Assembly: GCF_000238335.3 (NCBI RefSeq)
Contig: NZ_AHCB03000005.1
Location: 1,550,001-1,614,000 of the forward strand
Direction: 5' to 3'
Origin: Pseudoalteromonas marina
GTDB taxonomy: Bacteria; Pseudomonadota; Gammaproteobacteria; Enterobacterales; Alteromonadaceae
DNA length: 64,000 bases
A program made the position numbers and the translations under genes. The notes beneath the pieces are model-generated. The model did no database searches and was not told the origin of the DNA. It was given only the letters and a program-made list of their open reading frames with translations. Numbering within the stretch: position 1 is the first letter of the stretch; each line of letters opens with the position of its first letter. Of this stretch, positions 1-64,000 are shown one piece after another.

Positions 1-273
1 TTGCTTTTGCTTCTTCTTCTGCTCTTTCAGTTCTTTGCTTTTTTCAAAGATGAACTTACCGTAGTCCATAACCTTACAAACAGGCGGCTCAGCGTTTGGG
101 CTAATCTCTACAAGATCAACACCCGCTGCATCAGCCATAGCTTGTGCGTCTTTTAATGACTGAATTCCAGCTTGTTCGCCGTCGATGTCGATTAAACGAA
201 CTTCTTGAGCTGTAATTTCTTCGTTAATACGATTTTTTTGAGCTGTTTGTTGCCCTTTCTTGCCGCCTCTAAT
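1..273 (-). CDS. infC: Translation initiation factor IF-3, N-terminal part
   Basis: IF-3 binds the 30S subunit, prevents early 50S joining and proofreads the start codon and initiator tRNA. The 91 codons present give [30 protein letters not shown] and [17 protein letters not shown], the hallmark of the IF-3 N domain, then the lysine-rich start of the linker; the C domain lies beyond the left edge. The start is an ATT codon at 271-273, eight bases after a GGAGG (282-286). In-frame TTG codons further upstream lie in or before that Shine-Dalgarno, so ATT is the sensible start. Use of AUU is the known basis of IF-3 autoregulation in E. coli: low IF-3 lets the poor start be used. thrS lies 74 bases upstream on the same strand, the usual thrS-infC-rpmI-rplT order. 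Confidence 0.95.
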
Positions 274-304
274 GGTACGTTCCTCCAAGAATATCAATAA
301 TATA

Positions 305-341
305 AGCGTGTAAATGGCTTTTAGTTACAGCCCTACACGCT
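305..341 (-). promoter_or_regulatory. Stem-loop between thrS and infC
   Basis: AGCGTGTA (305-312) pairs with TACACGCT (334-341), and inside it GGCT (316-319) pairs with AGCC (329-332), leaving a loop of nine bases. It lies after the thrS stop and before the infC Shine-Dalgarno on the transcript. No run of T follows it on the minus strand, so a simple terminator is unlikely. It may be a processing site or a control element for infC; the function is inferred from position only. Confidence 0.5.
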
Positions 342-347
342 CGATTT

Positions 348-2258
348 TTACTGTCGATTTTTAATCTCTTCGCTTATTTTAGCTACAAAGTCATCGACAT
401 TAAATTTACCCAGGTCTTCACCTGTTCGCGTACGAACCGCTACTTCTTGTTGTTCAACTTCTTTGTCGCCAACAACCAGTAAGTAAGGTATACGCTTTAA
501 TGTATGCTCACGGATTTTAAAGCCAATCTTCTCATTTCTCAAGTCAGCAGCGGCTCTAATTCCAAGTTTATTTAATTTTTGTACAATTTCGTGCACGTAA
601 TCTGCTTGTTTATCGGTAATATTCATAATTACCACTTGCTTTGGAGCAAGCCACGTTGGGAATAAACCAGCGTATTCTTCAGTTAAAATACCGATAAAGC
701 GCTCAATTGAGCCTAAAATAGCACGGTGTATCATAACTGGGGTGCGTCGTTCGTTGTTTTCAGCTACATAAGTAGCGCCTAAACGACCCGGAAGTGCAAA
801 ATCTAGTTGCACTGTACCACATTGCCACGCTCTGTCTAAACAATCGTACAAAGTAAATTCAATTTTAGGTCCGTAAAAGGCACCTTCACCTGGTAGGTAA
901 TCAAATTCAATGTCGTTTGCCTTAAGTGCATCAGCTAATGCAACCTCTGCTTTGTCCCAAATTTCATCGTCACCGATACGTTTTTCAGGACGCGTAGAAA
1001 GCTTAACTACAATTTTGTCAAAACCGAATGTTTCATAGGTATCATAAACCATCTTAATACACGCTGAAACCTCGTCCATTACTTGCTCTTCTGTACAGAA
1101 CACGTGAGCATCATCTTGTGTAAAGCCACGTACACGCATTAAGCCGTGTAAAGCGCCTGATGGTTCGTTACGGTGACAACAACCAAACTCGGCCATACGC
1201 AGTGGTAAATCACGGTACGATTTTAAACCTTGGTTAAAAATTTGCACGTGACCCGGGCAGTTCATTGGTTTTATAGCGTATTCACGTTTTTCAGACTCTG
1301 TGGTAAACATGGCGTCTGAGTATTTCTCCCAGTGACCAGATTTTTCCCATAAAGAACGGTCCATCATCATTGGACCTTTTACTTCTTCGTAGCTGTACTC
1401 ACGCAGTTTTTCACGAACAAACTCTTCAAGCTCGCGATAAATGCTCCAACCATCGTTATGCCAAAATACCATACCTGGCGCTTCTTCTTGCCAGTGCCAT
1501 AAGTCTAGAGCCTTACCAATACGGCGATGATCACGCTTTTCAGCTTCTTCTAAGCGTTTAAGGTACGCTTTAAGTTGCTTTTTATCACCCCACGCTGTGC
1601 CGTAAATGCGCTGTAACATTTTATTTTCAGAATCACCACGCCAGTACGCACCTGCTACTTTCATTATTTTGAAGTTTTGGCAGAATTTCATGTTAGGTAC
1701 ATGAGGACCACGACACATATCTACGTATTCTTCGTGGTGGTATAATCCTGGGCGATCATCTTTTGCAATGTTCTCGTCCAAAATTTCAATTTTGTATGTT
1801 TCGCCACGCGCTTCAAACGTATCGCGAGCTTCTTGCCAGCTTACTGTTTTTTTCACTACGTCATAGTTTGTTTTTGCAAGTTGCAGCATACGCTTTTCAA
1901 TGGCATCTAAGTCATCTTGTGACAAAGAATGATCTAAATCGATATCGTAGTAAAAGCCGTTATCAATAGTAGGGCCAATGGCCATTTTTGCTTCGGGGAA
2001 AAGTTGCTTAACCGCATGACCTATTAAGTGAGCACACGAGTGACGAATAATCTCAAGTCCGTCTTCATCTTTTGCTGTGATGATCTCAAGGCGTGCATCA
2101 TCATTAATTAGCTCACATGCATCAACACGGTCGCCATTAACACGACCAGCAATGGTTGCTTTGGCTAGGCCTGGACCAATATCGGTTGCAACATCAAGGG
2201 TACTTACAGGGTTTTCAAAACTACGCTGACTGCCGTCAGGAAGGGTAATAACTGGCAT
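348..2258 (-). CDS. thrS: Threonyl-tRNA synthetase
   Basis: Charges tRNA-Thr with threonine in the cytoplasm (class II synthetase). The 636 residues match the family's usual length of about 640. The order is TGS domain (about 1-62), the editing domain with HSCAHLIGH (His73, His77) and the CRGPH motif near 182, the catalytic core with KPMNCPGH (zinc-binding Cys near 334), the class II motif 2 region [15 protein letters not shown] and motif 3 around [16 protein letters not shown], then the anticodon-binding domain with [16 protein letters not shown]. The ATG has AAGGA a few bases upstream. E. coli ThrRS represses its own mRNA by binding tRNA-like hairpins in the leader; no clear mimic is visible here. 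It is the first gene of the thrS-infC operon. Confidence 0.98.
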
Positions 2259-2615
2259 TATAAATCCTTACATACAGTGGTGACACCTACAATGTATCAC
2301 GTGTATTTTAAATAAAATTAAATGAGAATGACTCGACAACGCTCTTACGAATAAGCATTGACTATTTTTCGCCTAACAGGCTGATGTAGATGCTGAGTCT
2401 GCTCAACTACAAAAATATATTGTCGCGTGAGCGAGAAACAATTACAAGTTTAAAGGCGCTGTAATCAATGTTATTTTGCGTAAGTTTGTAAATATAGTTA
2501 AAAACGATGACAATTTTGAGAAATGCATAGTAAGAATTCACCTTATTGCTTATTCTCGCAATTTATTCGATGTTGCGTATAATACGCAACAATTAAGTTT
2601 TATTAGAGAACAGCA
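2259..2615. other. Divergent intergenic region, thrS to DUF3010 gene
   Basis: No credible coding region is seen. It must hold the promoters of thrS (leftward) and of the DUF3010 gene (rightward). The only clear structure is the palindrome at 2572-2590, listed separately. The remainder is AT-rich without obvious repeats. Confidence 0.6.
2572..2590 (+). promoter_or_regulatory. Perfect palindrome centred on a -10 box
   Basis: GTTGCGTATAATACGCAAC is a perfect 9+1+9 inverted repeat. A consensus -10 hexamer TATAAT (2578-2583) sits in its middle, and the DUF3010 gene begins 25 bases downstream of it. No good -35 is found at 16-18 bases, so an activator may be needed, or a repressor dimer may cover the -10. 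The role is inferred from position and symmetry. Confidence 0.55.
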
Positions 2616-3062
2616 ATGAGAACATGTGGTGTAGAAATTACCGGTAGTGACGTACTACTTTGTATTTTAAGTAAAGATAACGACGTTTTTGATATTCGCG
2701 ATGTGCGTCAAACACGTTTTACTTTAGGTAATGGTAACGACACTGAAATAATGCGCAAATTTCAATTTGATTTTGCAAAGCTAATGCAAGATTACCAAAT
2801 TGACTCTGTTGCCATTCGCGAACGCCAACCAAAAGGTAAATTTGCCGGCAGTGCGAAAGGCTTTAAAATGGAAACCGCTATTCAGCTCATTGAAAACCTA
2901 GATGTACGCGTATTCTCAACTACAGAGATTAAAGAGCAAGTTAAGCGTAATCCTATCCCTATTGCATTTGAGGAAACAGGCCTTAAAAAGTACCAAGAAA
3001 ATGCATTTGTTAATGCCTACGTATACATAATGAAAAAAACGTACCGTAGTGACGAAATGTAA
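2616..3062 (+). CDS. DUF3010 family protein
   Basis: A cytoplasmic protein of 148 residues with no signal peptide or membrane segment. The opening MRTCGVEITGSDVLLCIL looks like the first strands of an RNase H-like or actin-like fold, with an early acidic residue (Glu7), and SVAIRERQPKGKFAGSAKGFKMET is its most conserved-looking part. I place it in DUF3010, a family of marine and enteric gammaproteobacteria without a known function; a nuclease-like fold is only an impression. It is a single gene: its own palindromic promoter upstream, a strong terminator 30 bases downstream. The ATG at 2616 follows AGAGAACAGCA. Confidence 0.7.
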   Translation: MRTCGVEITGSDVLLCILSKDNDVFDIRDVRQTRFTLGNGNDTEIMRKFQFDFAKLMQDYQIDSVAIRERQPKGKFAGSAKGFKMETAIQLIENLDVRVFSTTEIKEQVKRNPIPIAFEETGLKKYQENAFVNAYVYIMKKTYRSDEM

Positions 3063-3092
3063 TTTAAAACGTTTAAAGTTTTTTAAATTATG

Positions 3093-3118
3093 AACGCGCC
3101 AATATGGCGCGTTTTTTA
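3093..3118 (+). terminator. Rho-independent terminator of the DUF3010 gene
   Basis: AACGCGCCA (3093-3101) pairs with TGGCGCGTT (3105-3113) around a three-base loop and runs into a T tract ending near 3118. Confidence 0.9.
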
Positions 3119-3247
3119 TTGCTACTATTTTACTGGCTATATCTTTACTTATAATACATTAGTCTAACCACCCTTCTTTTTGTCGACAATGTGTGTTTAT
3201 TTAGTTCCTAGTTTATGTAATACACACACATCGACACGGAGAAAAAC

Positions 3248-4981
3248 ATGCACACACTACATAAAACGGTTAAAGAAGTAGAAGTAATAAATTCACTACC
3301 GTTGTCCAAAAGCTATTTTAAAGGCTCACAAAATACACCTTTAACCAATAAAACCATTGGTGCCTACTTCGACTTCATTGTCGACAAAAACCCTAACTCG
3401 CTTGCGGTAGTGGTCAATCATCAAAACATTCGTTTAACATACAAAGAATTTCAAAAAGAGGTTAATCAACTCGCTATGGGGCTATTAGCCATCGGTGTTA
3501 AGCCAGGCGATCGGGTAGGAATATGGTCACCGAATAATATTCAGTGGTGCCTAACTCAATTTGCTACCGCAAAAATTGGTGCCATTATGGTTTGCATTAA
3601 CCCAGCCTATCGGCCAAATGAGCTTCAATATGCATTAAATAGCGTTGAATGTTCAACACTCATTACCGCTTCACAATTTAAAGGCAGCAACTATATAGAA
3701 ATGCTAAATAGTCTAGCGCCAGAACTTAAACATTGTGACAGTGGCAAGCTTTCAGCTAAAGCTCTTCCCAATCTTAAGAATGTAATTCGTATTGGTGATA
3801 ATGTAAGCGCTGGCATGTTTTCGTTTTCCGATATTATGCGTATGGCAACGCCAGCTCATGAGCTTGAACTTAATGCTATTGCTGCAAATTTAAATGCCGA
3901 TCAGGACATAAATATTCAATTTACTTCGGGCACAACAGGTAACCCAAAAGGCGCTACACTCACTCACAAAAACATATTAAATAATGCGCTTTTTGTTGGC
4001 GATTCTATGCATTTTACTGAGCACGACAAGCTTTGTATTCCAGTGCCTTTATATCATTGCTTTGGTATGGTTTTAGGTAGTCTGTTATGCGTTACTAAAG
4101 GTGCCGCAGCCATTTATCCGAGTGATTCGTTTGACGCCAAAACAACGCTTGATGTAATTGAACAAGAAGGTTGTACAGCATTGCACGGTGTTCCCACTAT
4201 GTTTATTAGTCAACTTGAGCTCAGTACCTTTAATGAATATGACTTAAGGTCACTCAGAACCGGTGTTATGGCAGGCTCTACTTGCCCCGAACAAGTCATG
4301 CGAAAAGTCCAAACACAAATGAATATGCATCAGGTATTAATTGCCTATGGGCAAACTGAATGCAGCCCAATCAATAATATAACCGAAACTGATTCATCAA
4401 TAGAGCGCCAAGTAACAACCGTTGGCCGTGCCCTTGCACATACTGAGGTTAAAATTATTGATGAACTGGGTAACATTCAAAAAATAGGTTTACCCGGTGA
4501 AGTATGCTCCAAAGGCGTAGGAACAATGCGCTGCTATTGGAATGACGAAGAAAAAACAAAAGCCACCATAGATAGTGACGGCTGGCTTCATTCAGGCGAT
4601 TTAGGTGTTATGGATAGCGAAGGATTTGTGAGTATTGTTGGGCGAATTAAAGACATGATTATCCGTGGTGGTGAAAACGTTTACCCTCGAGAAATTGAAG
4701 AGGTGCTTTATACCTATCCAGGCATACAAGACGCCGCTGTATTTGGTATCAGCGATGAAAAATACGGTGAAGAAGTGTGTGCGTGGATCCAACCAAAAGA
4801 AGATACAACACTCGATGAACAAGCGATCCGTGCATTTTTACAAGACAAACTCGCCTACTTTAAAATGCCTCGGTATATTCGTTTTGTAGAGAGTTACCCT
4901 ATGACAGTGACAGGCAAACTACAAAAGTTCAAAATGCGAGAACAAATGCAAGAAGTATTATCCAGTAAATTATTTTCATAA
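3248..4981 (+). CDS. Acyl-CoA synthetase (AMP-forming), ACSF2-like
   Basis: Adenylates a fatty or carboxylic acid with ATP and transfers it to CoA. The 577 residues carry the large AMP-binding domain (about 35-465) and the small C-terminal domain (about 475-570). Visible motifs are the phosphate-binding loop FTSGTTGNPKG near 226-236, AYGQTECSP, GWLHSGDLG, GRIKDMIIRGGENVYPREIEE and the catalytic lysine in TGKLQK (Lys557). No signal peptide or membrane segment is seen. The N-terminus and motif spelling resemble the medium-chain ACSF2/YngI group, but the substrate cannot be read from the sequence. The ATG follows a GGAG. Terminators lie on both sides, so it is transcribed alone. Confidence 0.88.
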   Translation: MHTLHKTVKEVEVINSLPLSKSYFKGSQNTPLTNKTIGAYFDFIVDKNPNSLAVVVNHQNIRLTYKEFQKEVNQLAMGLLAIGVKPGDRVGIWSPNNIQWCLTQFATAKIGAIMVCINPAYRPNELQYALNSVECSTLITASQFKGSNYIEMLNSLAPELKHCDSGKLSAKALPNLKNVIRIGDNVSAGMFSFSDIMRMATPAHELELNAIAANLNADQDINIQFTSGTTGNPKGATLTHKNILNNALFVGDSMHFTEHDKLCIPVPLYHCFGMVLGSLLCVTKGAAAIYPSDSFDAKTTLDVIEQEGCTALHGVPTMFISQLELSTFNEYDLRSLRTGVMAGSTCPEQVMRKVQTQMNMHQVLIAYGQTECSPINNITETDSSIERQVTTVGRALAHTEVKIIDELGNIQKIGLPGEVCSKGVGTMRCYWNDEEKTKATIDSDGWLHSGDLGVMDSEGFVSIVGRIKDMIIRGGENVYPREIEEVLYTYPGIQDAAVFGISDEKYGEEVCAWIQPKEDTTLDEQAIRAFLQDKLAYFKMPRYIRFVESYPMTVTGKLQKFKMREQMQEVLSSKLFS

Positions 4982-4990
4982 TGTAAACTT

Positions 4991-5027
4991 GCCCAGCATG
5001 ACACAATATAAATGTTGGGCCATTTTT
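4991..5027 (+). terminator. Terminator between convergent genes
   Basis: GCCCAGCAT (4991-4999) pairs with ATGTTGGGC (5012-5020), with one G-U pair, followed by CATTTTTA. It ends the acyl-CoA synthetase transcript and overlaps the stop codon of the convergent diguanylate cyclase gene. Confidence 0.75.
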
Positions 5028-6108
5028 ATATGTAATCTTTAATTACTTTATTTTTACCTGTATTTTTTGCTTTGTACATCGCTTTATCGGCTACAGATAG
5101 CAATGCTTTAATGTCTGGACAAAGGGCGGAAAAATCAGCTACGACAACGCCAGCAGAAACAGTTACACGTTTAAATGTTGAGTATTCGTGACTTATCGTA
5201 TTTGTAGCAAAGAGATTGGGTAAATCATCAAGCCAGTCTAAATTATTTTGATCTAAAATTTTAACTAAGATAAATTCTTCACCACCAAATCTAACAACGA
5301 TATCTGCCTGGAGTTCTTTTAATCGGCTCGCAACATCAATGAGTATGTTATCGCCATCTAAATGCCCGTAATTATCGTTATATTTTTTAAAGTCATCGAT
5401 ATCAACCATAGCAAGCGCTAGCGACTGAGATGGCTTTATTTGATTCATTAAGCGTTTACATTCTGAGTCAAAACTGTGTCTATTATATAACCCCGTTAGT
5501 TGATCAATGTTTGCTTTTTGTGTTTCAACAAGCTCAGCTTCATATTGTTTACGTAAAAGTATATCCAGTTGATATTGAATACAAGCCATTACAATCACAA
5601 TGCTAATGTAAAAGTAAAGGCTCCATATTATTGGCGTGGATGAAAACAAATGAACACTTAGAAGGCTTAACCCCGTAATTGTCCATAAAATAAGTTTATG
5701 GCCTAAATGAAGCATGGGTATTGCAGAAAAGGAAGCCACTACAAGCATTGGCCCTCCCTCGTTTAAATAACCATATAATCCAACAAAGGACCAAAATAAA
5801 TACCCAAATAAAACACAAAATAAAACGCCATAAGCAAAACAACGATAATGTAAGTATTTTGCCTTTAATTTATTGTTTACATAAACCAATACAAACGACA
5901 AACAAACCATCGATAGTCTTAAAACATTAATGACAGAGTATAAAGATTGCTCATCATTCAACCACGAAAGAATAACCAAAATCGTTAAAAATAAAGCAGC
6001 TAAATACAAGGCTATATTAGCAAAGTGAACGGTGCTTTTATTAAGTTGATGCTGGAAGTCTTTTTCTTTGTCGGGTGGAAAATAAAATGTTGAGGGTATT
6101 AATTGCAT
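5026..6108 (-). CDS. Membrane diguanylate cyclase (GGDEF)
   Basis: Makes cyclic di-GMP from two GTP. Residues about 28-190 form five or six hydrophobic segments (for example IALYLAALFLTILVILSWL), a membrane sensor of no recognised family. The GGDEF domain follows with QLTGLYNRHSFD, the metal/GTP motif DIDDFKKYNDNYGHLDGD and the active-site loop FGGEEF near 275. The inhibitory I-site (RxxD five residues before GGEEF) reads LQAD, so the arginine is missing and classical product inhibition is unlikely. The start ATG has AAGGA upstream. It stands alone, tail to tail with the acyl-CoA synthetase gene. The signal it senses is unknown. Confidence 0.9.
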   Translation of the reverse strand: MQLIPSTFYFPPDKEKDFQHQLNKSTVHFANIALYLAALFLTILVILSWLNDEQSLYSVINVLRLSMVCLSFVLVYVNNKLKAKYLHYRCFAYGVLFCVLFGYLFWSFVGLYGYLNEGGPMLVVASFSAIPMLHLGHKLILWTITGLSLLSVHLFSSTPIIWSLYFYISIVIVMACIQYQLDILLRKQYEAELVETQKANIDQLTGLYNRHSFDSECKRLMNQIKPSQSLALAMVDIDDFKKYNDNYGHLDGDNILIDVASRLKELQADIVVRFGGEEFILVKILDQNNLDWLDDLPNLFATNTISHEYSTFKRVTVSAGVVVADFSALCPDIKALLSVADKAMYKAKNTGKNKVIKDYI

Positions 6109-6282
6109 TCTAAATTCCTTTTTGTATTTTCGTTACCTGGAAATAGCGAACTTAAAACGGATATGATTGTGTTTTTATGACACTTGGTTTTTAATGCACT
6201 TAGATTGGTTTAGCAAAGTTAACTTTTAAATATTATCGCTAAGTTAGATTAATTACAATCTTAGTAAACACTTATAATGACT

Positions 6283-6319
6283 GGCTTAAAAACGTTGTTT
6301 TTCACAACGTTTTTAAGCC
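6283..6319. terminator. 16-bp perfect hairpin downstream of yehS
   Basis: GGCTTAAAAACGTTGT (6283-6298) and its exact complement (6304-6319) flank a five-base loop. It follows the yehS stop on the minus strand. The runs of A and T are inside the stem rather than after it, so it may act as an mRNA 3' end stabiliser as well as a terminator. Confidence 0.65.
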
Positions 6320-6336
6320 AAAATAATTATTAGCAA

Positions 6337-6798
6337 TTATTCAGGGCGGTGTTGTTGCTGTACACCGGTTAAAAATAAACGAAGTATTTGATCGTTACAC
6401 ACCCGGTAATGCTTGTTGTCTACTTTACGAGAAAACGCACTTAATTCGTGTTTGCTTAAATCAAAATCAACCAATGCAAGCGTGGCTATTACATCTTCAG
6501 CCTTCATGTTTAAAGCAATGCGTAACTTCATAAAAATAATATTATTATTGAGCTTACTCTCTGGTATTGGCTGTACACCCTCGCGTTTGCCTCGTTTGGT
6601 ATTAATAAACCCGTTCAAAAAGGTAGCAAACTCAGTGTCTGAAATTTTAACAAACTCTTGCTCGCCCTCTTTTGTTAACCACGCAATGACTTGCTCTGTT
6701 GTTACTGTAGCCTCTGCCGCAGCAAAAATGCCAACCACGGCAGTATCTGTTAAATTAAAGGTATAGCGAAGACGGCGTAAAATATCGTTATTTGTCAA
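6337..6798 (-). CDS. yehS: YehS family protein (two DUF1456 repeats)
   Basis: A cytoplasmic protein of 153 residues made of two DUF1456 units: residues 1-70 (NNDILRRLRYTFNL ... FLNGFINTKRGKR) and about 84-150 (NNNIIFMKLRIALNM ... CNDQILRLFLTGV). Both start with an Asn-rich N-(D/N)-x-L/M-(R/K)-(R/K)-LR motif, and the whole aligns by eye with E. coli YehS. The family's function is unknown. The start is TTG (6796-6798), five bases after AGGAAA; no better ATG is nearby. It appears to be a single gene closed by the hairpin at 6283-6319. Confidence 0.88.
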   Translation of the reverse strand: MTNNDILRRLRYTFNLTDTAVVGIFAAAEATVTTEQVIAWLTKEGEQEFVKISDTEFATFLNGFINTKRGKREGVQPIPESKLNNNIIFMKLRIALNMKAEDVIATLALVDFDLSKHELSAFSRKVDNKHYRVCNDQILRLFLTGVQQQHRPE

Positions 6799-6904
6799 AG
6801 TGATTTCCTGAGTAAGGTTTTAAATAGATAAGCAATAGCGCCCACTATTAAATGAGCGCGTAGTTTAGCAGCTTTACAAACCCGCCCCTATTGTTTTAGT
6901 AAGG

Positions 6905-8149
6905 TTAATTACCCAGCACCTTTGCCGGATCGACTCGCGTAGCCTGCCATGCGGGATAAATAGTCGCAAAAATAGCAAGTACGAATGTTGCAATTACTGT
7001 AATGCCGATGTCTTCGAGCACAAGCTTACTAGGTAAAAATTCTATAAAATAAACCCCTTCAAGCGGATTAGCACCCATTAGCTGGCTCAGCCAAGCAAAT
7101 AATTCACTTATGTTTAATGCTAATACAACACCAATGAACGAGCCAAGTAAGACACCCACAAACGCTTGCGTTAATCCCTGCATTACAAAGGTTGCTAAAA
7201 TAGTGCTGTCTTTAGCGCCCATTGTTTTTAAAATTGCGATATTGCCTTCTTTTTCACGCACTTCCATTACAAGAGAAGACACAATATTAAAACTCGCAAC
7301 AGCAATAATTAAAAACACAACAATATAAACAATGGTACGAACCATTTGTATATCTTGATATAAGCTACCTTGTGTTCTAAACCAACTAGAAATATAGACA
7401 TAATCGCTAATGGTTTGACCTACATTAAGCGCTATTTGATGCGCTGAAAACACATCATCAACACTTAACCTTAAACCTGTAACTTGGGTTTCGTCGTAGC
7501 CAAGTGTTTGCTGCGCTTTGCTTAAATGTATAAAAGCAGCCGTGCTGTCAATTGGGCCGCCCATTTCAATAACACCTGCAAGGCTCAGGGTAACGCGTTT
7601 AGGTGCTAATAACTGACCACCTGCTTGCCCAACCTGAGGAATTAGCAAAGTAATATTGTCGCCCACTTTTGCGTCAAGTTGCTTTACTATTTGTTGGCCT
7701 AAAATAACCTCTTCAGAAGATAATTGGCTCACTAATTTACCTGTTCCAAACTGGTTAACTGCAGAAACATTGCCCTCATAAGAAGGGCTAACACCGCGTA
7801 TTTCGACCGCTTTTAATTGGCTTTTATACTGCGCCATACCATTAACCGCGATAAATGGGGCTGCTCCCGTTACATGCGGCTGACTTTCTATATTAGCTAC
7901 TTTTAGCTGCCAATTAGCAATAGGTCTGCTTGGTGCAACATATTCAACCTGAGGTACTACGCTTAGTAAACGATGGACTAATTGTTGTTCAAAGCCGTTA
8001 ATTACTGAAAGGGCAACAATTAAAACAGCGACCCCCAATAAAATACCTATAGTAGACGCTTTAGCTATAAAACTAACAAACCCGTTTTTTTCGTCTTTAT
8101 GACCTGAGTATGCTCTAAAACGTTTACTTAAAAATGCACTAAGCAACAT
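6905..8149 (-). CDS. lolE: Lipoprotein-releasing system permease LolE
   Basis: Inner-membrane subunit of LolCDE, which extracts mature outer-membrane lipoproteins and hands them to LolA. The 414 residues show the LolC/E layout: one membrane helix near 28-50 after FVSFIAKASTIGILLGVAVLI, a large periplasmic domain (about 50-270), then three helices (about 275-300, 320-345, 380-400) with the FtsX-type motif VREKEGNIAILKTMGA and the ending YPAWQATRVDPAKVL. It is the third gene of the operon and overlaps lolD by 11 bases, implying translational coupling. I call it LolE rather than LolC because it comes last, as in E. coli. Confidence 0.9.
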   Translation of the reverse strand: MLLSAFLSKRFRAYSGHKDEKNGFVSFIAKASTIGILLGVAVLIVALSVINGFEQQLVHRLLSVVPQVEYVAPSRPIANWQLKVANIESQPHVTGAAPFIAVNGMAQYKSQLKAVEIRGVSPSYEGNVSAVNQFGTGKLVSQLSSEEVILGQQIVKQLDAKVGDNITLLIPQVGQAGGQLLAPKRVTLSLAGVIEMGGPIDSTAAFIHLSKAQQTLGYDETQVTGLRLSVDDVFSAHQIALNVGQTISDYVYISSWFRTQGSLYQDIQMVRTIVYIVVFLIIAVASFNIVSSLVMEVREKEGNIAILKTMGAKDSTILATFVMQGLTQAFVGVLLGSFIGVVLALNISELFAWLSQLMGANPLEGVYFIEFLPSKLVLEDIGITVIATFVLAIFATIYPAWQATRVDPAKVLGN

Positions 8150-8837
8150 ATTGTGACTCTTTTACCGATAGTTTACCGTCATCTAAGTAAGCTATTTTAC
8201 CTAGTTTATCAGCAAGCTCTAAATCATGAGTTACCACTACAAAGCTCGTGTTTAAACTCTGGTTTAGCTCATTTATTAAATCATAAATTTTAATCGCATT
8301 TTGCTTGTCTAAATTACCTGTTGGCTCATCAGCAAGAACCAACGCAGGTTTAGTAACCAAAGCACGGGCAATAGCAACTCGTTGACGTTCTCCTCCTGAA
8401 AGTGCAGAAGGTTTATGATCACTTCGATGTGCAAGACCCACTTTTTCAAGCATGTCGAGCGCCTGTACTTTTGCTTCTTTTGCCGTTAAGCCCTTTATTA
8501 ACAAAGGCATTGCTACATTTTCTACAGCACTAAACTCCATCAATAAATGGTGAAACTGATAAATAAAACCTAAATTTTGGTTTCTAAAAGCTGCTTGTTC
8601 AGTACGAGATAACTTAGCAACTTCTTGGTTTTTAATTTTAGCAACACCTGCAGTGGCAGTATCAAGCGTACCGAGTATATGCAAAAGCGTACTTTTACCA
8701 GAACCAGAACTACCTACAATAGCAAGCATTTCACCTTGCTGTAGCGCTAAATCTACGCCCTTTAGCACTTCAACTTGGTTGTTGCCATCTTGGTATACTT
8801 TGCTTAAATTTTCACAACTAATTACTAAATTATTCAT
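8139..8837 (-). CDS. lolD: Lipoprotein-releasing ATPase LolD
   Basis: Cytoplasmic ATPase that drives LolCDE. The 232 residues carry Walker A GSSGSGKST (42-50), the Q-loop in LGFIYQFHHLL with the LMEFSAVENVAMPL stretch typical of LolD, the signature LSGGERQR, Walker B VLADEPTGNLD and the H-loop VVTHD. It overlaps lolC by eight bases upstream and lolE by eleven downstream, a tightly coupled three-gene operon. The ATG is at 8835-8837. Confidence 0.95.
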   Translation of the reverse strand: MNNLVISCENLSKVYQDGNNQVEVLKGVDLALQQGEMLAIVGSSGSGKSTLLHILGTLDTATAGVAKIKNQEVAKLSRTEQAAFRNQNLGFIYQFHHLLMEFSAVENVAMPLLIKGLTAKEAKVQALDMLEKVGLAHRSDHKPSALSGGERQRVAIARALVTKPALVLADEPTGNLDKQNAIKIYDLINELNQSLNTSFVVVTHDLELADKLGKIAYLDDGKLSVKESQYVA

Positions 8838-10056
8838 AACGCAACACCTCTGCTGGTTTTACTTTTGCGGCTTTGCGCGCAGGATATAAGGTAGCTAAAA
8901 AGCTCATAGCAATACTGGCAAACGCAATTATTACTAAACTAAGCACATCAAATTTCACAGGTAGTTCAATGCCAGCAAGTAGACTCAGGCCAACTAATTC
9001 AAGAAGCTCATTTATGTATAAACTCAGTAGCACCCCAAAAAAAGCGCCAATTAATGTTCCAATAACGCCATTGTAAAGACCTTGAACCATAAATACTTTT
9101 TGAACCTGCGATGGTGTAAGCCCAAGTGTTTGAAGTATCGCAACTTCCCCTTGTTTTTCACTCACCATCATTGTTAAGGCAGATACAATATTAAACACAG
9201 CCACCAGCACAATAAGTGCAAGTAACATGGACATGATCCGCTTTTCCATTGCTACTGCGGCAAATAACGTGCCCTGGCTGCTTCGCCAGTCTGAATAGTT
9301 GTAACCTTTTAATATAAGTTGGCTTGCGTCCGTAAATTCGTCCAATTCAAAGGGTTCAAAAAGTGACACACTTAAATTTGGGGCAACATTTTTATTTAAC
9401 TTTAAAACACGCTGAAGCGATGGCCCACTTGTGAAAGCGAGTGCCATGTCTATTTCAGAGCCCGTTTCGTATATTGCTGCAACTTTAAATAAACGCTGGC
9501 TAGGCACACGCCCCAAAGGAGTATAAGTAGATGCATTTGGCATGATCACACGAAGTTTATCACCTAAACCAACACCTAACTTCCGACTCAAATAGCGGCT
9601 TATAGCAATGTTATAATTACTATTAAGTACTGTTTGCCAATTGCCTTGTACTATTTTCTCAGTAACTTTGTATAACGCACCGTTATTGTCATATAAACCT
9701 TGCAGTAATACACCGTGAAGATCTTTATTGGTTTGCAAAATAGCTTCGCCTTGGCGATACAAATTAACATGTTTCACATATGAAGATTTAGTGAGATCTG
9801 CCTTTAAACTCGTTATTTGCTCTGGGGTGTGCTGATCAGATTTAACCTCAATGTGCGGAATAAGGCCAAGCATATTAGTTTTTAAGCTATGCTCAAAACC
9901 ATTCATTACACTGCTTACGGTAAATAAAGCCATTAAACCGATAGCAATGCCGGCAATAGAAAAAAAAGAAATAAACGATATAAACGATATAAACGCATTC
10001 CCTTTTGAGGAGCGGCTGTATCTAAGTCCTATAAATAAGCTAACCGGTTGAAACAT
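8830..10056 (-). CDS. lolC: Lipoprotein-releasing system permease LolC
   Basis: Partner permease of LolE and the subunit that docks LolA in E. coli. The 408 residues begin MFQPVSLFIGLRYSR, close to E. coli LolC, followed by a membrane helix (about 30-48), the periplasmic domain with NLYRQGEAIL, and three C-terminal helices ending YPARKAAKVKPAEVLRYE. The FtsX motif VSEKQGEVAILQTLGL is present. Just before the first helix the protein repeats ISF three times, coded by a 9-base tandem repeat at 9971-9996. It is the first gene of lolCDE; the promoter should lie in 10057-10193. Confidence 0.92.
   Translation of the reverse strand: MFQPVSLFIGLRYSRSSKGNAFISFISFISFFSIAGIAIGLMALFTVSSVMNGFEHSLKTNMLGLIPHIEVKSDQHTPEQITSLKADLTKSSYVKHVNLYRQGEAILQTNKDLHGVLLQGLYDNNGALYKVTEKIVQGNWQTVLNSNYNIAISRYLSRKLGVGLGDKLRVIMPNASTYTPLGRVPSQRLFKVAAIYETGSEIDMALAFTSGPSLQRVLKLNKNVAPNLSVSLFEPFELDEFTDASQLILKGYNYSDWRSSQGTLFAAVAMEKRIMSMLLALIVLVAVFNIVSALTMMVSEKQGEVAILQTLGLTPSQVQKVFMVQGLYNGVIGTLIGAFFGVLLSLYINELLELVGLSLLAGIELPVKFDVLSLVIIAFASIAMSFLATLYPARKAAKVKPAEVLRYE
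9971..9996 (-). repeat. 9-bp tandem repeat inside lolC
   Basis: ATAAACGAT occurs twice in full and once in part (ATAAACG). On the coding strand it spells the ISF ISF ISF stretch ahead of the first membrane helix. Loss or gain of a unit would keep the frame and only change three residues. Confidence 0.75.
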
Positions 10057-10193
10057 ATAATTTAAAACATTTATGCTAAAAGTGTGGGGCTATAGTAGCA
10101 CGAACTAAGATGAATTGAATATGACCATAAATGTAAGAAATAATTTATAAATCTGAGACTTGGCTGATTTTTCAGCAATTCACTTATAGCAAT

Positions 10194-11066
10194 TTATTCT
10201 TTAAGGCCAGCAACTAAATAGTCGAGTAATACACGTACATTGGTGGCTACAAACTGACGTGGTGGATAAACCCCCCACACACCTTCTTGCTTGGGTTGGT
10301 AAGACGTTAAAATAGGCACTAACTCACCACTATTAAGCTCATTATCTATGTAGTAATCAGGAAGTTGCACAATACCTAAGCCTTTTTTAGCACCATCAAC
10401 AAGTGCCCAACCACTGTTGCAATGTAATCTACCAGCAATTTTAATGTGTTTTTCACGCTCATTTTCGTTTACACGCCAATAACTACTATTCCCTACTAAA
10501 CACTGGTGGTTATGTAGCTCACCTAAGGTATGTGGCTCACCAAAGCGCCTTAAATAAGCAGGCGATGCACACATAATAAAGCGCCGTTCACTTAACCGTC
10601 GCGCTTTTAAGCTCGAATCTTTTAAATGGCCTAACCTTATTGCTAAATCAAACCCGCCGTCAAGTAAATCTTCTTGTTCGTTACTTAGGTTTGCAATAAC
10701 TTCAACATCGGGGTGATCGTGCATAAAATTGTGCACAATAGGCATAATAAAAGTTTCGCCGAACATTACCGGGGCTGTTAGTTTAATTTTACCTTTTGGG
10801 GTTGTTTGATGTGATGCAAGGCCCTGCGTAGCATCGTCCATTGCATGCTGTAAGTGCTTTATTTGATGTAAAAATATCTCACCTTCTTTGGTGAGAACAA
10901 CTTTTCGTGTGGTGCGCGTTAAAAGCTGGGTATTTAAACGTTGCTCAAGGGCGGTTACATGACGGCTAATATGCGCAACCGAAAGGCCCAATATCCTAGC
11001 TGCAGCAGTAAAGCTTCCTTCCTCACCGACTGCTATAAATTCGTCAATCCCATCCCAACGCGCCAT
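10194..11066 (-). CDS. LysR-family regulator next to frmA
   Basis: Transcription factor of 290 residues with an N-terminal winged helix (ARWDGIDEFIAVGEEGSFTA, SVAHISRHVTALEQRL) and a LysR substrate-binding domain (about 90-285). The track-length reading could extend to a TTG at 11147, but LysR proteins start just before the first helix, so the ATG at 11066 is preferred although its Shine-Dalgarno is weak. It is divergent from frmA with 131 bases between the starts. By the usual rule for divergent LysR genes it probably controls frmA-fghA; the inducer, perhaps formaldehyde or its glutathione adduct, is inferred. Confidence 0.85.
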   Translation of the reverse strand: MARWDGIDEFIAVGEEGSFTAAARILGLSVAHISRHVTALEQRLNTQLLTRTTRKVVLTKEGEIFLHQIKHLQHAMDDATQGLASHQTTPKGKIKLTAPVMFGETFIMPIVHNFMHDHPDVEVIANLSNEQEDLLDGGFDLAIRLGHLKDSSLKARRLSERRFIMCASPAYLRRFGEPHTLGELHNHQCLVGNSSYWRVNENEREKHIKIAGRLHCNSGWALVDGAKKGLGIVQLPDYYIDNELNSGELVPILTSYQPKQEGVWGVYPPRQFVATNVRVLLDYLVAGLKE

Positions 11067-11134
11067 TATTACCATACTGTAAAAGTGTTTTAATAAATAA
11101 GAGATTATCATTATATGAGAAACAAATACAATAG

Positions 11135-12319
<1,185 letters not shown>

Positions 12320-12344
12320 TAAGCACTTAGTAAGCGACTTGATA

Positions 12345-12377
12345 AAAAGCCGTAATACTTGAACGTTTACGGCTTTT
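12345..12377 (+). terminator. Intercistronic hairpin between frmA and fghA
   Basis: AAAAGCCGTAA (12345-12355) pairs with TTACGGCTTTT (12367-12377). The T-rich arm runs directly into the fghA Shine-Dalgarno (AAGGAT). It may reduce fghA expression relative to frmA by partial termination. Confidence 0.6.
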
Positions 12378-12387
12378 AAGGATTATT

Positions 12388-13230
12388 ATGTTAGAGAATA
12401 TCTCAAGTACAAAAGTAGCCGGTGGTTGGCATAAGCAATACACTCACGCTGCAACAAGTACCCATTGCACAATGCGTTTTGCGGTATTTTTACCACCAGG
12501 TGCAAGTGAAACAAACAAAGTCCCTGTGCTTTATTGGCTATCGGGTTTAACCTGTACCGACGAAAACTTTATGCAAAAAGCGGGCGCGTTTAAAAAAGCT
12601 GCTGAGCTGGGTATTGCAATAGTGGCACCGGATACAAGCCCGCGTGGCGATAACGTACCCAATGAAGATAGTTATGACTTTGCTCAAGGTGCTGGTTTTT
12701 ATGTTAATGCTACGCAAGCGCCCTTCAACACACATTTTAATATGTACGACTATGTAGTTGATGAGCTACCAGCACTTATTGAACAGCATTTTCCGGTAAC
12801 AAGTACTAAAGCCATTAGTGGTCATTCTATGGGTGGGCACGGTGCTTTGATGGTTGCTCTTAAAAACCCGCAAGCCTATGTAAGTACCTCTGCTTTTAGC
12901 CCAATAGTTAACCCAATAAATTGCCCATGGGGCACAAAAGCGTTTACTGGTTATTTAGGTGACAATAAATCACTTTGGGCACAATACGATACCTGCGAGC
13001 TTATGAAACTAGCAAAGCAGGACGACTACCTACCTATGCTAGTATCGCAAGGTGATGCCGATGGCTTTTTAGAGGAGCAACTTAAACCACAAAACCTAGT
13101 GGCTATCGCTCACGATAAGAGTTACCCGTTAACGCTTGAAATGCAAGAAGGTTACGATCACAGTTACTTCTTTATAAGTAGTTTTATTGACCAACACTTA
13201 TTATTTCATAGTCAGTTTTTAACTGCGTAG
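12388..13230 (+). CDS. fghA: S-formylglutathione hydrolase
   Basis: Serine esterase that hydrolyses S-formylglutathione to formate and glutathione, completing formaldehyde detoxification begun by FrmA. The 280 residues match the family length. The nucleophile is Ser147 in GHSMGG, the acid Asp225 in GDADGF and the base His258 in GYDHSYFF; the oxyanion region is LSGLTC. The ATG has AAGGATT upstream. The last 47 bases overlap the end of a small lipoprotein gene on the other strand. Confidence 0.96.
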   Translation: MLENISSTKVAGGWHKQYTHAATSTHCTMRFAVFLPPGASETNKVPVLYWLSGLTCTDENFMQKAGAFKKAAELGIAIVAPDTSPRGDNVPNEDSYDFAQGAGFYVNATQAPFNTHFNMYDYVVDELPALIEQHFPVTSTKAISGHSMGGHGALMVALKNPQAYVSTSAFSPIVNPINCPWGTKAFTGYLGDNKSLWAQYDTCELMKLAKQDDYLPMLVSQGDADGFLEEQLKPQNLVAIAHDKSYPLTLEMQEGYDHSYFFISSFIDQHLLFHSQFLTA

Positions 13231-13561
13231 CCTCGTTAGTGTGTAGTTCTGGCTTATTTAGTTCTACACACTCTTTTAAACTTTTACTCACCTTCCTACA
13301 CACTTGGCGTTGTTGATCATTCTCCAAACTGACAAAGTTGATCAATGCAGAATCAATGTTTAAACCTAACTTTGTAAAAGAAAACCCTTCTCTATCTTTT
13401 GGAATGGGTTTGAATGGATCTTTGTAAGGGTCTGAACGAGCTTTGCTATTCATATTTTGATTTAATTTTTCGTTATTTTGAGCATGCCCATCTATTAAAA
13501 CTCCGGCCACCGTGCAACCACTTAAGTACACACTTATTAATAGTGTTAGTAATAGCTTCAT
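13184..13561 (-). CDS. Small predicted lipoprotein
   Basis: An unrecognised protein of 125 residues. The N-terminus is a lipoprotein signal, with hydrophobic LLLTLLISVYL and lipobox LSGC (Cys16). The mature part is polar, with an Asn/Lys-rich stretch, a Pro/Asp-rich segment near 45-57 and two later cysteines (VCRKVSKSLKECVEL) that could form a disulfide. Its 3' end overlaps that of fghA by 47 bases tail to tail, so both stops lie inside the other gene. No operon partner; the role is unknown. Confidence 0.7.
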   Translation of the reverse strand: MKLLLTLLISVYLSGCTVAGVLIDGHAQNNEKLNQNMNSKARSDPYKDPFKPIPKDREGFSFTKLGLNIDSALINFVSLENDQQRQVCRKVSKSLKECVELNKPELHTNEATQLKTDYEIISVGQ

Positions 13562-13805
13562 AATCCCCTCCTCTAAAAATATGTATTTATACTATACGTT
13601 TACAAAATTAAGACTGTAAAAAGTTGTAAAACCAATTTAAACACACCTATAAACACATTAAGTAAAAGTGATAAACCAATGTGTACATTTTACTAGATAT
13701 GCTCTCAATTAACCTGGAATAAAAAACAACACATTGATTTTAAATGTTTTTATATTTGGCGCAGCAATTGCTTTTGTAAGTTAAGTTTTTTAATTGAGAA
13801 TCGCA

Positions 13806-14222
13806 ATGGAATTTGATTTACAGTGGAATGAAATCTTAGATAACTTAATTCATTTAGGTATTGCCTACGCCCTAGCCTTGCCAATGGCCTACGATAGAGA
13901 GCGAAGTAAAGACGGCGCTGGACTAAGAACATTTCCGTTAGTTGCAGTTGCATCGTGTGGCTACGCACTTATAGCCATGTCGGTACTAGACTCATCTGAA
14001 GCACAATCTAAAATGCTACAAGGAATAATAACAGGCATTGGTTTTATTGGTGGTGGCGCAATTTTGAAAAATAACCAGTCAACATCAGGTACTGCAACGG
14101 CAGCGAGTATATGGAATATGGGATTAATTGGTATTGCTGTGGCAAATAACCGATATGAAGTAGCCATTTTGCTAGCTATTATTAACTTTATAACGCTCAG
14201 GTATGTAAAAAAATTGAAGTAA
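13806..14222 (+). CDS. MgtC/SapB-family membrane protein, short form
   Basis: A protein of 138 residues with three or four membrane helices and the MgtC/SapB core: ALPMAYDRER, GAGLRTFPLVAVASCGY, GIITGIGFIGGGAI and the Thr/Ala-rich TSGTATAASIW. It lacks the soluble C-terminal domain of virulence-type MgtC, so it belongs to the broad SapB-like group of unknown function. The ATG at 13806 has GAGAA six bases upstream; a TTG at 13794 in the same frame is less likely. A second member of the family lies at 19745-20254. Confidence 0.85.
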   Translation: MEFDLQWNEILDNLIHLGIAYALALPMAYDRERSKDGAGLRTFPLVAVASCGYALIAMSVLDSSEAQSKMLQGIITGIGFIGGGAILKNNQSTSGTATAASIWNMGLIGIAVANNRYEVAILLAIINFITLRYVKKLK

Positions 14223-14236
14223 TATAGCTTAAGAAT

Positions 14237-14266
14237 AAAAACCCCATTATATTGGGGTTTTTTATT
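14237..14266 (+). terminator. Terminator of the MgtC-type gene
   Basis: AAACCCCA (14239-14246) pairs with TGGGGTTT (14253-14260), followed by TTTATT. Confidence 0.85.
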
Positions 14267-14286
14267 AAGACTATTTTGTTAGCTAT

Positions 14287-15309
14287 TTACAAAAAAGCAT
14301 AACCACTTTGTTTTAAAGTGACAGTTTGTGCTTGGGCACTTTTAATTAATAACCCGCAACGTAAATCATCTTTTGAAATGACAATTTTATCAATAGCGCT
14401 TGTGTTGTAATTTACCACTTTATTTTCACAGCGCAGCTGAACCTTGCTTAGTGGCATTGTTGATTCAAGCAGTACCTCACTTTTAGACAGTAAAGGCATA
14501 ACAGCTTGATCTGTCTCAATAGCTATTTGTTGGTTTATATCGCCTGAATTTTTATAAATATCATTAACTTGAGCTAGCAACTGCTGCTTGTTTTCATCTG
14601 TAAAAACAAAGGCTTTAATATTTCCTAGGGCTTCAATTGCATCATAAGCGCGCACATAGTCCTGTTTAGATATAAACCATTGCAAGGCATTTTTTACCAC
14701 TCGCACTTTAATCTGATCAGGTAAATTATCTCTAAATAAAAATGCATTATTAATATGTTTATCAAAGCCAATCCAATCTTGGGTAAAGTAGCTATGCTGA
14801 CTTTTTAGCCATGAAAGTAATACTATTTCAACAGTATTTTTAGCATGGTCGCGTTCTAGCTCTATTATTTTACTTTGCGCTTCATCTAATTTTTTTTCAT
14901 TAATTAAATTACTTGCCGTTTCATAATCATTAAAAAAGCCATGCGTTGCTTTGTCGTTAGTGTACCCCAAGTGCAGGTTTTGAGAAGTCACTGTAATAAG
15001 CTTGGCACTAGGCACAGCTTTACCATCGACCTGAGCACTCTTGTAATTTAGTTTTGACACATACTCAACAACTTCTCTTTTGTATTTGTCTTGCCCGATA
15101 GATGCAACAATTTCAATATCACTAACTTGACCACTTTCATTCACAACATAACTACTTAAATTTAAGCCTTCAAAGCGTGACACACGAGAAGAGGTATTTG
15201 TTTGTTTATTGTAGTTGTCCTTAACAACTTCAGCTGGCACAAAATCTGCCATTACTGGCACACAAGTTAACGCAGGTAATATAGAAAGAGCTATAGAGAG
15301 TTTTTTCAT
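14287..15309 (-). CDS. Exported protein with TonB C-terminal-like domain
   Basis: A protein of 340 residues with a signal peptide (MKKLSIALSILPALTCVPVMA) and then a domain (about 28-105) that looks like the TonB C-terminal fold: SSYVVNESGQVSDIEIVAS and YVSKLNYKSAQVDGKAVP match its VNENGxVxDxxV and YxPAxxDGKPV patterns. The rest is alpha-helical, perhaps TPR-like, with a final Cys-containing strand region. There is no membrane anchor or proline-rich arm, so it cannot act as a classical TonB. Start chosen at the ATG 11 bases after AGGA; longer readings add an implausible N-terminus. It is a single gene. Function unknown. Confidence 0.72.
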   Translation of the reverse strand: MKKLSIALSILPALTCVPVMADFVPAEVVKDNYNKQTNTSSRVSRFEGLNLSSYVVNESGQVSDIEIVASIGQDKYKREVVEYVSKLNYKSAQVDGKAVPSAKLITVTSQNLHLGYTNDKATHGFFNDYETASNLINEKKLDEAQSKIIELERDHAKNTVEIVLLSWLKSQHSYFTQDWIGFDKHINNAFLFRDNLPDQIKVRVVKNALQWFISKQDYVRAYDAIEALGNIKAFVFTDENKQQLLAQVNDIYKNSGDINQQIAIETDQAVMPLLSKSEVLLESTMPLSKVQLRCENKVVNYNTSAIDKIVISKDDLRCGLLIKSAQAQTVTLKQSGYAFL

Positions 15310-15423
15310 TTGATTATCCATCCTAGAACGCAAAGTATCTATTATAGAAACAAACATTATAAAAAGATGCAAGCTTATATTTATAACTAACCAAAATTTA
15401 ACTATAGACTAATAAACTCATAA

Positions 15424-15453
15424 ATATAAAAAAGGCGCTTTATTAAGCGCCTT
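15424..15453 (-). terminator. Terminator of fabY
   Basis: On the minus strand AAGGCGCTT (15445-15453) pairs with AAGCGCCTT (15432-15440) and is followed by a T run to about 15424. Confidence 0.85.
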
Positions 15454-15472
15454 GGGTTTCAAGTATGTGTGC

Positions 15473-17380
15473 TTAAAACATATCTTGATAGGAGTTGGTT
15501 GTATTAAACGAAATTGCTTTATCAAAACCGGGAAGCTCTATTCCGTCCTCGCCAATTACAATGTCGTTATCGTCAATGGCGCCATCACCAAAACGGTATA
15601 CTAATTCGTACTTACCAAGGTCAGCTTGCGCTTTATAGGTATTTTGCGCAGCAACAACGGATGTGTTTTTATCAGCGTAATCACTCATCGCTTTTTCACC
15701 ATGGCGTTTAGCAAGCATTTGTAGTGTTACTTTAGCGCTTAGTACAGTAGCTGTGGCGTTATTACCGCCAAAACCTTTTGAGTTTATAAAGGCTATGTCC
15801 ATGTCGCCACAATCGTAATGGTAGTTACGTATATCTAAGTGATCTGCATGAACATCGTCGGCCACTTTATCTATGGTAGTAATACCCGGCATAATATTAT
15901 GGCTAAATACCCCCAGCGCAATAGCAAGCTGATCGCCACTGGCGGGGGCAATTGTATGACCAACATAGGCTTTTGGCGCCGTTACTTTCCAGCTATCAAT
16001 GGCAAAGGTTTGTGCCACTTTATGGTAAATAAGAGATTCTGTTACTCTATTTTGCGGCGTGCTAGAACCATGCGCTAAAATAAAGCTACGCTTTTGGAGC
16101 GCCTCTTTACCTAATAAGCTTGTTGCCAGCGCTGCTGATTTTGCCATTGTAATGTAATTACCCGGACCCGGCGAGGTGATTGATTTTTTAATACCATCGG
16201 CATTTACAAATACATCAGGTACTGAGCCCATAATATCTGCACCTAGTTCAAGTGCTAACGCATCGTCCATTAAAATGGCCACTTGAGCGCCTTCACCTAA
16301 TGTAAAACCACAGTTTTCACCGAATGGGCGGCTGCTTTTACGATAATTTGGCTCTTGTTCACTGCTTAAATTATCTAAACGGCGCAGGCCTTCAACATTA
16401 GCAAGGGCGCTCATATTACCAAAGCCTTCTACTACTTCAGGCGTAATAGCGCATTCAACACTTGCTACCACCGCAACACGGGTGCGCCCTGCTTGAATAT
16501 CGTTTACTGCAGCGCGTAAGTTATATAAAAATGTGGCACATGCACCCGAAGTAGAAAACGTAGTACCTACATTACCTGTAACGTAGGCATTTATAAAATC
16601 AGTCGACATCGTGTTTAGGCCAAGTGCTAATTGCTTTGTACTAACACGATCGCCCTGCTGACGGGCTTTAACTAAACCACCCAATCCATTATCGTCCATT
16701 TGGCCAATAACCGAGGCTGAATAAGTGCCAATTTTATCTGGCTCTACGCTATTCATTATGCGTTGCCAGTCAAGACCAGTTGATTTAATAGCATCGTTTG
16801 CAGCAAATATGGTGGCTTGCAAACCGCGTGGCTGATAACGGCTGTTATACATAATTGATGGATCAAACCCGGTAGGAAACTGCCCCGCCGATTTAATTGG
16901 GTTATCACGGGTAGAATCAAGCTTTACATCTAGCTCTGCCGCTATAGTCACTTTTACCTTTTTACCTTCAAGCTCTTGTACTTTCCAACTGGCAGGTACT
17001 GGACTTGGTAAATCGCGTGCGCGAGTTTCAAATACAATCGCGTTTTCATCAGATGTCTTTAATGTCATTTTTTGCTGCCAAGGCGTGGCATCTGCATCAA
17101 AATGTTCTTTTTCGATTTTACGAATAAGTGTGCCAGCAATAATTTGCTCACCAAAGCGTGCTTCTATGTCGCTTTGCTCAACATTATTACCGTTTGTGTC
17201 ATGTAATTGACCATCAACAACGCGTACTAAGTTCATTAATGTGGCGAGGCCTAAAAATGTTTCACTACGATCTTGTGCGTTTAATGCGTTTAACACGATA
17301 CGGCGGTAACCTTGATGAAAAGAAGTACGGCCAGCGGCGTTAATACCACCCATGCCTACTATTACGGGTAATGCTGTCAT
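15473..17380 (-). CDS. fabY: Long beta-ketoacyl-ACP synthase, FabY type
   Basis: Condensing enzyme of fatty acid synthesis. At 635 residues it is far longer than FabB or FabF (about 410) and matches the FabY class, which in Pseudomonas aeruginosa condenses acetyl-CoA with malonyl-ACP to start chains in place of FabH. The active-site cysteine is Cys281 in TSGACATFLYN; the two histidines are His437 in LAHGSSTPQNRVTES and His475 in YVGHTIAPASGDQ. About 200 extra residues precede the thiolase-like core, including TARDLPSPVPASW and FDPSIMYNSRYQPRG. No signal or membrane segment. It is divergent from a GlxA-type regulator with 124 bases between. FabY rather than a polyketide enzyme is favoured because no partner domains are present. 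Confidence 0.82.
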   Translation of the reverse strand: MTALPVIVGMGGINAAGRTSFHQGYRRIVLNALNAQDRSETFLGLATLMNLVRVVDGQLHDTNGNNVEQSDIEARFGEQIIAGTLIRKIEKEHFDADATPWQQKMTLKTSDENAIVFETRARDLPSPVPASWKVQELEGKKVKVTIAAELDVKLDSTRDNPIKSAGQFPTGFDPSIMYNSRYQPRGLQATIFAANDAIKSTGLDWQRIMNSVEPDKIGTYSASVIGQMDDNGLGGLVKARQQGDRVSTKQLALGLNTMSTDFINAYVTGNVGTTFSTSGACATFLYNLRAAVNDIQAGRTRVAVVASVECAITPEVVEGFGNMSALANVEGLRRLDNLSSEQEPNYRKSSRPFGENCGFTLGEGAQVAILMDDALALELGADIMGSVPDVFVNADGIKKSITSPGPGNYITMAKSAALATSLLGKEALQKRSFILAHGSSTPQNRVTESLIYHKVAQTFAIDSWKVTAPKAYVGHTIAPASGDQLAIALGVFSHNIMPGITTIDKVADDVHADHLDIRNYHYDCGDMDIAFINSKGFGGNNATATVLSAKVTLQMLAKRHGEKAMSDYADKNTSVVAAQNTYKAQADLGKYELVYRFGDGAIDDNDIVIGEDGIELPGFDKAISFNTTNSYQDMF

Positions 17381-17504
17381 AATTAACCTTTAAAACGTGT
17401 TATAGGAGAAGCAAACAGTTTAATTGGATTAACCACAGCACTTTGTGCTTTAATAGCCAAATATTCAGCATTAAAAGCCAAAAAGTACTGGTCGGAGCAT
17501 TCAT

Positions 17505-18515
17505 ATGCATAAAAAATCAGTAAACCCGGCGTTAAATATTGCCATAGCAGTGTACCCGCATTTACTTATTACCAGTTTAACACTGCCTATTGAAATGCTA
17601 AGAGCCGGCGAAGCCTACGCAAAAGGCCACTTAGACCAAACTGACTTTAGACCGCTTAGTATAAATTTAATTGCTAAAAGTAATGAGCCAATAAAAAACC
17701 GTACTGGCCTTGCTATAGTCCCGGATTGCACTACTGCTAACGCACCGTATAACGATTTAATTATAGTCCCCGGCATATGGCGAAATCCTCGCCCTGTAGT
17801 ACGTACTAATAAAGAAGTGGTTGAATGGCTACAAGAAAGCTTTGAAACTGGCAGCCATATAATTGGTGTAGGCACGGGTAATTGCCTAGTTGCAGAAGCG
17901 GGTTTACTTGATGGGCACCCTGCAACAACTCATTGGCATTACGCAAAACAATTTAGCCATGACTACCCGTTAGTGCGCTTAAAGCCCGACTTTTTTATAA
18001 CCCAGTCTGAGCGCATGTATACGGTAGCAAGCTTAAATGCTCTTGCCGATGTGATCGTACATATTATTAGCCAATACTACGGCAAAGCCGCTGCGCAGCA
18101 CGTAGAACGTAACTTTTCGCACGAAGTACGTAAACCCTACGAAGATCAGCGCTACCTTGAAGGCGCGGTTGACCGCCACCCAGATGAACTCATAGCGCAA
18201 ATTCAGTTTTGGCTTAAAACTAATTTAGCCAGCGAGTTAAACTTACAGGAAGTAGCCGCCCAATTTAGTTTGAGCTACCGTACATTTACACGACGCTTTA
18301 AACTTGCAACTAATCAAAGCCCTATAGAATATTGGCAGCAATTACGGGTTGAAAGTGCTAAAGAGTTATTGGCGTCCTCTAATTTAACAATACAAGAAGT
18401 GGCACTTGAGGTTGGCTATAACGATCAAGGCCACTTAACTCGCGTGTTTAAAAAAGTGCTAAGCCAAACGCCAAGCGAGTACAGAAAAGTGGTTAGAAGA
18501 AAGCTATTTGGCTAA
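17505..18515 (+). CDS. GlxA-like AraC-family regulator
   Basis: A transcription factor of 336 residues. Residues about 8-170 form a DJ-1/PfpI-like sensor domain (NIAIAVYPHLLITSLTLPIEMLRAG, DLIIVPGIWRNPRP, GVGTGNCLVAEAGLLDG with a cysteine at the usual nucleophile elbow), and about 230-330 hold two AraC helix-turn-helix units (LNLQEVAAQFSLSYRTFTRRF and LTIQEVALEVGYNDQGHLTRVFKK). Such proteins bind DNA and sense metabolites through the DJ-1-like part. The ATG follows GGAG. Divergence from fabY suggests control of that gene, which is inference from position. Confidence 0.85.
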   Translation: MHKKSVNPALNIAIAVYPHLLITSLTLPIEMLRAGEAYAKGHLDQTDFRPLSINLIAKSNEPIKNRTGLAIVPDCTTANAPYNDLIIVPGIWRNPRPVVRTNKEVVEWLQESFETGSHIIGVGTGNCLVAEAGLLDGHPATTHWHYAKQFSHDYPLVRLKPDFFITQSERMYTVASLNALADVIVHIISQYYGKAAAQHVERNFSHEVRKPYEDQRYLEGAVDRHPDELIAQIQFWLKTNLASELNLQEVAAQFSLSYRTFTRRFKLATNQSPIEYWQQLRVESAKELLASSNLTIQEVALEVGYNDQGHLTRVFKKVLSQTPSEYRKVVRRKLFG

Positions 18516-18527
18516 CAAATACGCTTT

Positions 18528-19556
18528 TTAATTACCTAACATTGAATTATTTATACTACAAACAGCACAATTTCTTCCGTTATCTTTTGCTATGTATAAA
18601 TAACCGTCAGCTGCTTTAAGTATTTTAGATAAATCAACAAACGAATCTGTAACCAGTTCCTCCAAACCAATACTTATTGTAATTTTTAAACTATTTTTCT
18701 CATAAGTAAAATGATGACTTTCAACCGTTTTAATTAAACACTTTATTAAGTCATAAGCGGCTTGTAGATCAGTGTTTATAACCACTACAAATTCCTCACC
18801 GCCCATTCTAAATACATTATCTTCTTTAAATTTTTCTACAAATAACTCAGTTAGTTGCGTTAAAACAGCATCACCTGCGTCGTGTCCATATTTATCGTTC
18901 ACCTTTTTAAAAAAATCAATATCAATTAGTGCTATGCATAAAGGCTCATCAATAATTGTTTGTTTACTAAAGCGGCTTTGTAATGCACGTCTATTAAACG
19001 CTTTTGTTAACGGATCTCTTAGTGCCAAATTTAAAATTGTTTCTTGGTTAGAATACCTCATCGCTTCATAAATATGCGAAACGGTCCATATAGTCATATA
19101 CGAAAGGCCTAAGTTAACAATTAAGTGCAAACTATTCGCACCACCTAAACTGAGGAAAGAATATAAAGGAATTACCGACGCAAACAGTAAGCAAAAGCTA
19201 CTTATAAACCCGTGTTTTTTACCAAATAACAAATACGCCAAAATGGGAAATGTACAAATCCAATGCGTTATACCCTCATCTGTTTTTAAAATATAAACAG
19301 CTAAAAATACAACAAAAAAATAAGCATAGGCTACCGCCCATCTATGCCAAACCTTTGAGGCAGATATACACGTTTTGTAATACGTGTAAAAACAAAACAC
19401 AGCGAGTAAAACTTCTATCGCTCCTAATATGTAAACCTTCGAAATAATTATATTTACGTAAGCTACAACAAGCGCAACTAGCGCTATTATTAAACTCATT
19501 CCTTGAAGAACTTTTATTCTTACCTCTTGTGTTTTATCGAATGAATGACGGTTCAT
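18528..19556 (-). CDS. Membrane diguanylate cyclase (GGDEF)
   Basis: Cyclic di-GMP synthase of 342 residues. About five or six membrane helices occupy residues 15-165, with no recognised sensor domain. The catalytic domain starts at LRDPLTKAFNRRALQ and has DIDFFKKVNDKYGHDAGD and the loop MGGEEF near 252. The position of the inhibitory I-site reads FKED, without the required arginine. The start ATG has AAGGA upstream. It is a separate gene from the other cyclase at 5026-6108 and is not a close duplicate. It ends only 13 bases from the convergent GlxA-like gene. Confidence 0.9.
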   Translation of the reverse strand: MNRHSFDKTQEVRIKVLQGMSLIIALVALVVAYVNIIISKVYILGAIEVLLAVFCFYTYYKTCISASKVWHRWAVAYAYFFVVFLAVYILKTDEGITHWICTFPILAYLLFGKKHGFISSFCLLFASVIPLYSFLSLGGANSLHLIVNLGLSYMTIWTVSHIYEAMRYSNQETILNLALRDPLTKAFNRRALQSRFSKQTIIDEPLCIALIDIDFFKKVNDKYGHDAGDAVLTQLTELFVEKFKEDNVFRMGGEEFVVVINTDLQAAYDLIKCLIKTVESHHFTYEKNSLKITISIGLEELVTDSFVDLSKILKAADGYLYIAKDNGRNCAVCSINNSMLGN

Positions 19557-19721
19557 AAAATCCTTTTATATTGCTAACTATTTGTTCATAAATATATTTA
19601 TCAATATTAGATTAGATACAAGTAAATTAACAGCACGCATATGATTAGACTTTAATCGAAAAGTTATCCGCTGAATAATAGGCCAGTTATAATTTTAAAA
19701 ACACAATGTACATTTAAGTCA

Positions 19722-19759
19722 TAATAAAACAAAACGCCACTAAATTAGTGGCGTTTTGT
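19722..19759 (-). terminator. Terminator overlapping the stop of the MgtC-type gene
   Basis: On the minus strand ACAAAACGCCACTA and its complement (19729-19742 with 19746-19759) form a 14-bp stem with a three-base loop, followed by a T-rich tract to 19722. The stop codon (19745-19747) lies inside the hairpin. Confidence 0.88.
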
Positions 19760-20254
19760 ATCGTTGAAGTCTTTTCGGTAGTAACGCTTTTGATAGCTTT
19801 TTACTCTAGTGTGGACGCCTTTACTTAAGCTTTTAAATTTTGCCTCAAGTACATCTACACCGTATAAAATACCAACCACCAGCACTGAAAGTTTAATAGC
19901 AGCAGCTAGATTATCGGTGGCTATCATTACGCCAATTGAGGCAAGCACCCAAATGGTTGCAGCTGAGGTAACCCCTACAACGGCTCCGTCTTTTGCAAGC
20001 ATAACGCCTGCGCCTAAAAAGCCAATGCCTGTAATTATTTGCCCCACTACACGCGAATGATCAATTACATCCCCTTGTAAGTTAAACGCGGTCGATAAAA
20101 ACAAATACGTGCCCAGCGTAATTAAAGCTGAGGTACGAATACCCACAGGTTTACCGCGTAACTGGCGCTCTAACCCAATTATGGCACCGCAAAAAGCGGC
20201 GGTGCCAATGGCCGCCCACGAATAAGGGGCTACATCAATTAAATCTAAAAAAGT
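19745..20254 (-). CDS. MgtC/SapB-family membrane protein
   Basis: Inner-membrane protein of 169 residues with the SapB core: AAFCGAIIGLERQLRGKPVGIRTSALITLGTYLF, GQIITGIGFLGAGVML and TSAATIWVLASIGV. A basic tail (about 135-169) replaces the ACT-like C domain of true MgtC. The start is uncertain: GTG at 20252-20254 gives MTFLDLIDVAPYSW, like family members, while an in-frame TTG at 20287 would make it overlap the upstream gene by 14 bases. It is the last gene after the ATP-grasp and GNAT/C39 genes and may be coupled to them. Function unknown. Confidence 0.82.
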   Translation of the reverse strand, partial: TFLDLIDVAPYSWAAIGTAAFCGAIIGLERQLRGKPVGIRTSALITLGTYLFLSTAFNLQGDVIDHSRVVGQIITGIGFLGAGVMLAKDGAVVGVTSAATIWVLASIGVMIATDNLAAAIKLSVLVVGILYGVDVLEAKFKSLSKGVHTRVKSYQKRYYRKDFNDTKRH

Positions 20255-20273
20255 CACTTTTAACGAAAACCTA

Positions 20274-21383
20274 TTAACTATTAGCAATGGCCACTGCGGT
20301 TCTTAGCCGTTGGCCACCAAATGCTGACATTTTACTAAAATCACTGCGCGCTATAGGTACGTACTGGCAATCTATAGCGAGTTGTTTGTCGCTTCCTGGC
20401 TCGCAAAATGGGTCATGAACATACACGCAGTGCTCATCAAGGTGGGTAACGCAAACCCAATGAGGTGATTTTTTACCATCAAAACTGTATGTGCTAATTA
20501 ATAACAGCACACTAAAGCCTTGGCTTAACCACTGTTCAATATGCTCAAGCTCAACATCTTCATGCACAAGCGGTATATTTGCTTGCGCCATACCCTCTAC
20601 AAATTGTTGGTGTACTGTTGAAAGCACCACTTTTTTGTTTTCATTGCGTACGCCATCTAAAAACAAAGGCTCTGTGGTATTTACCATTACCTCGCTTTTA
20701 AAGCCGCGCTTATTAGCGGCAAGTGCTAAACCAAACGGATGGCAACCACCATGACCCGATGTCATAAAAATGGTGGTGCCTTCGCGCCAAAGAGCCAGCT
20801 CATGCGATTGGCTAAGCTCCGTTGTTGGCTCAAGTGCCCCCATTGCCATTAATAGCGCAGCAGGCCCACAGGTAAACTCGGTAGTTTGCTGATACCACGG
20901 CGTTAATCGCGATACTTTTAGCTCACTCGTTTGGCGAATATTTTTTTGCATTCGTAGTGCATCGCTGTGATCGTCATAATAATCGCTATATTGACCAAAC
21001 ACTCTGTAACCCAAGCTTTTGTATAGCCCTATCGCACTTTCGTTATTTACGGCCACTTCTAATCGTAAGTAAATTCGCCCACGCTCGCAGGTTTGTTTTT
21101 CAAGCGCAGCTAATAGCATTTTAGCAATGCCTTTACCTTGCATTGTGGGTTTTACAGCAAGCGAATATAAACGCGCCAAACGCGTGCCTTTATGACACCA
21201 CACCAGCCCATAGCCGCACACTTGCTCGCCATTATCGGCAATTAGCAAAATACCGTGCTTAGCATTTAACCAGCGTTTTAAGCTACGCGGGCTCAATTTA
21301 TCGTTATTAAAGCACGCGTTTTCAAGGTCTATTAGTGCGGTTAAATCACTGCTAAGTGCTTTTCGAATAACAAGGTTACTCAT
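20274..21383 (-). CDS. GNAT acetyltransferase fused to C39-like peptidase
   Basis: A two-domain protein of 369 residues. Residues 1-140 are a GNAT N-acetyltransferase of RimI type (ALIDLENACF, LARLYSLAVKPTMQGKGIAKMLLAALE, LEVAVNNESAIGLYKSLGY). Residues about 160-360 resemble the C39-like papain fold of DUF3335: a cysteine in TEFTCGPAALLMAM, a histidine in SPHWVCVTHLD and an aspartate in VYVHDPF form a plausible triad. It lies three bases from a RimK-like ATP-grasp gene upstream. The pairing suggests joint peptide ligation, trimming and capping, but the substrate is unknown. Start is a regular ATG. Confidence 0.85.
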   Translation of the reverse strand: MSNLVIRKALSSDLTALIDLENACFNNDKLSPRSLKRWLNAKHGILLIADNGEQVCGYGLVWCHKGTRLARLYSLAVKPTMQGKGIAKMLLAALEKQTCERGRIYLRLEVAVNNESAIGLYKSLGYRVFGQYSDYYDDHSDALRMQKNIRQTSELKVSRLTPWYQQTTEFTCGPAALLMAMGALEPTTELSQSHELALWREGTTIFMTSGHGGCHPFGLALAANKRGFKSEVMVNTTEPLFLDGVRNENKKVVLSTVHQQFVEGMAQANIPLVHEDVELEHIEQWLSQGFSVLLLISTYSFDGKKSPHWVCVTHLDEHCVYVHDPFCEPGSDKQLAIDCQYVPIARSDFSKMSAFGGQRLRTAVAIANS

Positions 21384-21386
21384 GTA

Positions 21387-22781
21387 TTAGCCACGGCCTC
21401 GCGCTTCTAAGCGTTGTTTAAATTCATCCATAATGATCATGTATAGTTCGTCGCCTAAATAGCCATCTTCTACTTTGTGATCAATACTTGGATTGTCATT
21501 TACTTCAAGCACATATGCTTTGCCTAGATGTTCTTTAACGTCTACGCCATATAAGCCTTTGCCCACAGTTTTACATGCTTTTAAAGCGGCATCTAACACG
21601 GCTTTTGGTAACTCAAAGGTAGGTAGCGTTTCAAAGCCACCAGAGAAAAACCGTTTAGCATCATGATTATAAATTTGCCAATGGTTGCGCGCCATTAAGT
21701 AGCGGCACGCATAAATAGCGCGGCCATTTAATACACCTACTCGCCAATCGTATTCTGTGTACATGTATTCTTGTGCCAGTACCAATGCGCTATATTCAAA
21801 CAGCTCGGTTAGTTTAGTTTCAAGCTCACTGCGGTTTGCAACTTTAAACACCCCTTTTGAGAACGACCCTTCAGGCATTTTTAAAACAAGCGGATACGTA
21901 AAAGCTTCTTCTAGCTGCTCAAACGTTTGCGCTGATTGATCAGCCACTACAACCGTTTTTAAACTGGGCACTTTTTGGTAATTAAACGCATCATGTAAAT
22001 ACACTTTATTACAACAACGTAAAATAGACTCAGCATCGTCAATTACTACTAAACCTAGGTTTTGCGCTTTGCTTGCAAGGCGATACGTTGGGTGATCAAT
22101 CGCTGTCGTTTGGCGAATAAATAACGCATCAAACTGGGCAATATTGTCTATTTCATCAAAACTGAGTGCTTGTGCATTAATACCATGTTTAGCCGCTGCT
22201 TTTATAAAACGGGCAATGGCATCTTTATCACTCGGTGGTACTTTTTCGTTATGATCAACCAGTATTGCCATATCCCATCTAAAACGGCGCTGCACATTTC
22301 CAATGCGCCACTGTGTTTGGGTAAACGTATTTAGTTTTGCTACAAAATTGCTATATTGCTCCTCGTTTAAAGAGCTTAGCGAACCTTGCTGTAACAAACC
22401 TTGCTCATCTACAAATAAAATAGGCGCTGGGTATTGTTTAAATACCGATTTAGCCGCTTTACTTTGTAATTCGTTTAGCGCATTACCAAAGTAAATTTCG
22501 CCATCAATTTGCCCAACATTTAACATAGGTGCGTGGCCGCCTCGAAGCGCGTTTATTGTTTTTACACTGGGTAATACTTGGTGCTTACGAGCCTCTGCAA
22601 GCAATGAGCAATAGTAACCCTTACTCAAGTATTGGCTTGAGTCGCATAAATTAATAATGCGGGTTTTAGGTTCATTATGTTTTGGGTAATCACGCAAGTA
22701 ACTATTAAACGTAATCACATTTTCGAAAGATTGAGCAAGTGTTTGCTCATTGTTATCAACCACTATTAAGGTTTTAAACAC
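21387..22781 (-). CDS. RimK-like ATP-grasp ligase
   Basis: Probable ATP-dependent carboxylate-amine ligase of 464 residues. The first 170 residues form the RimK-like ATP-grasp N-terminal domain; the ATP-grasp follows with LVLKMPEGSFSKGVFKV (ATP lysine), LVLAQEYMYTEYDWRVGVLNG and the metal site YVLEVNDNPSID. It is longer than RimK (about 300) because of the extra N domain, so it is unlikely to be the ribosomal S6 glutamate ligase itself. The start is GTG at 22779-22781 with AGGA ten bases upstream. It heads a unit with the GNAT/C39 gene (three-base gap). Confidence 0.86.
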   Translation of the reverse strand: MFKTLIVVDNNEQTLAQSFENVITFNSYLRDYPKHNEPKTRIINLCDSSQYLSKGYYCSLLAEARKHQVLPSVKTINALRGGHAPMLNVGQIDGEIYFGNALNELQSKAAKSVFKQYPAPILFVDEQGLLQQGSLSSLNEEQYSNFVAKLNTFTQTQWRIGNVQRRFRWDMAILVDHNEKVPPSDKDAIARFIKAAAKHGINAQALSFDEIDNIAQFDALFIRQTTAIDHPTYRLASKAQNLGLVVIDDAESILRCCNKVYLHDAFNYQKVPSLKTVVVADQSAQTFEQLEEAFTYPLVLKMPEGSFSKGVFKVANRSELETKLTELFEYSALVLAQEYMYTEYDWRVGVLNGRAIYACRYLMARNHWQIYNHDAKRFFSGGFETLPTFELPKAVLDAALKACKTVGKGLYGVDVKEHLGKAYVLEVNDNPSIDHKVEDGYLGDELYMIIMDEFKQRLEARGRG

Positions 22782-23098
22782 GACTTTTCCTAGTTATACC
22801 AATCGGTAGTAAGCCAAATATAAATGCGTGCGATCTTTAAATTATCGCACTATAAATAGAAACACCCATCGTACTAAGTGGGCATTGCGCGTATCACTTA
22901 ATCCGATGGGTGCTTTAACAAATACCTACTGTAAGTGTTAGCGCCTAAATTGCTTAGGCGACATCTGCTTTATATGCCCTTTTTAAAAACCACACAAACG
23001 AGATATTTTTAGCGTAAAGATAAAAAATATTGATTAACTATATTTTCCTATTAATGCAGATTAAAATACGCAAAATTACTATTTTATGAGCGTTATAA
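22782..23098. other. Divergent intergenic region with two stem-loops
   Basis: No gene is seen. GTGCGAT (22828-22834) pairs with ATCGCAC (22844-22850). A larger structure pairs CACCCATCG (22863-22871) with CGATGGGTG (22904-22912) and, inside it, TAAGTG (22875-22880) with CACTTA (22895-22900). Both precede the ATP-grasp gene on the minus strand and could form its leader or end another short RNA. Neither has a following T run. Confidence 0.55.
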
Positions 23099-23437
23099 AT
23101 GTCACACCCAGCCTGCCCACAGTGCCAATCTGAATATGTTTACGAAGACCAGCAACTGCTTATTTGCCCTGAATGCGCCTATGAATGGAACCCAAATAAC
23201 ACAGGCAATGAAGACGCAATTTTAGTTAAAGATGCCAACGGCACCCTGCTTAATGATGGCGATAAAGTGACCATAGCCAAAGATTTAAAAATAAAAGGCA
23301 GCTCACAAGTTATTAAAATTGGCACCAAAGCGATTGTTAGGCGTGTGCTTGATAAAAAAGATCACGAGCTAGATTGTAAAGTAGATGGTATTGGCGAAAT
23401 GATGGTAACAGCAAAGTTTGTGAAAAAGGCTAACTAG
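23099..23437 (+). CDS. yjdM: YjdM (PhnA-type) zinc-ribbon protein
   Basis: A small cytoplasmic protein of 112 residues. The N-terminal zinc ribbon has CPQC and CPEC (Cys6, Cys9, Cys25, Cys28), followed by the compact PhnA/YjdM domain with NDGDKVTIAKDLKIKGSS and IKIGTKAIVRRV. Members were once named for alkylphosphonate use, but they are not part of C-P lyase and the role is unclear. It is a single gene ending in a convergent region with a GC-rich stem-loop. Confidence 0.93.
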   Translation: MSHPACPQCQSEYVYEDQQLLICPECAYEWNPNNTGNEDAILVKDANGTLLNDGDKVTIAKDLKIKGSSQVIKIGTKAIVRRVLDKKDHELDCKVDGIGEMMVTAKFVKKAN

Positions 23438-23455
23438 TTTAAGTACGTCGGATAA

Positions 23456-23485
23456 GTGGCGAGGCCATTCTGCATGTCTCGCCAC
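23456..23485. terminator. Stem-loop after yjdM
   Basis: GTGGCGAG (23456-23463) pairs with CTCGCCAC (23478-23485). It lies between convergent genes and is preceded by GTCGGATAAG, a fragment of the REP-like element seen at 26307. No T run follows, so it is a weak terminator candidate or a repeat remnant. Confidence 0.5.
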
Positions 23486-23505
23486 AACGAACTAATTAGT
23501 TGATT

Positions 23506-23907
23506 TTAGAGAGTTGTTGGTGAACATTCGTTATCAACCGCTAAACCCAAGTCTATGTGAGCGACAATATAGCCATATTCCTTCTTTGACAATTTGCTAG
23601 TTTTATATTGTTCTTTTGCCGACTTATGGTTCCATGATTCACCACATTTTGACTCTGGAATTTGAAGTTCTAGGGTAAGTAGGTATTCCTTTTCTTTCTC
23701 TATGGAATACCCTTTTTTCACAGAGCTTTTCGCGCAGAGGCTAAGTGCATATTCAACCGCAAACTTATCTACGCTTGGTAAGCCAACAAATTCAACATCA
23801 CACCCTAAAACACGTTCGCCAGAGGCCTTCGTGTAATAAAGCTTTCCTGTAGTGCAAGCTGATAATAAAAAGAGCATCGCGTATATTGATAAAAATCTAT
23901 GAATCAA
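23506..23907 (-). CDS. Small predicted lipoprotein
   Basis: An unrecognised lipoprotein of 133 residues. The signal ends in lipobox LSAC (Cys18). The mature chain has three further cysteines (GCDVEF, LCAKSS, SKCGESW) and a final one near the end, perhaps in disulfides, and ends with a beta-rich segment. The start is TTG at 23905-23907, five bases after AAGGAAG; no ATG in frame gives a full signal peptide. It lies at the left end of the run of small same-strand genes (23506-26113). Confidence 0.68.
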   Translation of the reverse strand: MIHRFLSIYAMLFLLSACTTGKLYYTKASGERVLGCDVEFVGLPSVDKFAVEYALSLCAKSSVKKGYSIEKEKEYLLTLELQIPESKCGESWNHKSAKEQYKTSKLSKKEYGYIVAHIDLGLAVDNECSPTTL

Positions 23908-24027
23908 AGTACTTCCTTATTTACTATTGTCAAGCTCTGCAGGCATTCGAAGCTTAGCGAAAATTGGTTCGCTCAAACTATTTATTTAGACTGACACCCA
24001 TCTTAATTTCAAAGTTTAGGTGACTGT

Positions 24028-24456
24028 CTAATTAATTATGTTTATGCAAACTAGGGTGACAAACACAATAACTGGCGCAAACAAACAAGCTAAAAAAATG
24101 TGACCTTTAGAATCTGTCTTGTACTCGTAGTTCTTTTTTACAAAAAAAGGGTATAGCCTAGCGCTCATGCTGATTTGAACGAAAATATGCAAAGTTAAGA
24201 TTCTCAGAGAAAATTTCACTGGTAGCATTTCCATTAGATTCAACGTAAGCACAATCAAAATAGGTATAATAAGCAGAGTAAAGAAGACCTTGAAGCGGTT
24301 GCCCATAATCCAAATCGTAACGGAATTTCGCTCATCAACTTCTTGCTGAGAATTAAGGTGCCGACCACATTCTGAGCAAACGAATTGAGATAGAGGAAAA
24401 GAATCGAAGTTCCCACATTCACTACTCCCACAAACTTTAAATGTTCGGTGTTTCAT
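24028..24456 (-). CDS. Zinc-ribbon membrane protein of unknown function
   Basis: A protein of 142 residues starting with a zinc ribbon (Cys9, Cys14, then CSEC near 28-31, first pair spaced CGSSEC) and then three hydrophobic segments (about 54-73, 82-98, 120-140). It resembles no family I can name. The gene begins about 25 bases after the boundary of an attC-like site (24476-24563), the close spacing typical of integron cassettes. A hairpin at 23986-24031 overlaps its end. Confidence 0.65.
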   Translation of the reverse strand: MKHRTFKVCGSSECGNFDSFPLSQFVCSECGRHLNSQQEVDERNSVTIWIMGNRFKVFFTLLIIPILIVLTLNLMEMLPVKFSLRILTLHIFVQISMSARLYPFFVKKNYEYKTDSKGHIFLACLFAPVIVFVTLVCINIIN

Positions 24457-24475
24457 ATATCAACCTAAAACGCCG

Positions 24476-24563
24476 TTGTAACTGGCTTATAATATTTGGC
24501 TAAAACTTGTCAGGTACGGACAAAGCCAACTTTTATTTGTCCTGATTAATTTGCTTGTTAGCT
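24476..24563 (-). repeat. attC-like recombination site 2
   Basis: On the minus strand the site opens with AGCTAAC and closes with GTTACAA. Directly inside the opening end it reads AAGCAAATTAATCAGGACAAA, nearly the same as site 1. Inner inverted repeats (TTGGCT with AGCCAA; GGACAAA with TTTGTCC) support a folded attC. The end of the gene at 24533 lies inside it, as is common for cassettes. The closing core departs from GTTRRRY, so it is less certain than site 1. Confidence 0.5.
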
Positions 24564-25066
24564 CGAATATACTCTAGCCCCAATTCTTTTTTGCATATAT
24601 CTACGCTCTCAAACTTTTCATCAGAATAAAATAGTGCACCAATTATCTTATTATTTTTTGGGTTAAAAGACACACTTAACGAATCAACTCCCTTCGTTTC
24701 ATTGCGATTAATTTTTAAAGTCAAAGATGTTTCGTTTTCTGTGCGTTGCATTTTAACGTGTGTAATAGAAGAAACTTGGTAAAAAGCAGGATACAGAATT
24801 AAGGAAGAACTGAACGCGTTAATTAAGGCTTGTTTATCATTCCACTCCGGAATTGATTTCTGATACCTTTCCATTGCAGTTAAGTAATCATGATATTCAT
24901 CTATTCGATCAGCAGAGTGATAACTTTTAGATAGGTTCTTAACGTCATAAATATAATTATTGATTTGAATAAGCTCATCACTTGAGCATACGTTAGCGAA
25001 ACCCCCTGCTGTAAAAGTCGAACCTAGTAGCAAAACTAAATGACTAAGTTTCATATTTGAAAACAT
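24533..25066 (-). CDS. Exported protein of unknown function (cassette gene)
   Basis: A protein of 177 residues with a signal peptide (HLVLLLGSTFTAGGFA, cleavage before NVCSS). The mature part is helical at first (about 28-90) and then strand-rich (TSLTLKINRNETKGVDSLSVSFNPK); it has two cysteines. No family recognised. GGGAGG lies just upstream of the ATG. Attc-like sites lie on both sides: the start is about 20 bases from the boundary in site 1 and the stop lies within site 2, so gene and site 2 make up one apparent cassette, 24482-25085. Confidence 0.68.
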   Translation of the reverse strand: MFSNMKLSHLVLLLGSTFTAGGFANVCSSDELIQINNYIYDVKNLSKSYHSADRIDEYHDYLTAMERYQKSIPEWNDKQALINAFSSSLILYPAFYQVSSITHVKMQRTENETSLTLKINRNETKGVDSLSVSFNPKNNKIIGALFYSDEKFESVDICKKELGLEYIRANKQINQDK

Positions 25067-25079
25067 ACGCCTCCCTTCA

Positions 25080-25164
25080 AGCTAACAGGCAAAATTAAAT
25101 AAGCTAAAATCGAGCGAAGCGACGAGCTTATTTAATTTTGTCCTAATTTGGCGCCTTGTTAGAC
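25080..25164 (-). repeat. attC-like recombination site 1
   Basis: On the minus strand the 85-bp site begins GTCTAAC and ends GTTAGCT, matching the RYYYAAC and GTTRRRY-type ends of integron attC sites. AAGGC follows the first core and GCCT precedes the second, so the arms pair with one extra A left out, as in attC. A 16-bp perfect inverted repeat (25090-25105 with 25125-25140) makes the central stem. The stop codon of the gene at 25143 lies in the first arm. Confidence 0.62.
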
Positions 25165-25766
25165 ATTTTTAAACAATCGCTAACTAGCCGCTCTCGATTC
25201 GTTAATGTAAATCTATCTAAATGAAAAAAGTATTTACCTTCATCACCGGAGGTGATGACTAATTGATTATCAGTTAAATCTACATTCTTAAACTTCATGA
25301 TTGAAGATGTTATTAGCCCTAACCTATGACACTTCATGCTTTTGTCTTGGTAATTAAAACTTACCTGCAAAGAACTGGAAAATTTATAAACTATATATAC
25401 TAAACAAAAAACAAGCCAACTATCAAAAGGATTAACGTCAGCCCAAAATTCAGAACCAAGAAGGATGGCGAATAATAAATCTATAAATAGAGCTATTACG
25501 AGCCAAATAGCTACATATTTTATTAAAAGCTTAGCTTTGAATTTCTCAGAATAGTTAATTTGCTTACAATAGCCAGTTTCACAATCTTGAACCTTATAAA
25601 GAGTAAATATTGCAGCAAGAAATATTACAACTTGCACAACAATAAACCCAATAGCCGAACTATCCATTAAAATCGTACTATTGTTACGACCTACTAAGAA
25701 AACTCCACCAACATAGTCAGCAAAAAGAACGTAGAATAAAATATAAGTTCCAGTTTTTAACATCAT
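25143..25766 (-). CDS. Membrane protein of unknown function (cassette-like)
   Basis: A protein of 207 residues with four hydrophobic segments (about 5-27, 30-50, 76-100, 105-122) and a soluble tail of about 70 residues with MKCHRLGLITSSIMKFKNVDL, vaguely like a PH-type strand region. No family recognised. The last codons (MSNKAPN) are encoded inside attC-like site 1. Base composition is AT-rich even for this window. It starts with two adjacent ATG codons. Confidence 0.65.
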   Translation of the reverse strand: MMLKTGTYILFYVLFADYVGGVFLVGRNNSTILMDSSAIGFIVVQVVIFLAAIFTLYKVQDCETGYCKQINYSEKFKAKLLIKYVAIWLVIALFIDLLFAILLGSEFWADVNPFDSWLVFCLVYIVYKFSSSLQVSFNYQDKSMKCHRLGLITSSIMKFKNVDLTDNQLVITSGDEGKYFFHLDRFTLTNRERLVSDCLKMSNKAPN

Positions 25767-25816
25767 TACTCAATTGAATGTATTGTTATGTACGCATTAA
25801 CCAGAACATTCATTAA

Positions 25817-26113
25817 CTATATTTTCAGAAATTTTTTTGATTCTTTAAAAGACTTAGGTGTAAAGACCTCATCTGGGTCTTCTGTATTCGCACCATCAAT
25901 TGTTAATTCATAGTAAGTAATTTGCCCTTCAGCTTTTTCTACTTCTACGGAGAGCAAATAACTAGTTAATGACCGATACTCTTCAAATTTATCAAAGAAG
26001 CAGGCCTCATAGACAGGAACGTCGAGTTTTTTACCATAACCCACCAATTTGATAGATTGGAAACCACATGCAGCTAACAAAGAACAAAGTAAAATTGAAA
26101 TCAGTGTTTTCAT
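25817..26113 (-). CDS. Small predicted lipoprotein (cassette-like)
   Basis: A lipoprotein of 98 residues with signal TLISILLCSLLAAC (Cys16). The mature part is strand-rich with one more cysteine (EACFFDKF). No family recognised. The ATG lies only about 12 bases after GTTAGCA (26125-26131), a cassette-type boundary, and about 70 bases after a good promoter. Only 50 bases separate it from the next gene, too few for a full attC. Confidence 0.62.
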   Translation of the reverse strand: MKTLISILLCSLLAACGFQSIKLVGYGKKLDVPVYEACFFDKFEEYRSLTSYLLSVEVEKAEGQITYYELTIDGANTEDPDEVFTPKSFKESKKFLKI

Positions 26114-26124
26114 ATAACTCTAGG

Positions 26125-26131
26125 TGCTAAC
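26125..26131 (-). other. Possible integron-type junction
   Basis: GTTAGCA on the minus strand matches the core of attC/attI crossover points and sits between a strong promoter and the first small gene. Seven bases alone prove nothing; the position makes it suggestive. Confidence 0.3.
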
Positions 26132-26181
26132 AACATATTGAACACCATTTCGGTGGTTTATAACACCCCAAAACGGCGTAT

Positions 26182-26211
26182 ATTATATCGCTCAATAATT
26201 CCACTAAGCAA
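26182..26211 (-). promoter_or_regulatory. Sigma-70 promoter heading the cassette-like genes
   Basis: On the minus strand TTGCTT (26206-26211) and TATAAT (26182-26187) are separated by 18 bases. Transcription would start near 26175 and run into the small genes from 26113 to 23506. Confidence 0.65.
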
Positions 26212-26306
26212 CTCTAATGTAAACAATTAATTACGTATGTTATAAAAATTCTGTGGCAAAATACACCAAAACGACTGTTAATAATGTTATGAGACAAATT
26301 GGCTTT

Positions 26307-26332
26307 GTCGGATGGCGCTTCGCTTATCCGAC
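26307..26332. repeat. REP-like palindrome
   Basis: GTCGGAT (26307-26313) and ATCCGAC (26326-26332) flank a loop containing GGCGCTTCGCTT, followed by CTAC. This is very like the repetitive extragenic palindromes of enterobacteria. A fragment (GTCGGATAAG) recurs after yjdM at about 23448. Confidence 0.72.
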
Positions 26333-26352
26333 CTACATCTAAAACTAATGTT

Positions 26353-26829
26353 TTATAAAATTTCTACCACTTCATATTCATGGTTTTTGCCTGCGATGGT
26401 TAGGCTTACTTCATCATCAAACTGTTTGCCTAAAAGTTGTTTGCCCAGCGGGGCTTCGGGTGTAACAACTTGAATAGTGATATTTTTTACTTCAACCGTT
26501 AAGCCGCCTGCGGCTGGGCCTAAATAAAACCATTTTTGTAGGGCGTTTTCATCTTCTAGGCAAACGAGTGAGCTTATAATCACTTTATTATGAGTGGGCT
26601 CTTTAAAAATAGTTTCAAATTGTTTAATACTTTTGTAGCAATCGTTTACGCGCTCGGCTTGGCCTTGTGCTAAATAAGCGGCTTCGAGTCCTAGGGTATC
26701 GTACTGCGTTTCTGCAACGCTTTCTTCGTGAGTTGCGGCGTCGTGCGCGGCTTTTGCTGCTTGTTTTGCGCTGTTTAATTGTGCTTCAAGTGCAAATTTA
26801 AGGTGTTCTATTACGTGGGATTTATTCAT
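26353..26829 (-). CDS. GreA/GreB-family protein
   Basis: A protein of 158 residues likely to bind RNA polymerase through the secondary channel. Residues about 8-75 make the helical coiled coil, with an acidic segment THEESVAETQYDTLG at the tip, comparable to the catalytic acidic tip of Gre factors. The C-terminal FKBP-like domain ends TPEAPLGKQLLGKQF and YEVVEIL, the usual GreA/B signature. It is neither typical GreA nor GreB in the tip sequence, so the transcript-cleavage role is inferred. It is transcribed toward the cassette-like island, with the REP-like palindrome just downstream. Confidence 0.78.
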   Translation of the reverse strand: MNKSHVIEHLKFALEAQLNSAKQAAKAAHDAATHEESVAETQYDTLGLEAAYLAQGQAERVNDCYKSIKQFETIFKEPTHNKVIISSLVCLEDENALQKWFYLGPAAGGLTVEVKNITIQVVTPEAPLGKQLLGKQFDDEVSLTIAGKNHEYEVVEIL

Positions 26830-26946
26830 GAAAGGCGCTAATAACCAATACGGTAAACTATGTGATTAATTTTACCGTTATAAGGCGCTTAAAACCATTA
26901 TTTTAAGCACCAGTGTTTTAATGCAGATTTTTAAAAGCATTTATTG

Positions 26947-27885
26947 CTAGGGCATATCGAGCAACGCTTGCGTTTCTGCATCTTGTTTTTCTTCGTAATT
27001 TTTAGCACTTAACCCTAAAAGCTCGGGTAACGTGGCGGCAATACAAATAGATGAGAACGTACCTACTACAATGCCGGTAAATAGCGCGATGGCAAAGCCT
27101 TGTAATGGCGCGCCTGCGAGGAGCCAAACACTTGCAACTGTAGCAAGCGTGGTGCCCGATGTAATAAGCGTACGTGTTAAGGTACTTTTTATGGCGTTGT
27201 TAATAATACTTGCCGGGCTAAGCGCATTATTAGATTTAACACGTAAAAGCTCGCGTACTCTATCGCCTACTATTATAGAGTCGTTAAGTGAATAACCTAT
27301 AATGGCGAGTAAACTGGCAAGTACGGTTAAATTAAATTCAATACTTAATAGCGAAAATAGCCCCAGTACCAGTAATAAATCATGCACTAGCGCAACCACA
27401 GAGCCAACAGCTAAACGCCATTCAAACCGTACTGCTAAATAAAGCATTACTGCAACCATGGCTGAAAATAGCGCTAAACAACCTTGTTCAAACAGTTCAT
27501 CACCCACTTGCGAGCCAATATACGCTGATGACAAAACCTCGGCGTTAATGTCTGCATTTTGTGTAATGGCGCTTTGCCAATCACTACTGTTTGCTGTTGA
27601 ATCGCTAGGCGCTTCGCGTAGTTGAAAGTGATTATTTCCTTGTGCGGTTAGTTCAAACTCGCCATTGTGATTTTTAGTAATAAATTGCTCAAGCTGTTTT
27701 AGCTCAACACCTTGGCTGGTGGTAAATTCTGTTAGGTAACCACCGGTAAAGTCGAGTCCAAAATTAAGCCCTTTTTGACTAAGCGTAAATACCGATAGCA
27801 GTACAAGTATGACGCTCAAAAGCATGCCCGAAAAACGCAGACGTGTACCCGCCTCGCCCTTTAAAAAAGTGTTAAGCATGTGCAT
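26947..27885 (-). CDS. secF: Protein translocase subunit SecF (second copy type)
   Basis: Inner-membrane partner of SecD that uses the ion gradient to pull proteins out of SecYEG. The 312 residues have one N-terminal helix, the motif GLNFGLDFTGGYLTEF, a periplasmic domain, and five helices with LAIIGYSLNDSIIVGDRVRELLR and TSGTTLATVASVWLLAGAPLQGFAIAL. The start overlaps the secD stop by 14 bases; ATG at 27885 or two codons later (27879, better spaced from AGGAG) is possible. It lacks the yajC/tgt neighbours of the canonical locus, which suggests a paralogous SecDF. Confidence 0.93.
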   Translation of the reverse strand: MHMLNTFLKGEAGTRLRFSGMLLSVILVLLSVFTLSQKGLNFGLDFTGGYLTEFTTSQGVELKQLEQFITKNHNGEFELTAQGNNHFQLREAPSDSTANSSDWQSAITQNADINAEVLSSAYIGSQVGDELFEQGCLALFSAMVAVMLYLAVRFEWRLAVGSVVALVHDLLLVLGLFSLLSIEFNLTVLASLLAIIGYSLNDSIIVGDRVRELLRVKSNNALSPASIINNAIKSTLTRTLITSGTTLATVASVWLLAGAPLQGFAIALFTGIVVGTFSSICIAATLPELLGLSAKNYEEKQDAETQALLDMP

Positions 27886-29710
27886 TTACTCCTGCTTTTT
27901 TAGTCATTTTTAAATATACCGTTTGGCTTAGTACTTTTGATACGTAGACACCAGTAAATACCGAGGTTATTAAGCCAAGTGCCAATGTTATGGCAAAACC
28001 TTTAACTGGGCCGTAACCTATTCCATATAAAATAAGCGCGGTGATCATGGTGGTTATATTGGCATCAAATATGGTGTTAGCGGCTTGCTTGTAACCTTCT
28101 TGAATAGCTTGATAAGCAGAGCGGCCTTTTCTACGCTCTTCTTTTATTCGCTCAAATATAATAACGTTGGTATCTACCGCCATACCAATGGTGAGTACCA
28201 GCCCGGCAATACCCGGAAGCGTTAACACAACCCCTGGTAATAACGACATTAGCCCCACAAGCGACGTTAAATTTAATAACAGCGCGACGTTTGCAATAAG
28301 CCCTAAACGGCGATACCACAGCGCCATAAAGGCAAGTGTAATACCCATACCAAGCATTAATGCGGCCAAGCCGTTAGTTATATTTTCTTGACCTAGGCTC
28401 GGCCCTATTGTTTGCTCGTGCACTATAGTTACCGGCGCAGTCAGCGAACCTGCTCGTAATAACAGGGCTAAATCGGCCGCTGCTTGTTGGCTTTTCATAT
28501 TGGTAATACTAAAACGTGAACTTAAATGCTGCGCAATATTAGCCACGTTTATAACTTCACTTTTTTTAACGGTTTCACCGTTTGCGTTTTGAGAGTACTC
28601 TGAGTAAACCGTGGCCATAGGCTTACCAATATTAGCTTTTGAAAATGCCGACATGGCATCGCCGCCTTGCCCATCTAGGCTAAGTTGAACCAGTGGCTTA
28701 CCCCAGTCGTCGCGCCCTATGTTTGCATTATTAATGTGATCGCCTGTAAAAATTGGCACAGGATCAAGTTTGATTGTTCCGCCCGATTGCATATTAAAAG
28801 TTTGGCCACCCACTTCTTTTAACTGATAAAACCCAAGTGAAGCAGTTGCACCAATAATGCGCTTAGCCTCGGTTGGGTCTTGCACACCTGGCAGCTCAAT
28901 ACGTATACGCTGTGTGCCTTGCCGCTGTGTTACAGCCTCAGTAATACCTAATTCTTCTATGCGTGAGCGAAGTGTGGTGAGTGTTTGGCTCATTACTTCT
29001 TTGTCAAAGTTGCTACGCCCTTGCTCTGAATAGCTAAACTTGGCGTTTTTAACATTGCCATTATTGGTTGTTGTAACCGCTAAATTAGCAAAGCGACTTT
29101 GAAGCTCATCTATCACTGGGTTAAGTTTTTGCACCGCGTTAGGCAGCGCATTAATTTCAAAGCCATGCCCTGTTTGCTGCGCTTTAAGGCCGTACGCTTT
29201 TTGCTTTATAATGATTGATTTAGCTTGTTGATACGCACTGGTTAATTGCTCATCAATTGCTTTATCTAAATCTACGTCGAGTACAAATAGCACGCCGCCG
29301 TTTAAATCTAGTCCCAATTTTATTGGCGATAAACCAAATTCTTGCAGCCAAATTGGGCTTGTTGCATGCTCTACAATTTTAACTTGCGTGTTTAGGTACT
29401 GCGCCTTTATAGCCGCTTGAGCTTGGGCGCTTTTACTTGGCTCGTTTAACAGAATATTTATAGATGTTTTATTATTTACCCCTTGCTCTACTTTTAAGCC
29501 TTGGCTATTTAAAAAAGTAACTAATTCATTAGTACTGGGCACAGCTTGTGTTTCGCTATGTGGTGCGTTGCTTACATGCAACCACGATTTATTAGGGTAT
29601 AAGTTGGGTAATGCGCTTATAGCTAATAAAATCAGCACAATTAGCATGGCTATGTAGCTTAATTTAAATTTAGCCATAAGTGGCTTTTGATCTTTTTTTA
29701 CACTTAACAT
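27872..29710 (-). CDS. secD: Protein translocase subunit SecD (second copy type)
   Basis: The 612 residues match E. coli SecD in length. It has one N-terminal helix (about 14-34), the conserved LGLDLNGGVLFVLDVD, the P1 periplasmic domain with RIEELGITEAVTQRQGTQRIRIELPGV, and five C-terminal helices with TIGMAVDTNVIIFERIKEERRKG, the ion-path region. AAGGA precedes the ATG. The preceding gene encodes a VemP-like arrest peptide, and the bases after its stop can pair with this Shine-Dalgarno, so translation is probably repressed until the upstream ribosome stalls. That mechanism is known for the secDF2 genes of Vibrio alginolyticus and inferred here. Confidence 0.94.
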   Translation of the reverse strand: MLSVKKDQKPLMAKFKLSYIAMLIVLILLAISALPNLYPNKSWLHVSNAPHSETQAVPSTNELVTFLNSQGLKVEQGVNNKTSINILLNEPSKSAQAQAAIKAQYLNTQVKIVEHATSPIWLQEFGLSPIKLGLDLNGGVLFVLDVDLDKAIDEQLTSAYQQAKSIIIKQKAYGLKAQQTGHGFEINALPNAVQKLNPVIDELQSRFANLAVTTTNNGNVKNAKFSYSEQGRSNFDKEVMSQTLTTLRSRIEELGITEAVTQRQGTQRIRIELPGVQDPTEAKRIIGATASLGFYQLKEVGGQTFNMQSGGTIKLDPVPIFTGDHINNANIGRDDWGKPLVQLSLDGQGGDAMSAFSKANIGKPMATVYSEYSQNANGETVKKSEVINVANIAQHLSSRFSITNMKSQQAAADLALLLRAGSLTAPVTIVHEQTIGPSLGQENITNGLAALMLGMGITLAFMALWYRRLGLIANVALLLNLTSLVGLMSLLPGVVLTLPGIAGLVLTIGMAVDTNVIIFERIKEERRKGRSAYQAIQEGYKQAANTIFDANITTMITALILYGIGYGPVKGFAITLALGLITSVFTGVYVSKVLSQTVYLKMTKKAGVNAHA

Positions 29711-29711
29711 G

Positions 29712-29821
29712 TTTTTTCCTTATCACCAGTAAATTACTGGCAACGTACTTTTTAAAAGTACAATTAATCTCAAGGCTTAAACGTAAAACGTTAAAACCTA
29801 ATAAAAATTAAATAAGAAAAA
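29712..29821 (-). promoter_or_regulatory. secD translation-control region
   Basis: On the transcript TTTTTCTTAT (29821-29812), directly after the vemP-like stop, is complementary to the secD Shine-Dalgarno stretch ATAAGGAAAAA (about 29722-29712), ten pairs with one bulged G. Between them three local hairpins (AACGT/ACGTT, GTACTTTT/AAAAGTAC, CCAGTA/TACTGG) would bring the ends together. A ribosome stalled at the end of the upstream gene would disturb the pairing and open the secD start. Confidence 0.6.
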
Positions 29822-30283
29822 TTAAGCGTGGTAGGTAGTTACTGCTTTGTAGAGTAAGTTGGCATCTTTCCAGCCACTTAAACGGGATTTTTTACTGTGA
29901 TGCACAAGCGTATACCAAGGCTGAATAGCATTTACAGCTTGGGGGCGTAAAAATATTTGCCTAACAAGGTGCTGCGCAAAAAACTCAAAAACAACATCGT
30001 ATTCTGGCTCACTTTGAACTGTGTGCAAAAAAAGTGACGCATTACTTGCTGTAAGCCTTGGCTGATGTGAGTCAAAATCGGTGTGTTGTGTTTTTTTATG
30101 CGCAGGTGCGTCTGCAGACTTTTTAGTAGGCTTTGTTTTAGTTATATCAATAGCATCTGTAAATAAAATGTGCGAACTGACAGCTGGATTCAAATTTTGT
30201 GTTACCTGCACAGCATTACTCTGCACACTAAACAGTGCAGCTAGAAGCAAAAAAGCAGTTATAAAAACACGAAATTTAAACAT
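29822..30283 (-). CDS. vemP: VemP-like secretion-monitor arrest peptide
   Basis: An exported protein of 153 residues upstream of secDF. The signal sequence is FRVFITAFLLLAALFSVQSNA. Near the C-terminus residues 133-148 read SRLSGWKDANLLYKAV, matching the R-x-S-G-W-K-x-x-N-x-x-Y-x-A pattern I recall from the arrest motif of Vibrio VemP (159 residues, also directly upstream of secDF2). VemP stalls the ribosome a few codons before its stop unless it is being exported, and the stall opens the secD2 start. Length, signal peptide, motif position (15 codons from the end) and gene order all agree. The middle part shows no likeness I can confirm. ATG start; promoter in the 94-base gap to the divergent ABC transporter gene. 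Confidence 0.8.
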   Translation of the reverse strand: MFKFRVFITAFLLLAALFSVQSNAVQVTQNLNPAVSSHILFTDAIDITKTKPTKKSADAPAHKKTQHTDFDSHQPRLTASNASLFLHTVQSEPEYDVVFEFFAQHLVRQIFLRPQAVNAIQPWYTLVHHSKKSRLSGWKDANLLYKAVTTYHA

Positions 30284-30377
30284 ACTTAGATCAAACTAAA
30301 ATAAGTGATGCCTAGTATATTAGGGCAACTATTTAAAATACAATGCTTAACAATTAAGTATTTAAACGAGAAAAATA

Positions 30378-32156
30378 ATGCGCTCCAGACAAAACGTTGA
30401 AAAACGTGCAGACGCCATGAATTTAAAACAAAGCGTTAGAACGTTGTGGCCTTACATTACAAAGTTTAAAGGGCGCGTATTTATTGCGCTTTTAGCGCTT
30501 ATCGGTGCTAAAGGCGCCACACTTTTAATGCCTTGGGTGTTAAAAGAAATTATCGACTCGGTTGATAAATCAATAAACCCAGTGTTGGTCATTCCCGCTC
30601 TATTATTACTTATGTACGGCGGTTTGCGTTTCGCTAGTGTGTTTTTAGGTGAAGTAAGAGACGCTGTTTTTTCACGGGTAACCGAACATGCTATGCGCAA
30701 TATTGGCCTAAAAGTGTTTAAGCATTTGCACTCGCTTGAACTTGCATTTCACTTAGACAGGCAAACTGGTGGTATAAGCCGTGACATAGAACGTGGTACC
30801 AGTGGACTCAGCTTTTTAATGCGCTTTTTAATGTTTAACATTGTGCCTACCCTTTTTGAAATTCTCACCGTTGCTATTATTTTTGGGTCGCTATTTTCTA
30901 TTTGGTTCGCGTTAATTACACTTCTTGCTGTTGGTGTATATATATTTTTTACAGTCACGGTGACACAGTGGCGTAATCGTTTTATTCGTGAATCAAACGC
31001 AGCTGATAACCTCAGTAACACACGCGCAATAGACAGCTTACTTAATTATGAAACTGTAAAATATTTTAATAATGAGCAGTTTGAAGCCAAAACATATGAC
31101 TCATTTTTAGCTAATTGGGAAACCGCGCGTTTAAAAAATAGAATGTCTTTGCTTGCGCTTAATTCAGGGCAAGCATTAATTATTGCCAGTGCCATCACCG
31201 CGTTAATGTGGTTAGGTTCAAGCGAGGTAGTAACGGGGTCACTAAGCATTGGTGAATTAGTAATGATAAACGCGTATATGATCCAATTATTTTTACCGCT
31301 TAACTTTTTGGGTTTTGTTTATCGTGAAATTCGCCGCGCTCTTACCGATTTAGAAAACATGCTGGGCTTACTCAATAAAAAACCACAAGTCACTAATGCT
31401 CCAAATGCAAATACACTTAATGTCCCAAATGGGGAAATTGCCTTTAATAATGTGAGTTTTAGCTACAACGCTAGCCGCCCTATTTTAAATAATATTAGCT
31501 TTAAAGTGAAAGCGGGTAGCAAGGTAGCTATTGTGGGCGCAAGTGGTGCTGGCAAAAGTTCACTAGCGCGCCTGCTCTATCGTTTTTATGATGTAACATC
31601 GGGCAGCATTACTATTGATAACCAAGCTATTAACTCGGTCACGCTTAATAGCCTTCGTAAAGCTATTGCTATTGTTCCTCAAGATACCGTTTTATTTAAC
31701 ACAACAATTCGTGAAAACATTGCCTATGGCCGCCCTTCTGCAAGCGATAGTGATATTGATAAAGCCATTGAAATGGCTCATTTAAAAGATTTCATTAATA
31801 CGTTAGCTGATGGCGATAAAACCCGAGTGGGTGAACGAGGTCTAAAAGTATCTGGCGGCGAAAAACAGCGTATTGCAATAGCACGCGCTATTTTAAAACA
31901 ATCCCCAATTTTAATATTTGACGAGGCAACGTCGGCACTCGACTCTCAGGCCGAGCAAGCAATTTTAAAGGCAATGCATGAAGTAGCCAGCGAGCACACC
32001 AGTATTGTAATTGCGCATAGGTTATCAACCATTACTGATGCCCACACTATTATTGTGCTTAAGTCGGGCCAAATTGTTGAACAAGGGCAACATAACGAAT
32101 TGCTGACCTTGGGTGGTGAATACGCACATATGTGGGCATTACAACAACAAGATTAA
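30378..32156 (+). CDS. Atm1/ABCB7-type ABC exporter
   Basis: A half-size ABC exporter of 592 residues with an N-terminal six-helix domain (about 35-320) and a C-terminal ATPase. The membrane domain has SRDIERGTSGLSFLMRF and NYETVKYFNNEQFE, characteristic of the Atm1/HMT1 group that exports glutathione-linked or metal-related compounds. The ATPase shows Walker A GASGAGKSS, signature VSGGEKQR, Walker B ILIFDEATSALD and the H-loop IAHRLST. Substrate cannot be told, though glutathione conjugates are plausible. The start at 30378 has GAGAA upstream; an ATG at 30417 is an alternative. It is divergent from vemP-secDF. Confidence 0.9.
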   Translation: MRSRQNVEKRADAMNLKQSVRTLWPYITKFKGRVFIALLALIGAKGATLLMPWVLKEIIDSVDKSINPVLVIPALLLLMYGGLRFASVFLGEVRDAVFSRVTEHAMRNIGLKVFKHLHSLELAFHLDRQTGGISRDIERGTSGLSFLMRFLMFNIVPTLFEILTVAIIFGSLFSIWFALITLLAVGVYIFFTVTVTQWRNRFIRESNAADNLSNTRAIDSLLNYETVKYFNNEQFEAKTYDSFLANWETARLKNRMSLLALNSGQALIIASAITALMWLGSSEVVTGSLSIGELVMINAYMIQLFLPLNFLGFVYREIRRALTDLENMLGLLNKKPQVTNAPNANTLNVPNGEIAFNNVSFSYNASRPILNNISFKVKAGSKVAIVGASGAGKSSLARLLYRFYDVTSGSITIDNQAINSVTLNSLRKAIAIVPQDTVLFNTTIRENIAYGRPSASDSDIDKAIEMAHLKDFINTLADGDKTRVGERGLKVSGGEKQRIAIARAILKQSPILIFDEATSALDSQAEQAILKAMHEVASEHTSIVIAHRLSTITDAHTIIVLKSGQIVEQGQHNELLTLGGEYAHMWALQQQD

Positions 32157-32326
32157 CCTGTTTATTAATTTATGTTGGTAGCTTGTTGCTTGCGTTGCTT
32201 ATTGGTTTTATCGGATCAGGCTGTGATTCACCTCAAAAGAATTGTGTGCCTGTCTTTTATACATAACAATCAAAATGATATTTTTATAACAAAAATTAAC
32301 AAATTCATTATCCAGGGGGATAAACG

Positions 32327-34405
32327 ATGAAAAAGAGTTTAATTGCAGCGGCTTTAGCTGCCACTTTTATAACAGGCTGTTCAGAGCCACAAACTACAAG
32401 CAGTCAAGTTCAAACTGCAAGCACAGAAAATACAGTTGTTAGCAATAAAGCTGAATTAGGTAGCTTTGGTGTTGATTTATCAGCGCGTAACGAAGCCGTT
32501 AAACCTGGTGATGACTTTTTCATGTACGCCAGTGGCACGTGGTACGACAACTACAATATGCCAGCAGACAAAACGCGTTATGGTGCGTTTTCGGCTTTAG
32601 CAGAACGCAGTGAAGACCGTGTTAAAAAAATTATTGAAGACATTGCAGCACGTAAAGAACTAAACGCTGAAGAGCAATTGGTTGCTGATTTTTATAATTC
32701 GTACATGGATACCGACACACTTAATGAACTTGGTGTTAAACCTATTCAACCGCTGTTAAATCAAATTAGTAATATGGAATCTACCGACGACTTAGCTTAT
32801 GTATTTGGGCAATCGTGGTTATCGGGCCTTCGTACTCCTATTGGTGGTGGTATGTGGTTTAACCGTTTAGACCCAAATAAATACGAAATGTCGTTAGGCG
32901 CTGGTGGTTTAGGTTTACCAGACCGTTCATACTATTTAGAAGATGCTGAGCGTTTTGTTAAAACCCGTGAAGCTTACGTGGCTCATATTGCCGACATGCT
33001 AAAATTTGCCAATGTTGATAACACAACAGAACGCGCAAAAGCCATACTAGAGCTTGAAACTAAAATAGCACAAGGCCATTGGCCGCGCGAAAAACGACGT
33101 AATCGCGACCTGTCGTTAAATCAAATTAAACGTGAAGATTTAGTAGCTACATACCCTGGTTTTAACTGGGATGTATATTTTGAGCAAACGGGATACAAAG
33201 TTCCTCAACTTAATGTATCTCAGCCTGAACCGATTAAAGCCATGATTGAGCTTATCAATAATGAAGATTTAGCGGTTTGGAAAGACTACTTAACCTACCA
33301 TGCAATTAGCGGTAATGCAGGTTTACTTTCTGAAGATATTTTTAATACACGTTTTGCATTTTATGGCAAAGAACTAAACGGCCAGCAAGAACCACGCCCT
33401 CGCTGGAAACGTGCAATTAACGAAATGTCGGGCACAAGCTCGCTTGGCTTTGCTATTGGTAAAATTTACGTTGACCAATACTTTCCTGAATCATCTAAAC
33501 AACAAATGTCTGAACTGGTTGAAAACCTGCGTTCAGCATTAGGTGAGCGAATTGATAATCTTGATTGGATGGGCGCTGAAACGAAGGTAAACGCACGTGC
33601 TAAGTTAGCAGCATTTGTTCCAAAAATTGGTTACCCAGATGTATGGCAGTCTTACGATGGTTTAACTATTAGCCAAAACGATTTAGTAGGTAACGTTAAA
33701 AACATGCGTGAATTTTTCCGCGCTGAAAGCGTAGAAAAAGAACTACAAAAAACTGACCGTAACCGTTGGGGCATGACACCACAACGTGTAAATGCATACT
33801 ACAATAGCTCGTTTAACGAAATTGTGTTTCCAGCTGCTATATTACAACCTCCGTTTTTTGATCCAAATGCCGATCCAGCGGTTAACTACGGCGGCATTGG
33901 TGCTGTAATTGGCCACGAAATGGGCCATGGATTTGATGATCAGGGTTCAAAATCTGATGCTAACGGTATTCAACGTAACTGGTGGACAGACGAAGACCGC
34001 GCTGCATTTGATGCAAAAGCAGACCAACTTGCCGCACAGTACAGTAAATACGAACCTATTGAAGGTAACTTTGTAAATGGGCGTAATAGCCTAGGCGAAA
34101 ATATTGGTGATGTGGGTGGTTTAGCCATGGCTTACCACGCATACAAACTAAGCCTAAATGGTAAAGAAGCGCCTGTCATTGACGGTGTAACTGGCGATCA
34201 ACGTTTCTTTTTAGCTTGGGCACAAGTATGGAAAGAAAAACGTACTGAGCAAAGTATGTTAAACCAACTACGCGGTGGTACGCATGCACCAGGTCGCTTT
34301 AGAGCACAAGCACCACGTAACCACGATGCTTGGTACAAAGCATTTGACGTTAAACCTGGTGATGCCTTGTATTTGCCAGAAGAAGAACGCGTTCGTATTT
34401 GGTAA
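32327..34405 (+). CDS. M13-family zinc metallopeptidase, lipoprotein
   Basis: A neprilysin-like endopeptidase of 692 residues, the usual size for PepO-type enzymes. A lipoprotein signal (SLIAAALAATFITGC, Cys19) places it on the periplasmic or outer surface. The zinc site is HEMGH (His530, Glu531, His534) within VIGHEMGHGFDDQG and the third ligand Glu591 in GENIGDVGG. NAYYNSSFNEIVFPAAILQPPFF and the arginine-containing C-terminal part (RVNAYYN, LRGGTHAPGRFRA) are typical of the family. It is a single gene with a clear terminator. It probably trims peptides in the envelope. Confidence 0.95.
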   Translation: MKKSLIAAALAATFITGCSEPQTTSSQVQTASTENTVVSNKAELGSFGVDLSARNEAVKPGDDFFMYASGTWYDNYNMPADKTRYGAFSALAERSEDRVKKIIEDIAARKELNAEEQLVADFYNSYMDTDTLNELGVKPIQPLLNQISNMESTDDLAYVFGQSWLSGLRTPIGGGMWFNRLDPNKYEMSLGAGGLGLPDRSYYLEDAERFVKTREAYVAHIADMLKFANVDNTTERAKAILELETKIAQGHWPREKRRNRDLSLNQIKREDLVATYPGFNWDVYFEQTGYKVPQLNVSQPEPIKAMIELINNEDLAVWKDYLTYHAISGNAGLLSEDIFNTRFAFYGKELNGQQEPRPRWKRAINEMSGTSSLGFAIGKIYVDQYFPESSKQQMSELVENLRSALGERIDNLDWMGAETKVNARAKLAAFVPKIGYPDVWQSYDGLTISQNDLVGNVKNMREFFRAESVEKELQKTDRNRWGMTPQRVNAYYNSSFNEIVFPAAILQPPFFDPNADPAVNYGGIGAVIGHEMGHGFDDQGSKSDANGIQRNWWTDEDRAAFDAKADQLAAQYSKYEPIEGNFVNGRNSLGENIGDVGGLAMAYHAYKLSLNGKEAPVIDGVTGDQRFFLAWAQVWKEKRTEQSMLNQLRGGTHAPGRFRAQAPRNHDAWYKAFDVKPGDALYLPEEERVRIW

Positions 34406-34434
34406 TTACACTAATACGTATGTAAACAAATACT

Positions 34435-34466
34435 AAACAGCCCGCAACAGCGGGCTGTTTTATTTT
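34435..34466 (+). terminator. Terminator of the M13 peptidase gene
   Basis: AAACAGCCCGC (34435-34445) pairs with GCGGGCTGTTT (34450-34460), loop AACA, followed by TATTTT. Confidence 0.93.
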
Positions 34467-34593
34467 ATGCAAATGGCTATTTTAACTTTTTTACTATTAA
34501 TGTTCCCCATTCCGTACTAGCCCTTAATGCCATTTACCTTTAGAATACGGTCTATTATTTTTCAGTTATTTATAAAATTAAGGCGAAACGCAG

Positions 34594-35307
34594 ATGGGAA
34601 GAGCTTACCAAAACAAAAAAGATTCAATGGCTAAAACTGCGGGTGCTAAAACTAAAGTTTACTCTAAGTACGGTAAAGAAATTTATATTTGTGCTAAAAA
34701 TGGCGGTGTAGATACAGATGGTAATCTATCATTACGCCGTTTAATCGAACGTGCAAAAAAAGACCAAGTGCCAGCACACGTAATTGAACGCGCAATTGAA
34801 AAAGCAAAAGGCGGCGGCGGTGAAGACTACGCAGCAACACGTTACGAAGGTTACGGCCCTGGTAACTGTATGATTATTGTTGACTGTTTAACCGATAACA
34901 ACAAACGTACATTTGCAGACGTACGCGTTTGTTTTACAAAAGCAAATGCTAAAATTGGCGCACAAAATTCGGTGTCACATTTATTTGACCATTTAGCTAT
35001 TTTTGTTTTTGATGGCGACGATGATGAAGCTGTTCTTGAAGCGCTTATGATGGCTGACGTTGATGTAACCGATGTAGAAGTAGACAGCGGTAAAGTAACC
35101 GTATTCGCACCTCATACTGAATACAACAACACACGTACTGCATTAGAAGAAATGGGCATTTCTGAATTTGACGAAGACTTAATTGCGTTTGTACCACAAG
35201 TAGAAGCGCCAATTGAAGGTGAAGATGTTGAAGTAATGGAGCGCTTTTTAGCAATGCTAGAAGATTGTGACGACGTACAAAACGTTTATCATAACGCGCA
35301 ATTCTAA
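34594..35307 (+). CDS. YebC/PmpR-family protein (YeeN subgroup)
   Basis: A cytoplasmic protein of 237 residues of the TACO1/YebC family. It starts [21 protein letters not shown] and has [17 protein letters not shown], the hinge [31 protein letters not shown] and the NSVSHLFDH segment. The N-terminus matches the E. coli YeeN subgroup rather than YebC itself. Members have been described as transcription regulators and more recently as translation factors that relieve ribosome stalling on proline runs; which applies here is open. It ends in its own terminator. Confidence 0.92.
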
Positions 35308-35327
35308 ACCTCATCTACATGTTAATT

Positions 35328-35358
35328 AAAGCCAACAGCCATGTTGGCTTTTTTATTT
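35328..35358 (+). terminator. Terminator of the YebC-family gene
   Basis: AAAGCCAACA (35328-35337) pairs with TGTTGGCTTT (35342-35351), followed by TTTATTT. It shows that the in-frame ATG at 35341 is not the start of the following kinase gene. Confidence 0.9.
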
Positions 35359-35376
35359 ACAGGGCTTTATAAATTA

Positions 35377-36672
35377 ATGAATACCCTTTCAAAGCTAAAG
35401 GCTGGTAAGTTAGCCGGTGCAAAGCACTTACAGCTGGTTGAGCAATTATCTGAGTTTCCCACAGACATTTTTAAGCTTGCCGATACACTTGAAGTACTTG
35501 ATCTTTCTAATAATAATTTAAGTGATTTACCAGACGAGTTTGCGTGTTTGCATCGCCTTGAGCGTGTGTTTTTGTCGTTTAATCAATTTAAACATATACC
35601 CACAGTATTGGCTAAATGCCCTGCTTTAATTATGGTTGCGTTTAAAGGCAACCAAATATCGCAGTTTGCACCAAACAGCCTGCCAAAAAATATTGAGTGG
35701 CTTATTCTCACCGATAACAACTTACACGAATTACCTGACGATTTTGGTAATTACAGCCAGCTTAAAAAGCTTGCACTTGCGGGTAATAACCTAAAAAAAT
35801 TACCGATAAGTATGGCTAATTGCACTAGCTTAGAGCTTGTAAGGCTCTCTGCAAATAACCTAACAAAACTCGATGATTGGCTACTAGAATTACCAAAACT
35901 TGCTTGGCTTGCTTTTGCAGGTAACAACTTTAATAAAGCGCAGTGCTTAACTAAAAGTACGTTGAAAAATACCCCACTTGAAAATTTTCAGCTTAAAAAA
36001 GTAATAGGCCAAGGCGCATCGGGTGTTATTCATCTTGCAAAAACAGAACATAATAATGTTGCAGTGAAACTTTTTAAAGGCGCGATCACCAGCGATGGTT
36101 ACCCACTTGATGAGGTGAATTGCTGCCTACAAGCTGCTAATCATGCAAACTTAATAAAGGTATTAAGCTACATAGAGCAAAGTGAACAACTTGGCTTAGT
36201 AATGGAGTTAATAGATACCAATTATACTAATTTAGGCTTACCACCAAGTTTAGAAACATGTACACGCGATACGTTTAATGACGGTTGCAACTACTCTATT
36301 AAAGCTGTTTATAAAATAGCAAAACAAATGGCAAATACGCTTACTCACCTTCATACGAATAAGGTAAGCCACGGCGATATTTACGCCCATAACACCATGA
36401 TAAATGAACACAATGACGTTTTATTTGGCGATTTTGGAGCAGCAACAAACTTAGCCATGCTTAGCGAATATCAACAACAGCAAATACAATTAATAGAAGT
36501 CCGCGCTTTTGGTTGTTTAATAGAGGATTTACTAAGTACTGTTAGCGCAGCAGTTAAGCAAGACGAATTGTTTGGCAAAATGTCCGATATAGCAACGCGT
36601 TCTACCAACAGCGTTATTGCATCACGCCCTAGCTTTAAAGCATTAAGCACCTTATTAAACGAATTGGTATAA
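35377..36672 (+). CDS. Leucine-rich-repeat protein kinase
   Basis: A cytoplasmic protein of 431 residues. Residues about 15-190 contain seven leucine-rich repeats (LEVLDLSNNNLSDLPDEF, LERVFLSFNQFKHIP, LKKLALAGNNLKKLP and so on). Residues about 205-430 are a Ser/Thr-type kinase: glycine loop IGQGASGVIHLA, Lys231 in VAVKLF, catalytic HGD (His332, Asp334, in place of HRD) followed by IYAHN, and DFG at Asp352. Key catalytic residues are present, so it may be active despite lacking the HRD arginine. The ATG at 35377 has a poor Shine-Dalgarno; the earlier ATG falls in a terminator. It stands alone between terminators. Partners are unknown. Confidence 0.86.
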   Translation: MNTLSKLKAGKLAGAKHLQLVEQLSEFPTDIFKLADTLEVLDLSNNNLSDLPDEFACLHRLERVFLSFNQFKHIPTVLAKCPALIMVAFKGNQISQFAPNSLPKNIEWLILTDNNLHELPDDFGNYSQLKKLALAGNNLKKLPISMANCTSLELVRLSANNLTKLDDWLLELPKLAWLAFAGNNFNKAQCLTKSTLKNTPLENFQLKKVIGQGASGVIHLAKTEHNNVAVKLFKGAITSDGYPLDEVNCCLQAANHANLIKVLSYIEQSEQLGLVMELIDTNYTNLGLPPSLETCTRDTFNDGCNYSIKAVYKIAKQMANTLTHLHTNKVSHGDIYAHNTMINEHNDVLFGDFGAATNLAMLSEYQQQQIQLIEVRAFGCLIEDLLSTVSAAVKQDELFGKMSDIATRSTNSVIASRPSFKALSTLLNELV

Positions 36673-36678
36673 ATTAAG

Positions 36679-36706
36679 CAAAAAAAAGCCTGCATAATGC
36701 AGGCTT
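36679..36706 (-). terminator. Terminator of the edd-eda-gap operon
   Basis: On the minus strand AAGCCTGCA pairs with TGCAGGCTT (36698-36706 with 36686-36694) and a run of eight T follows. Confidence 0.92.
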
Positions 36707-36738
36707 GGTTGGATAAAGCTAAACTTTTACAGGGTCAA

Positions 36739-37743
36739 TTATAAGTACTGACCTAATGCTTTAACTTGGTCTAACATGCGGTTTGAGAAGCCCCACTCGT
36801 TATCGTACCAAGCCATTACTTTAACTAGTTTGCCTTCAGCTTTTGTTTGCGTTGCATCAAAAATTGATGACGCAGGGTTGTGATTAAAATCAATAGAAAC
36901 AAGCGGAAGCTCGTTGTATTCTAAGATATCTTTCATTGAACCTGTTGCTGCGGCTTTCATTACTTCGTTAATTTCTTCAGCAGTTGTTTCGCGCTTAGTA
37001 ATAAACGTAAAATCAACTAAAGAAACATTAATAGTAGGTACACGTACCGACATACCGTCTAATTTACCCGCAAGCTCAGGAAGTACTAAGCCAACAGCTG
37101 CAGCAGCACCTGTTTTAGTTGGGATCATAGATTGTGTTGCACTACGCGCACGGTATAGATCTGGGTGGTAAACGTCAGATAAGTTTTGATCGTTTGTGTA
37201 AGCATGAATTGTAGTCATGCTACCTTGCTCAATACCTACTGTGTCGTTAATTGCTTTTGCAATAGGTGCTAAACAGTTAGTCGTACAAGATGCGTTAGAG
37301 ATAATGTTGCTATCAGCGTTAATTACATCGCTGTTAACGCCGTGAACTACTGTTGCATCTAAATCTTTACCAGGAGCAGATACAATAACTTTCTTAGCGC
37401 CAGCTGTAATGTGCTTAGCAGCGTCTTCACGCTTAGTGAAAAAGCCCGTACATTCTAAAACAATGTCTACGTTTAACTCTTTCCACGGTAGGTTTGCAGG
37501 GTCACGCTCTTGAGTAAGTGTAATTACGTCATCACCAATTAACATGGTGTTATCAGCAAGTGTTACTTTTTTAGAAAATTGACCATGAACTGAGTCAAAC
37601 TGTGTTAAATGTGCATTTACATTAGCCGGTGCTAAATCGTTAATTGCTACAATTTTAATTTCACTGTTTTGTGCTGACTCATAAAGCGCACGTAATACAT
37701 TGCGACCGATACGACCATAACCGTTAATTGCTACATTAATCAT
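36739..37743 (-). CDS. gap: Glyceraldehyde-3-phosphate dehydrogenase
   Basis: Oxidises glyceraldehyde 3-phosphate from the Eda reaction to 1,3-bisphosphoglycerate. The 334 residues have the Rossmann start [16 protein letters not shown], the NAD-binding aspartate in VAINDL (Asp36), the catalytic cysteine in [11 protein letters not shown] and the C-terminal [12 protein letters not shown]. In the loop where NAD-specific enzymes have a proline, it reads [14 protein letters not shown], like GapB or plastid enzymes, so it may also accept NADP. Third gene of edd-eda-gap, nine bases after eda, with AGGAG before the ATG. Confidence 0.95.
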
Positions 37744-37752
37744 TTGAGACTC

Positions 37753-38373
37753 CTATTTAAGTTCACTTGCTTGGCGAGCAAGCGCTTCAATGGCTTGCCA
37801 GTCTTTATTTTCAATTAGTTGTTTGTCTAGCATCCATGTACCACCAACACAAATAACATTGTTAAGTGCTAAATAGTTAGGTGCAGTTGCTAGGCTAATG
37901 CCACCTGTTGGGCAAAAAGTAATATGTGGTAATGGTCCGCCTATAGACTTAAGCATTGCCGTTCCGCCTGCAGCTTCAGCAGGGAAGAATTTTAAATACT
38001 TAAAACCATGGCTTGCTAACTGCATTACTTCGCTCGCAGTTGCAGCACCAGGTAAAAATGGAATGTCTGACTCTTTTGCAAGTGCTAATAACTCGGTGCT
38101 CACACCTGGGCTAACCATAAAATCTGCACCTGCAGCCACTGATGCTTCAAAGCTTGCTTTATCAACTACAGTTCCCGTACCAACAAAAGCTTCTGGCACT
38201 TCAGCTTTCATCAACTTTACAGCTTCTGCTGCAATTGGCGTACGCAGTGTAATTTCAAGTGCTTTTAAGCCACCGTTGTATAACGCTCTAGCAAGTGGTG
38301 CAGCATCTTCTAATTTTTCGATTACAACCACTGGCACAACGGGTGCCGATGCTAAGATTTTTTCAATACTCAT
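37753..38373 (-). CDS. eda: 2-keto-3-deoxy-6-phosphogluconate aldolase
   Basis: Splits KDPG into pyruvate and glyceraldehyde 3-phosphate, the second Entner-Doudoroff step. The 206 residues form one TIM barrel. The catalytic glutamate is in ALEITLRTP and the Schiff-base lysine in FKYLKFFPAEAAGG; FCPTGGIS binds phosphate. GAGGAA precedes the ATG. It lies 33 bases after edd and nine before gap in one operon. Confidence 0.97.
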   Translation of the reverse strand: MSIEKILASAPVVPVVVIEKLEDAAPLARALYNGGLKALEITLRTPIAAEAVKLMKAEVPEAFVGTGTVVDKASFEASVAAGADFMVSPGVSTELLALAKESDIPFLPGAATASEVMQLASHGFKYLKFFPAEAAGGTAMLKSIGGPLPHITFCPTGGISLATAPNYLALNNVICVGGTWMLDKQLIENKDWQAIEALARQASELK

Positions 38374-38406
38374 TACTTGTTCCTCATTACCCAGTACGGC
38401 TAATTA

Positions 38407-40257
38407 TTATTCAAGTCCAAAAGCACTCGCGCCTAAATCGGCACTGCTTACGATATTTCTAAATCCAGTAAATAACTCACGTCCCGTACCAAATGTTAGG
38501 CTTGGCTGGCTAATTTCAAGCTCACGTTTTGCAAGCTCGTCGTCGCTAACATGTACTTTTAAAATTCCGTTAGGGGCATCTAAAGTAACTAAGTCGCCTT
38601 CTTGAATTTTTGCAATTATTCCACCCTCAACGGCTTCTGGTGCTAGGTGAATTGCAGCTGGTACTTTACCTGATGCACCCGACATACGACCGTCAGTTAC
38701 AATAGCAACTTTAAAACCTTGGTCTTGAAGGGTTGCCATTACTGGCGTTAATTTATGAAGCTCTGGCATACCTTTCGCTTTAGGGCCCTGCTCTTTAAGC
38801 ACAGCTATAAAGTCTTGGTTTAACTCACCGCGGGTATACGCGTCTTGTAATGCTCCTTGCGAGTTGAAAACTTTAGCAGGTGCAGTAACGACTTGATGCT
38901 CCTCAGCTACAGCAGACACTTTAATAACCGCTTTACCTAAATTACCAGTAAGCAGTTGTAAGCCACCTTGTTTGCTAAATGGATTACTTACAGGACGAAG
39001 CACTTCTTCATCAAGTGAATTAGCAGGACAATCAACCCATTTCACTTTGCTTGGACCATTTGAATCGCTCATGATCAGGCTTTCGTCTTTATCTAAACGC
39101 GGCTCTGTCATATATGGCGCAAGACCATCGCCAAGCATTGTCTTAACGTCTGTATGTAAGTAGCCTGCGCTTGCTAGTTCGCGCATTAAGAAGCCCATGC
39201 CGCCGGCTGCTTGAAAATGATTTACATCCGCAGAGCCGTTAGGGTAAATGCGTGTAAGAAGTGGAACAATTTCTGATAAATCAGACATGTCTTTCCATGT
39301 AACTTGAATGCCCGCAGCTTTTGCAATAGCAACTATATGGATAGCATGGTTAGTAGAGCCACCTGTTGATAGCAAGCCAACTAAACCATTAATAATGGTT
39401 TTTTCGCTGATCACATCTGCTAAACATGGGCTTTCTTTATCATCTGTAAGCTGCTTAAGCATGGTTTCTACAGCATTACCTGTTAGTCCATCGCGAAGCT
39501 CTGTGTATGGGTTGATAAATGAGCTACCTGGAAGGTGCAAGCCCATTATTTCCATTAGCATTTGGTTTGAGTTAGCAGTACCGTAAAACGTACAAGTACC
39601 CGCGCTGTGGTAAGATGCACTTTCAGCTTCTAATAAATCTTCGCGGCTAACTAGGCCTTGTGCAAACTTTTGGCGAATACGTGCTTTTTCTTTATTTGGG
39701 ATACCCGACTGCATTGGACCTGCTGGTAAAAAGAACACAGGTAAGTGGCCAAATGACAATGCGCCGATTAATAAACCTGGGACAATTTTGTCACATACGC
39801 CTAAACAAAAAACGCCATCAAACACATCATGTGAAAGTGAAACAGCGGTAGACATTGCAATCACATCACGAGAAAAAAGCGATAATTCCATGCCGTCACG
39901 CCCTTGCGTAACACCATCACACATTGCAGGAACGCCACCCGCTACCTGAGCGGTTGCGTCAAACTTAGTTGCAATGCTTTTGATTACGTCTGGGTAATCT
40001 TTGTAAGGTACATGCGCAGATAGCATGTCGTTGTATGAATTGATAATAGCTAAGTTTGGCACTTCATCTGCTTTTAAGCGCGCTTTATCGTCGCTGCTAC
40101 AAGCTGCCATTACGTGGGCAATGTTGCCACAACCTAATCCCGCACGAACTCTTGTTTGTTTTTTTGCATGCGAAATACGATCTAAATAATCTTGACGGGT
40201 TTTTTTACTGCGTTCAATAACGCGTTGGGTAACTTCTTGAATTCGAGGATGTAACAT
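38407..40257 (-). CDS. edd: 6-Phosphogluconate dehydratase
   Basis: Dehydrates 6-phosphogluconate to KDPG, the first dedicated Entner-Doudoroff step, using an iron-sulfur cluster. The 616 residues align along their length with E. coli Edd: [67 protein letters not shown] and [18 protein letters not shown], which hold the cluster cysteines and metal residues. The ATG at 40257 (MLHPRIQEV) is chosen over one 15 codons earlier because it gives the family's N-terminus and has a GATGAG before it. It heads the operon, with two LacI-type operators upstream. Confidence 0.96.
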
Positions 40258-40389
40258 AATTAACTCATCTCTATTAGTTAGAGGATAAAGGCTCAGTAGC
40301 AATTACAGACTCCACGTAAATAACTGTACTGAGCATCTTTGATTGACCCGTTCAAAGGTACGATATCAGGGAGCCTCTCACAACAAACC

Positions 40390-40403
40390 TGACACCGGTG
40401 TCA
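40390..40403. promoter_or_regulatory. LacI-type operator, edd promoter, proximal
   Basis: TGACACCGGTGTCA is a perfect 14-bp palindrome, identical to the sites at 40423 and 42801. It lies just downstream of a possible -10 (TTAATA on the minus strand, 40407-40412). Confidence 0.85.
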
Positions 40404-40422
40404 CTGTATTAACTCATAGCTA

Positions 40423-40436
40423 TGACACCGGTGTCA
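40423..40436. promoter_or_regulatory. LacI-type operator, edd promoter, distal
   Basis: Second copy of TGACACCGGTGTCA, 33 bases (about three helical turns) from the first, so both face the same side of the DNA. On the minus strand it overlaps TTGACA (40432-40437), a consensus -35 for edd. Confidence 0.85.
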
Positions 40437-40531
40437 ACCCTGATTGCTAAAATTAATTTAACTTTTTATCATGACCAATTAATGAACACTTAAATTCTTG
40501 TGTACATGCACGCTTTTATCAAGCTGCGGGC

Positions 40532-40569
40532 AAAAAAAAGCCTGAATAAGCGTCACTCTTATTCAGGCT
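40532..40569 (-). terminator. Terminator of glk-lacI
   Basis: AGCCTGAATAAG (40539-40550) pairs with CTTATTCAGGCT (40558-40569); on the minus strand a run of eight T follows. Confidence 0.92.
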
Positions 40570-40585
40570 ACTGTGAAAAAGTATT

Positions 40586-41602
40586 TTATTGGTTTACGCG
40601 AGCTGTTGATTCACGCGTTATTAAACGCGATTCAAGCGTAATTTGAAAAGGCTGTTCTTGAGGCTCTGTAATGTGATTAATTAATTGAGTAACAGCAAGC
40701 TTTGTCATCTCTTCTACTGGTTGGGCTATGGTTGTTAACCCTGGCCATATGTGGCGTGCAATAGGTGCATTATCAAAACCAGCTATAGATATGTCGTCAG
40801 GTACACGCAATTGCCTTTGTGTTGCAAGTTTAAGTACTGCAGCTGCCATGTAATCGTTCGATGCAAATACAGCCGTAGGCCGTGGCGACAAGTCTAAAAT
40901 ACTGCGGGCGCTGTCTACACCCGAGTGGTAACTAAAGTTACCCTCTTCAACTAATCGCTCGTCAAACTCAATATTATGATCGGCTAATGCACGCCTGTAC
41001 CCTTTAAAGCGCTGCTGTGTTGCACTGTGGTCAGGGTGACCTTTAATAAATGCAATTGACTTGTGACCAAGGCTGATTAAATGTTCTGTAATTTCAAATG
41101 CGCCCTGCTCGTCGTTACTACGAACAGAAATAGATTCATCTTGTAAAATTGCGGACGCTACTCTAGCAAACGGGATTTTTTTAGCTGTTAAAAACTCAAC
41201 CAACTCAGGGAAATCACCAAAAGGTGGCGTAAGTACAATACCATCTAAACGAGATGTTTGAAGTAACTGCTCAACATTGCTAATTAAAGCCTCACCTCTG
41301 CATTCGCATGGGTGAATTAGCAAGTTGTAATTATTTTCTTGGCAAGCGGCTAAAGCCCCTGTTTGAACACGGGTTATGTAGCTTTTACTTGGGTTGTCGT
41401 ATAAGCAACCAATAATAAAACTTCGATTTTGTGCTAATCCGCGCGCTATAGGGTTTGGCGTGTAATCCAACTCTTTAAACACAGCGAGAACTTTTTCGCG
41501 AGTGGCTGCACTCACGTTGGGCTCGTTATTTAGAACCCGCGATACTGTCTTTTTAGATACGCCAGCATGACTTGCTACGCTGTTGATTGTTACTTTTTTC
41601 AT
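40586..41602 (-). CDS. LacI-family regulator, downstream of glk
   Basis: A repressor of 338 residues. The N-terminal helix-turn-helix reads MKKVTINSVASHAGVSKKTVSRVLNNEPNVSAATREKV, followed by the hinge helix PNPIARGLAQ and a sugar-binding periplasmic-protein-like core with SNDEQGAFEITEHLISLGHKSIAFI and AVFASNDYMAAAVLKLA. The ATG at 41602 is chosen; the seven-codon extension has no support. It follows glk by 32 bases in the same transcript. It is one of two candidates for the factor that binds TGACACCGGTGTCA (glk, edd); it could equally control the maltose sites. Confidence 0.92.
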   Translation of the reverse strand: MKKVTINSVASHAGVSKKTVSRVLNNEPNVSAATREKVLAVFKELDYTPNPIARGLAQNRSFIIGCLYDNPSKSYITRVQTGALAACQENNYNLLIHPCECRGEALISNVEQLLQTSRLDGIVLTPPFGDFPELVEFLTAKKIPFARVASAILQDESISVRSNDEQGAFEITEHLISLGHKSIAFIKGHPDHSATQQRFKGYRRALADHNIEFDERLVEEGNFSYHSGVDSARSILDLSPRPTAVFASNDYMAAAVLKLATQRQLRVPDDISIAGFDNAPIARHIWPGLTTIAQPVEEMTKLAVTQLINHITEPQEQPFQITLESRLITRESTARVNQ

Positions 41603-41634
41603 CACTCTATTTTCCACATGCAATCAACATAAAA

Positions 41635-42627
41635 CTAATTGGCGTTGTGCAAACACGCCGCTGCGCCAATTAAAGGTATGTTGTCTTGTGTCACTAATGT
41701 AACAGGTATTTGCCCTGTGTATTGCGACATAATCCCTTTTTGCGAAAAGCGTTCAACAAAACGGCTTTCCAGTAAACGAGCTTGCATACGCGGTAATATT
41801 CCGCCACCTATAAATAGGCCACCCAATGCGCCATAAGCTAGTGATAAATCACCTGCTACGCTGCCAATCCAATCACAAAATTGATTCAGGGTTGCATCAC
41901 ACACATCACATTCGCCACTATTTGCTAAGCTGCTAATTTGTGCAGCATCAAGATTTTTAGGCGACTGCCCTTTAACTGCAGCCATTGCTTTATATAAGTG
42001 GGTAATACCAGGGCCTGAAAAAACGGTTTCGACAGACACGTGTTGATGCTCTTTTTTTAGTTCTTGAATTAACAAGGCGTCAAGCTCTGTTACCGCTGCA
42101 AGCGATATGTGCCCACCTTCCGAACTTAAAACAGAAGTAGAGTGAGATGTTCTGACTAAACAAGCCGCCCCAAAGCCAGTTCCGGGACCCATTACACCAA
42201 TATTTGCATTGTCATCAGCTTGACCTGCTTTTATAACAACATTTTGAGATGGGCTTAAGTAAGGTGCAGCGTAAGCAAAAGCAGCAAAATCATTAATAAC
42301 ATCAAGCTCATTTAACTCAAAATAAGCCTTAAAATCGTTAACACTAAAGTGCCATCCTAAATTTGTTAAATGCACTTGCCCTGCTTTTATAGGGCCAGCA
42401 ACCGCCAAACATGCGCGTTTTGGTACAATATGTGGTACGGTTGATAAGTAATGCTCGAGTGCTTTTTCAAGTGAGCCAAAATTGGCACTAGGAAACGTAT
42501 TATTATGCTCAATTGCAAATTGATTTGTTGTATCATCAAACGATGTAATTAAAGCAAAACGAGCATTAGTGCCACCAACATCGGCAACTAAAATAGGATC
42601 AAATTGGGTAGAAGAGTTTAGGCTCAT
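41635..42627 (-). CDS. glk: Glucokinase
   Basis: Phosphorylates free glucose to glucose 6-phosphate with ATP. The 330 residues belong to the proteobacterial Glk family: phosphate-binding VADVGGTNARFALIT, VAGPIKAGQVHLTNLGW, VINDFAAFAYA with the catalytic aspartate, GPGTGFGAACL, SSEGGHISLA and GGLFIGGGILPRM. The ATG at 42627 has AGAGAT eight bases upstream; an earlier in-frame start lacks one. It forms an operon with lacI. Its promoter contains the palindromic operator at 42801. It supplies the Entner-Doudoroff operon with glucose from the starch locus. Confidence 0.95.
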   Translation of the reverse strand: MSLNSSTQFDPILVADVGGTNARFALITSFDDTTNQFAIEHNNTFPSANFGSLEKALEHYLSTVPHIVPKRACLAVAGPIKAGQVHLTNLGWHFSVNDFKAYFELNELDVINDFAAFAYAAPYLSPSQNVVIKAGQADDNANIGVMGPGTGFGAACLVRTSHSTSVLSSEGGHISLAAVTELDALLIQELKKEHQHVSVETVFSGPGITHLYKAMAAVKGQSPKNLDAAQISSLANSGECDVCDATLNQFCDWIGSVAGDLSLAYGALGGLFIGGGILPRMQARLLESRFVERFSQKGIMSQYTGQIPVTLVTQDNIPLIGAAACLHNAN

Positions 42628-42800
42628 GGTGTTATCTCTTTTGTTTAAGCAATCAGTGCTTTTTGTTCTACAATAGTAAACCATTGGTGTAATTGCTTTA
42701 GGCTATCACCCTAAAGCGGCTATCAGAGAAAAAATGCTGCCTGTAGCAATTACAAACAGCCAATTCGTTTTGACAACAAAATGATAAAACATAAATATTA

Positions 42801-42814
42801 TGACACCGGTGTCA
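42801..42814. promoter_or_regulatory. LacI-type operator inside the glk promoter
   Basis: Third TGACACCGGTGTCA. On the minus strand it fills the 18-base spacer between TTGACT (42816-42821) and TATTTA (42792-42797), so a bound repressor would block RNA polymerase for glk-lacI. It also lies 105 bases upstream of the divergent lacI gene at 42919. Confidence 0.85.
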
Positions 42815-42918
42815 CAGTCAAATCAATAAATAATTTACATTAAACACAAAAAGCTTGAAATATTTAATTAATAAACGAAAATGGCACTATTGTGTATTAC
42901 ATTAACTAAGTTGTGATA

Positions 42919-43935
42919 ATGAAAGGTAAAGCTACATCATTTGATATTGCCCACTATGCAGGGGTATCTCAATCAACTGTATCTCGCGCTTTACGAAATA
43001 GCCCGCTTGTCAACGAAGAAACACGTAAACGTGTTCATGACATTGCAAAAAAACTTAATTACAAGGTCGACAAAAACGCAAGCAACTTGCGCACGCAACA
43101 AAGCAGCACACTCGCACTTTTATTATTTGAAGACCCCACCTCAGACGAATCACAAATTAACCCGTTCTTTTTATCTATGCTCGGCAGTATTACACGCGCG
43201 TGTGCAAAAGAAGGCTACGATTTATTAGTATCGTTTCAATCAGCCAGTGCAGATTGGCAAGCCGATTACGAAGATAGCCACAGAGCCGATGGCATTATTT
43301 TGCTTGGTTATGGCGATTACATTGATTTTCAGCCTAAATTTAAAACACTGCTTGAGCAAAACACTAAATTTGTATGTTGGGGGGCAACGGTAGATAACAG
43401 ACCTGATTTAACCGTGTGCTGTGACAATTACGGTGGTGGTAAACAAGCTGCGGCTCATTTTATAGCTCACAACAGACAAGATTGTGCATTTATTGGCGAT
43501 GCTTCTGACCACAGTCCGGAATTTTTTGCTCGTTTTCAAGGGTTTAAGGACGAGTTAGAAGCTAACAACATCGCAATAAATGAACGTAAAATGGCTAACG
43601 CTATTTCAACGGAAGAATCTGGCTATCATGCAACTCGCTCGCTCATTGCCAATAATATTAAATTTAATGCCTTGTTTGCAGCAAGCGACTTAATTGCAAT
43701 TGGTGCTATCAGAGCACTCAAAGAAGCAAACATTAATGTCCCTAAAGATGTCGCTGTAGTCGGGTTTGATAACATAGCTATAGCCAGTTTTGTAAACCCA
43801 CCACTGACAACCATAGAGCAGAATACAACTCTTGCAGGGCAAATGCTCGTTGAAAATTTACTTAAACTAATCAGAGAAGAAGATGTGCAAAGCACCCTTT
43901 TACCCCCTGTGCTAATTGCTCGCGGATCGAGTTAA
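42919..43935 (+). CDS. LacI-family regulator, divergent from glk
   Basis: A repressor of 338 residues with helix-turn-helix SFDIAHYAGVSQSTVSRALRNSPLVNEETRKRV, hinge VDKNASNLR and a ligand-binding core ending in VAVVGFDNIAIASFVNPPLTTIEQNT. The start at ATG 42919 is preferred over a GTG two codons earlier; neither has a strong Shine-Dalgarno. It is not a close copy of the neighbouring LacI: recognition-helix residues are QST rather than KKT, so it should bind another operator. It is a single gene with a terminator-like hairpin after it. Confidence 0.92.
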   Translation: MKGKATSFDIAHYAGVSQSTVSRALRNSPLVNEETRKRVHDIAKKLNYKVDKNASNLRTQQSSTLALLLFEDPTSDESQINPFFLSMLGSITRACAKEGYDLLVSFQSASADWQADYEDSHRADGIILLGYGDYIDFQPKFKTLLEQNTKFVCWGATVDNRPDLTVCCDNYGGGKQAAAHFIAHNRQDCAFIGDASDHSPEFFARFQGFKDELEANNIAINERKMANAISTEESGYHATRSLIANNIKFNALFAASDLIAIGAIRALKEANINVPKDVAVVGFDNIAIASFVNPPLTTIEQNTTLAGQMLVENLLKLIREEDVQSTLLPPVLIARGSS

Positions 43936-44236
43936 ATATTAAGAAAAGTCATGAAATTTAAACAAATGTAACACCTCCCTGATTTACATTTGTTTACAAA
44001 TTGCAAGCCAAATCAACACAATAATTTAACCATCAAAAACAATACCTTACATTTACCCCAGTACTTTAGAGTACACCAATTATCATTCTTAATCATTATA
44101 ACTGTTGAAATGCAATGTTTTTTGAATTGGACCGATTTACATAACAAGCATCATGATGTAAATTTATTGTGACTTATCTATCTTTTTATATATAAGTTGT
44201 TAAACATTATAAAAAAAATATCACAGGGATTTTAAT
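43936..44236 (+). other. Intergenic region upstream of the TonB-dependent receptor
   Basis: Begins with the hairpin at 43960-43995 that probably ends the lacI transcript. The rest is AT-rich; TTTACAT and ATGTAAA form a short inverted repeat near 44136-44164. The receptor's Shine-Dalgarno CAGGGA precedes the ATG. No gene is supported. Confidence 0.5.
43960..43995 (+). terminator. Probable terminator of the divergent lacI gene
   Basis: AAACAAATGTAA (43960-43971) pairs with TTACATTTGTTT (43984-43995), 12 bp with a 12-base loop. AT-rich and without a long T run, so termination may be weak. Confidence 0.5.
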
Positions 44237-47200
44237 ATGTTCAAAACCAAAGCTCTATCAAATGCAGTAAGGTACTCTTTATTGTTAGGCTCTGTAGCAC
44301 TTGCCCCCAATGTATTGGCGCAGGAAGAGTTAAACGCAGACGTAGAATTAGAAGAAGAAGGTCCTGAGAGAATTGTTGTTACCGGCTCTCGTATACGAAA
44401 AGCAGAATTTTCTAATGCGTCCCCAATTCAAATTATCAATGGCGATTTATCACGCGAAATGGGGTTGTTTGACGCAGGCTCTATGCTGCAATCCACAAGC
44501 CAAGCTGCAGGTACACAAATAGATAATACATTTGGTGGTTTTGTATTAGATAACGGTCCGGGCGCTGCAACAATCGGGTTTCGTGGTTTAGGTGCAGAGC
44601 GTACTCTTGTACTAATTAATGGCCGAAGAATGGCTCCTGCTGGCGTTGGTGGTGCACCAACTTCTCCAGATCTTAACTTAATACCAGGTGTTATGGTTGA
44701 ACGAGTTGAAAACTTGTTTGACGGTGCATCAACTGTTTATGGTTCTGATGCGGTAGCCGGTGTAGCTAACGTAATATTGAAAAAAGATGTTGAAGGATTC
44801 ATTTTCGACGCATCGTACCGTCAGCCTAAAGGTGAAGGCGGAGAAGAAACTGTACTATCTGGTATGTGGGGTAAAACCATGGACAATGGTTTTATAACAG
44901 TCGGTGTTGAGTACTCTGAGCAAAAATCTCAATCTCTATCTGGTAACCCTTTTGTTAAAGGCTGTGAAGAGCGTATTTGGGAAGCAGAAGATGGAAGCAT
45001 TGTTACGCGCAATAGTGGCTATGGTCCAGTTGCAAGTGGTGAAGACTCTTGTGACATATTTCCTTTAACGAATCGCATTAGTGTTCCTTCGTTTTTTGGA
45101 AGTGTTTACTACACACCTAATTTTACGAATACTGGGATACCTAATTTTAGTGAATCAACTGTTCCTGCAAGCCTTGAAGGATTTTTTCCATCTTGGGTAG
45201 CGGGTGATTTTGATGGTGATGGGATTAATGATGGTGTATTTGTTGATGGTGATGGTGATGGTTTCCGTGATGTTGACTTCCAAAACCCACTATATGCATT
45301 CCAACAATCTGATTATTACAAAAGCGGTGATTACAGAAGTAAAAATGAACGCATCTCGTTAATGCTAAACGGTGAATATAACTTTCAAGATGATAACGAT
45401 ACTACATTTTATTACGAAGGTTTATACGCAAGTCGTAAATCACCAATTTTTAGCCCAGGCGCACAAATTTTTGAGTATGTACCAGAAACAAACCCATACA
45501 ACCCTTGTGGAACAAATGGCATTGATTGTTTTGGCGTTTTAGGTGTAGGTCCTGGAGGCCCTGAAACAGTTCGCCCTATTATAAATATTCGTGGAGATCG
45601 TGACCGTACTGATGTTGAAGTTTCTCAATATCGCTTAGTCTCAGGTGTAACGGGTAACTTAGGGATGTTTGAGAATGTCGGTTTAAACAACTGGTACTAT
45701 GATGCATCCGTATCTTACAGCGCATCTAAAGGTGATGATCACCGTGTGGGTATTGATGAAGAACGATTACTTTACTCTCTAGAAACATCTGTACTCAATG
45801 ATGACGGCACTGTTACTTGTGGTACAGGTTCTGATGGCTGTGTTCCTGTAAATTTATTTGCTGATAGTATATATCAAGAAGGTGGCGGAACGCTTTCACC
45901 TGAAGAAGCGGCGTACTTGTTCATTGACCGTGATATAGAGACTAAGGTAAACCAATTCGTATTCAATGCGTTCATGGGCGGTGATTTCTTTGCATTACCA
46001 TGGAACGATGAAACTGTAGCTGGTATTGTTGGTGTTGAATATCGACGTGACGAAATTGAATCAAACCCGAATGCTGCAGCAGCTCAAGGCTTGCTTTGGG
46101 GTTACTTCTCTGACCAAGGAGCAGATGGTGCACGAAATCTAAAAGAGGTATTTACTGAAGTTGAATTCCCTTTGCTTAAAGGTCTTAAAGGTGCAGAAGA
46201 ATTAACGTTTACGGCCTCTGGTCGTGTTTCTGAAGAGTCTTTTTACGATGCTGAATCTACGTACAGTATCAAAACCATTTATCGACCTGTAGATTGGTTC
46301 ACACTTCGTGCTACGAAAGGTACTTCATACAGAGCACCAAATTTACGTGAACGTTTCTTAAATGGTACCTCTGGTTTTAATACAGTTGCAGATCCATGTG
46401 TTGTACCTGAAGATGCACGTGATATTGATCCATTAAATCCAGGCGCTGCAGCGACATATAATGCAGCTGAAGAAACTCGTGATGCTGCGGTATTGAACGC
46501 TTGTCAAGCATCTGGTGTTGATCCTACTTCGCTTGGCTTAGGTCAAGACGGCACAACAGTTTACACTGCAGGATATAGTGCTGAAATAGAAACTGGTGGT
46601 ACTACAGAGCTTCAACCTGAAACCTCTGTAGCAAAAACATACGGCTTTATCTTTGAACAACCATTCAGTGAAGCGTTTGATTTAACTCTATCATTGACGC
46701 GCTTTGATATTGAGGTTACCAACAGTATTGCAGAGCCAAGTGCAGGATACAGCATTGCACAATGTTACTCTGCAGACGGTAATGAAGCATTCTGTGACAG
46801 AATAAACCGTAATGCTAATGGTCAAATTAGCTTGGTTGATGCTAGCTTTATTAATATTGGCTTAATCTCATCTAAAGGTTTTGACTACAACGTTTATTTC
46901 GAAACTGATACTGTTATAGCCGAGCAAAATTTAGGTATTACTCTAGACCTTCAAGCAACACGTATGACTGAACAAGTATACGATGTGCTTGGTACAATTG
47001 ACGATAATATGGGTGAACCAGATTCACCAGAATGGCGTGGTACAGCTCGCTTACAACTGAAATACTCTGATTTTAGATTTAACTGGGAAACTCGTTTCAT
47101 CGGTAAAGGTCGTGAAGATGAAGATGATTTAGGTGAGTTTGAAGAAGGTACTGCAGGATGTCGTGGTTTAACTGATGCTAATGGTGAAGCACTTAAGTGT

Positions 47201-47419
47201 CGCCCTGTTGGTTTCACTGATGACTACTTTGTGCACAACGTTGGTCTTACATGGTCTAACGATGCATACAAAGTTAACTTAGGTGTCCGTAACGTATTTA
47301 ATGAAGCGCCACCAAAAGTAGATCCGAGTGGGTCTTTCTCAAATACTAACATCCCACTGGGTGTTGGTTACGATACCTCTGGTCGAAGCCCTTACATCAG
47401 CTTTACAGCATCATTCTAA
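44237..47419 (+). CDS. TonB-dependent receptor with DxDxDG insert
   Basis: Outer-membrane barrel of 1060 residues for energy-dependent uptake. A signal peptide (SLLLGSVALAPNVLAQ) is followed by the TonB box region ERIVVTGSRI, the plug domain (IGFRGLGAERTLVLINGRRM, VERVENLFDGASTVYGSDAVAGVANVILKK) and a 22-strand-type barrel ending NVGLTWSNDAYKVNLGVRNVFN and a final aromatic. Residues about 324-345 contain DFDGDGINDG and DGDGDGFRDVD, calcium-loop-like repeats in what should be an outer loop. The S9 peptidase gene follows, suggesting peptides as the substrate, an inference from neighbourhood and receptor type. No sugar-type operator is seen upstream. Confidence 0.92.
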   Translation: MFKTKALSNAVRYSLLLGSVALAPNVLAQEELNADVELEEEGPERIVVTGSRIRKAEFSNASPIQIINGDLSREMGLFDAGSMLQSTSQAAGTQIDNTFGGFVLDNGPGAATIGFRGLGAERTLVLINGRRMAPAGVGGAPTSPDLNLIPGVMVERVENLFDGASTVYGSDAVAGVANVILKKDVEGFIFDASYRQPKGEGGEETVLSGMWGKTMDNGFITVGVEYSEQKSQSLSGNPFVKGCEERIWEAEDGSIVTRNSGYGPVASGEDSCDIFPLTNRISVPSFFGSVYYTPNFTNTGIPNFSESTVPASLEGFFPSWVAGDFDGDGINDGVFVDGDGDGFRDVDFQNPLYAFQQSDYYKSGDYRSKNERISLMLNGEYNFQDDNDTTFYYEGLYASRKSPIFSPGAQIFEYVPETNPYNPCGTNGIDCFGVLGVGPGGPETVRPIINIRGDRDRTDVEVSQYRLVSGVTGNLGMFENVGLNNWYYDASVSYSASKGDDHRVGIDEERLLYSLETSVLNDDGTVTCGTGSDGCVPVNLFADSIYQEGGGTLSPEEAAYLFIDRDIETKVNQFVFNAFMGGDFFALPWNDETVAGIVGVEYRRDEIESNPNAAAAQGLLWGYFSDQGADGARNLKEVFTEVEFPLLKGLKGAEELTFTASGRVSEESFYDAESTYSIKTIYRPVDWFTLRATKGTSYRAPNLRERFLNGTSGFNTVADPCVVPEDARDIDPLNPGAAATYNAAEETRDAAVLNACQASGVDPTSLGLGQDGTTVYTAGYSAEIETGGTTELQPETSVAKTYGFIFEQPFSEAFDLTLSLTRFDIEVTNSIAEPSAGYSIAQCYSADGNEAFCDRINRNANGQISLVDASFINIGLISSKGFDYNVYFETDTVIAEQNLGITLDLQATRMTEQVYDVLGTIDDNMGEPDSPEWRGTARLQLKYSDFRFNWETRFIGKGREDEDDLGEFEEGTAGCRGLTDANGEALKCRPVGFTDDYFVHNVGLTWSNDAYKVNLGVRNVFNEAPPKVDPSGSFSNTNIPLGVGYDTSGRSPYISFTASF

Positions 47420-47447
47420 TTTAGAATGGCTAAGTAAATTTCAATAC

Positions 47448-47478
47448 AAATGGCCTAAAATTTTAGGCCATTTTTTTT
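47448..47478 (+). terminator. Terminator between receptor and S9 peptidase genes
   Basis: AAATGGCCTAAAA and its exact complement meet without a spacer (47448-47473), followed by T to 47478. The S9 gene's GAAGGA comes directly afterwards. Read-through could set a low level of peptidase relative to receptor. Confidence 0.85.
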
Positions 47479-47490
47479 GAAGGAATAAAA

Positions 47491-49398
47491 ATGAAACTAA
47501 AAAAAAGAATATTAGTAGGATTGAGCTTGCTAAGCCTATCTTCTTTCGCTAATAGTGAAACTGAAGATACGACGCAAGTGAGCAGTATCGATGCTTTCTC
47601 AATGTCGGCTGCTATTAGGAGCGTTGTAGCATCACCAGATGGTAATAAGCTTGCTATTTTAAGAGCGACTACCAAAGATGGTGATTATATTATTGAGATA
47701 CGAGATCCTAATAATCTAGAAGCAGAACCTGTAAGATTAGGTGCTGATAAGATGTTGATATCTTCCATCGTATGGTTAAACGATGAAAAAATTGGCGTTA
47801 TGTTTAGGCAAATACTTGAAGATGGTAGTCGCAAATACTGGGTAAACAAATTTGCAATAACAGATGCAGATGGTAAAGGTGACTGGTTATTACCGTTTAA
47901 GAAAAAGCGAAATGTTCAATTTAATATAATCAATATACTTCCAGACAAAAAAGATGAAGTACTCGTAGAGGTTGATATTAATAATAACTACATTCCAGAT
48001 GTAGTCCGATTTAATATTAATACTGGACGAAGTGTTACTGTAATGCGTGGTAATGAAAAAGTATCAGGCTCGTTTTTATCTGATTACGATGGTGAAATAA
48101 GAATAGCCCAAGGTTGGAATAAATCTGATAACGCAATTGATTATTACGCACGCGATAAAGGCAGTGATGACTGGAAAGTAATTAAGCAAGTTAGCCCTAA
48201 AAAGCGTGAAAGCTTTGAGATATTAGGATTTGCGAAAGGTAACCCTAACGAAGTTTATGTAAACGCTAACTTGGGCGAAAATACGACTGGTATTTATATA
48301 TACAATATCAAAACAGGTCAGTACACTGACCGACAATTTGGTCTTAAATCTGTAGATACCGATGGTGTCGTACTTGATACCGACGGCACTTTACAAGGCT
48401 TTCGCTATACAACCAAGCAACCTAAGTTTTATTTCACAGATCCTAACCTTCAAGCACTTAACGAATCTGTTTCCTCCCTATTTAAGGGTAAATTTGTACA
48501 AATTGTTAGTAGCTCTGAAAACGATAACGTATTAGTGGTTAGAGTATCTGCTGACGACAATCCTGGCAGCTATTACATTGTTACTAATAAGCAAAAACTA
48601 ACTAAAATTGGTGATCGACTCCCGTTTATTGATAAGAGTAAGCTAGGAACCGTTAAGTATATCTCTTATAAAGCTAGAGATGGTCGTAAAATAAAAGCAT
48701 ATGTAACCATCCCGGCTACTAAAGGCCCTTACCCTGCGGTAGTGCTTCCTCATGGTGGCCCTTGGGTGCGAGATTCCATTGTGTTTGATGATTGGGCACA
48801 GCTACTTGCTTATCATGGCTATGTAGTTATTCAACCAAACTATCGTGGCTCTACTGGTTATGGTTTAGAGCATTGGATGGCTGGTGATAATAACTGGGGC
48901 TTGAAAAAACAAGATGATTTAGACGATGCTGCGCAGTACTTGATCAAAAAAGGCTTAGCGACAAAAGATAAACTTGCTTTATTTGGCTGGAGCTATGGTG
49001 GTTACGCTGCATTTGCTGCATCTATGCGTGAAAACAACATATACAAATGTGTTGTTGCCGGTGCTGGGGTAAGTGATTTAAGTCGTATAAATGCAACCCT
49101 TAACGAAAATCGCTTTTTAAGTATTTTACAACGCCCTACTATTTCAGGTGTATCCCCTGTAGAACAAGTAGAAAAGGTAAATGTTCCTATATTGGTTATA
49201 CATGGTGATATAGACAGTCGTGTTCCAGTAAAACACAGTAGAGACTTCGTATCAGAGCTTGAGAAGTATAAAAAAGACTTTAAATATGTTGAGCTAGAAG
49301 ATGCCGATCACTTTTCCGATACGCTTTTCTACGATCATAAAAAAGAGTTTTATACAGAGTTGTTATCATGGTTTGATAATAAATGTGGTCTCAAATAA
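47491..49398 (+). CDS. S9-family prolyl-oligopeptidase-like peptidase
   Basis: An exported serine peptidase of 635 residues with a signal peptide (ILVGLSLLSLSSFANS). Residues about 30-380 form the beta-propeller gating domain; the alpha/beta hydrolase domain follows with VLPHGGPWVRD, the nucleophile Ser501 in GWSYGGYAAF, Asp575 in HGDIDSRVP and His607 in DADHF. The arrangement fits dipeptidyl- or acylaminoacyl-peptidase-like members that cut short peptides in the periplasm. It follows the receptor gene by 72 bases that hold a terminator hairpin, and AAGGA lies before the ATG. Confidence 0.92.
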   Translation: MKLKKRILVGLSLLSLSSFANSETEDTTQVSSIDAFSMSAAIRSVVASPDGNKLAILRATTKDGDYIIEIRDPNNLEAEPVRLGADKMLISSIVWLNDEKIGVMFRQILEDGSRKYWVNKFAITDADGKGDWLLPFKKKRNVQFNIINILPDKKDEVLVEVDINNNYIPDVVRFNINTGRSVTVMRGNEKVSGSFLSDYDGEIRIAQGWNKSDNAIDYYARDKGSDDWKVIKQVSPKKRESFEILGFAKGNPNEVYVNANLGENTTGIYIYNIKTGQYTDRQFGLKSVDTDGVVLDTDGTLQGFRYTTKQPKFYFTDPNLQALNESVSSLFKGKFVQIVSSSENDNVLVVRVSADDNPGSYYIVTNKQKLTKIGDRLPFIDKSKLGTVKYISYKARDGRKIKAYVTIPATKGPYPAVVLPHGGPWVRDSIVFDDWAQLLAYHGYVVIQPNYRGSTGYGLEHWMAGDNNWGLKKQDDLDDAAQYLIKKGLATKDKLALFGWSYGGYAAFAASMRENNIYKCVVAGAGVSDLSRINATLNENRFLSILQRPTISGVSPVEQVEKVNVPILVIHGDIDSRVPVKHSRDFVSELEKYKKDFKYVELEDADHFSDTLFYDHKKEFYTELLSWFDNKCGLK

Positions 49399-49464
49399 TA
49401 TAAATAAAAAAGTGGCATTCATTTTATTTGAAGAGCACTTTTTGTGTATTAAGTGAGGATATAG

Positions 49465-49500
49465 AAAAAGGGCTTCTAAATTTATTTAGAAGCCCTTTTT
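49465..49500. terminator. Terminator of the S9 peptidase gene
   Basis: AAAAAGGGCTTCTAAAT (49465-49481) pairs with its complement (49484-49500), 17 bp, T-rich on either strand, so it can act in both directions. Confidence 0.92.
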
Positions 49501-49577
49501 CCAACTACAGTATTTTATACCGTTCCTCAATAATACTTGATCATTTTTTTGGGGCTAAACGTGTAGCTAACGGTGTT

Positions 49578-49616
49578 AAAAATTAGCTATTTAGAACAAC
49601 TAAATAGCTAATTTTT
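49578..49616. terminator. Terminator of the starch operon
   Basis: AAAAATTAGCTATTTAG (49578-49594) pairs with its complement (49600-49616) around AACAA. It follows the glucoamylase stop on the minus strand and is T-rich on both strands. With the hairpin at 49465 it insulates two convergent operons. Confidence 0.85.
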
Positions 49617-49685
49617 CGCCAAGCTATCAACGCGTTTTTCTAGCCCTCAAATAAATCACTTAATTATGCGAATTGGTATGATGTA

Positions 49686-52100
49686 TTATTTCTTTAGCGA
49701 CTCTTCAACAACTGGGTAATGATCCCATACTTGTTTATCACTTAGTGAGCGCACTAGCTTAACGTATTCAGCATGAGTCCATGCCAGTGGGGTTGCTGAA
49801 TTAGTACCTTCGCCTAGTTCATAACCCGCTTTGTTGACACCTACACCATCCCAGACTTGCTCAGGCAGCATCATGCCTTCATTCGCAAACTGTTCTAAAC
49901 CTTTTACGTAACTATTTCTAATATCAGCCTGCTTAGCATCATTCAATGTTTTGGTAGCGTTGGCTGCCGCTATTTCGTAATGGCCGCGTTCACCGGTGAA
50001 GAATGGCCACACACGACCACGTTGCCCTCGTGTGTTTGCGCCACCTTCTGCGTAATTAGTGCCTGTTACCTCATCTTCGCCGTAGCCGTCGTTACCGTAA
50101 CGGCGGTAGCCTGCAAATGTCCCGGTCCCATCTTCAAAACTAAAGCTATATTTAACTTGTAGGTTATCTTCAAGCGTTTCGTCATCGTACTCAGGCAGTG
50201 TTTTAACAATACTTTCGTCGTTAGCACCGCGAACGCCATAGCGAACTAGCTCTAAAAAACCGCCATCTAAAATTTGCTTTTTATTAAACCCTTCACGGCC
50301 ATTATTGGCGTTAATTTTAGTGTTTGAATTGGCGTCAGTGTCCTGACCAATGCGAATAAAATATTCACCATCGGTACTTTCGCCTTTTAAATTACCCTTT
50401 GTAGTAAACATTTGCGATTCTATTTCGCTGTTATACTTTTTAGCCGTTTCTAAATAACGCTTAGCGTTTTTATCATCACCGCTAAGTGTTGCTATGTCGC
50501 TTGCTGTTATTAGGCCTGCAACAATTGCGGCAGTAGTAGAAGGAGAATATCCTTCTTGCTCTTCCCAGCGCTCCTGCTGTGTTGCCGGTGGGGTGATCTG
50601 CGTGTCGTTCCATAAAATTTTAGCAAGGCCTCCATCAACTAAAAAGTCAGCTGCAGGTTTTAACATTTTGCCGTACCAAGTTTTTAGCTCTTCATCGCTA
50701 AGTACATTAGCTTGGTGAAGTTTCCAAGCAAGCATAATAGGCATGGCTGTTTGGTCAAGCTGTACACCAACCCACTCAAGTTCACCATCAACATGTGTTT
50801 TTTGTAAAAACCAGCCAGTATCACCATTGTTACCCGGTGTACTGCTGTTAACTTGTACTTTTTCAAGGTATTCGAACGCTGTTTTAGCTGTAGCGGTATC
50901 GCCTAGCGCCATAAAAGCCATAGCTACTTGATAAAAATCGCGTACCCATACCGCTTTATAACCCGTAGAGCCCTCTTTAGCAGATACGGTTTCGCCCCAT
51001 GGGTTTGACAGTGACGCAATAAGCGCACCGGCGTGTGTTTTATCTTCTTGTGCTTTTAATACCATGGCACTGGTGTATAAAAGTTTGCCGTTATCGGCTG
51101 TTTGTTCAGTCATTGTATTTAGTGGTTTAAGGCTTTGTAGGTAATCTTGCCAACCTAGCGCGTCGCCTTTACCGTTGTAGTGATCGAGTACGGCTTGGTA
51201 ACCCTTAGCCAAACTTTGTTCGCCTTGCTGAATACTTTGCTGCTGGGTTTTTCCAAAGCTTAACGCTAAATCAAATGTGGTGTTGTTACTAATATCACCG
51301 AGTTCTGCAAGCATGTTTACATTACCTGAAACTTCACCGGTATTTGTATACTGATTATTAATTACTTGCGTTGTTTTAAGTGCACTTATGCCATCACTTT
51401 CACCTGTAAAGCCAACGGTTTTAGCTTTAAAAGGTGAACTTGATTGTAATGTTAAATAGTTATCGCCTTCCCATGCGACAAGCCCTTGATCTGTTGTTTT
51501 AGCAAAGTCACCTAACCCATTATTGTTAATGTACGGGTTAACCTTAACATAGGCTTTTAGACCCTCTAATTGAGTATTAAACACACTTCGTACAAATAAT
51601 GTTTGTGTATCTGGGTCGGTAAATATGTGCTTTTCTAAGCTAAAGCGGCCTTGCTTATCGGTACTTGTTACCTTATAAGCAAGCGAAAGCGGTCTGCCTT
51701 GCTCATCTTTGTATAAGTAATCAATGCTTACGTCTAAGTCATCTGCTTCGGTAACGGTGAAATCATTACCTGTTACTATAAATTGCATGTCTTTTATTTG
51801 CGCTTGGTGAATAAGCCCAAACATGGTTTCGGTGATCATTCCTTTAGCAATAGAAAACCATACTTTAGACACATTGCCTGTTGCGGCTGTATCGCTGTAC
51901 TGCCCTTTTTTATATTCTTCAAACGATGTGCCAATACCTGTTTTGCCTGCATACGCCCAAAATGGCTCTACCCCTGGGGCGCCTGGTGCCGATGTAACTT
52001 TTGCTGAAGTACTTTCATTAGTTGTGCTTGTGTTTTGTGCGCCACAAGCCGTTAAACCTAATGCTAAAAGTGAAGCGGTTATAAGGTTGTATTTTTTCAT
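49686..52100 (-). CDS. GH15 glucan 1,4-alpha-glucosidase (glucoamylase), lipoprotein
   Basis: Releases glucose from the non-reducing ends of maltodextrins. The 804 residues begin with a lipoprotein signal (LITASLLALGLTAC, Cys19). An N-terminal beta-sandwich (about 35-300) is followed by the (alpha/alpha)6 barrel (about 320-790). VWVRDFYQVAMAFMALG, WEEQEGYSPSTTAAIVAG (probable catalytic acid Glu) and RVWPFFTGERGHYE (probable base Glu) are the GH15 hallmarks. Starts nine bases after the MFS transporter gene and is last in the starch operon. Outer-membrane or periplasmic location follows from the lipobox. Confidence 0.93.
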   Translation of the reverse strand: MKKYNLITASLLALGLTACGAQNTSTTNESTSAKVTSAPGAPGVEPFWAYAGKTGIGTSFEEYKKGQYSDTAATGNVSKVWFSIAKGMITETMFGLIHQAQIKDMQFIVTGNDFTVTEADDLDVSIDYLYKDEQGRPLSLAYKVTSTDKQGRFSLEKHIFTDPDTQTLFVRSVFNTQLEGLKAYVKVNPYINNNGLGDFAKTTDQGLVAWEGDNYLTLQSSSPFKAKTVGFTGESDGISALKTTQVINNQYTNTGEVSGNVNMLAELGDISNNTTFDLALSFGKTQQQSIQQGEQSLAKGYQAVLDHYNGKGDALGWQDYLQSLKPLNTMTEQTADNGKLLYTSAMVLKAQEDKTHAGALIASLSNPWGETVSAKEGSTGYKAVWVRDFYQVAMAFMALGDTATAKTAFEYLEKVQVNSSTPGNNGDTGWFLQKTHVDGELEWVGVQLDQTAMPIMLAWKLHQANVLSDEELKTWYGKMLKPAADFLVDGGLAKILWNDTQITPPATQQERWEEQEGYSPSTTAAIVAGLITASDIATLSGDDKNAKRYLETAKKYNSEIESQMFTTKGNLKGESTDGEYFIRIGQDTDANSNTKINANNGREGFNKKQILDGGFLELVRYGVRGANDESIVKTLPEYDDETLEDNLQVKYSFSFEDGTGTFAGYRRYGNDGYGEDEVTGTNYAEGGANTRGQRGRVWPFFTGERGHYEIAAANATKTLNDAKQADIRNSYVKGLEQFANEGMMLPEQVWDGVGVNKAGYELGEGTNSATPLAWTHAEYVKLVRSLSDKQVWDHYPVVEESLKK

Positions 52101-52109
52101 TGTGTGTCC

Positions 52110-53609
52110 TTAATTAGAATTTTTAACGCGCATTACGGCTACAGCGGCAACCACAAATGAGGCTGCACCAATTAATAGGGCGTAAATAGGCTGGTTAGAA
52201 AATACATGGCGTAAAATAAGCCCTAAAATGCTAGCGGCGAGTAACTGCGGTATTACAATAAAGAAGTTAAAAATGCCCATATAAACGCCCATTTTATTAC
52301 TTGGTAAGGCGTTACTTAACATGGCATAAGGCAGCGATAAAATAGACGCCCACGCAAACCCTACGCCTATCATAGGTATAAGTAACATTTTAGGGTCTTG
52401 TATAAACATAAAGCTTGCAAGGCCTAACGCGCCTAGCAATAAATTAAAACAATGTGCGCCTTTTAAACCCATTTTTTTTACTAAAAACGGAATACACATA
52501 GCTGCAATTGCGGCAAAGCCATTATAGGCTGCAAATAAAATACCCACCCAGTCTGCACCATCGTTAAATGCTTTAGAGGTAGCATCGCTACTGCCATAGT
52601 GAAAACTTGTTACAGCGGAAGTGGTATAAATCCACATAGCAAATAAAGTAAACCAGCTAAAAAACTGCACCCATGCAAGCTGCTTCATAGCCTCTGGCAT
52701 AGTAAATACATCTTGTACTACCTGGTAAAAGCCACCTTGTGTTTTGTTGGCGCTTTTAAGCGCGGCTGCAATCCACTGCACAATACCAAAGGCTAATAAA
52801 CCACCAGCAAGTAGGTATAATTCTTTTTCAAGGGATAAGCCCATGACTAATGCAAGAGTTGCTAAACCCAGTACCACAAAAATAATGGCACCTTTATTAA
52901 AGTTAATATCAGCAATAATTGCAGTCGTAGATTTTGCTGTTTGCTGTTCAAATTCAGCAAGTTGTTCTGGGCTATATTCCTTTGTGCGTGCCACAGTCCA
53001 TAAAACAGCAACTAATAAAACCACCCCACCCCAGTAAAATGAGTATTTAACAGATTCAGGAATTTGCCCAGCCGCTGCAGTATTACTGACATCAAACCAG
53101 TTGGTCATCATCCATGGTAGCGCCGAGGCTAACACCGCACCAATACCAATAAAAAAGCTTTGTAAACCGTAACCTGTCGCGCGTTGTTTCTCTGGCAGGT
53201 TATCGCCAACAAGCGCTCTAAACGGTTCCATTGTCACGTTGATTGAGGCATCCATAATCCATAACATACCCGCAGCAATCCAAAGTGTTGGCGAGTGCGG
53301 CATAATAAACAACGAAAGTGTTGTTAACACAGCGCCCACAAAGAAAAACGGACGACGACGGCCAAAGCGCCCCCACGTTTTATCGCTCCAGTAACCTATA
53401 ATAGGCTGAACAATTAAGCCTGTAAGCGGAGCTGCAACCCATAAAATAGGAATATCATCAACTTGTGCGCCTAATGTTTGAAATATTCGGCTTACATTGC
53501 CGTTTTGCAGAGCAAAACCAAACTGTATGCCTAAAAAGCCAAAGCACATGTTCCATATTTGCCAAAAACTTAAATTTGGCTTATCGGTATTATTATTTTG
53601 ATTATTCAT
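52110..53609 (-). CDS. MFS sugar transporter, SLC45/MalT-like
   Basis: Inner-membrane symporter of 499 residues with 12 predicted helices. The start LSFWQIWNMCFGFLGIQFGFALQNGNVSRIFQTLGA and WAAPLTGLIVQPIIGYWSDKTWGRFGRRRPFF are typical of the sucrose/maltose transporters found in Alteromonadales, Caulobacter and Xanthomonas starch loci. It should bring maltose or short maltodextrins into the cytoplasm for the alpha-glucosidase at 62462. The start overlaps the end of the amylase gene by eight bases, so they are coupled. Confidence 0.92.
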   Translation of the reverse strand: MNNQNNNTDKPNLSFWQIWNMCFGFLGIQFGFALQNGNVSRIFQTLGAQVDDIPILWVAAPLTGLIVQPIIGYWSDKTWGRFGRRRPFFFVGAVLTTLSLFIMPHSPTLWIAAGMLWIMDASINVTMEPFRALVGDNLPEKQRATGYGLQSFFIGIGAVLASALPWMMTNWFDVSNTAAAGQIPESVKYSFYWGGVVLLVAVLWTVARTKEYSPEQLAEFEQQTAKSTTAIIADINFNKGAIIFVVLGLATLALVMGLSLEKELYLLAGGLLAFGIVQWIAAALKSANKTQGGFYQVVQDVFTMPEAMKQLAWVQFFSWFTLFAMWIYTTSAVTSFHYGSSDATSKAFNDGADWVGILFAAYNGFAAIAAMCIPFLVKKMGLKGAHCFNLLLGALGLASFMFIQDPKMLLIPMIGVGFAWASILSLPYAMLSNALPSNKMGVYMGIFNFFIVIPQLLAASILGLILRHVFSNQPIYALLIGAASFVVAAVAVMRVKNSN

Positions 53610-55461
53610 TATTAGCCTTATTTGTTAATACTGCGCTGCTAAATGCATCAAGTGTCAAGTTAAATGTGGCGCCTTGTGAGTGTGTTTTAAGTTCCACTTG
53701 GTGTTGCTCAAGTAAATCAACAATTAGTGAGCTTTCTCCCAGTTTTGTTACTTGCTCATGAGATAAATCAACGGAGATACTCTGTGTTTGCTCACTGAAG
53801 TTACTTAGTACCAAAATTGTTTGCTGCCCTAGCGTTCGGCTAAACCCAACAATACGATCGCTACCTGTAAGGTTAAGCTTTTGCATATCGCCGCCTACAA
53901 CAGCAGGTAAGCTATTTAAAGACATAATTGCTTTATAGTACTCACGCAAAGCAGCTTGTTCGTTAGTGAGTTTTGCGCCATCAAACTTACCGTTATTCAT
54001 CCATGCTTGATGAGCGGGTACGCCTATGTAATCAAAAATACTTGTGCGAGTAGGCGATCCAAAGCCGGCATTTTCAGATCCATCCTCACCAACATCTTGG
54101 CCAAAGTATAATAAGCTTGGTGCACGACTAATTAAGTTAGAAACCACCATGGCGGGTTTACCCCAAACTGCATTTCCTGCAAAGTCTGGGCTAGCGATAC
54201 GTTGCTCGTCGTGATTTTCTAAAAAGTGCAACATGTGTTGCTCTATGTCTGCAACGGTTTTATGCGCATCAAAAATAGTGTTTGCTAGCTGCTTGCTTTG
54301 CATAATGGCCTTTAACGTATCGTAAAAGCCCACTTTGTCGTAAAGAAAATCCATTTTTCCTTGGTGAATATAGGCGCGATACATTTTTGGGTTGTAAACT
54401 TCAGCCAGTAAAAAGGCATCTGGCTTTTGCATTTTTATTGATGAATTCAAAAAACTCCAAAATTCGACCGGTACCATCTCGGCCATATCATATCTAAAGC
54501 CATCAACCCCTTTGTCGAGCCAAAACAATGCAATATCTCTAAATTTATACCAGCTATTAGGGAGTTCTTTATCCTGCCAAAACGCATAATGAACACGGTA
54601 ATCTTTCGTTTCTATGTTTTTTGGTAGTGTTGGAAAGTCGTAACTGCCGTCTGGTTTAACACCGTAATTCACTTTTACGGTTTCGTACCAATCGTTTATG
54701 TCAGGTTTTGGCGCTCGTGCACCATTACCGGTCCATTTTGCTGGGTTTTCATCAAAAAATCCGTCCGCAAGTGGATGAGCATTGCCACCTAGGACTTGGT
54801 AATTAACATCTGTAGGTACTTGAAAAGACTTTCCTGGTACATAGTAAAAATTATTATTTTTATCGTACACTTTACTGGTGTCATCTTGCTCACCAAAGTC
54901 TTTAACACCTTTAGGTTTACCTAGCGATTCATAATTACGTGCCACATGGTTAGGCACTATATCAATAATGACTTTCATGCCATGGCTATGTGTACGTTCA
55001 ATAAGCTGGGTAAACTCTCCCATGCGGTTTGTTACATTAACAGCTAAATCGGGGTTAACATCGTAGTAATCTTTAATCGCGTACGGTGAACCTGCGCGAC
55101 CTTTTATTACATCAGGGTCATCTTTTGAAATACCGTAGTCGGTATAATCGCCCACTAACGCGTGGTGTAACACACCGGTATACCAAACGTGCGTGGTACC
55201 TAGCTCTTTAATGCCTTTTAGGGCTGCGTCGTTAAAGTCGGCAAATTTACCTACACCGTTTTGCTCTTTAGTGCCCCATGGCACATTGGCTGTCTCGGTA
55301 TTACCAAACAAACGGGTAAAAACTTGATACACAACTGGCTTGGTAAGCTCATTTTGCGTATGTGCAGGTGTTTGCTGTTGTTCAGGTTTATTATTTTCTG
55401 AACACCCTGTAGCAATAAGTGCACTACACAGCACTGCGGGTATATAAACTGATTTTTTCAT
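53602..55461 (-). CDS. GH13 alpha-amylase, lipoprotein
   Basis: Cleaves internal alpha-1,4 bonds of starch or dextrins. The 619 residues start with a lipoprotein signal (AVLCSALIATGC, Cys20). The GH13 barrel has DIVPNHVARN, the nucleophile Asp325 in GFRYDMAE, the acid Glu354 in LLAEVY and His417-Asp418 in LENHDEQR; a C-terminal beta domain follows (about 530-619). A palindromic operator lies 70 bases upstream (55531-55544), so it may also have its own promoter within the operon. AGGA-type Shine-Dalgarno is weak. Confidence 0.92.
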   Translation of the reverse strand: MKKSVYIPAVLCSALIATGCSENNKPEQQQTPAHTQNELTKPVVYQVFTRLFGNTETANVPWGTKEQNGVGKFADFNDAALKGIKELGTTHVWYTGVLHHALVGDYTDYGISKDDPDVIKGRAGSPYAIKDYYDVNPDLAVNVTNRMGEFTQLIERTHSHGMKVIIDIVPNHVARNYESLGKPKGVKDFGEQDDTSKVYDKNNNFYYVPGKSFQVPTDVNYQVLGGNAHPLADGFFDENPAKWTGNGARAPKPDINDWYETVKVNYGVKPDGSYDFPTLPKNIETKDYRVHYAFWQDKELPNSWYKFRDIALFWLDKGVDGFRYDMAEMVPVEFWSFLNSSIKMQKPDAFLLAEVYNPKMYRAYIHQGKMDFLYDKVGFYDTLKAIMQSKQLANTIFDAHKTVADIEQHMLHFLENHDEQRIASPDFAGNAVWGKPAMVVSNLISRAPSLLYFGQDVGEDGSENAGFGSPTRTSIFDYIGVPAHQAWMNNGKFDGAKLTNEQAALREYYKAIMSLNSLPAVVGGDMQKLNLTGSDRIVGFSRTLGQQTILVLSNFSEQTQSISVDLSHEQVTKLGESSLIVDLLEQHQVELKTHSQGATFNLTLDAFSSAVLTNKANNE

Positions 55462-55511
55462 TGTGTGTCTTTTTTGTCAGTATTGTTATTAACTTTATAC
55501 TAAAGATTACT

Positions 55512-55533
55512 GCAGCAACCATACAGTTGCTGC
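55512..55533. other. Hairpin between the two GH13 genes
   Basis: GCAGCAAC (55512-55519) pairs with GTTGCTGC (55526-55533). It sits in the 88-base gap and touches the operator at 55531. No T run; it may protect or process the mRNA. Confidence 0.6.
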
Positions 55534-55544
55534 ATACGTATTCA
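55531..55544. promoter_or_regulatory. Maltose-type LacI operator before the amylase gene
   Basis: TGCATACGTATTCA, one base from the site at 62341 and identical to that at 61924. On the minus strand CTGAAT within it could serve as a -35 for the amylase gene. MalR-type LacI factors of Alteromonadales are reported to use such sites; the factor here is not identified. Confidence 0.72.
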
Positions 55545-55549
55545 GGTCA

Positions 55550-57406
55550 CTATTGTGGCTTATTGATAACTAATACAGTTGCGCTCATAGCTGATAGTTC
55601 AATGGTTTTGCCAAGCTTTTGTGTTTTTTGAGTAAATAAATTAAATGCTGTTGTGCTCTTAGGCATCACCTCTTGCATATACTCAATATTTTTTTGTAGT
55701 GCCTCTGTGTTTTTATTCATAAATACCAACACAGTTTGCTCGTCGCTAATACGTGAATAACTATAAACCCCTTGTTGAGGCGTAAAGTGTACAAGTTTAC
55801 CTTTATCTAGTGCTGAGCTGTTTTTTCTAAAGTTAAGCAGCGTACTGATGGTGTTATGCATCTCTTTTTGCTTTTTTGTTAAGCCCTCTTTGGTAAAGGC
55901 GTTACGTGTTTGCCCATCAAACCCTCCAGGAAAATCAATTCTAATATCGCCATGGTCTTTACTTGGGGTGTTATCTAATAGTACTTCCGTACCGTAATAC
56001 ATTTGCGGTATGCCACGTGTAGTTAAAAACAAGGTCATCGCCATTTTTGTTTTGTCTACATCTTGACCAAGCTCAGTGTAAACACGGCTCATATCGTGGT
56101 TATCGGCAAACACCATAATGTTATTTGTATCAGGGTATAAAAAGTCATTAGCTAACGATTCATATACTTTAACCCAACCCGTGTTCCAACTTTCATCTTC
56201 ATTTAGCGCTTGAATTACCGACTCTTGCAACGAAAAGTCCATCACGCTTGGTAAGCTTGATGTATAGCCATCTTGGTTATGCTTGCCACGTTGCCAGTAA
56301 GAAGCAATAGCAGGGTTAGACGTCCACTCTTCTCCAACAATATTAAAGTCTGGATACTCTTGCATTATGGCTTTTGTCCAATCACTCAAAAATGCTTTAT
56401 CTGAGTAAGAGTAGGTATCAACGCGTATGCCGCTTAAATCGGCGTATTCTATCCACCAAATCGCATTTTGAATTAAGTATTCACTTAACAGTGGTTGGCG
56501 CTGATTTAAATCAGGCATGGTTTCTACAAACCAGCCATCGTTAAACTGGCGCTTGTCGTATTCACTGGCGTGTGGGTCTTGTATGGTTTGGCGCGCATGG
56601 CTGGTGGCATTCTTGCCTTTATTAAACTCACCATTAAAGTTAATCCAATCTTTAGTTGGCTTATCGTTAACCCAAGTATGCTCAGAGCCAAAATGGTTAA
56701 GAACCATATCCATTACAAGGCCTATACCCTGCTCTTTTGCTTTTACAGATAACGTTTTGTATAACTGGTTTGAGCCCATTCGTGGGTCAACCTTATAAAA
56801 GTCTGTAATTGCATAACCATGATAAGAATAATTAGGCATGTTGTTTTCAAGCACAGGTGTTAGCCAAAGCTGTGTGACGCCTAAGTCGTTTAAATAGGGA
56901 AGCGCGTTTATAACGCCTTGAATATCACCACCGTGGCGCCCACCTTTTATACTCGGGTTTGCTGCTTCTAACATGTTTGGGACGGTATCGTTTTCTTTAT
57001 CACCATTAGCAAAGCGATCGGGGTTAATTAAATAAAGCGTATCAGCTGATGTAAACCCTTGACGCTGAGCGCTGTTTTTATCTCGTTCAAGAAGTGGGAA
57101 CTCAAAGTTATTGCTTGTTTCGCTGCTATTAAACTTAAGCGTTCCGGCTTTAGCGGCGTCGGTAATGGTAATATTTAAAAATACATAATTTGGATTATCG
57201 GTACGGGTTACTTTATTTAACTTAACGCCGTTGTATTTAGCTAATTTAATTTGCTCGTTTGCAATGTTTTGCTCATGAACCATGATGGTAATCGTGTTTT
57301 TGTTCATGCCAACCCACCAATTAGCTGGCTCAACGTCAAGTGCGTAGCTAATGGTTGGTAAAGTACAGGCACTTACAAGTAAAAGCTTTTTTAAAAGTTG
57401 CATCAT
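55550..57406 (-). CDS. Periplasmic GH13 cyclomaltodextrinase/neopullulanase
   Basis: The 618 residues start with a Sec signal (LLKKLLLVSACTLPTISYA) and have an N-terminal beta domain of the cyclomaltodextrinase type (about 22-120), the GH13 barrel and a C-terminal beta domain. DMVLNHFGS, the nucleophile Asp330 in GIRVDTYSY, the acid Glu359 in IVGEEW, and His437-Asp438 in FADNHDMSR are present. The layout is that of SusA-like periplasmic enzymes which degrade dextrins or cyclodextrins taken in by a TonB receptor. Its ATG overlaps the stop of the halogenase-like gene, so the two are coupled. Confidence 0.92.
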   Translation of the reverse strand: MMQLLKKLLLVSACTLPTISYALDVEPANWWVGMNKNTITIMVHEQNIANEQIKLAKYNGVKLNKVTRTDNPNYVFLNITITDAAKAGTLKFNSSETSNNFEFPLLERDKNSAQRQGFTSADTLYLINPDRFANGDKENDTVPNMLEAANPSIKGGRHGGDIQGVINALPYLNDLGVTQLWLTPVLENNMPNYSYHGYAITDFYKVDPRMGSNQLYKTLSVKAKEQGIGLVMDMVLNHFGSEHTWVNDKPTKDWINFNGEFNKGKNATSHARQTIQDPHASEYDKRQFNDGWFVETMPDLNQRQPLLSEYLIQNAIWWIEYADLSGIRVDTYSYSDKAFLSDWTKAIMQEYPDFNIVGEEWTSNPAIASYWQRGKHNQDGYTSSLPSVMDFSLQESVIQALNEDESWNTGWVKVYESLANDFLYPDTNNIMVFADNHDMSRVYTELGQDVDKTKMAMTLFLTTRGIPQMYYGTEVLLDNTPSKDHGDIRIDFPGGFDGQTRNAFTKEGLTKKQKEMHNTISTLLNFRKNSSALDKGKLVHFTPQQGVYSYSRISDEQTVLVFMNKNTEALQKNIEYMQEVMPKSTTAFNLFTQKTQKLGKTIELSAMSATVLVINKPQ

Positions 57407-58899
57407 CAGGCCTTTTTAATTTTTGCTAAAAAATCTTTATGAGTTGGTAATTGATCTACCGTTGAGGTAATAAGCGTTTTTAGTGTTGAGAATAAATCGT
57501 TTAGTTGTTCACTACTGAGTGAGTCAACGATGTTGTTGTAATCCTCGGGAATAAGACCTTGCCCAATACACACCTGCTGCCAAGCCACTTCTGCAAATAG
57601 CTCGTCGTTTTCGCGCACTACCTTGCCTGTTTGTCTAAATAAATCTATTTTATGAGCTAACGATTGAGGTATATCCATTTGCTTACATTGGCGCCAAAAT
57701 GGCGAGTCTACTCGTTCGGTTAATTTGTAATGCAAAATAATGAAGTCGCGAATATGTTCTATTTCAGTAACACTTTGCTTATTAAATTCAGTAACAAGCG
57801 CATCACTAATGCCATTATGAGGAAATAACTTAATTAAACGTATAACAGCACTTTGAATTAAATGAATACTGGTAGACTCAAGCGGCTCTAAAAACCCACT
57901 TGAAAGCCCCACTGCTACCACATTTTTATGCCATTGCTTTAAGCGTCGCCCAGTTTTAAATTTTATTAAGCGAGGATCTGTTGTAGGTTCACCCGGTAAG
58001 TTATTAAGTAAAAGTGCAGTCGCGCCCTCGTCAGATAAATATCGACTGCAGTAAACAAGCCCGTTTCCTGTTCTATTTTGCAACGGTATTTGCCACTGCC
58101 AGCCTGCGTTATGTGCAATAGAACGCGTATAAGGCCTTAATTCGTCACTTCCTGTTGATTGCACTGCTACGGCGCTATCGCATGGTAAATAATGCGACCA
58201 ATCAACAAACCCTGTATTAAGCGTTTGCTCAATTAAAAGTGCACGTTGCCCCGTACAATCTATAAATAAATCCCCCTCTATTTGGCTATTATTATCAAGC
58301 GTTAGACTGTTAATTTGGCCTGTATTTGGGCACTGAGTAACACGCTCTATTTTTGCATCGATGTGTTTTACACCGCGTGATACTGCCAGTTTTTTAAGGT
58401 ACTCAGCATATAAGGTGGCATCAAAATGAAAAGCGTAACTTATCCCAGGTAGCTGGGTATTAGGAATAGCGCTTAGTGGTGCAAACTTGTGCTTTTTAGC
58501 AGCTTGGTAATTAAGTGAAAAATCCCATAAAGAATCCTCACTACCACTAATTTGCCCTTTTACCCAAAAGTTATAAAAGTCACAAAACGGAAAGTCTTTA
58601 CCAAACGAGCCAAACGCATGCATGTAACTATGTGATGGTGTTTTCCAATTTTCGAACTCAATACCAAGCTTTATAGAGGCATTAGTAGCATTTATAAAGT
58701 CTTGTTCATTAATACCTAACGCATTGTTGAGCTGAATAATGGGCGGAATGGTCGCTTCACCAACACCAATAGTACCAATACTGCGGGATTCTATAAGGGT
58801 GATGTTAATTACTTTACCTAATACTTTATTAAGTAGCGCTGCGGCTATCCAACCAGCGGTCCCACCGCCCGCAATGACAACGTTTTTTATTGGTTTCAT
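57406..58899 (-). CDS. Tryptophan-halogenase-like flavoprotein
   Basis: A flavin-dependent halogenase homologue of 497 residues. The FAD site is [26 protein letters not shown] follows. The lysine needed for the haloamine is present in ASIKLGIEF (Lys77 from this start) and so is the W-x-W-x-I-P motif in GWQWQIPL (near 265). The ATG at 58899 is preferred to a GTG four codons earlier. Such genes recur beside TonB receptors in sugar-use loci, where no halogenated product is known. It overlaps the periplasmic GH13 gene and is separated from the receptor gene upstream by a terminator. Its part in starch use is unknown. Confidence 0.9.
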
Positions 58900-58961
58900 A
58901 GTATTGCCCACTTTTACAAGCCAAAGCTTTGTTAAGTTTGATAAAATTTAGATAAAGTAGC

Positions 58962-58998
58962 TATAAAAAAGCCCTTGTAAAATAAATTACAAGGGCTT
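58962..58998 (-). terminator. Terminator after the starch receptor gene
   Basis: AAGCCCTTGTAA and its complement (58969-58980 with 58987-58998) form a 12-bp stem; on the minus strand a run of T follows. It separates the receptor gene from the enzyme genes, so the receptor can be made in excess. Confidence 0.9.
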
Positions 58999-59014
58999 CT
59001 ACACACAACGTTTA

Positions 59015-61801
59015 TTATAGCTTGTAACTAAAGCCCAATAAGAACGTACGACCATAATCTTGGTAGTCACGTACTTGCAGCGCGTTATCGCCACTTAAAG
59101 TGGTAAACGGTTCTTCAGTAATATTTTGTACTTGGAAGGTTACATTTAAGCCATCTAAGCTATCAACACCTGCTTCGCCAAAATCAAAGCCCAATTGTGC
59201 ATCCCAAATTGTTTCACCTTTAATGTCAACTTGAGTTGCAGCAAGACCTAATCCATTTACATTACCTTTAAAGTCACTACGTTTACGCATACTTGTACGC
59301 GCTTGGAAGCCATTACGCTCGTAGTAAACAGTCAAGCTATCAATTTGGTCAGATAGGCCAACAAGTTCATATTCATTCCCATTTTGATCTTCAACGTCTT
59401 GTTCAATGCCTGTATGGCTTGCAATTAAACCAAAGCCATCAAGTGAAGAATGAAATACGTTAAACGGTAGCGCAAGAGAAAGCTCGTAACCCCATAGGTC
59501 ACCGCCGCCGCCATTTACTTTACCATTACCAGTACCTGAAGAAGTTGCTGGTATTTCACCCGTTGCAGGATTAGCTACGCCAGACATATCGACTGCGTAA
59601 GTACCATCAAATATCCACTGGTTGATATCTTTATAGAAAACCGCTGCAGAGAAGTATCCTTCTGCATTAAAGTAATTTTCGTAGCTGATATCAAAGCCTG
59701 TCGCTTCTTTTGGCTCTAGTTTAGGGTTACCACCTGAAATACTCCAAAAGTTACCATTATCATCTGGTTGTTGCCCGTATGATGCATTGATTGACGCATT
59801 CATATCGTTTAATAATGCGCGCGAAATAGTTTTAGCCGCACCAAAACGTAACGTTTGTTCTTCGTCGATTGCAAACGACAAGTTAATGCTTGGTAAAACG
59901 TGGCTGTAGTCGTGACTTACGTCTGTTGGTGTAACAACTACGAGACCGTCTACTGTGTTAGCAGCTGAACCCTGTGAAGACTGTTCAGTTTTAACATAGC
60001 GAACGCCCACATTACCTGTTACCGGAATTGATCCAATTTCTGCGTTAATATCAGCTTGAACAAAGAAGGCAGTTACTTTTTCTTGGACTGTCCACGACTG
60101 TGTTTTATGTTTTTGGTCTGTAAGGCTTTCTTGAAGTAAATCATAGTAACCATCGTTTATTAGGGCACGAGTATCGTAGGCAATCATATCGCCCATACCA
60201 ATGAAGTCTAAGCTAGCTGAACCTAAACGGTACTGCTCTGGAACCGAAACCATACCTGGGTTAGATAGAGAAAAATCTTTAAGTGTTAAAAAATAACCTT
60301 CAGATAACTTTGATTTTTCACGGTCACGATAAGACATACCAAATTTAACAGCATTAACGTATTCGTTGTCTAGAATTTTAGTTGCAGCAAGTTTTAACGT
60401 GGTTAGTTCATCATTCACTTCTGGCGCATTGATGAAACCATCTTGTGCTGTATTTTGAAATGGTGTGTCAGTTAAACCATATTTGTCATTAAGGGCTTTA
60501 CTTCCACCCCACGATAACGGGCCACCTAATTGAATTAGGTTATAGTCACTGTAATCTAGCTCATGAGAAAATTGTGCACCGGTATTACCACCATCAAGCA
60601 TATAACCAATGTTGTCAGCAACACCATTAGCATCACCTCGACCTGTGCCTGAATAACTTTCAATGCTCCATAGCTGACGTTCAACCTCAGAGCGGCTGAT
60701 ATCAAACTCTGTGCTCCAACTGTCGTTAATATCGTATTTTGCATTAAAACCAAACTGCGTTAATTCAGCTTTTCGTTCTTGATGGTCGTTACGAACAACA
60801 ACACGCTGACCTTCAGTCACAGCACTTGTGATAAATCCAGTTTCAGCATCAACTGTTGTTGAATCTGAGCTAATTGAACCTTGACCCCATGCAAATGGAA
60901 TTTCGATACCGCGCAAAATTTGTTCATCTGAAAAGTCGATATAAAGCGCATCAAACGTCATATTTAATTTATCAGTCGGTGCAGCTTCTAATACAAGCAT
61001 TGCTGAGTCACGCTCAAGCGTTGAAGAACGTACGTATGGTTTAGCACCACCTAAAATAGAATATGATTGACCATCTTCAGTAGTAAACTCTGGGTAACCC
61101 CATGAGTTCCAACGCTTTTCTTGGTTTGGAGAACTCATTGTGTTGTAAGCAAATGCTACACCAATGGTGTCATCTGCGAATTGGTCAATGTATGAGACCG
61201 TACCGCGGTAACCTTGATCATCACCGTCTGGATTAAGCTTACCAAAACCAGTTTGCTCAAGTTGACCATTAAACATGATTACACGTTCACCTTTACTTAA
61301 AGGTTTAACGGTTTGCATGTCGATAACACCGGCGATGCCTTCAGCTTCGATACTCGCACTTGGTGTTTTATAAACGGTAACGCCGCTCATTATTTCAGAT
61401 GGGTAAAGGTCGAACTCAACGCCACGGTTATCACCAATTGATACTTGCTCACGACCATTAAATGTAGTGGCACTTTCGTTTTCGCTAAAGCCACGTACAC
61501 TCACTCGGCTTGCACGACCGTCTAGGCGTTGAGCTGTTAAGCCAGGTAGACGAGCGATAGACTCAGCAATCGACGAATCAGGTAACTTACCGATATCTTC
61601 TGCAGAGATAGATTCAACGACTTCTGGTGAAAAACGTTTAGTGTTGATTGATTCTACAATACTGCCACGAAAACCTTTAACTTCGATAACTTCTACGTCA
61701 TCATTTTTTAATTGTTTTTCTTCCGCTGCAGTTGCTGCAAAACTAGTGATGCCAGCAGCAGCTAACGCCAGAGTTAATATACTTGGTTTGAACATAGACA
61801 T
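59015..61801 (-). CDS. TonB-dependent receptor, maltodextrin (MalA-like)
   Basis: Outer-membrane receptor of 928 residues. Signal peptide LTLALAAAGITSFAATAA; TonB box region DVEVIEVKGFR; plug with AEDIGKLPDSSIAESIARLPGLTAQR, VSVRGFSENESATTFNGREQ and VYKTPSASIEAEGIAGVIDMQTVKP; then the barrel, ending FLLGFSYKL. This spelling is that of the Caulobacter/Xanthomonas receptor group for carbohydrates. Its position at the head of a starch locus and the operator at 61924 point to maltodextrin. AGGA-like GGGAAAAC precedes the ATG. Terminator at 58962 follows. Confidence 0.93.
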   Translation of the reverse strand: MSMFKPSILTLALAAAGITSFAATAAEEKQLKNDDVEVIEVKGFRGSIVESINTKRFSPEVVESISAEDIGKLPDSSIAESIARLPGLTAQRLDGRASRVSVRGFSENESATTFNGREQVSIGDNRGVEFDLYPSEIMSGVTVYKTPSASIEAEGIAGVIDMQTVKPLSKGERVIMFNGQLEQTGFGKLNPDGDDQGYRGTVSYIDQFADDTIGVAFAYNTMSSPNQEKRWNSWGYPEFTTEDGQSYSILGGAKPYVRSSTLERDSAMLVLEAAPTDKLNMTFDALYIDFSDEQILRGIEIPFAWGQGSISSDSTTVDAETGFITSAVTEGQRVVVRNDHQERKAELTQFGFNAKYDINDSWSTEFDISRSEVERQLWSIESYSGTGRGDANGVADNIGYMLDGGNTGAQFSHELDYSDYNLIQLGGPLSWGGSKALNDKYGLTDTPFQNTAQDGFINAPEVNDELTTLKLAATKILDNEYVNAVKFGMSYRDREKSKLSEGYFLTLKDFSLSNPGMVSVPEQYRLGSASLDFIGMGDMIAYDTRALINDGYYDLLQESLTDQKHKTQSWTVQEKVTAFFVQADINAEIGSIPVTGNVGVRYVKTEQSSQGSAANTVDGLVVVTPTDVSHDYSHVLPSINLSFAIDEEQTLRFGAAKTISRALLNDMNASINASYGQQPDDNGNFWSISGGNPKLEPKEATGFDISYENYFNAEGYFSAAVFYKDINQWIFDGTYAVDMSGVANPATGEIPATSSGTGNGKVNGGGGDLWGYELSLALPFNVFHSSLDGFGLIASHTGIEQDVEDQNGNEYELVGLSDQIDSLTVYYERNGFQARTSMRKRSDFKGNVNGLGLAATQVDIKGETIWDAQLGFDFGEAGVDSLDGLNVTFQVQNITEEPFTTLSGDNALQVRDYQDYGRTFLLGFSYKL

Positions 61802-61923
61802 GATGTTTTCCCGTTACCCATATTGTGATACCCGCTCAATTGTTTAGTGATAGTAAACCGAGGCGAGCTTATTTTGTTGTCAGGATGGATATTAACGCTT
61901 GGTTTATTTTATTAACAAGTTTA

Positions 61924-61937
61924 TGCATACGTATTCA
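61924..61937. promoter_or_regulatory. Maltose-type LacI operator, receptor promoter
   Basis: TGCATACGTATTCA; on the minus strand it contains TTGAAT, the -35 of a promoter with 17-base spacing to TTAATA. A bound repressor would block the receptor gene. Confidence 0.78.
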
Positions 61938-62340
61938 AGCCTTATAAAACCAACATAAATTAACATAAACTTCACATAAACCTTGGTAACACACTGTTTT
62001 AAATGATATTTATTGGTGCAACAATTTTTATCCGAATATTACAATTATGCAAAATAGCCTAATGATTTAAACCTGCTTTAACAGCTTGTAATTATTAAGA
62101 AATAAATTAGATCTATGCATTATTGGCTAAATTTAACTAATAAATATCAATGTGAAATTGGTAAGACCATTACATGCAATCACTATTATAGTGCAACCCA
62201 GCTAAAATATGCACTTGCGAGGTGCTATGCCGTGTTACTTTTTAATTACATGCAATTGGTAAACAGATTCAATTTAATGGCAACGCTTCCTTAAAACTAA
62301 ATAGACGCTTTTTGAAGTCACTCAAACATGCTTATTTTTG

Positions 62341-62354
62341 TGCATACGTATGCA
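62341..62354. promoter_or_regulatory. Maltose-type LacI operator, alpha-glucosidase promoter
   Basis: TGCATACGTATGCA, a perfect 14-bp palindrome 107 bases before the alpha-glucosidase ATG. TTGTGC overlapping its left edge is a possible -35. Confidence 0.78.
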
Positions 62355-62461
62355 GTCTTTTTACAGTATCTCGGCCTTCACGTATGCTTTTTGCAAATAA
62401 CGTGATTTACCATAATCACATATAAGAATTTAAAAAACTGTTTGGAATGACGGAGAAAAGC

Positions 62462-64000
62462 ATGGCCCAAAAGCAGTGGTATAAAGGTGCGGTTATTTAT
62501 CAAGTTTACCCGCGTAGCTTTCAAGATAGCAACAACGACGGTATTGGTGATTTAAGAGGAATAATTAATCGTATTGATTATATTAAGAGCTTAGGTGTTG
62601 ATGCTATTTGGATTTCGCCATTTTTTAAATCTCCTATGAAAGATTTTGGTTACGATATTAGTGACTACCGTGATATTGACCCTTTATTTGGCAATTTAAA
62701 CGACTTCGACGAGCTTATTGAACAAGCACACGACCGCGATATTAAAATTATTATCGATCAGGTATTAAGCCATACGTCAGATCAACATCAATGGTTTTTA
62801 GACAGCCGAGAAAACCAAAGTAACGACAAAGCCGACTGGTATGTGTGGGCTGACTCTAAAGAAGACGGCACTGCACCAAATAACTGGTTATCAATTTTTG
62901 GCGGCGGTGCATGGCAATGGGAACCACGCAGAGGGCAATACTACCTTCATAACTTTTTAACTGAACAACCCGATTTAAATTTTCATAACCCAGATGTTAG
63001 AAAAGCAGTGCTAGATAACGTTGAGTTTTGGCTTAAAAAAGGCGTTGATGGTTTTAGACTAGATGCCATTAACTTTTGTTATCATGATGCGCAGCTTCGT
63101 GATAACCCTGCAAAACCAAAAGAAAAACGCCAAGGCCGTGGTTTCAGTGAAGACAACCCTTACGCATTTCAATACCACTATTACAATAATACCCAACCTG
63201 AAAATATTGAGTTTATGCAAGATATTCGTGCGTTACTTAATAAATACCCAGGCACTGTATCACTGGGTGAAATTTCGTCAGAGGACTCTTTAGCCACTAT
63301 GGCAGAGTACACACAAGGCGGTGATAAGCTGCATATGGGTTATAGCTTTGAGCTTTTGACTAACGATTATTCAAGTGAGTATATAAGAACAACCGTGCAA
63401 ACCCTTGAAAAAGGAATGACAGAAGGCTGGCCTTGTTGGGCGTTTAGCAATCACGACGTTGAACGTGTAGCAAGCCGTTGGAGTCAAAATGGCGAAGTTA
63501 ATTCACAGCAATGTAAAATGCTCACCGCCCTACTCGCATCCTTGCGCGGTAGCGTATGTATGTACCAAGGTGAAGAATTAGGCCTAGGGGAAGCAAACGT
63601 AGCCTTTGAGGATTTGCAAGACCCGTATGGAATAACCTTTTGGCCAAACTTTAAAGGCCGTGATGGCTGTAGAACGCCGATGCCATGGGATAATGCCGAT
63701 TTACACCATGCGGGCTTTAGTGACACTAAGCCATGGCTGCCTGTAGACGAGCAGCATAAACAGCAATCAGTAAAACAGCAAACACATGATCATGATTCTA
63801 CCTTAAATGCTTATCGTGAATTTATGGCGTGGCGAAAAACAAAAACCGTGCTACTTGAAGGCGATATTGAATTTATTAACACACATGAGCCTGTACTTGC
63901 TTTTTACAGAACATTCGAAAATGAAAAAATGTTGTGTGTTTTTAATTTAAGTGGCACTGAAGCATCGCTATCAATGCCAACTGATGTATTAACAGAGTTT
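62462..64000 (+). CDS. GH13 alpha-glucosidase (oligo-glucosidase type), C-terminus cut
   Basis: Cytoplasmic enzyme that splits maltose and short dextrins to glucose. The 513 codons present have no signal peptide. WYKGAVIYQVYPRSFQDSNNDGIGDLRGI starts the barrel; DQVLSHTSDQH, LSIFGGGAWQWEPRRGQYYLHNF, the nucleophile Asp201 in GFRLDAINF, the acid Glu270 in SLGEISS and His331-Asp332 in SNHDVER identify the GH13 alpha-glucosidase group. Only some 25-30 residues should be missing at the right edge. GGAG precedes the ATG. Together with Glk it feeds glucose 6-phosphate into Edd/Eda. Divergent from the starch receptor and probably under the same repressor. Confidence 0.94.
   Translation, partial: MAQKQWYKGAVIYQVYPRSFQDSNNDGIGDLRGIINRIDYIKSLGVDAIWISPFFKSPMKDFGYDISDYRDIDPLFGNLNDFDELIEQAHDRDIKIIIDQVLSHTSDQHQWFLDSRENQSNDKADWYVWADSKEDGTAPNNWLSIFGGGAWQWEPRRGQYYLHNFLTEQPDLNFHNPDVRKAVLDNVEFWLKKGVDGFRLDAINFCYHDAQLRDNPAKPKEKRQGRGFSEDNPYAFQYHYYNNTQPENIEFMQDIRALLNKYPGTVSLGEISSEDSLATMAEYTQGGDKLHMGYSFELLTNDYSSEYIRTTVQTLEKGMTEGWPCWAFSNHDVERVASRWSQNGEVNSQQCKMLTALLASLRGSVCMYQGEELGLGEANVAFEDLQDPYGITFWPNFKGRDGCRTPMPWDNADLHHAGFSDTKPWLPVDEQHKQQSVKQQTHDHDSTLNAYREFMAWRKTKTVLLEGDIEFINTHEPVLAFYRTFENEKMLCVFNLSGTEASLSMPTDVLTEF

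Follow-up and report, generated by a model that had tools for sequence, protein, structure and literature searches.

A predicted VemP-type export-monitoring protein encoded upstream of a second secDF pair in Pseudoalteromonas marina

A 153-residue exported protein encoded by an upstream open reading frame (uORF) before the extra secDF pair of Pseudoalteromonas marina is very likely a VemP-type monitoring substrate for secD2F2, with stalling, release and induction attributed to it by analogy with VemP. That the uORF most likely works as VemP does is suggested by the match of its C-terminal tail, by conservation, by dN/dS values and by a predicted masking structure in the mRNA. Gene order, a constrained core, a conserved predicted masking structure and co-occurrence with secD2 are what computation provides.

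In the window, i.e. the whole 64,000-nucleotide stretch of DNA that was analysed, the ORF list together with profile searches for the families gives the minus-strand order uORF, secD2, secF2, and thus confirms the claim of the sequence-only reading that a 153-residue exported protein is encoded directly upstream of secDF. The uORF, an exported arrest-peptide candidate of 153 residues with an ATG start (29822..30283, on the minus strand like all features given below), is separated by 111 nt from secD2, the second SecD gene (612 residues; 27872..29710; ORF and family match), whose end overlaps by 14 nt the similarly assigned secF2 (312 residues; 26947..27885). The yajC-linked secDF that the same reading proposed to seek elsewhere in the genome is present at G000:C6 in the order queA-tgt-yajC-secD-secF, all five genes confirmed by family, and the pair in the window is therefore the extra copy. 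Consensus scans, the only means of promoter and terminator search, gave no promoter-like site on the uORF strand and three terminator-like matches at 27826-27854, inside secF2.

The uORF protein carries an N-terminal export signal, recognized by inspection and alignment only: the signal peptide MFKFRVFITAFLLLAALFSVQSNA comprises residues 1-24 (30212..30283), and the hydrophobic N-terminus is kept in the alignment. A conserved segment from R76 to Q90 (30014..30058), in which R76, N81, F85, L86 and Q90 are invariant among the 19 aligned sequences, contains the short stretch SLFL at 83-86, which fits the short hydrophobic segment of VemP; R76-Q90 is possibly the counterpart of that segment as it is described in the available part of PMC11470409, and HQP at 73-75 could correspond to its (hydrophilic)xP element, at a different spacing. 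The protein ends in ...KKSRLSGWKDANLLYKAVTTYHA, the tail that matches VemP is RLSGWKDANLLYKA, and the arrest core, delimited by conservation and by alignment to the VemP profile, extends from R134 to H152 (RLSGWKDANLLYKAVTTYH; 29828..29884). The predicted P-site and A-site residues are Y151 and H152, placed solely by alignment to Q156 and F157 of VemP. Residues 134-145 (RLSGWKDANLLY) form the RxxxWKxxNxxY-like motif that is the inclusion rule for VemP-type arrest peptides in the Methods portion of PMC10987492; the 339 VemP-like genomes of the study may already include Pseudoalteromonas. Chance occurrence of the arrest motif is ruled out by an expectation for R.SGWK..N..Y.A of 2e-6 in the six frames of the window (where it is seen once) and of 1.5e-4 when scaled to the genome, together with a related DNA pattern, GGNTGGAARGAYNNNAAY, that occurs a single time in the whole genome, at the uORF. 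A Pfam match of the uORF to DUF6683 (E 0.02) falls below the family's cut-off and was disregarded, and the absence of an NCBIfam family for the uORF is uninformative because V. alginolyticus-type VemP receives none either.

The mRNA from the end of the uORF to the start of secD2 (29699..29845) is predicted to be structured on the basis of folding energy, shuffling and covariation; its MFE is -38.1 kcal/mol (z -4.13), and none of 200 shuffles is as low. The folding prediction places an anti-Shine-Dalgarno arm immediately past the stop codon of the uORF (29812..29821) and a masked secD2 Shine-Dalgarno arm at 29713..29725, with AAGGA at 29717-29721. Double changes occur in 10 of 35 pairs, 97.6% of cells are paired, and the covariation score of 0.293, as against 0.184 in shuffles, is reached in none of 500; the pair-types measure, one of five covariation measures, is not above the shuffles (34 vs 32.3; 76/500). 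The masking helix itself has no double changes inside group A, where its Shine-Dalgarno side is invariant, and it is re-made with other sequence in relatives, for instance in L063 (ACTTCCTTC/GGAAGGAAGT) and in L076 (TTCACTTATC/GATGAGTGAA). A cross-locus pairing test gives the window a rank of 0.143, compared with a mean of 0.17 over the 19 group-A loci (10 of which are at 0.1 or less), and a two-segment energy test gives a modest z of -1.2 for the window. The mRNA past the uORF stop is thus predicted to mask the ribosome site of secD2, beginning at the position that a stalled ribosome would occupy.

Three steps are carried over from VemP by inference: the stall, its relief under pulling force, and the induction. 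The signal peptide would direct the growing chain to the Sec translocon, and the R-x-S-G-W-K-x-x-N-x-x-Y core would bind the exit tunnel and halt the ribosome when roughly Y151 occupies the P-site. A brisk export pull would release the stall, translation would end, and the mRNA would refold so that the sequence just past the uORF stop masks the secD2 ribosome-binding site; were export slow, the parked ribosome would cover the masking sequence, the site would be free and SecD2F2 would be made. This monitoring-substrate logic is like that of SecM (E. coli, secA) and MifM (B. subtilis, yidC2), which stall, unmask, induce and are released by export or insertion, whereas their arrest motifs and target genes are unrelated to those of the uORF (PMC7897499, in part). 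A uORF that lies before secDF2 and, by arresting, exposes a masked ribosome site is also described for uDF_RQH_Enterobacterales of Alteromonas naphthalenivorans (available text of PMC10987492); unlike the uORF of the window it has the arrest motif RGPP, and the RAPP/RGPP (RQH) type can be rejected here, no R-A/G-P-P motif being found in the uORF sequence.

VemP of Vibrio alginolyticus (vemP-secD2F2; PDB 5nwy) is, like the uORF protein, exported and encoded upstream of a second secDF. The two share the core R-x-S-G-W-K-x-x-N-x-x-Y-x-A with a core-to-C-terminus spacing that agrees within one residue, their lengths are 153 (uORF) and 159 residues (V. alginolyticus-type L196), and in both systems a predicted mRNA structure, of different sequence, masks the secD2 ribosome site. 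Comparison by hhalign of a Pseudoalteromonas-only profile with 10 Vibrio VemPs gives 94.8% and E 5e-8 over 20 columns, i.e. the arrest core only, which supplies the significant profile match around the motif on which the sequence-only reading had staked its case; the profile-profile comparison found no similarity beyond this core. Searches of the PDB gave no match with the single uORF sequence, and with the profile two matches, an unrelated lipoprotein (E 0.24) ahead of the VemP chain (E 0.5). The end of the core reads T149-T150-Y151|H152 in the uORF as against N154-S155-Q156|F157 in VemP, where N154 contacts the peptidyl-transferase centre and the stall lies between Q156 and F157. The N154 position is T in 25 of 40 relatives, N in 6 and another residue in 9, Q156/F157 are replaced by Y/H in the uORF, and the short hydrophobic segment, by count on the alignments, is about 10 residues closer to the predicted stall site than that of VemP. 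R85, invariant in the 10 Vibrio VemPs, is an element of release control that is highly conserved among VemP orthologues (PMC7793623, in part); sequence and alignment disclose no Arg after the hydrophobic segment of the uORF protein, which is classed as VemP-type rather than as Vibrio VemP proper because this residue is absent. The claim that the VemP arrest motif is followed thus stands for the core and its spacing, but not for the residues facing the peptidyl-transferase centre or for R85.

The vemP operon was called specifically conserved among Vibrio species in 2024 (PMC11470409, in part). The placement of the motif outside Vibrio is correct but understated, as tail matches extend over the order, in 19 of its 114 sampled genera; at the level of the class, 2 of 369 genomes have matches, namely that of the window and another from the same family. 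A literature match pairing VemP with Pseudoalteromonas proved to be the author name Vempala. With L195 and L203 left out of the branch assignment, some branches precede a gene for an S41 peptidase or for a DedA (YqjA-like) protein: the former, an exported S41 peptidase, in Pseudoalteromonas species and three other genera, the latter in Vibrio and, before yqjA-mzrA, in an enterobacterial family. MzrA resembles the N-terminal region of SecD. A further branch keeps secDF2 and has GWK replaced by the Cys-containing core G-[FLAS]-I-x-x-C-x-x-A-N-L-x-[YF], and the 16 non-Vibrio genomes checked that carry an S41- or DedA-linked uORF have one secD each. It is somewhat more likely than not that VemP represents a single branch of a family of exported arrest leaders that spans the order and was re-targeted at least twice, so as to control, besides secDF2, the S41 peptidase and DedA/YqjA. 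For the DedA branch, the annotated 27-residue yqiM before yqjA was rejected as an E. coli counterpart, its sequence being unrelated as judged by eye; a blastn search with the L134 dedA gene gave no match in E. coli, an unexpected result for an orthologue of YqjA. Among the literature matches listed no report of DedA as an arrest-peptide target was found; the pairing of yqjA with stalling came up in an antimicrobial review only, as far as its excerpt goes.

Relatives of the uORF are present in 67 of the 108 genomes of the genus. A second tail copy in L053, at a contig end, is probably an assembly artefact. R-W-K-N-Y is kept in 40/40 canonical relatives read, with the span between R and the C-terminus always 20 residues, so that conservation of the motif among close relatives is borne out, and secD2 follows in 50 of the 51 secDF-type relatives read, the remaining one running off its contig. 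Twenty hit-less genomes of the genus were also examined: 7 have secD2 and 7/7 of these carry a divergent uORF of the same family, and the other 13 have no intact secD2. The uORF and secD2 thus co-occur, and the simplest interpretation is that the uORF senses the work of SecDF. Such pairing weighs against a trigger other than a failing sodium-driven SecDF1, such as proton-motive force, cold or membrane stress, an appreciable if unlikely alternative prompted by the lack of the Vibrio release elements; the non-conservation of R85 and of the VemP residues adjoining the peptidyl-transferase centre, the nearer hydrophobic segment, and the S41- and DedA-linked relatives with the varied outputs that they suggest would favour it. 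The dN/dS values (motif 0.049, residues 73-131 0.127, residues 25-72 0.489) mark the tail as the most constrained part of the protein and the linker as nearly free. The absence of N154, Q156 and R85 would suit a decayed VemP relative that has lost its stall, with secD2 constitutive or governed by simple translational coupling, but the motif dN/dS, the spacing invariant in 40/40 and the conserved covarying RNA structure make this quite improbable. Least probable, and hardly credible, is an ordinary exported protein with an incidental C-terminal motif, for which the constraint on residues 73-131 could be cited, in view of the genome-scaled chance expectation, the constraint peaking in the tail, the fixed place before secD2 and the predicted masking RNA.

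Among nascent chains that fold inside the ribosome tunnel and sense the force of export, VemP is a leading example. As VemP-type leaders, the members of the 19-genus family, in which residues thought critical beside the peptidyl-transferase centre are naturally replaced, offer ready-made variants on which structure and force could be studied. Re-targeting to S41 and DedA genes would escape a screen confined to ORFs that precede secA, secDF and yidC. If the S41- and DedA-linked branches stall, one tunnel-binding tail would have been moved between unrelated target genes, and, if the re-targeting is true, tail and masking RNA would read export force for non-Sec outputs, such as lipid-carrier transport or envelope proteolysis.

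The combined computational analyses make it very probable that the 153-residue exported protein encoded at 29822-30283 (minus strand) is a functional export sensor of the VemP type, serving SecDF2 in Pseudoalteromonas. Its position upstream of secDF and its C-terminal tail, as claimed in the sequence-only reading, are borne out by the window sequence, and family searches assign the products of secD2 (27872..29710, minus strand) and secF2 (26947..27885, minus strand) unambiguously. Besides the window copy the genome holds a single further full-length SecD match, 40% identical. The separate yajC-linked secDF expected by that reading was found, in the order queA-tgt-yajC-secD-secF with all five genes family-confirmed, and because the other pair sits in this order the window secDF is the extra copy. 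The pattern R.SGWK..N..Y.A has a chance expectation of 1.5e-4 per genome in six frames (scaled up from the window); the motif DNA pattern occurs once genome-wide, at this upstream ORF (uORF). Downstream of secF2, the small product of 26353-26829 carries a C-terminal domain of the GreA/GreB type.

The window protein is matched in 67 of 108 genus genomes (E 1e-3), and 59 of the 67 loci were read. The motif proved to be conserved among close relatives: the core R...WK..N..Y is present in 40/59 loci read and in 22/22 Pseudoalteromonas loci on named contigs; its R lies exactly 20 residues from the C-terminus in all 40, of which 38 satisfy the complete pattern originally proposed. The other loci read carry GWQ or GWH (2/59), an alternative core G-x-I-x-x-C-x-x-A-N-L (9/59), or belong to a separate S41-linked type (8/59). 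secD2 is the next gene in 50 of 51 secDF-type loci, the remaining locus running off its contig. Among 20 examined of the 41 match-less genomes, 13 have no intact secD2 (best SecD match 38-40%); the other seven have secD2 (SecD match 53-57%), and each has a Cys-type-core uORF, ~670 nt upstream in one. The secDF2 uORFs that have lost GWK and gained Cys (I-x-x-C-x-x-A-N-L) are L074, L076-L078, L080, L083, L084, L086, L087 and L234-L240. In G050, which has no other secD2, a short stretch 59% identical to SecD2 (C26:75461-75628) is interrupted by a stop codon and resembles a decayed secD2. At L053 (4001-4574) the arrest tail is duplicated in a short frame at the contig end, probably an assembly artefact.

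Selection on the uORF is segmental: in 21 ungapped sequences dN/dS is 0.200 for residues 1-24, 0.489 for 25-72, 0.127 for 73-131 and 0.049 for 132-152. A PDB search with a profile of 19 secDF-linked uORF proteins from Pseudoalteromonas (A1) matched the VemP chain weakly (E 0.5), behind a lipoprotein at 0.24. The predicted profile match to VemP around the motif was obtained by hhalign of A1 against 10 VemPs (94.8%, E 5e-8, 20 columns), whose genus was taken as Vibrio because L196 and L207 bear the core of the 5nwy type. Invariant in these ten are P67, R85, R139, G142, W143, K144, N147, Y150, V151, L153 and N154. The invariant R, G, W, K, N and Y have counterparts in the window uORF, whereas R85, V151, L153 and N154 have no correspondence. 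According to PMC5449182, R139, W143, K144, Y150 and N154 contact the ribosome tunnel; R85 is described in PMC7793623. Judged from its residues, the window uORF diverges from Vibrio VemP in the parts setting the stall site and release.

Between the uORF end and the secD2 start the RNA has a predicted fold of -38.1 kcal/mol (z -4.13). In a 23-sequence, 35-pair consensus, derived from the same alignment that was scored and so favouring structure, 97.6% of cells are paired versus 92.0% after shuffling, and 10 pairs show double changes versus 5.9; neither value was reached in 500 shuffles. By number of pair types the alignment does not exceed shuffles (76/500). In the predicted outer helices the last uORF codon, stop and next nucleotides pair with the Shine-Dalgarno and opening codons of secD2, and a ribosome with Y151 in its P-site would, from codon positions, cover the start of the uORF-stop arm. 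The double changes lie in inner hairpins; the masking helix has none, its Shine-Dalgarno side being invariant, and in more distant relatives it is rebuilt from different sequence.

A1 matches 72/394 order-level genomes and a tail profile (A2) 87/394, in 19/114 genera; only 2/369 class-level genomes matched. The downstream gene at 69 order-level loci is secD in 59, an S41 peptidase in 4, DedA-family in 4 and unresolved in 2, and at 20 further loci secD in 15, DedA in 2, S41 in 1 and unassigned in 2 (Pfam Peptidase_S41 and VTT). A1, built solely on secDF-linked proteins, found the first-set S41 and DedA loci at E 1.4e-7 to 8e-4, and the reverse search, with profile A6 built from nine S41-linked proteins, reached the window uORF (E 1.6e-13). 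SecD copies were counted in 18 genomes with S41- or DedA-linked uORFs: all 16 outside Vibrio (one 88% complete) have a single match at E 1e-40, and the two Vibrio genomes have two and three.

Strong S41-type matches (E < 1e-40) occur in 8/108 genus genomes. The S41-linked uORFs (L069, L071, L072, L075, L079, L082, L085, L088, L204) lie 44-223 nt upstream of the peptidase gene; they are VemP-like, with a second hydrophobic segment and the tail [LI]W[RH][DN][SAN]N[IVL]. At several the stop-codon region is predicted to pair with the S41 Shine-Dalgarno, through a 16-bp helix at L075. The DedA branch occurs in 7/148 Vibrio genomes (9 matched, 2 of these secDF-type), with uORFs of ~124 aa 52-81 nt upstream of the DedA gene (L192, L194, L212-L218) ending in GW[QH]xxNLx[FY]RFIHSR; one, in G915, is divided between two frames (L214, L221). 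It also occurs in 9/119 genomes (8 genera) of one enterobacterial family, 107-330 nt upstream of a yqjA-like DedA gene (L134, L156, L157, L159, L222-L232). These uORFs have the VemP motif, a MRWLFA-like start and the tail GGWKxSNxxYxGxLTYH (AGWKESN in L159/L230). Gene order at L134, L156, L157 and L159 resembles E. coli yqjA-mzrA-yqjC-yqjD-yqjE, by eye except at L134, where a family search confirms MzrA and matches gene four to ElaB/YqjD below its cut-off. Profile comparison shows MzrA, encoded second in the DedA cluster (L134:1579-1989), to be weakly similar to SecD (L060:3849-5705), with E 4.6e-6 and 2e-6, both short of the cut-offs; this is a possible clue to the leader's placement before that cluster.

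Masking was compared by ranking the pairing of each uORF-stop sequence with its own downstream start region against start regions of other classes, with one or few loci chosen per group; since loci inside a class are related, the ranks are indications rather than independent tests. Mean ranks were 0.093 for the genus S41 type (n=7; 5 at <=0.1), 0.11 for other S41 (n=4; 2), 0.148 for divergent secDF (n=7; 3), 0.164 for Vibrio DedA (n=7; 3), 0.17 for canonical secDF (n=19; 10), only 0.295 for Vibrio secDF (n=8; 5) and 0.329 for enterobacterial DedA (n=9; 2, L134 and L226). The predicted helix is strong in L074-L078, Cys-type secDF2 uORFs among them; for the enterobacterial DedA branch the pairing rank points weakly to masking.

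PMC10987492 screened uORFs preceding secA, secDF and yidC and retained 339 that are VemP-like; the words Pseudoalteromonas, Shewanella and Aeromonas are absent from its main text. In the literature searched, no paper mentions DedA together with an arrest peptide, and one, an antimicrobial review, mentions yqjA along with stalling. The wider family, with its S41 and DedA targets, is a more surprising lead than the window gene itself.
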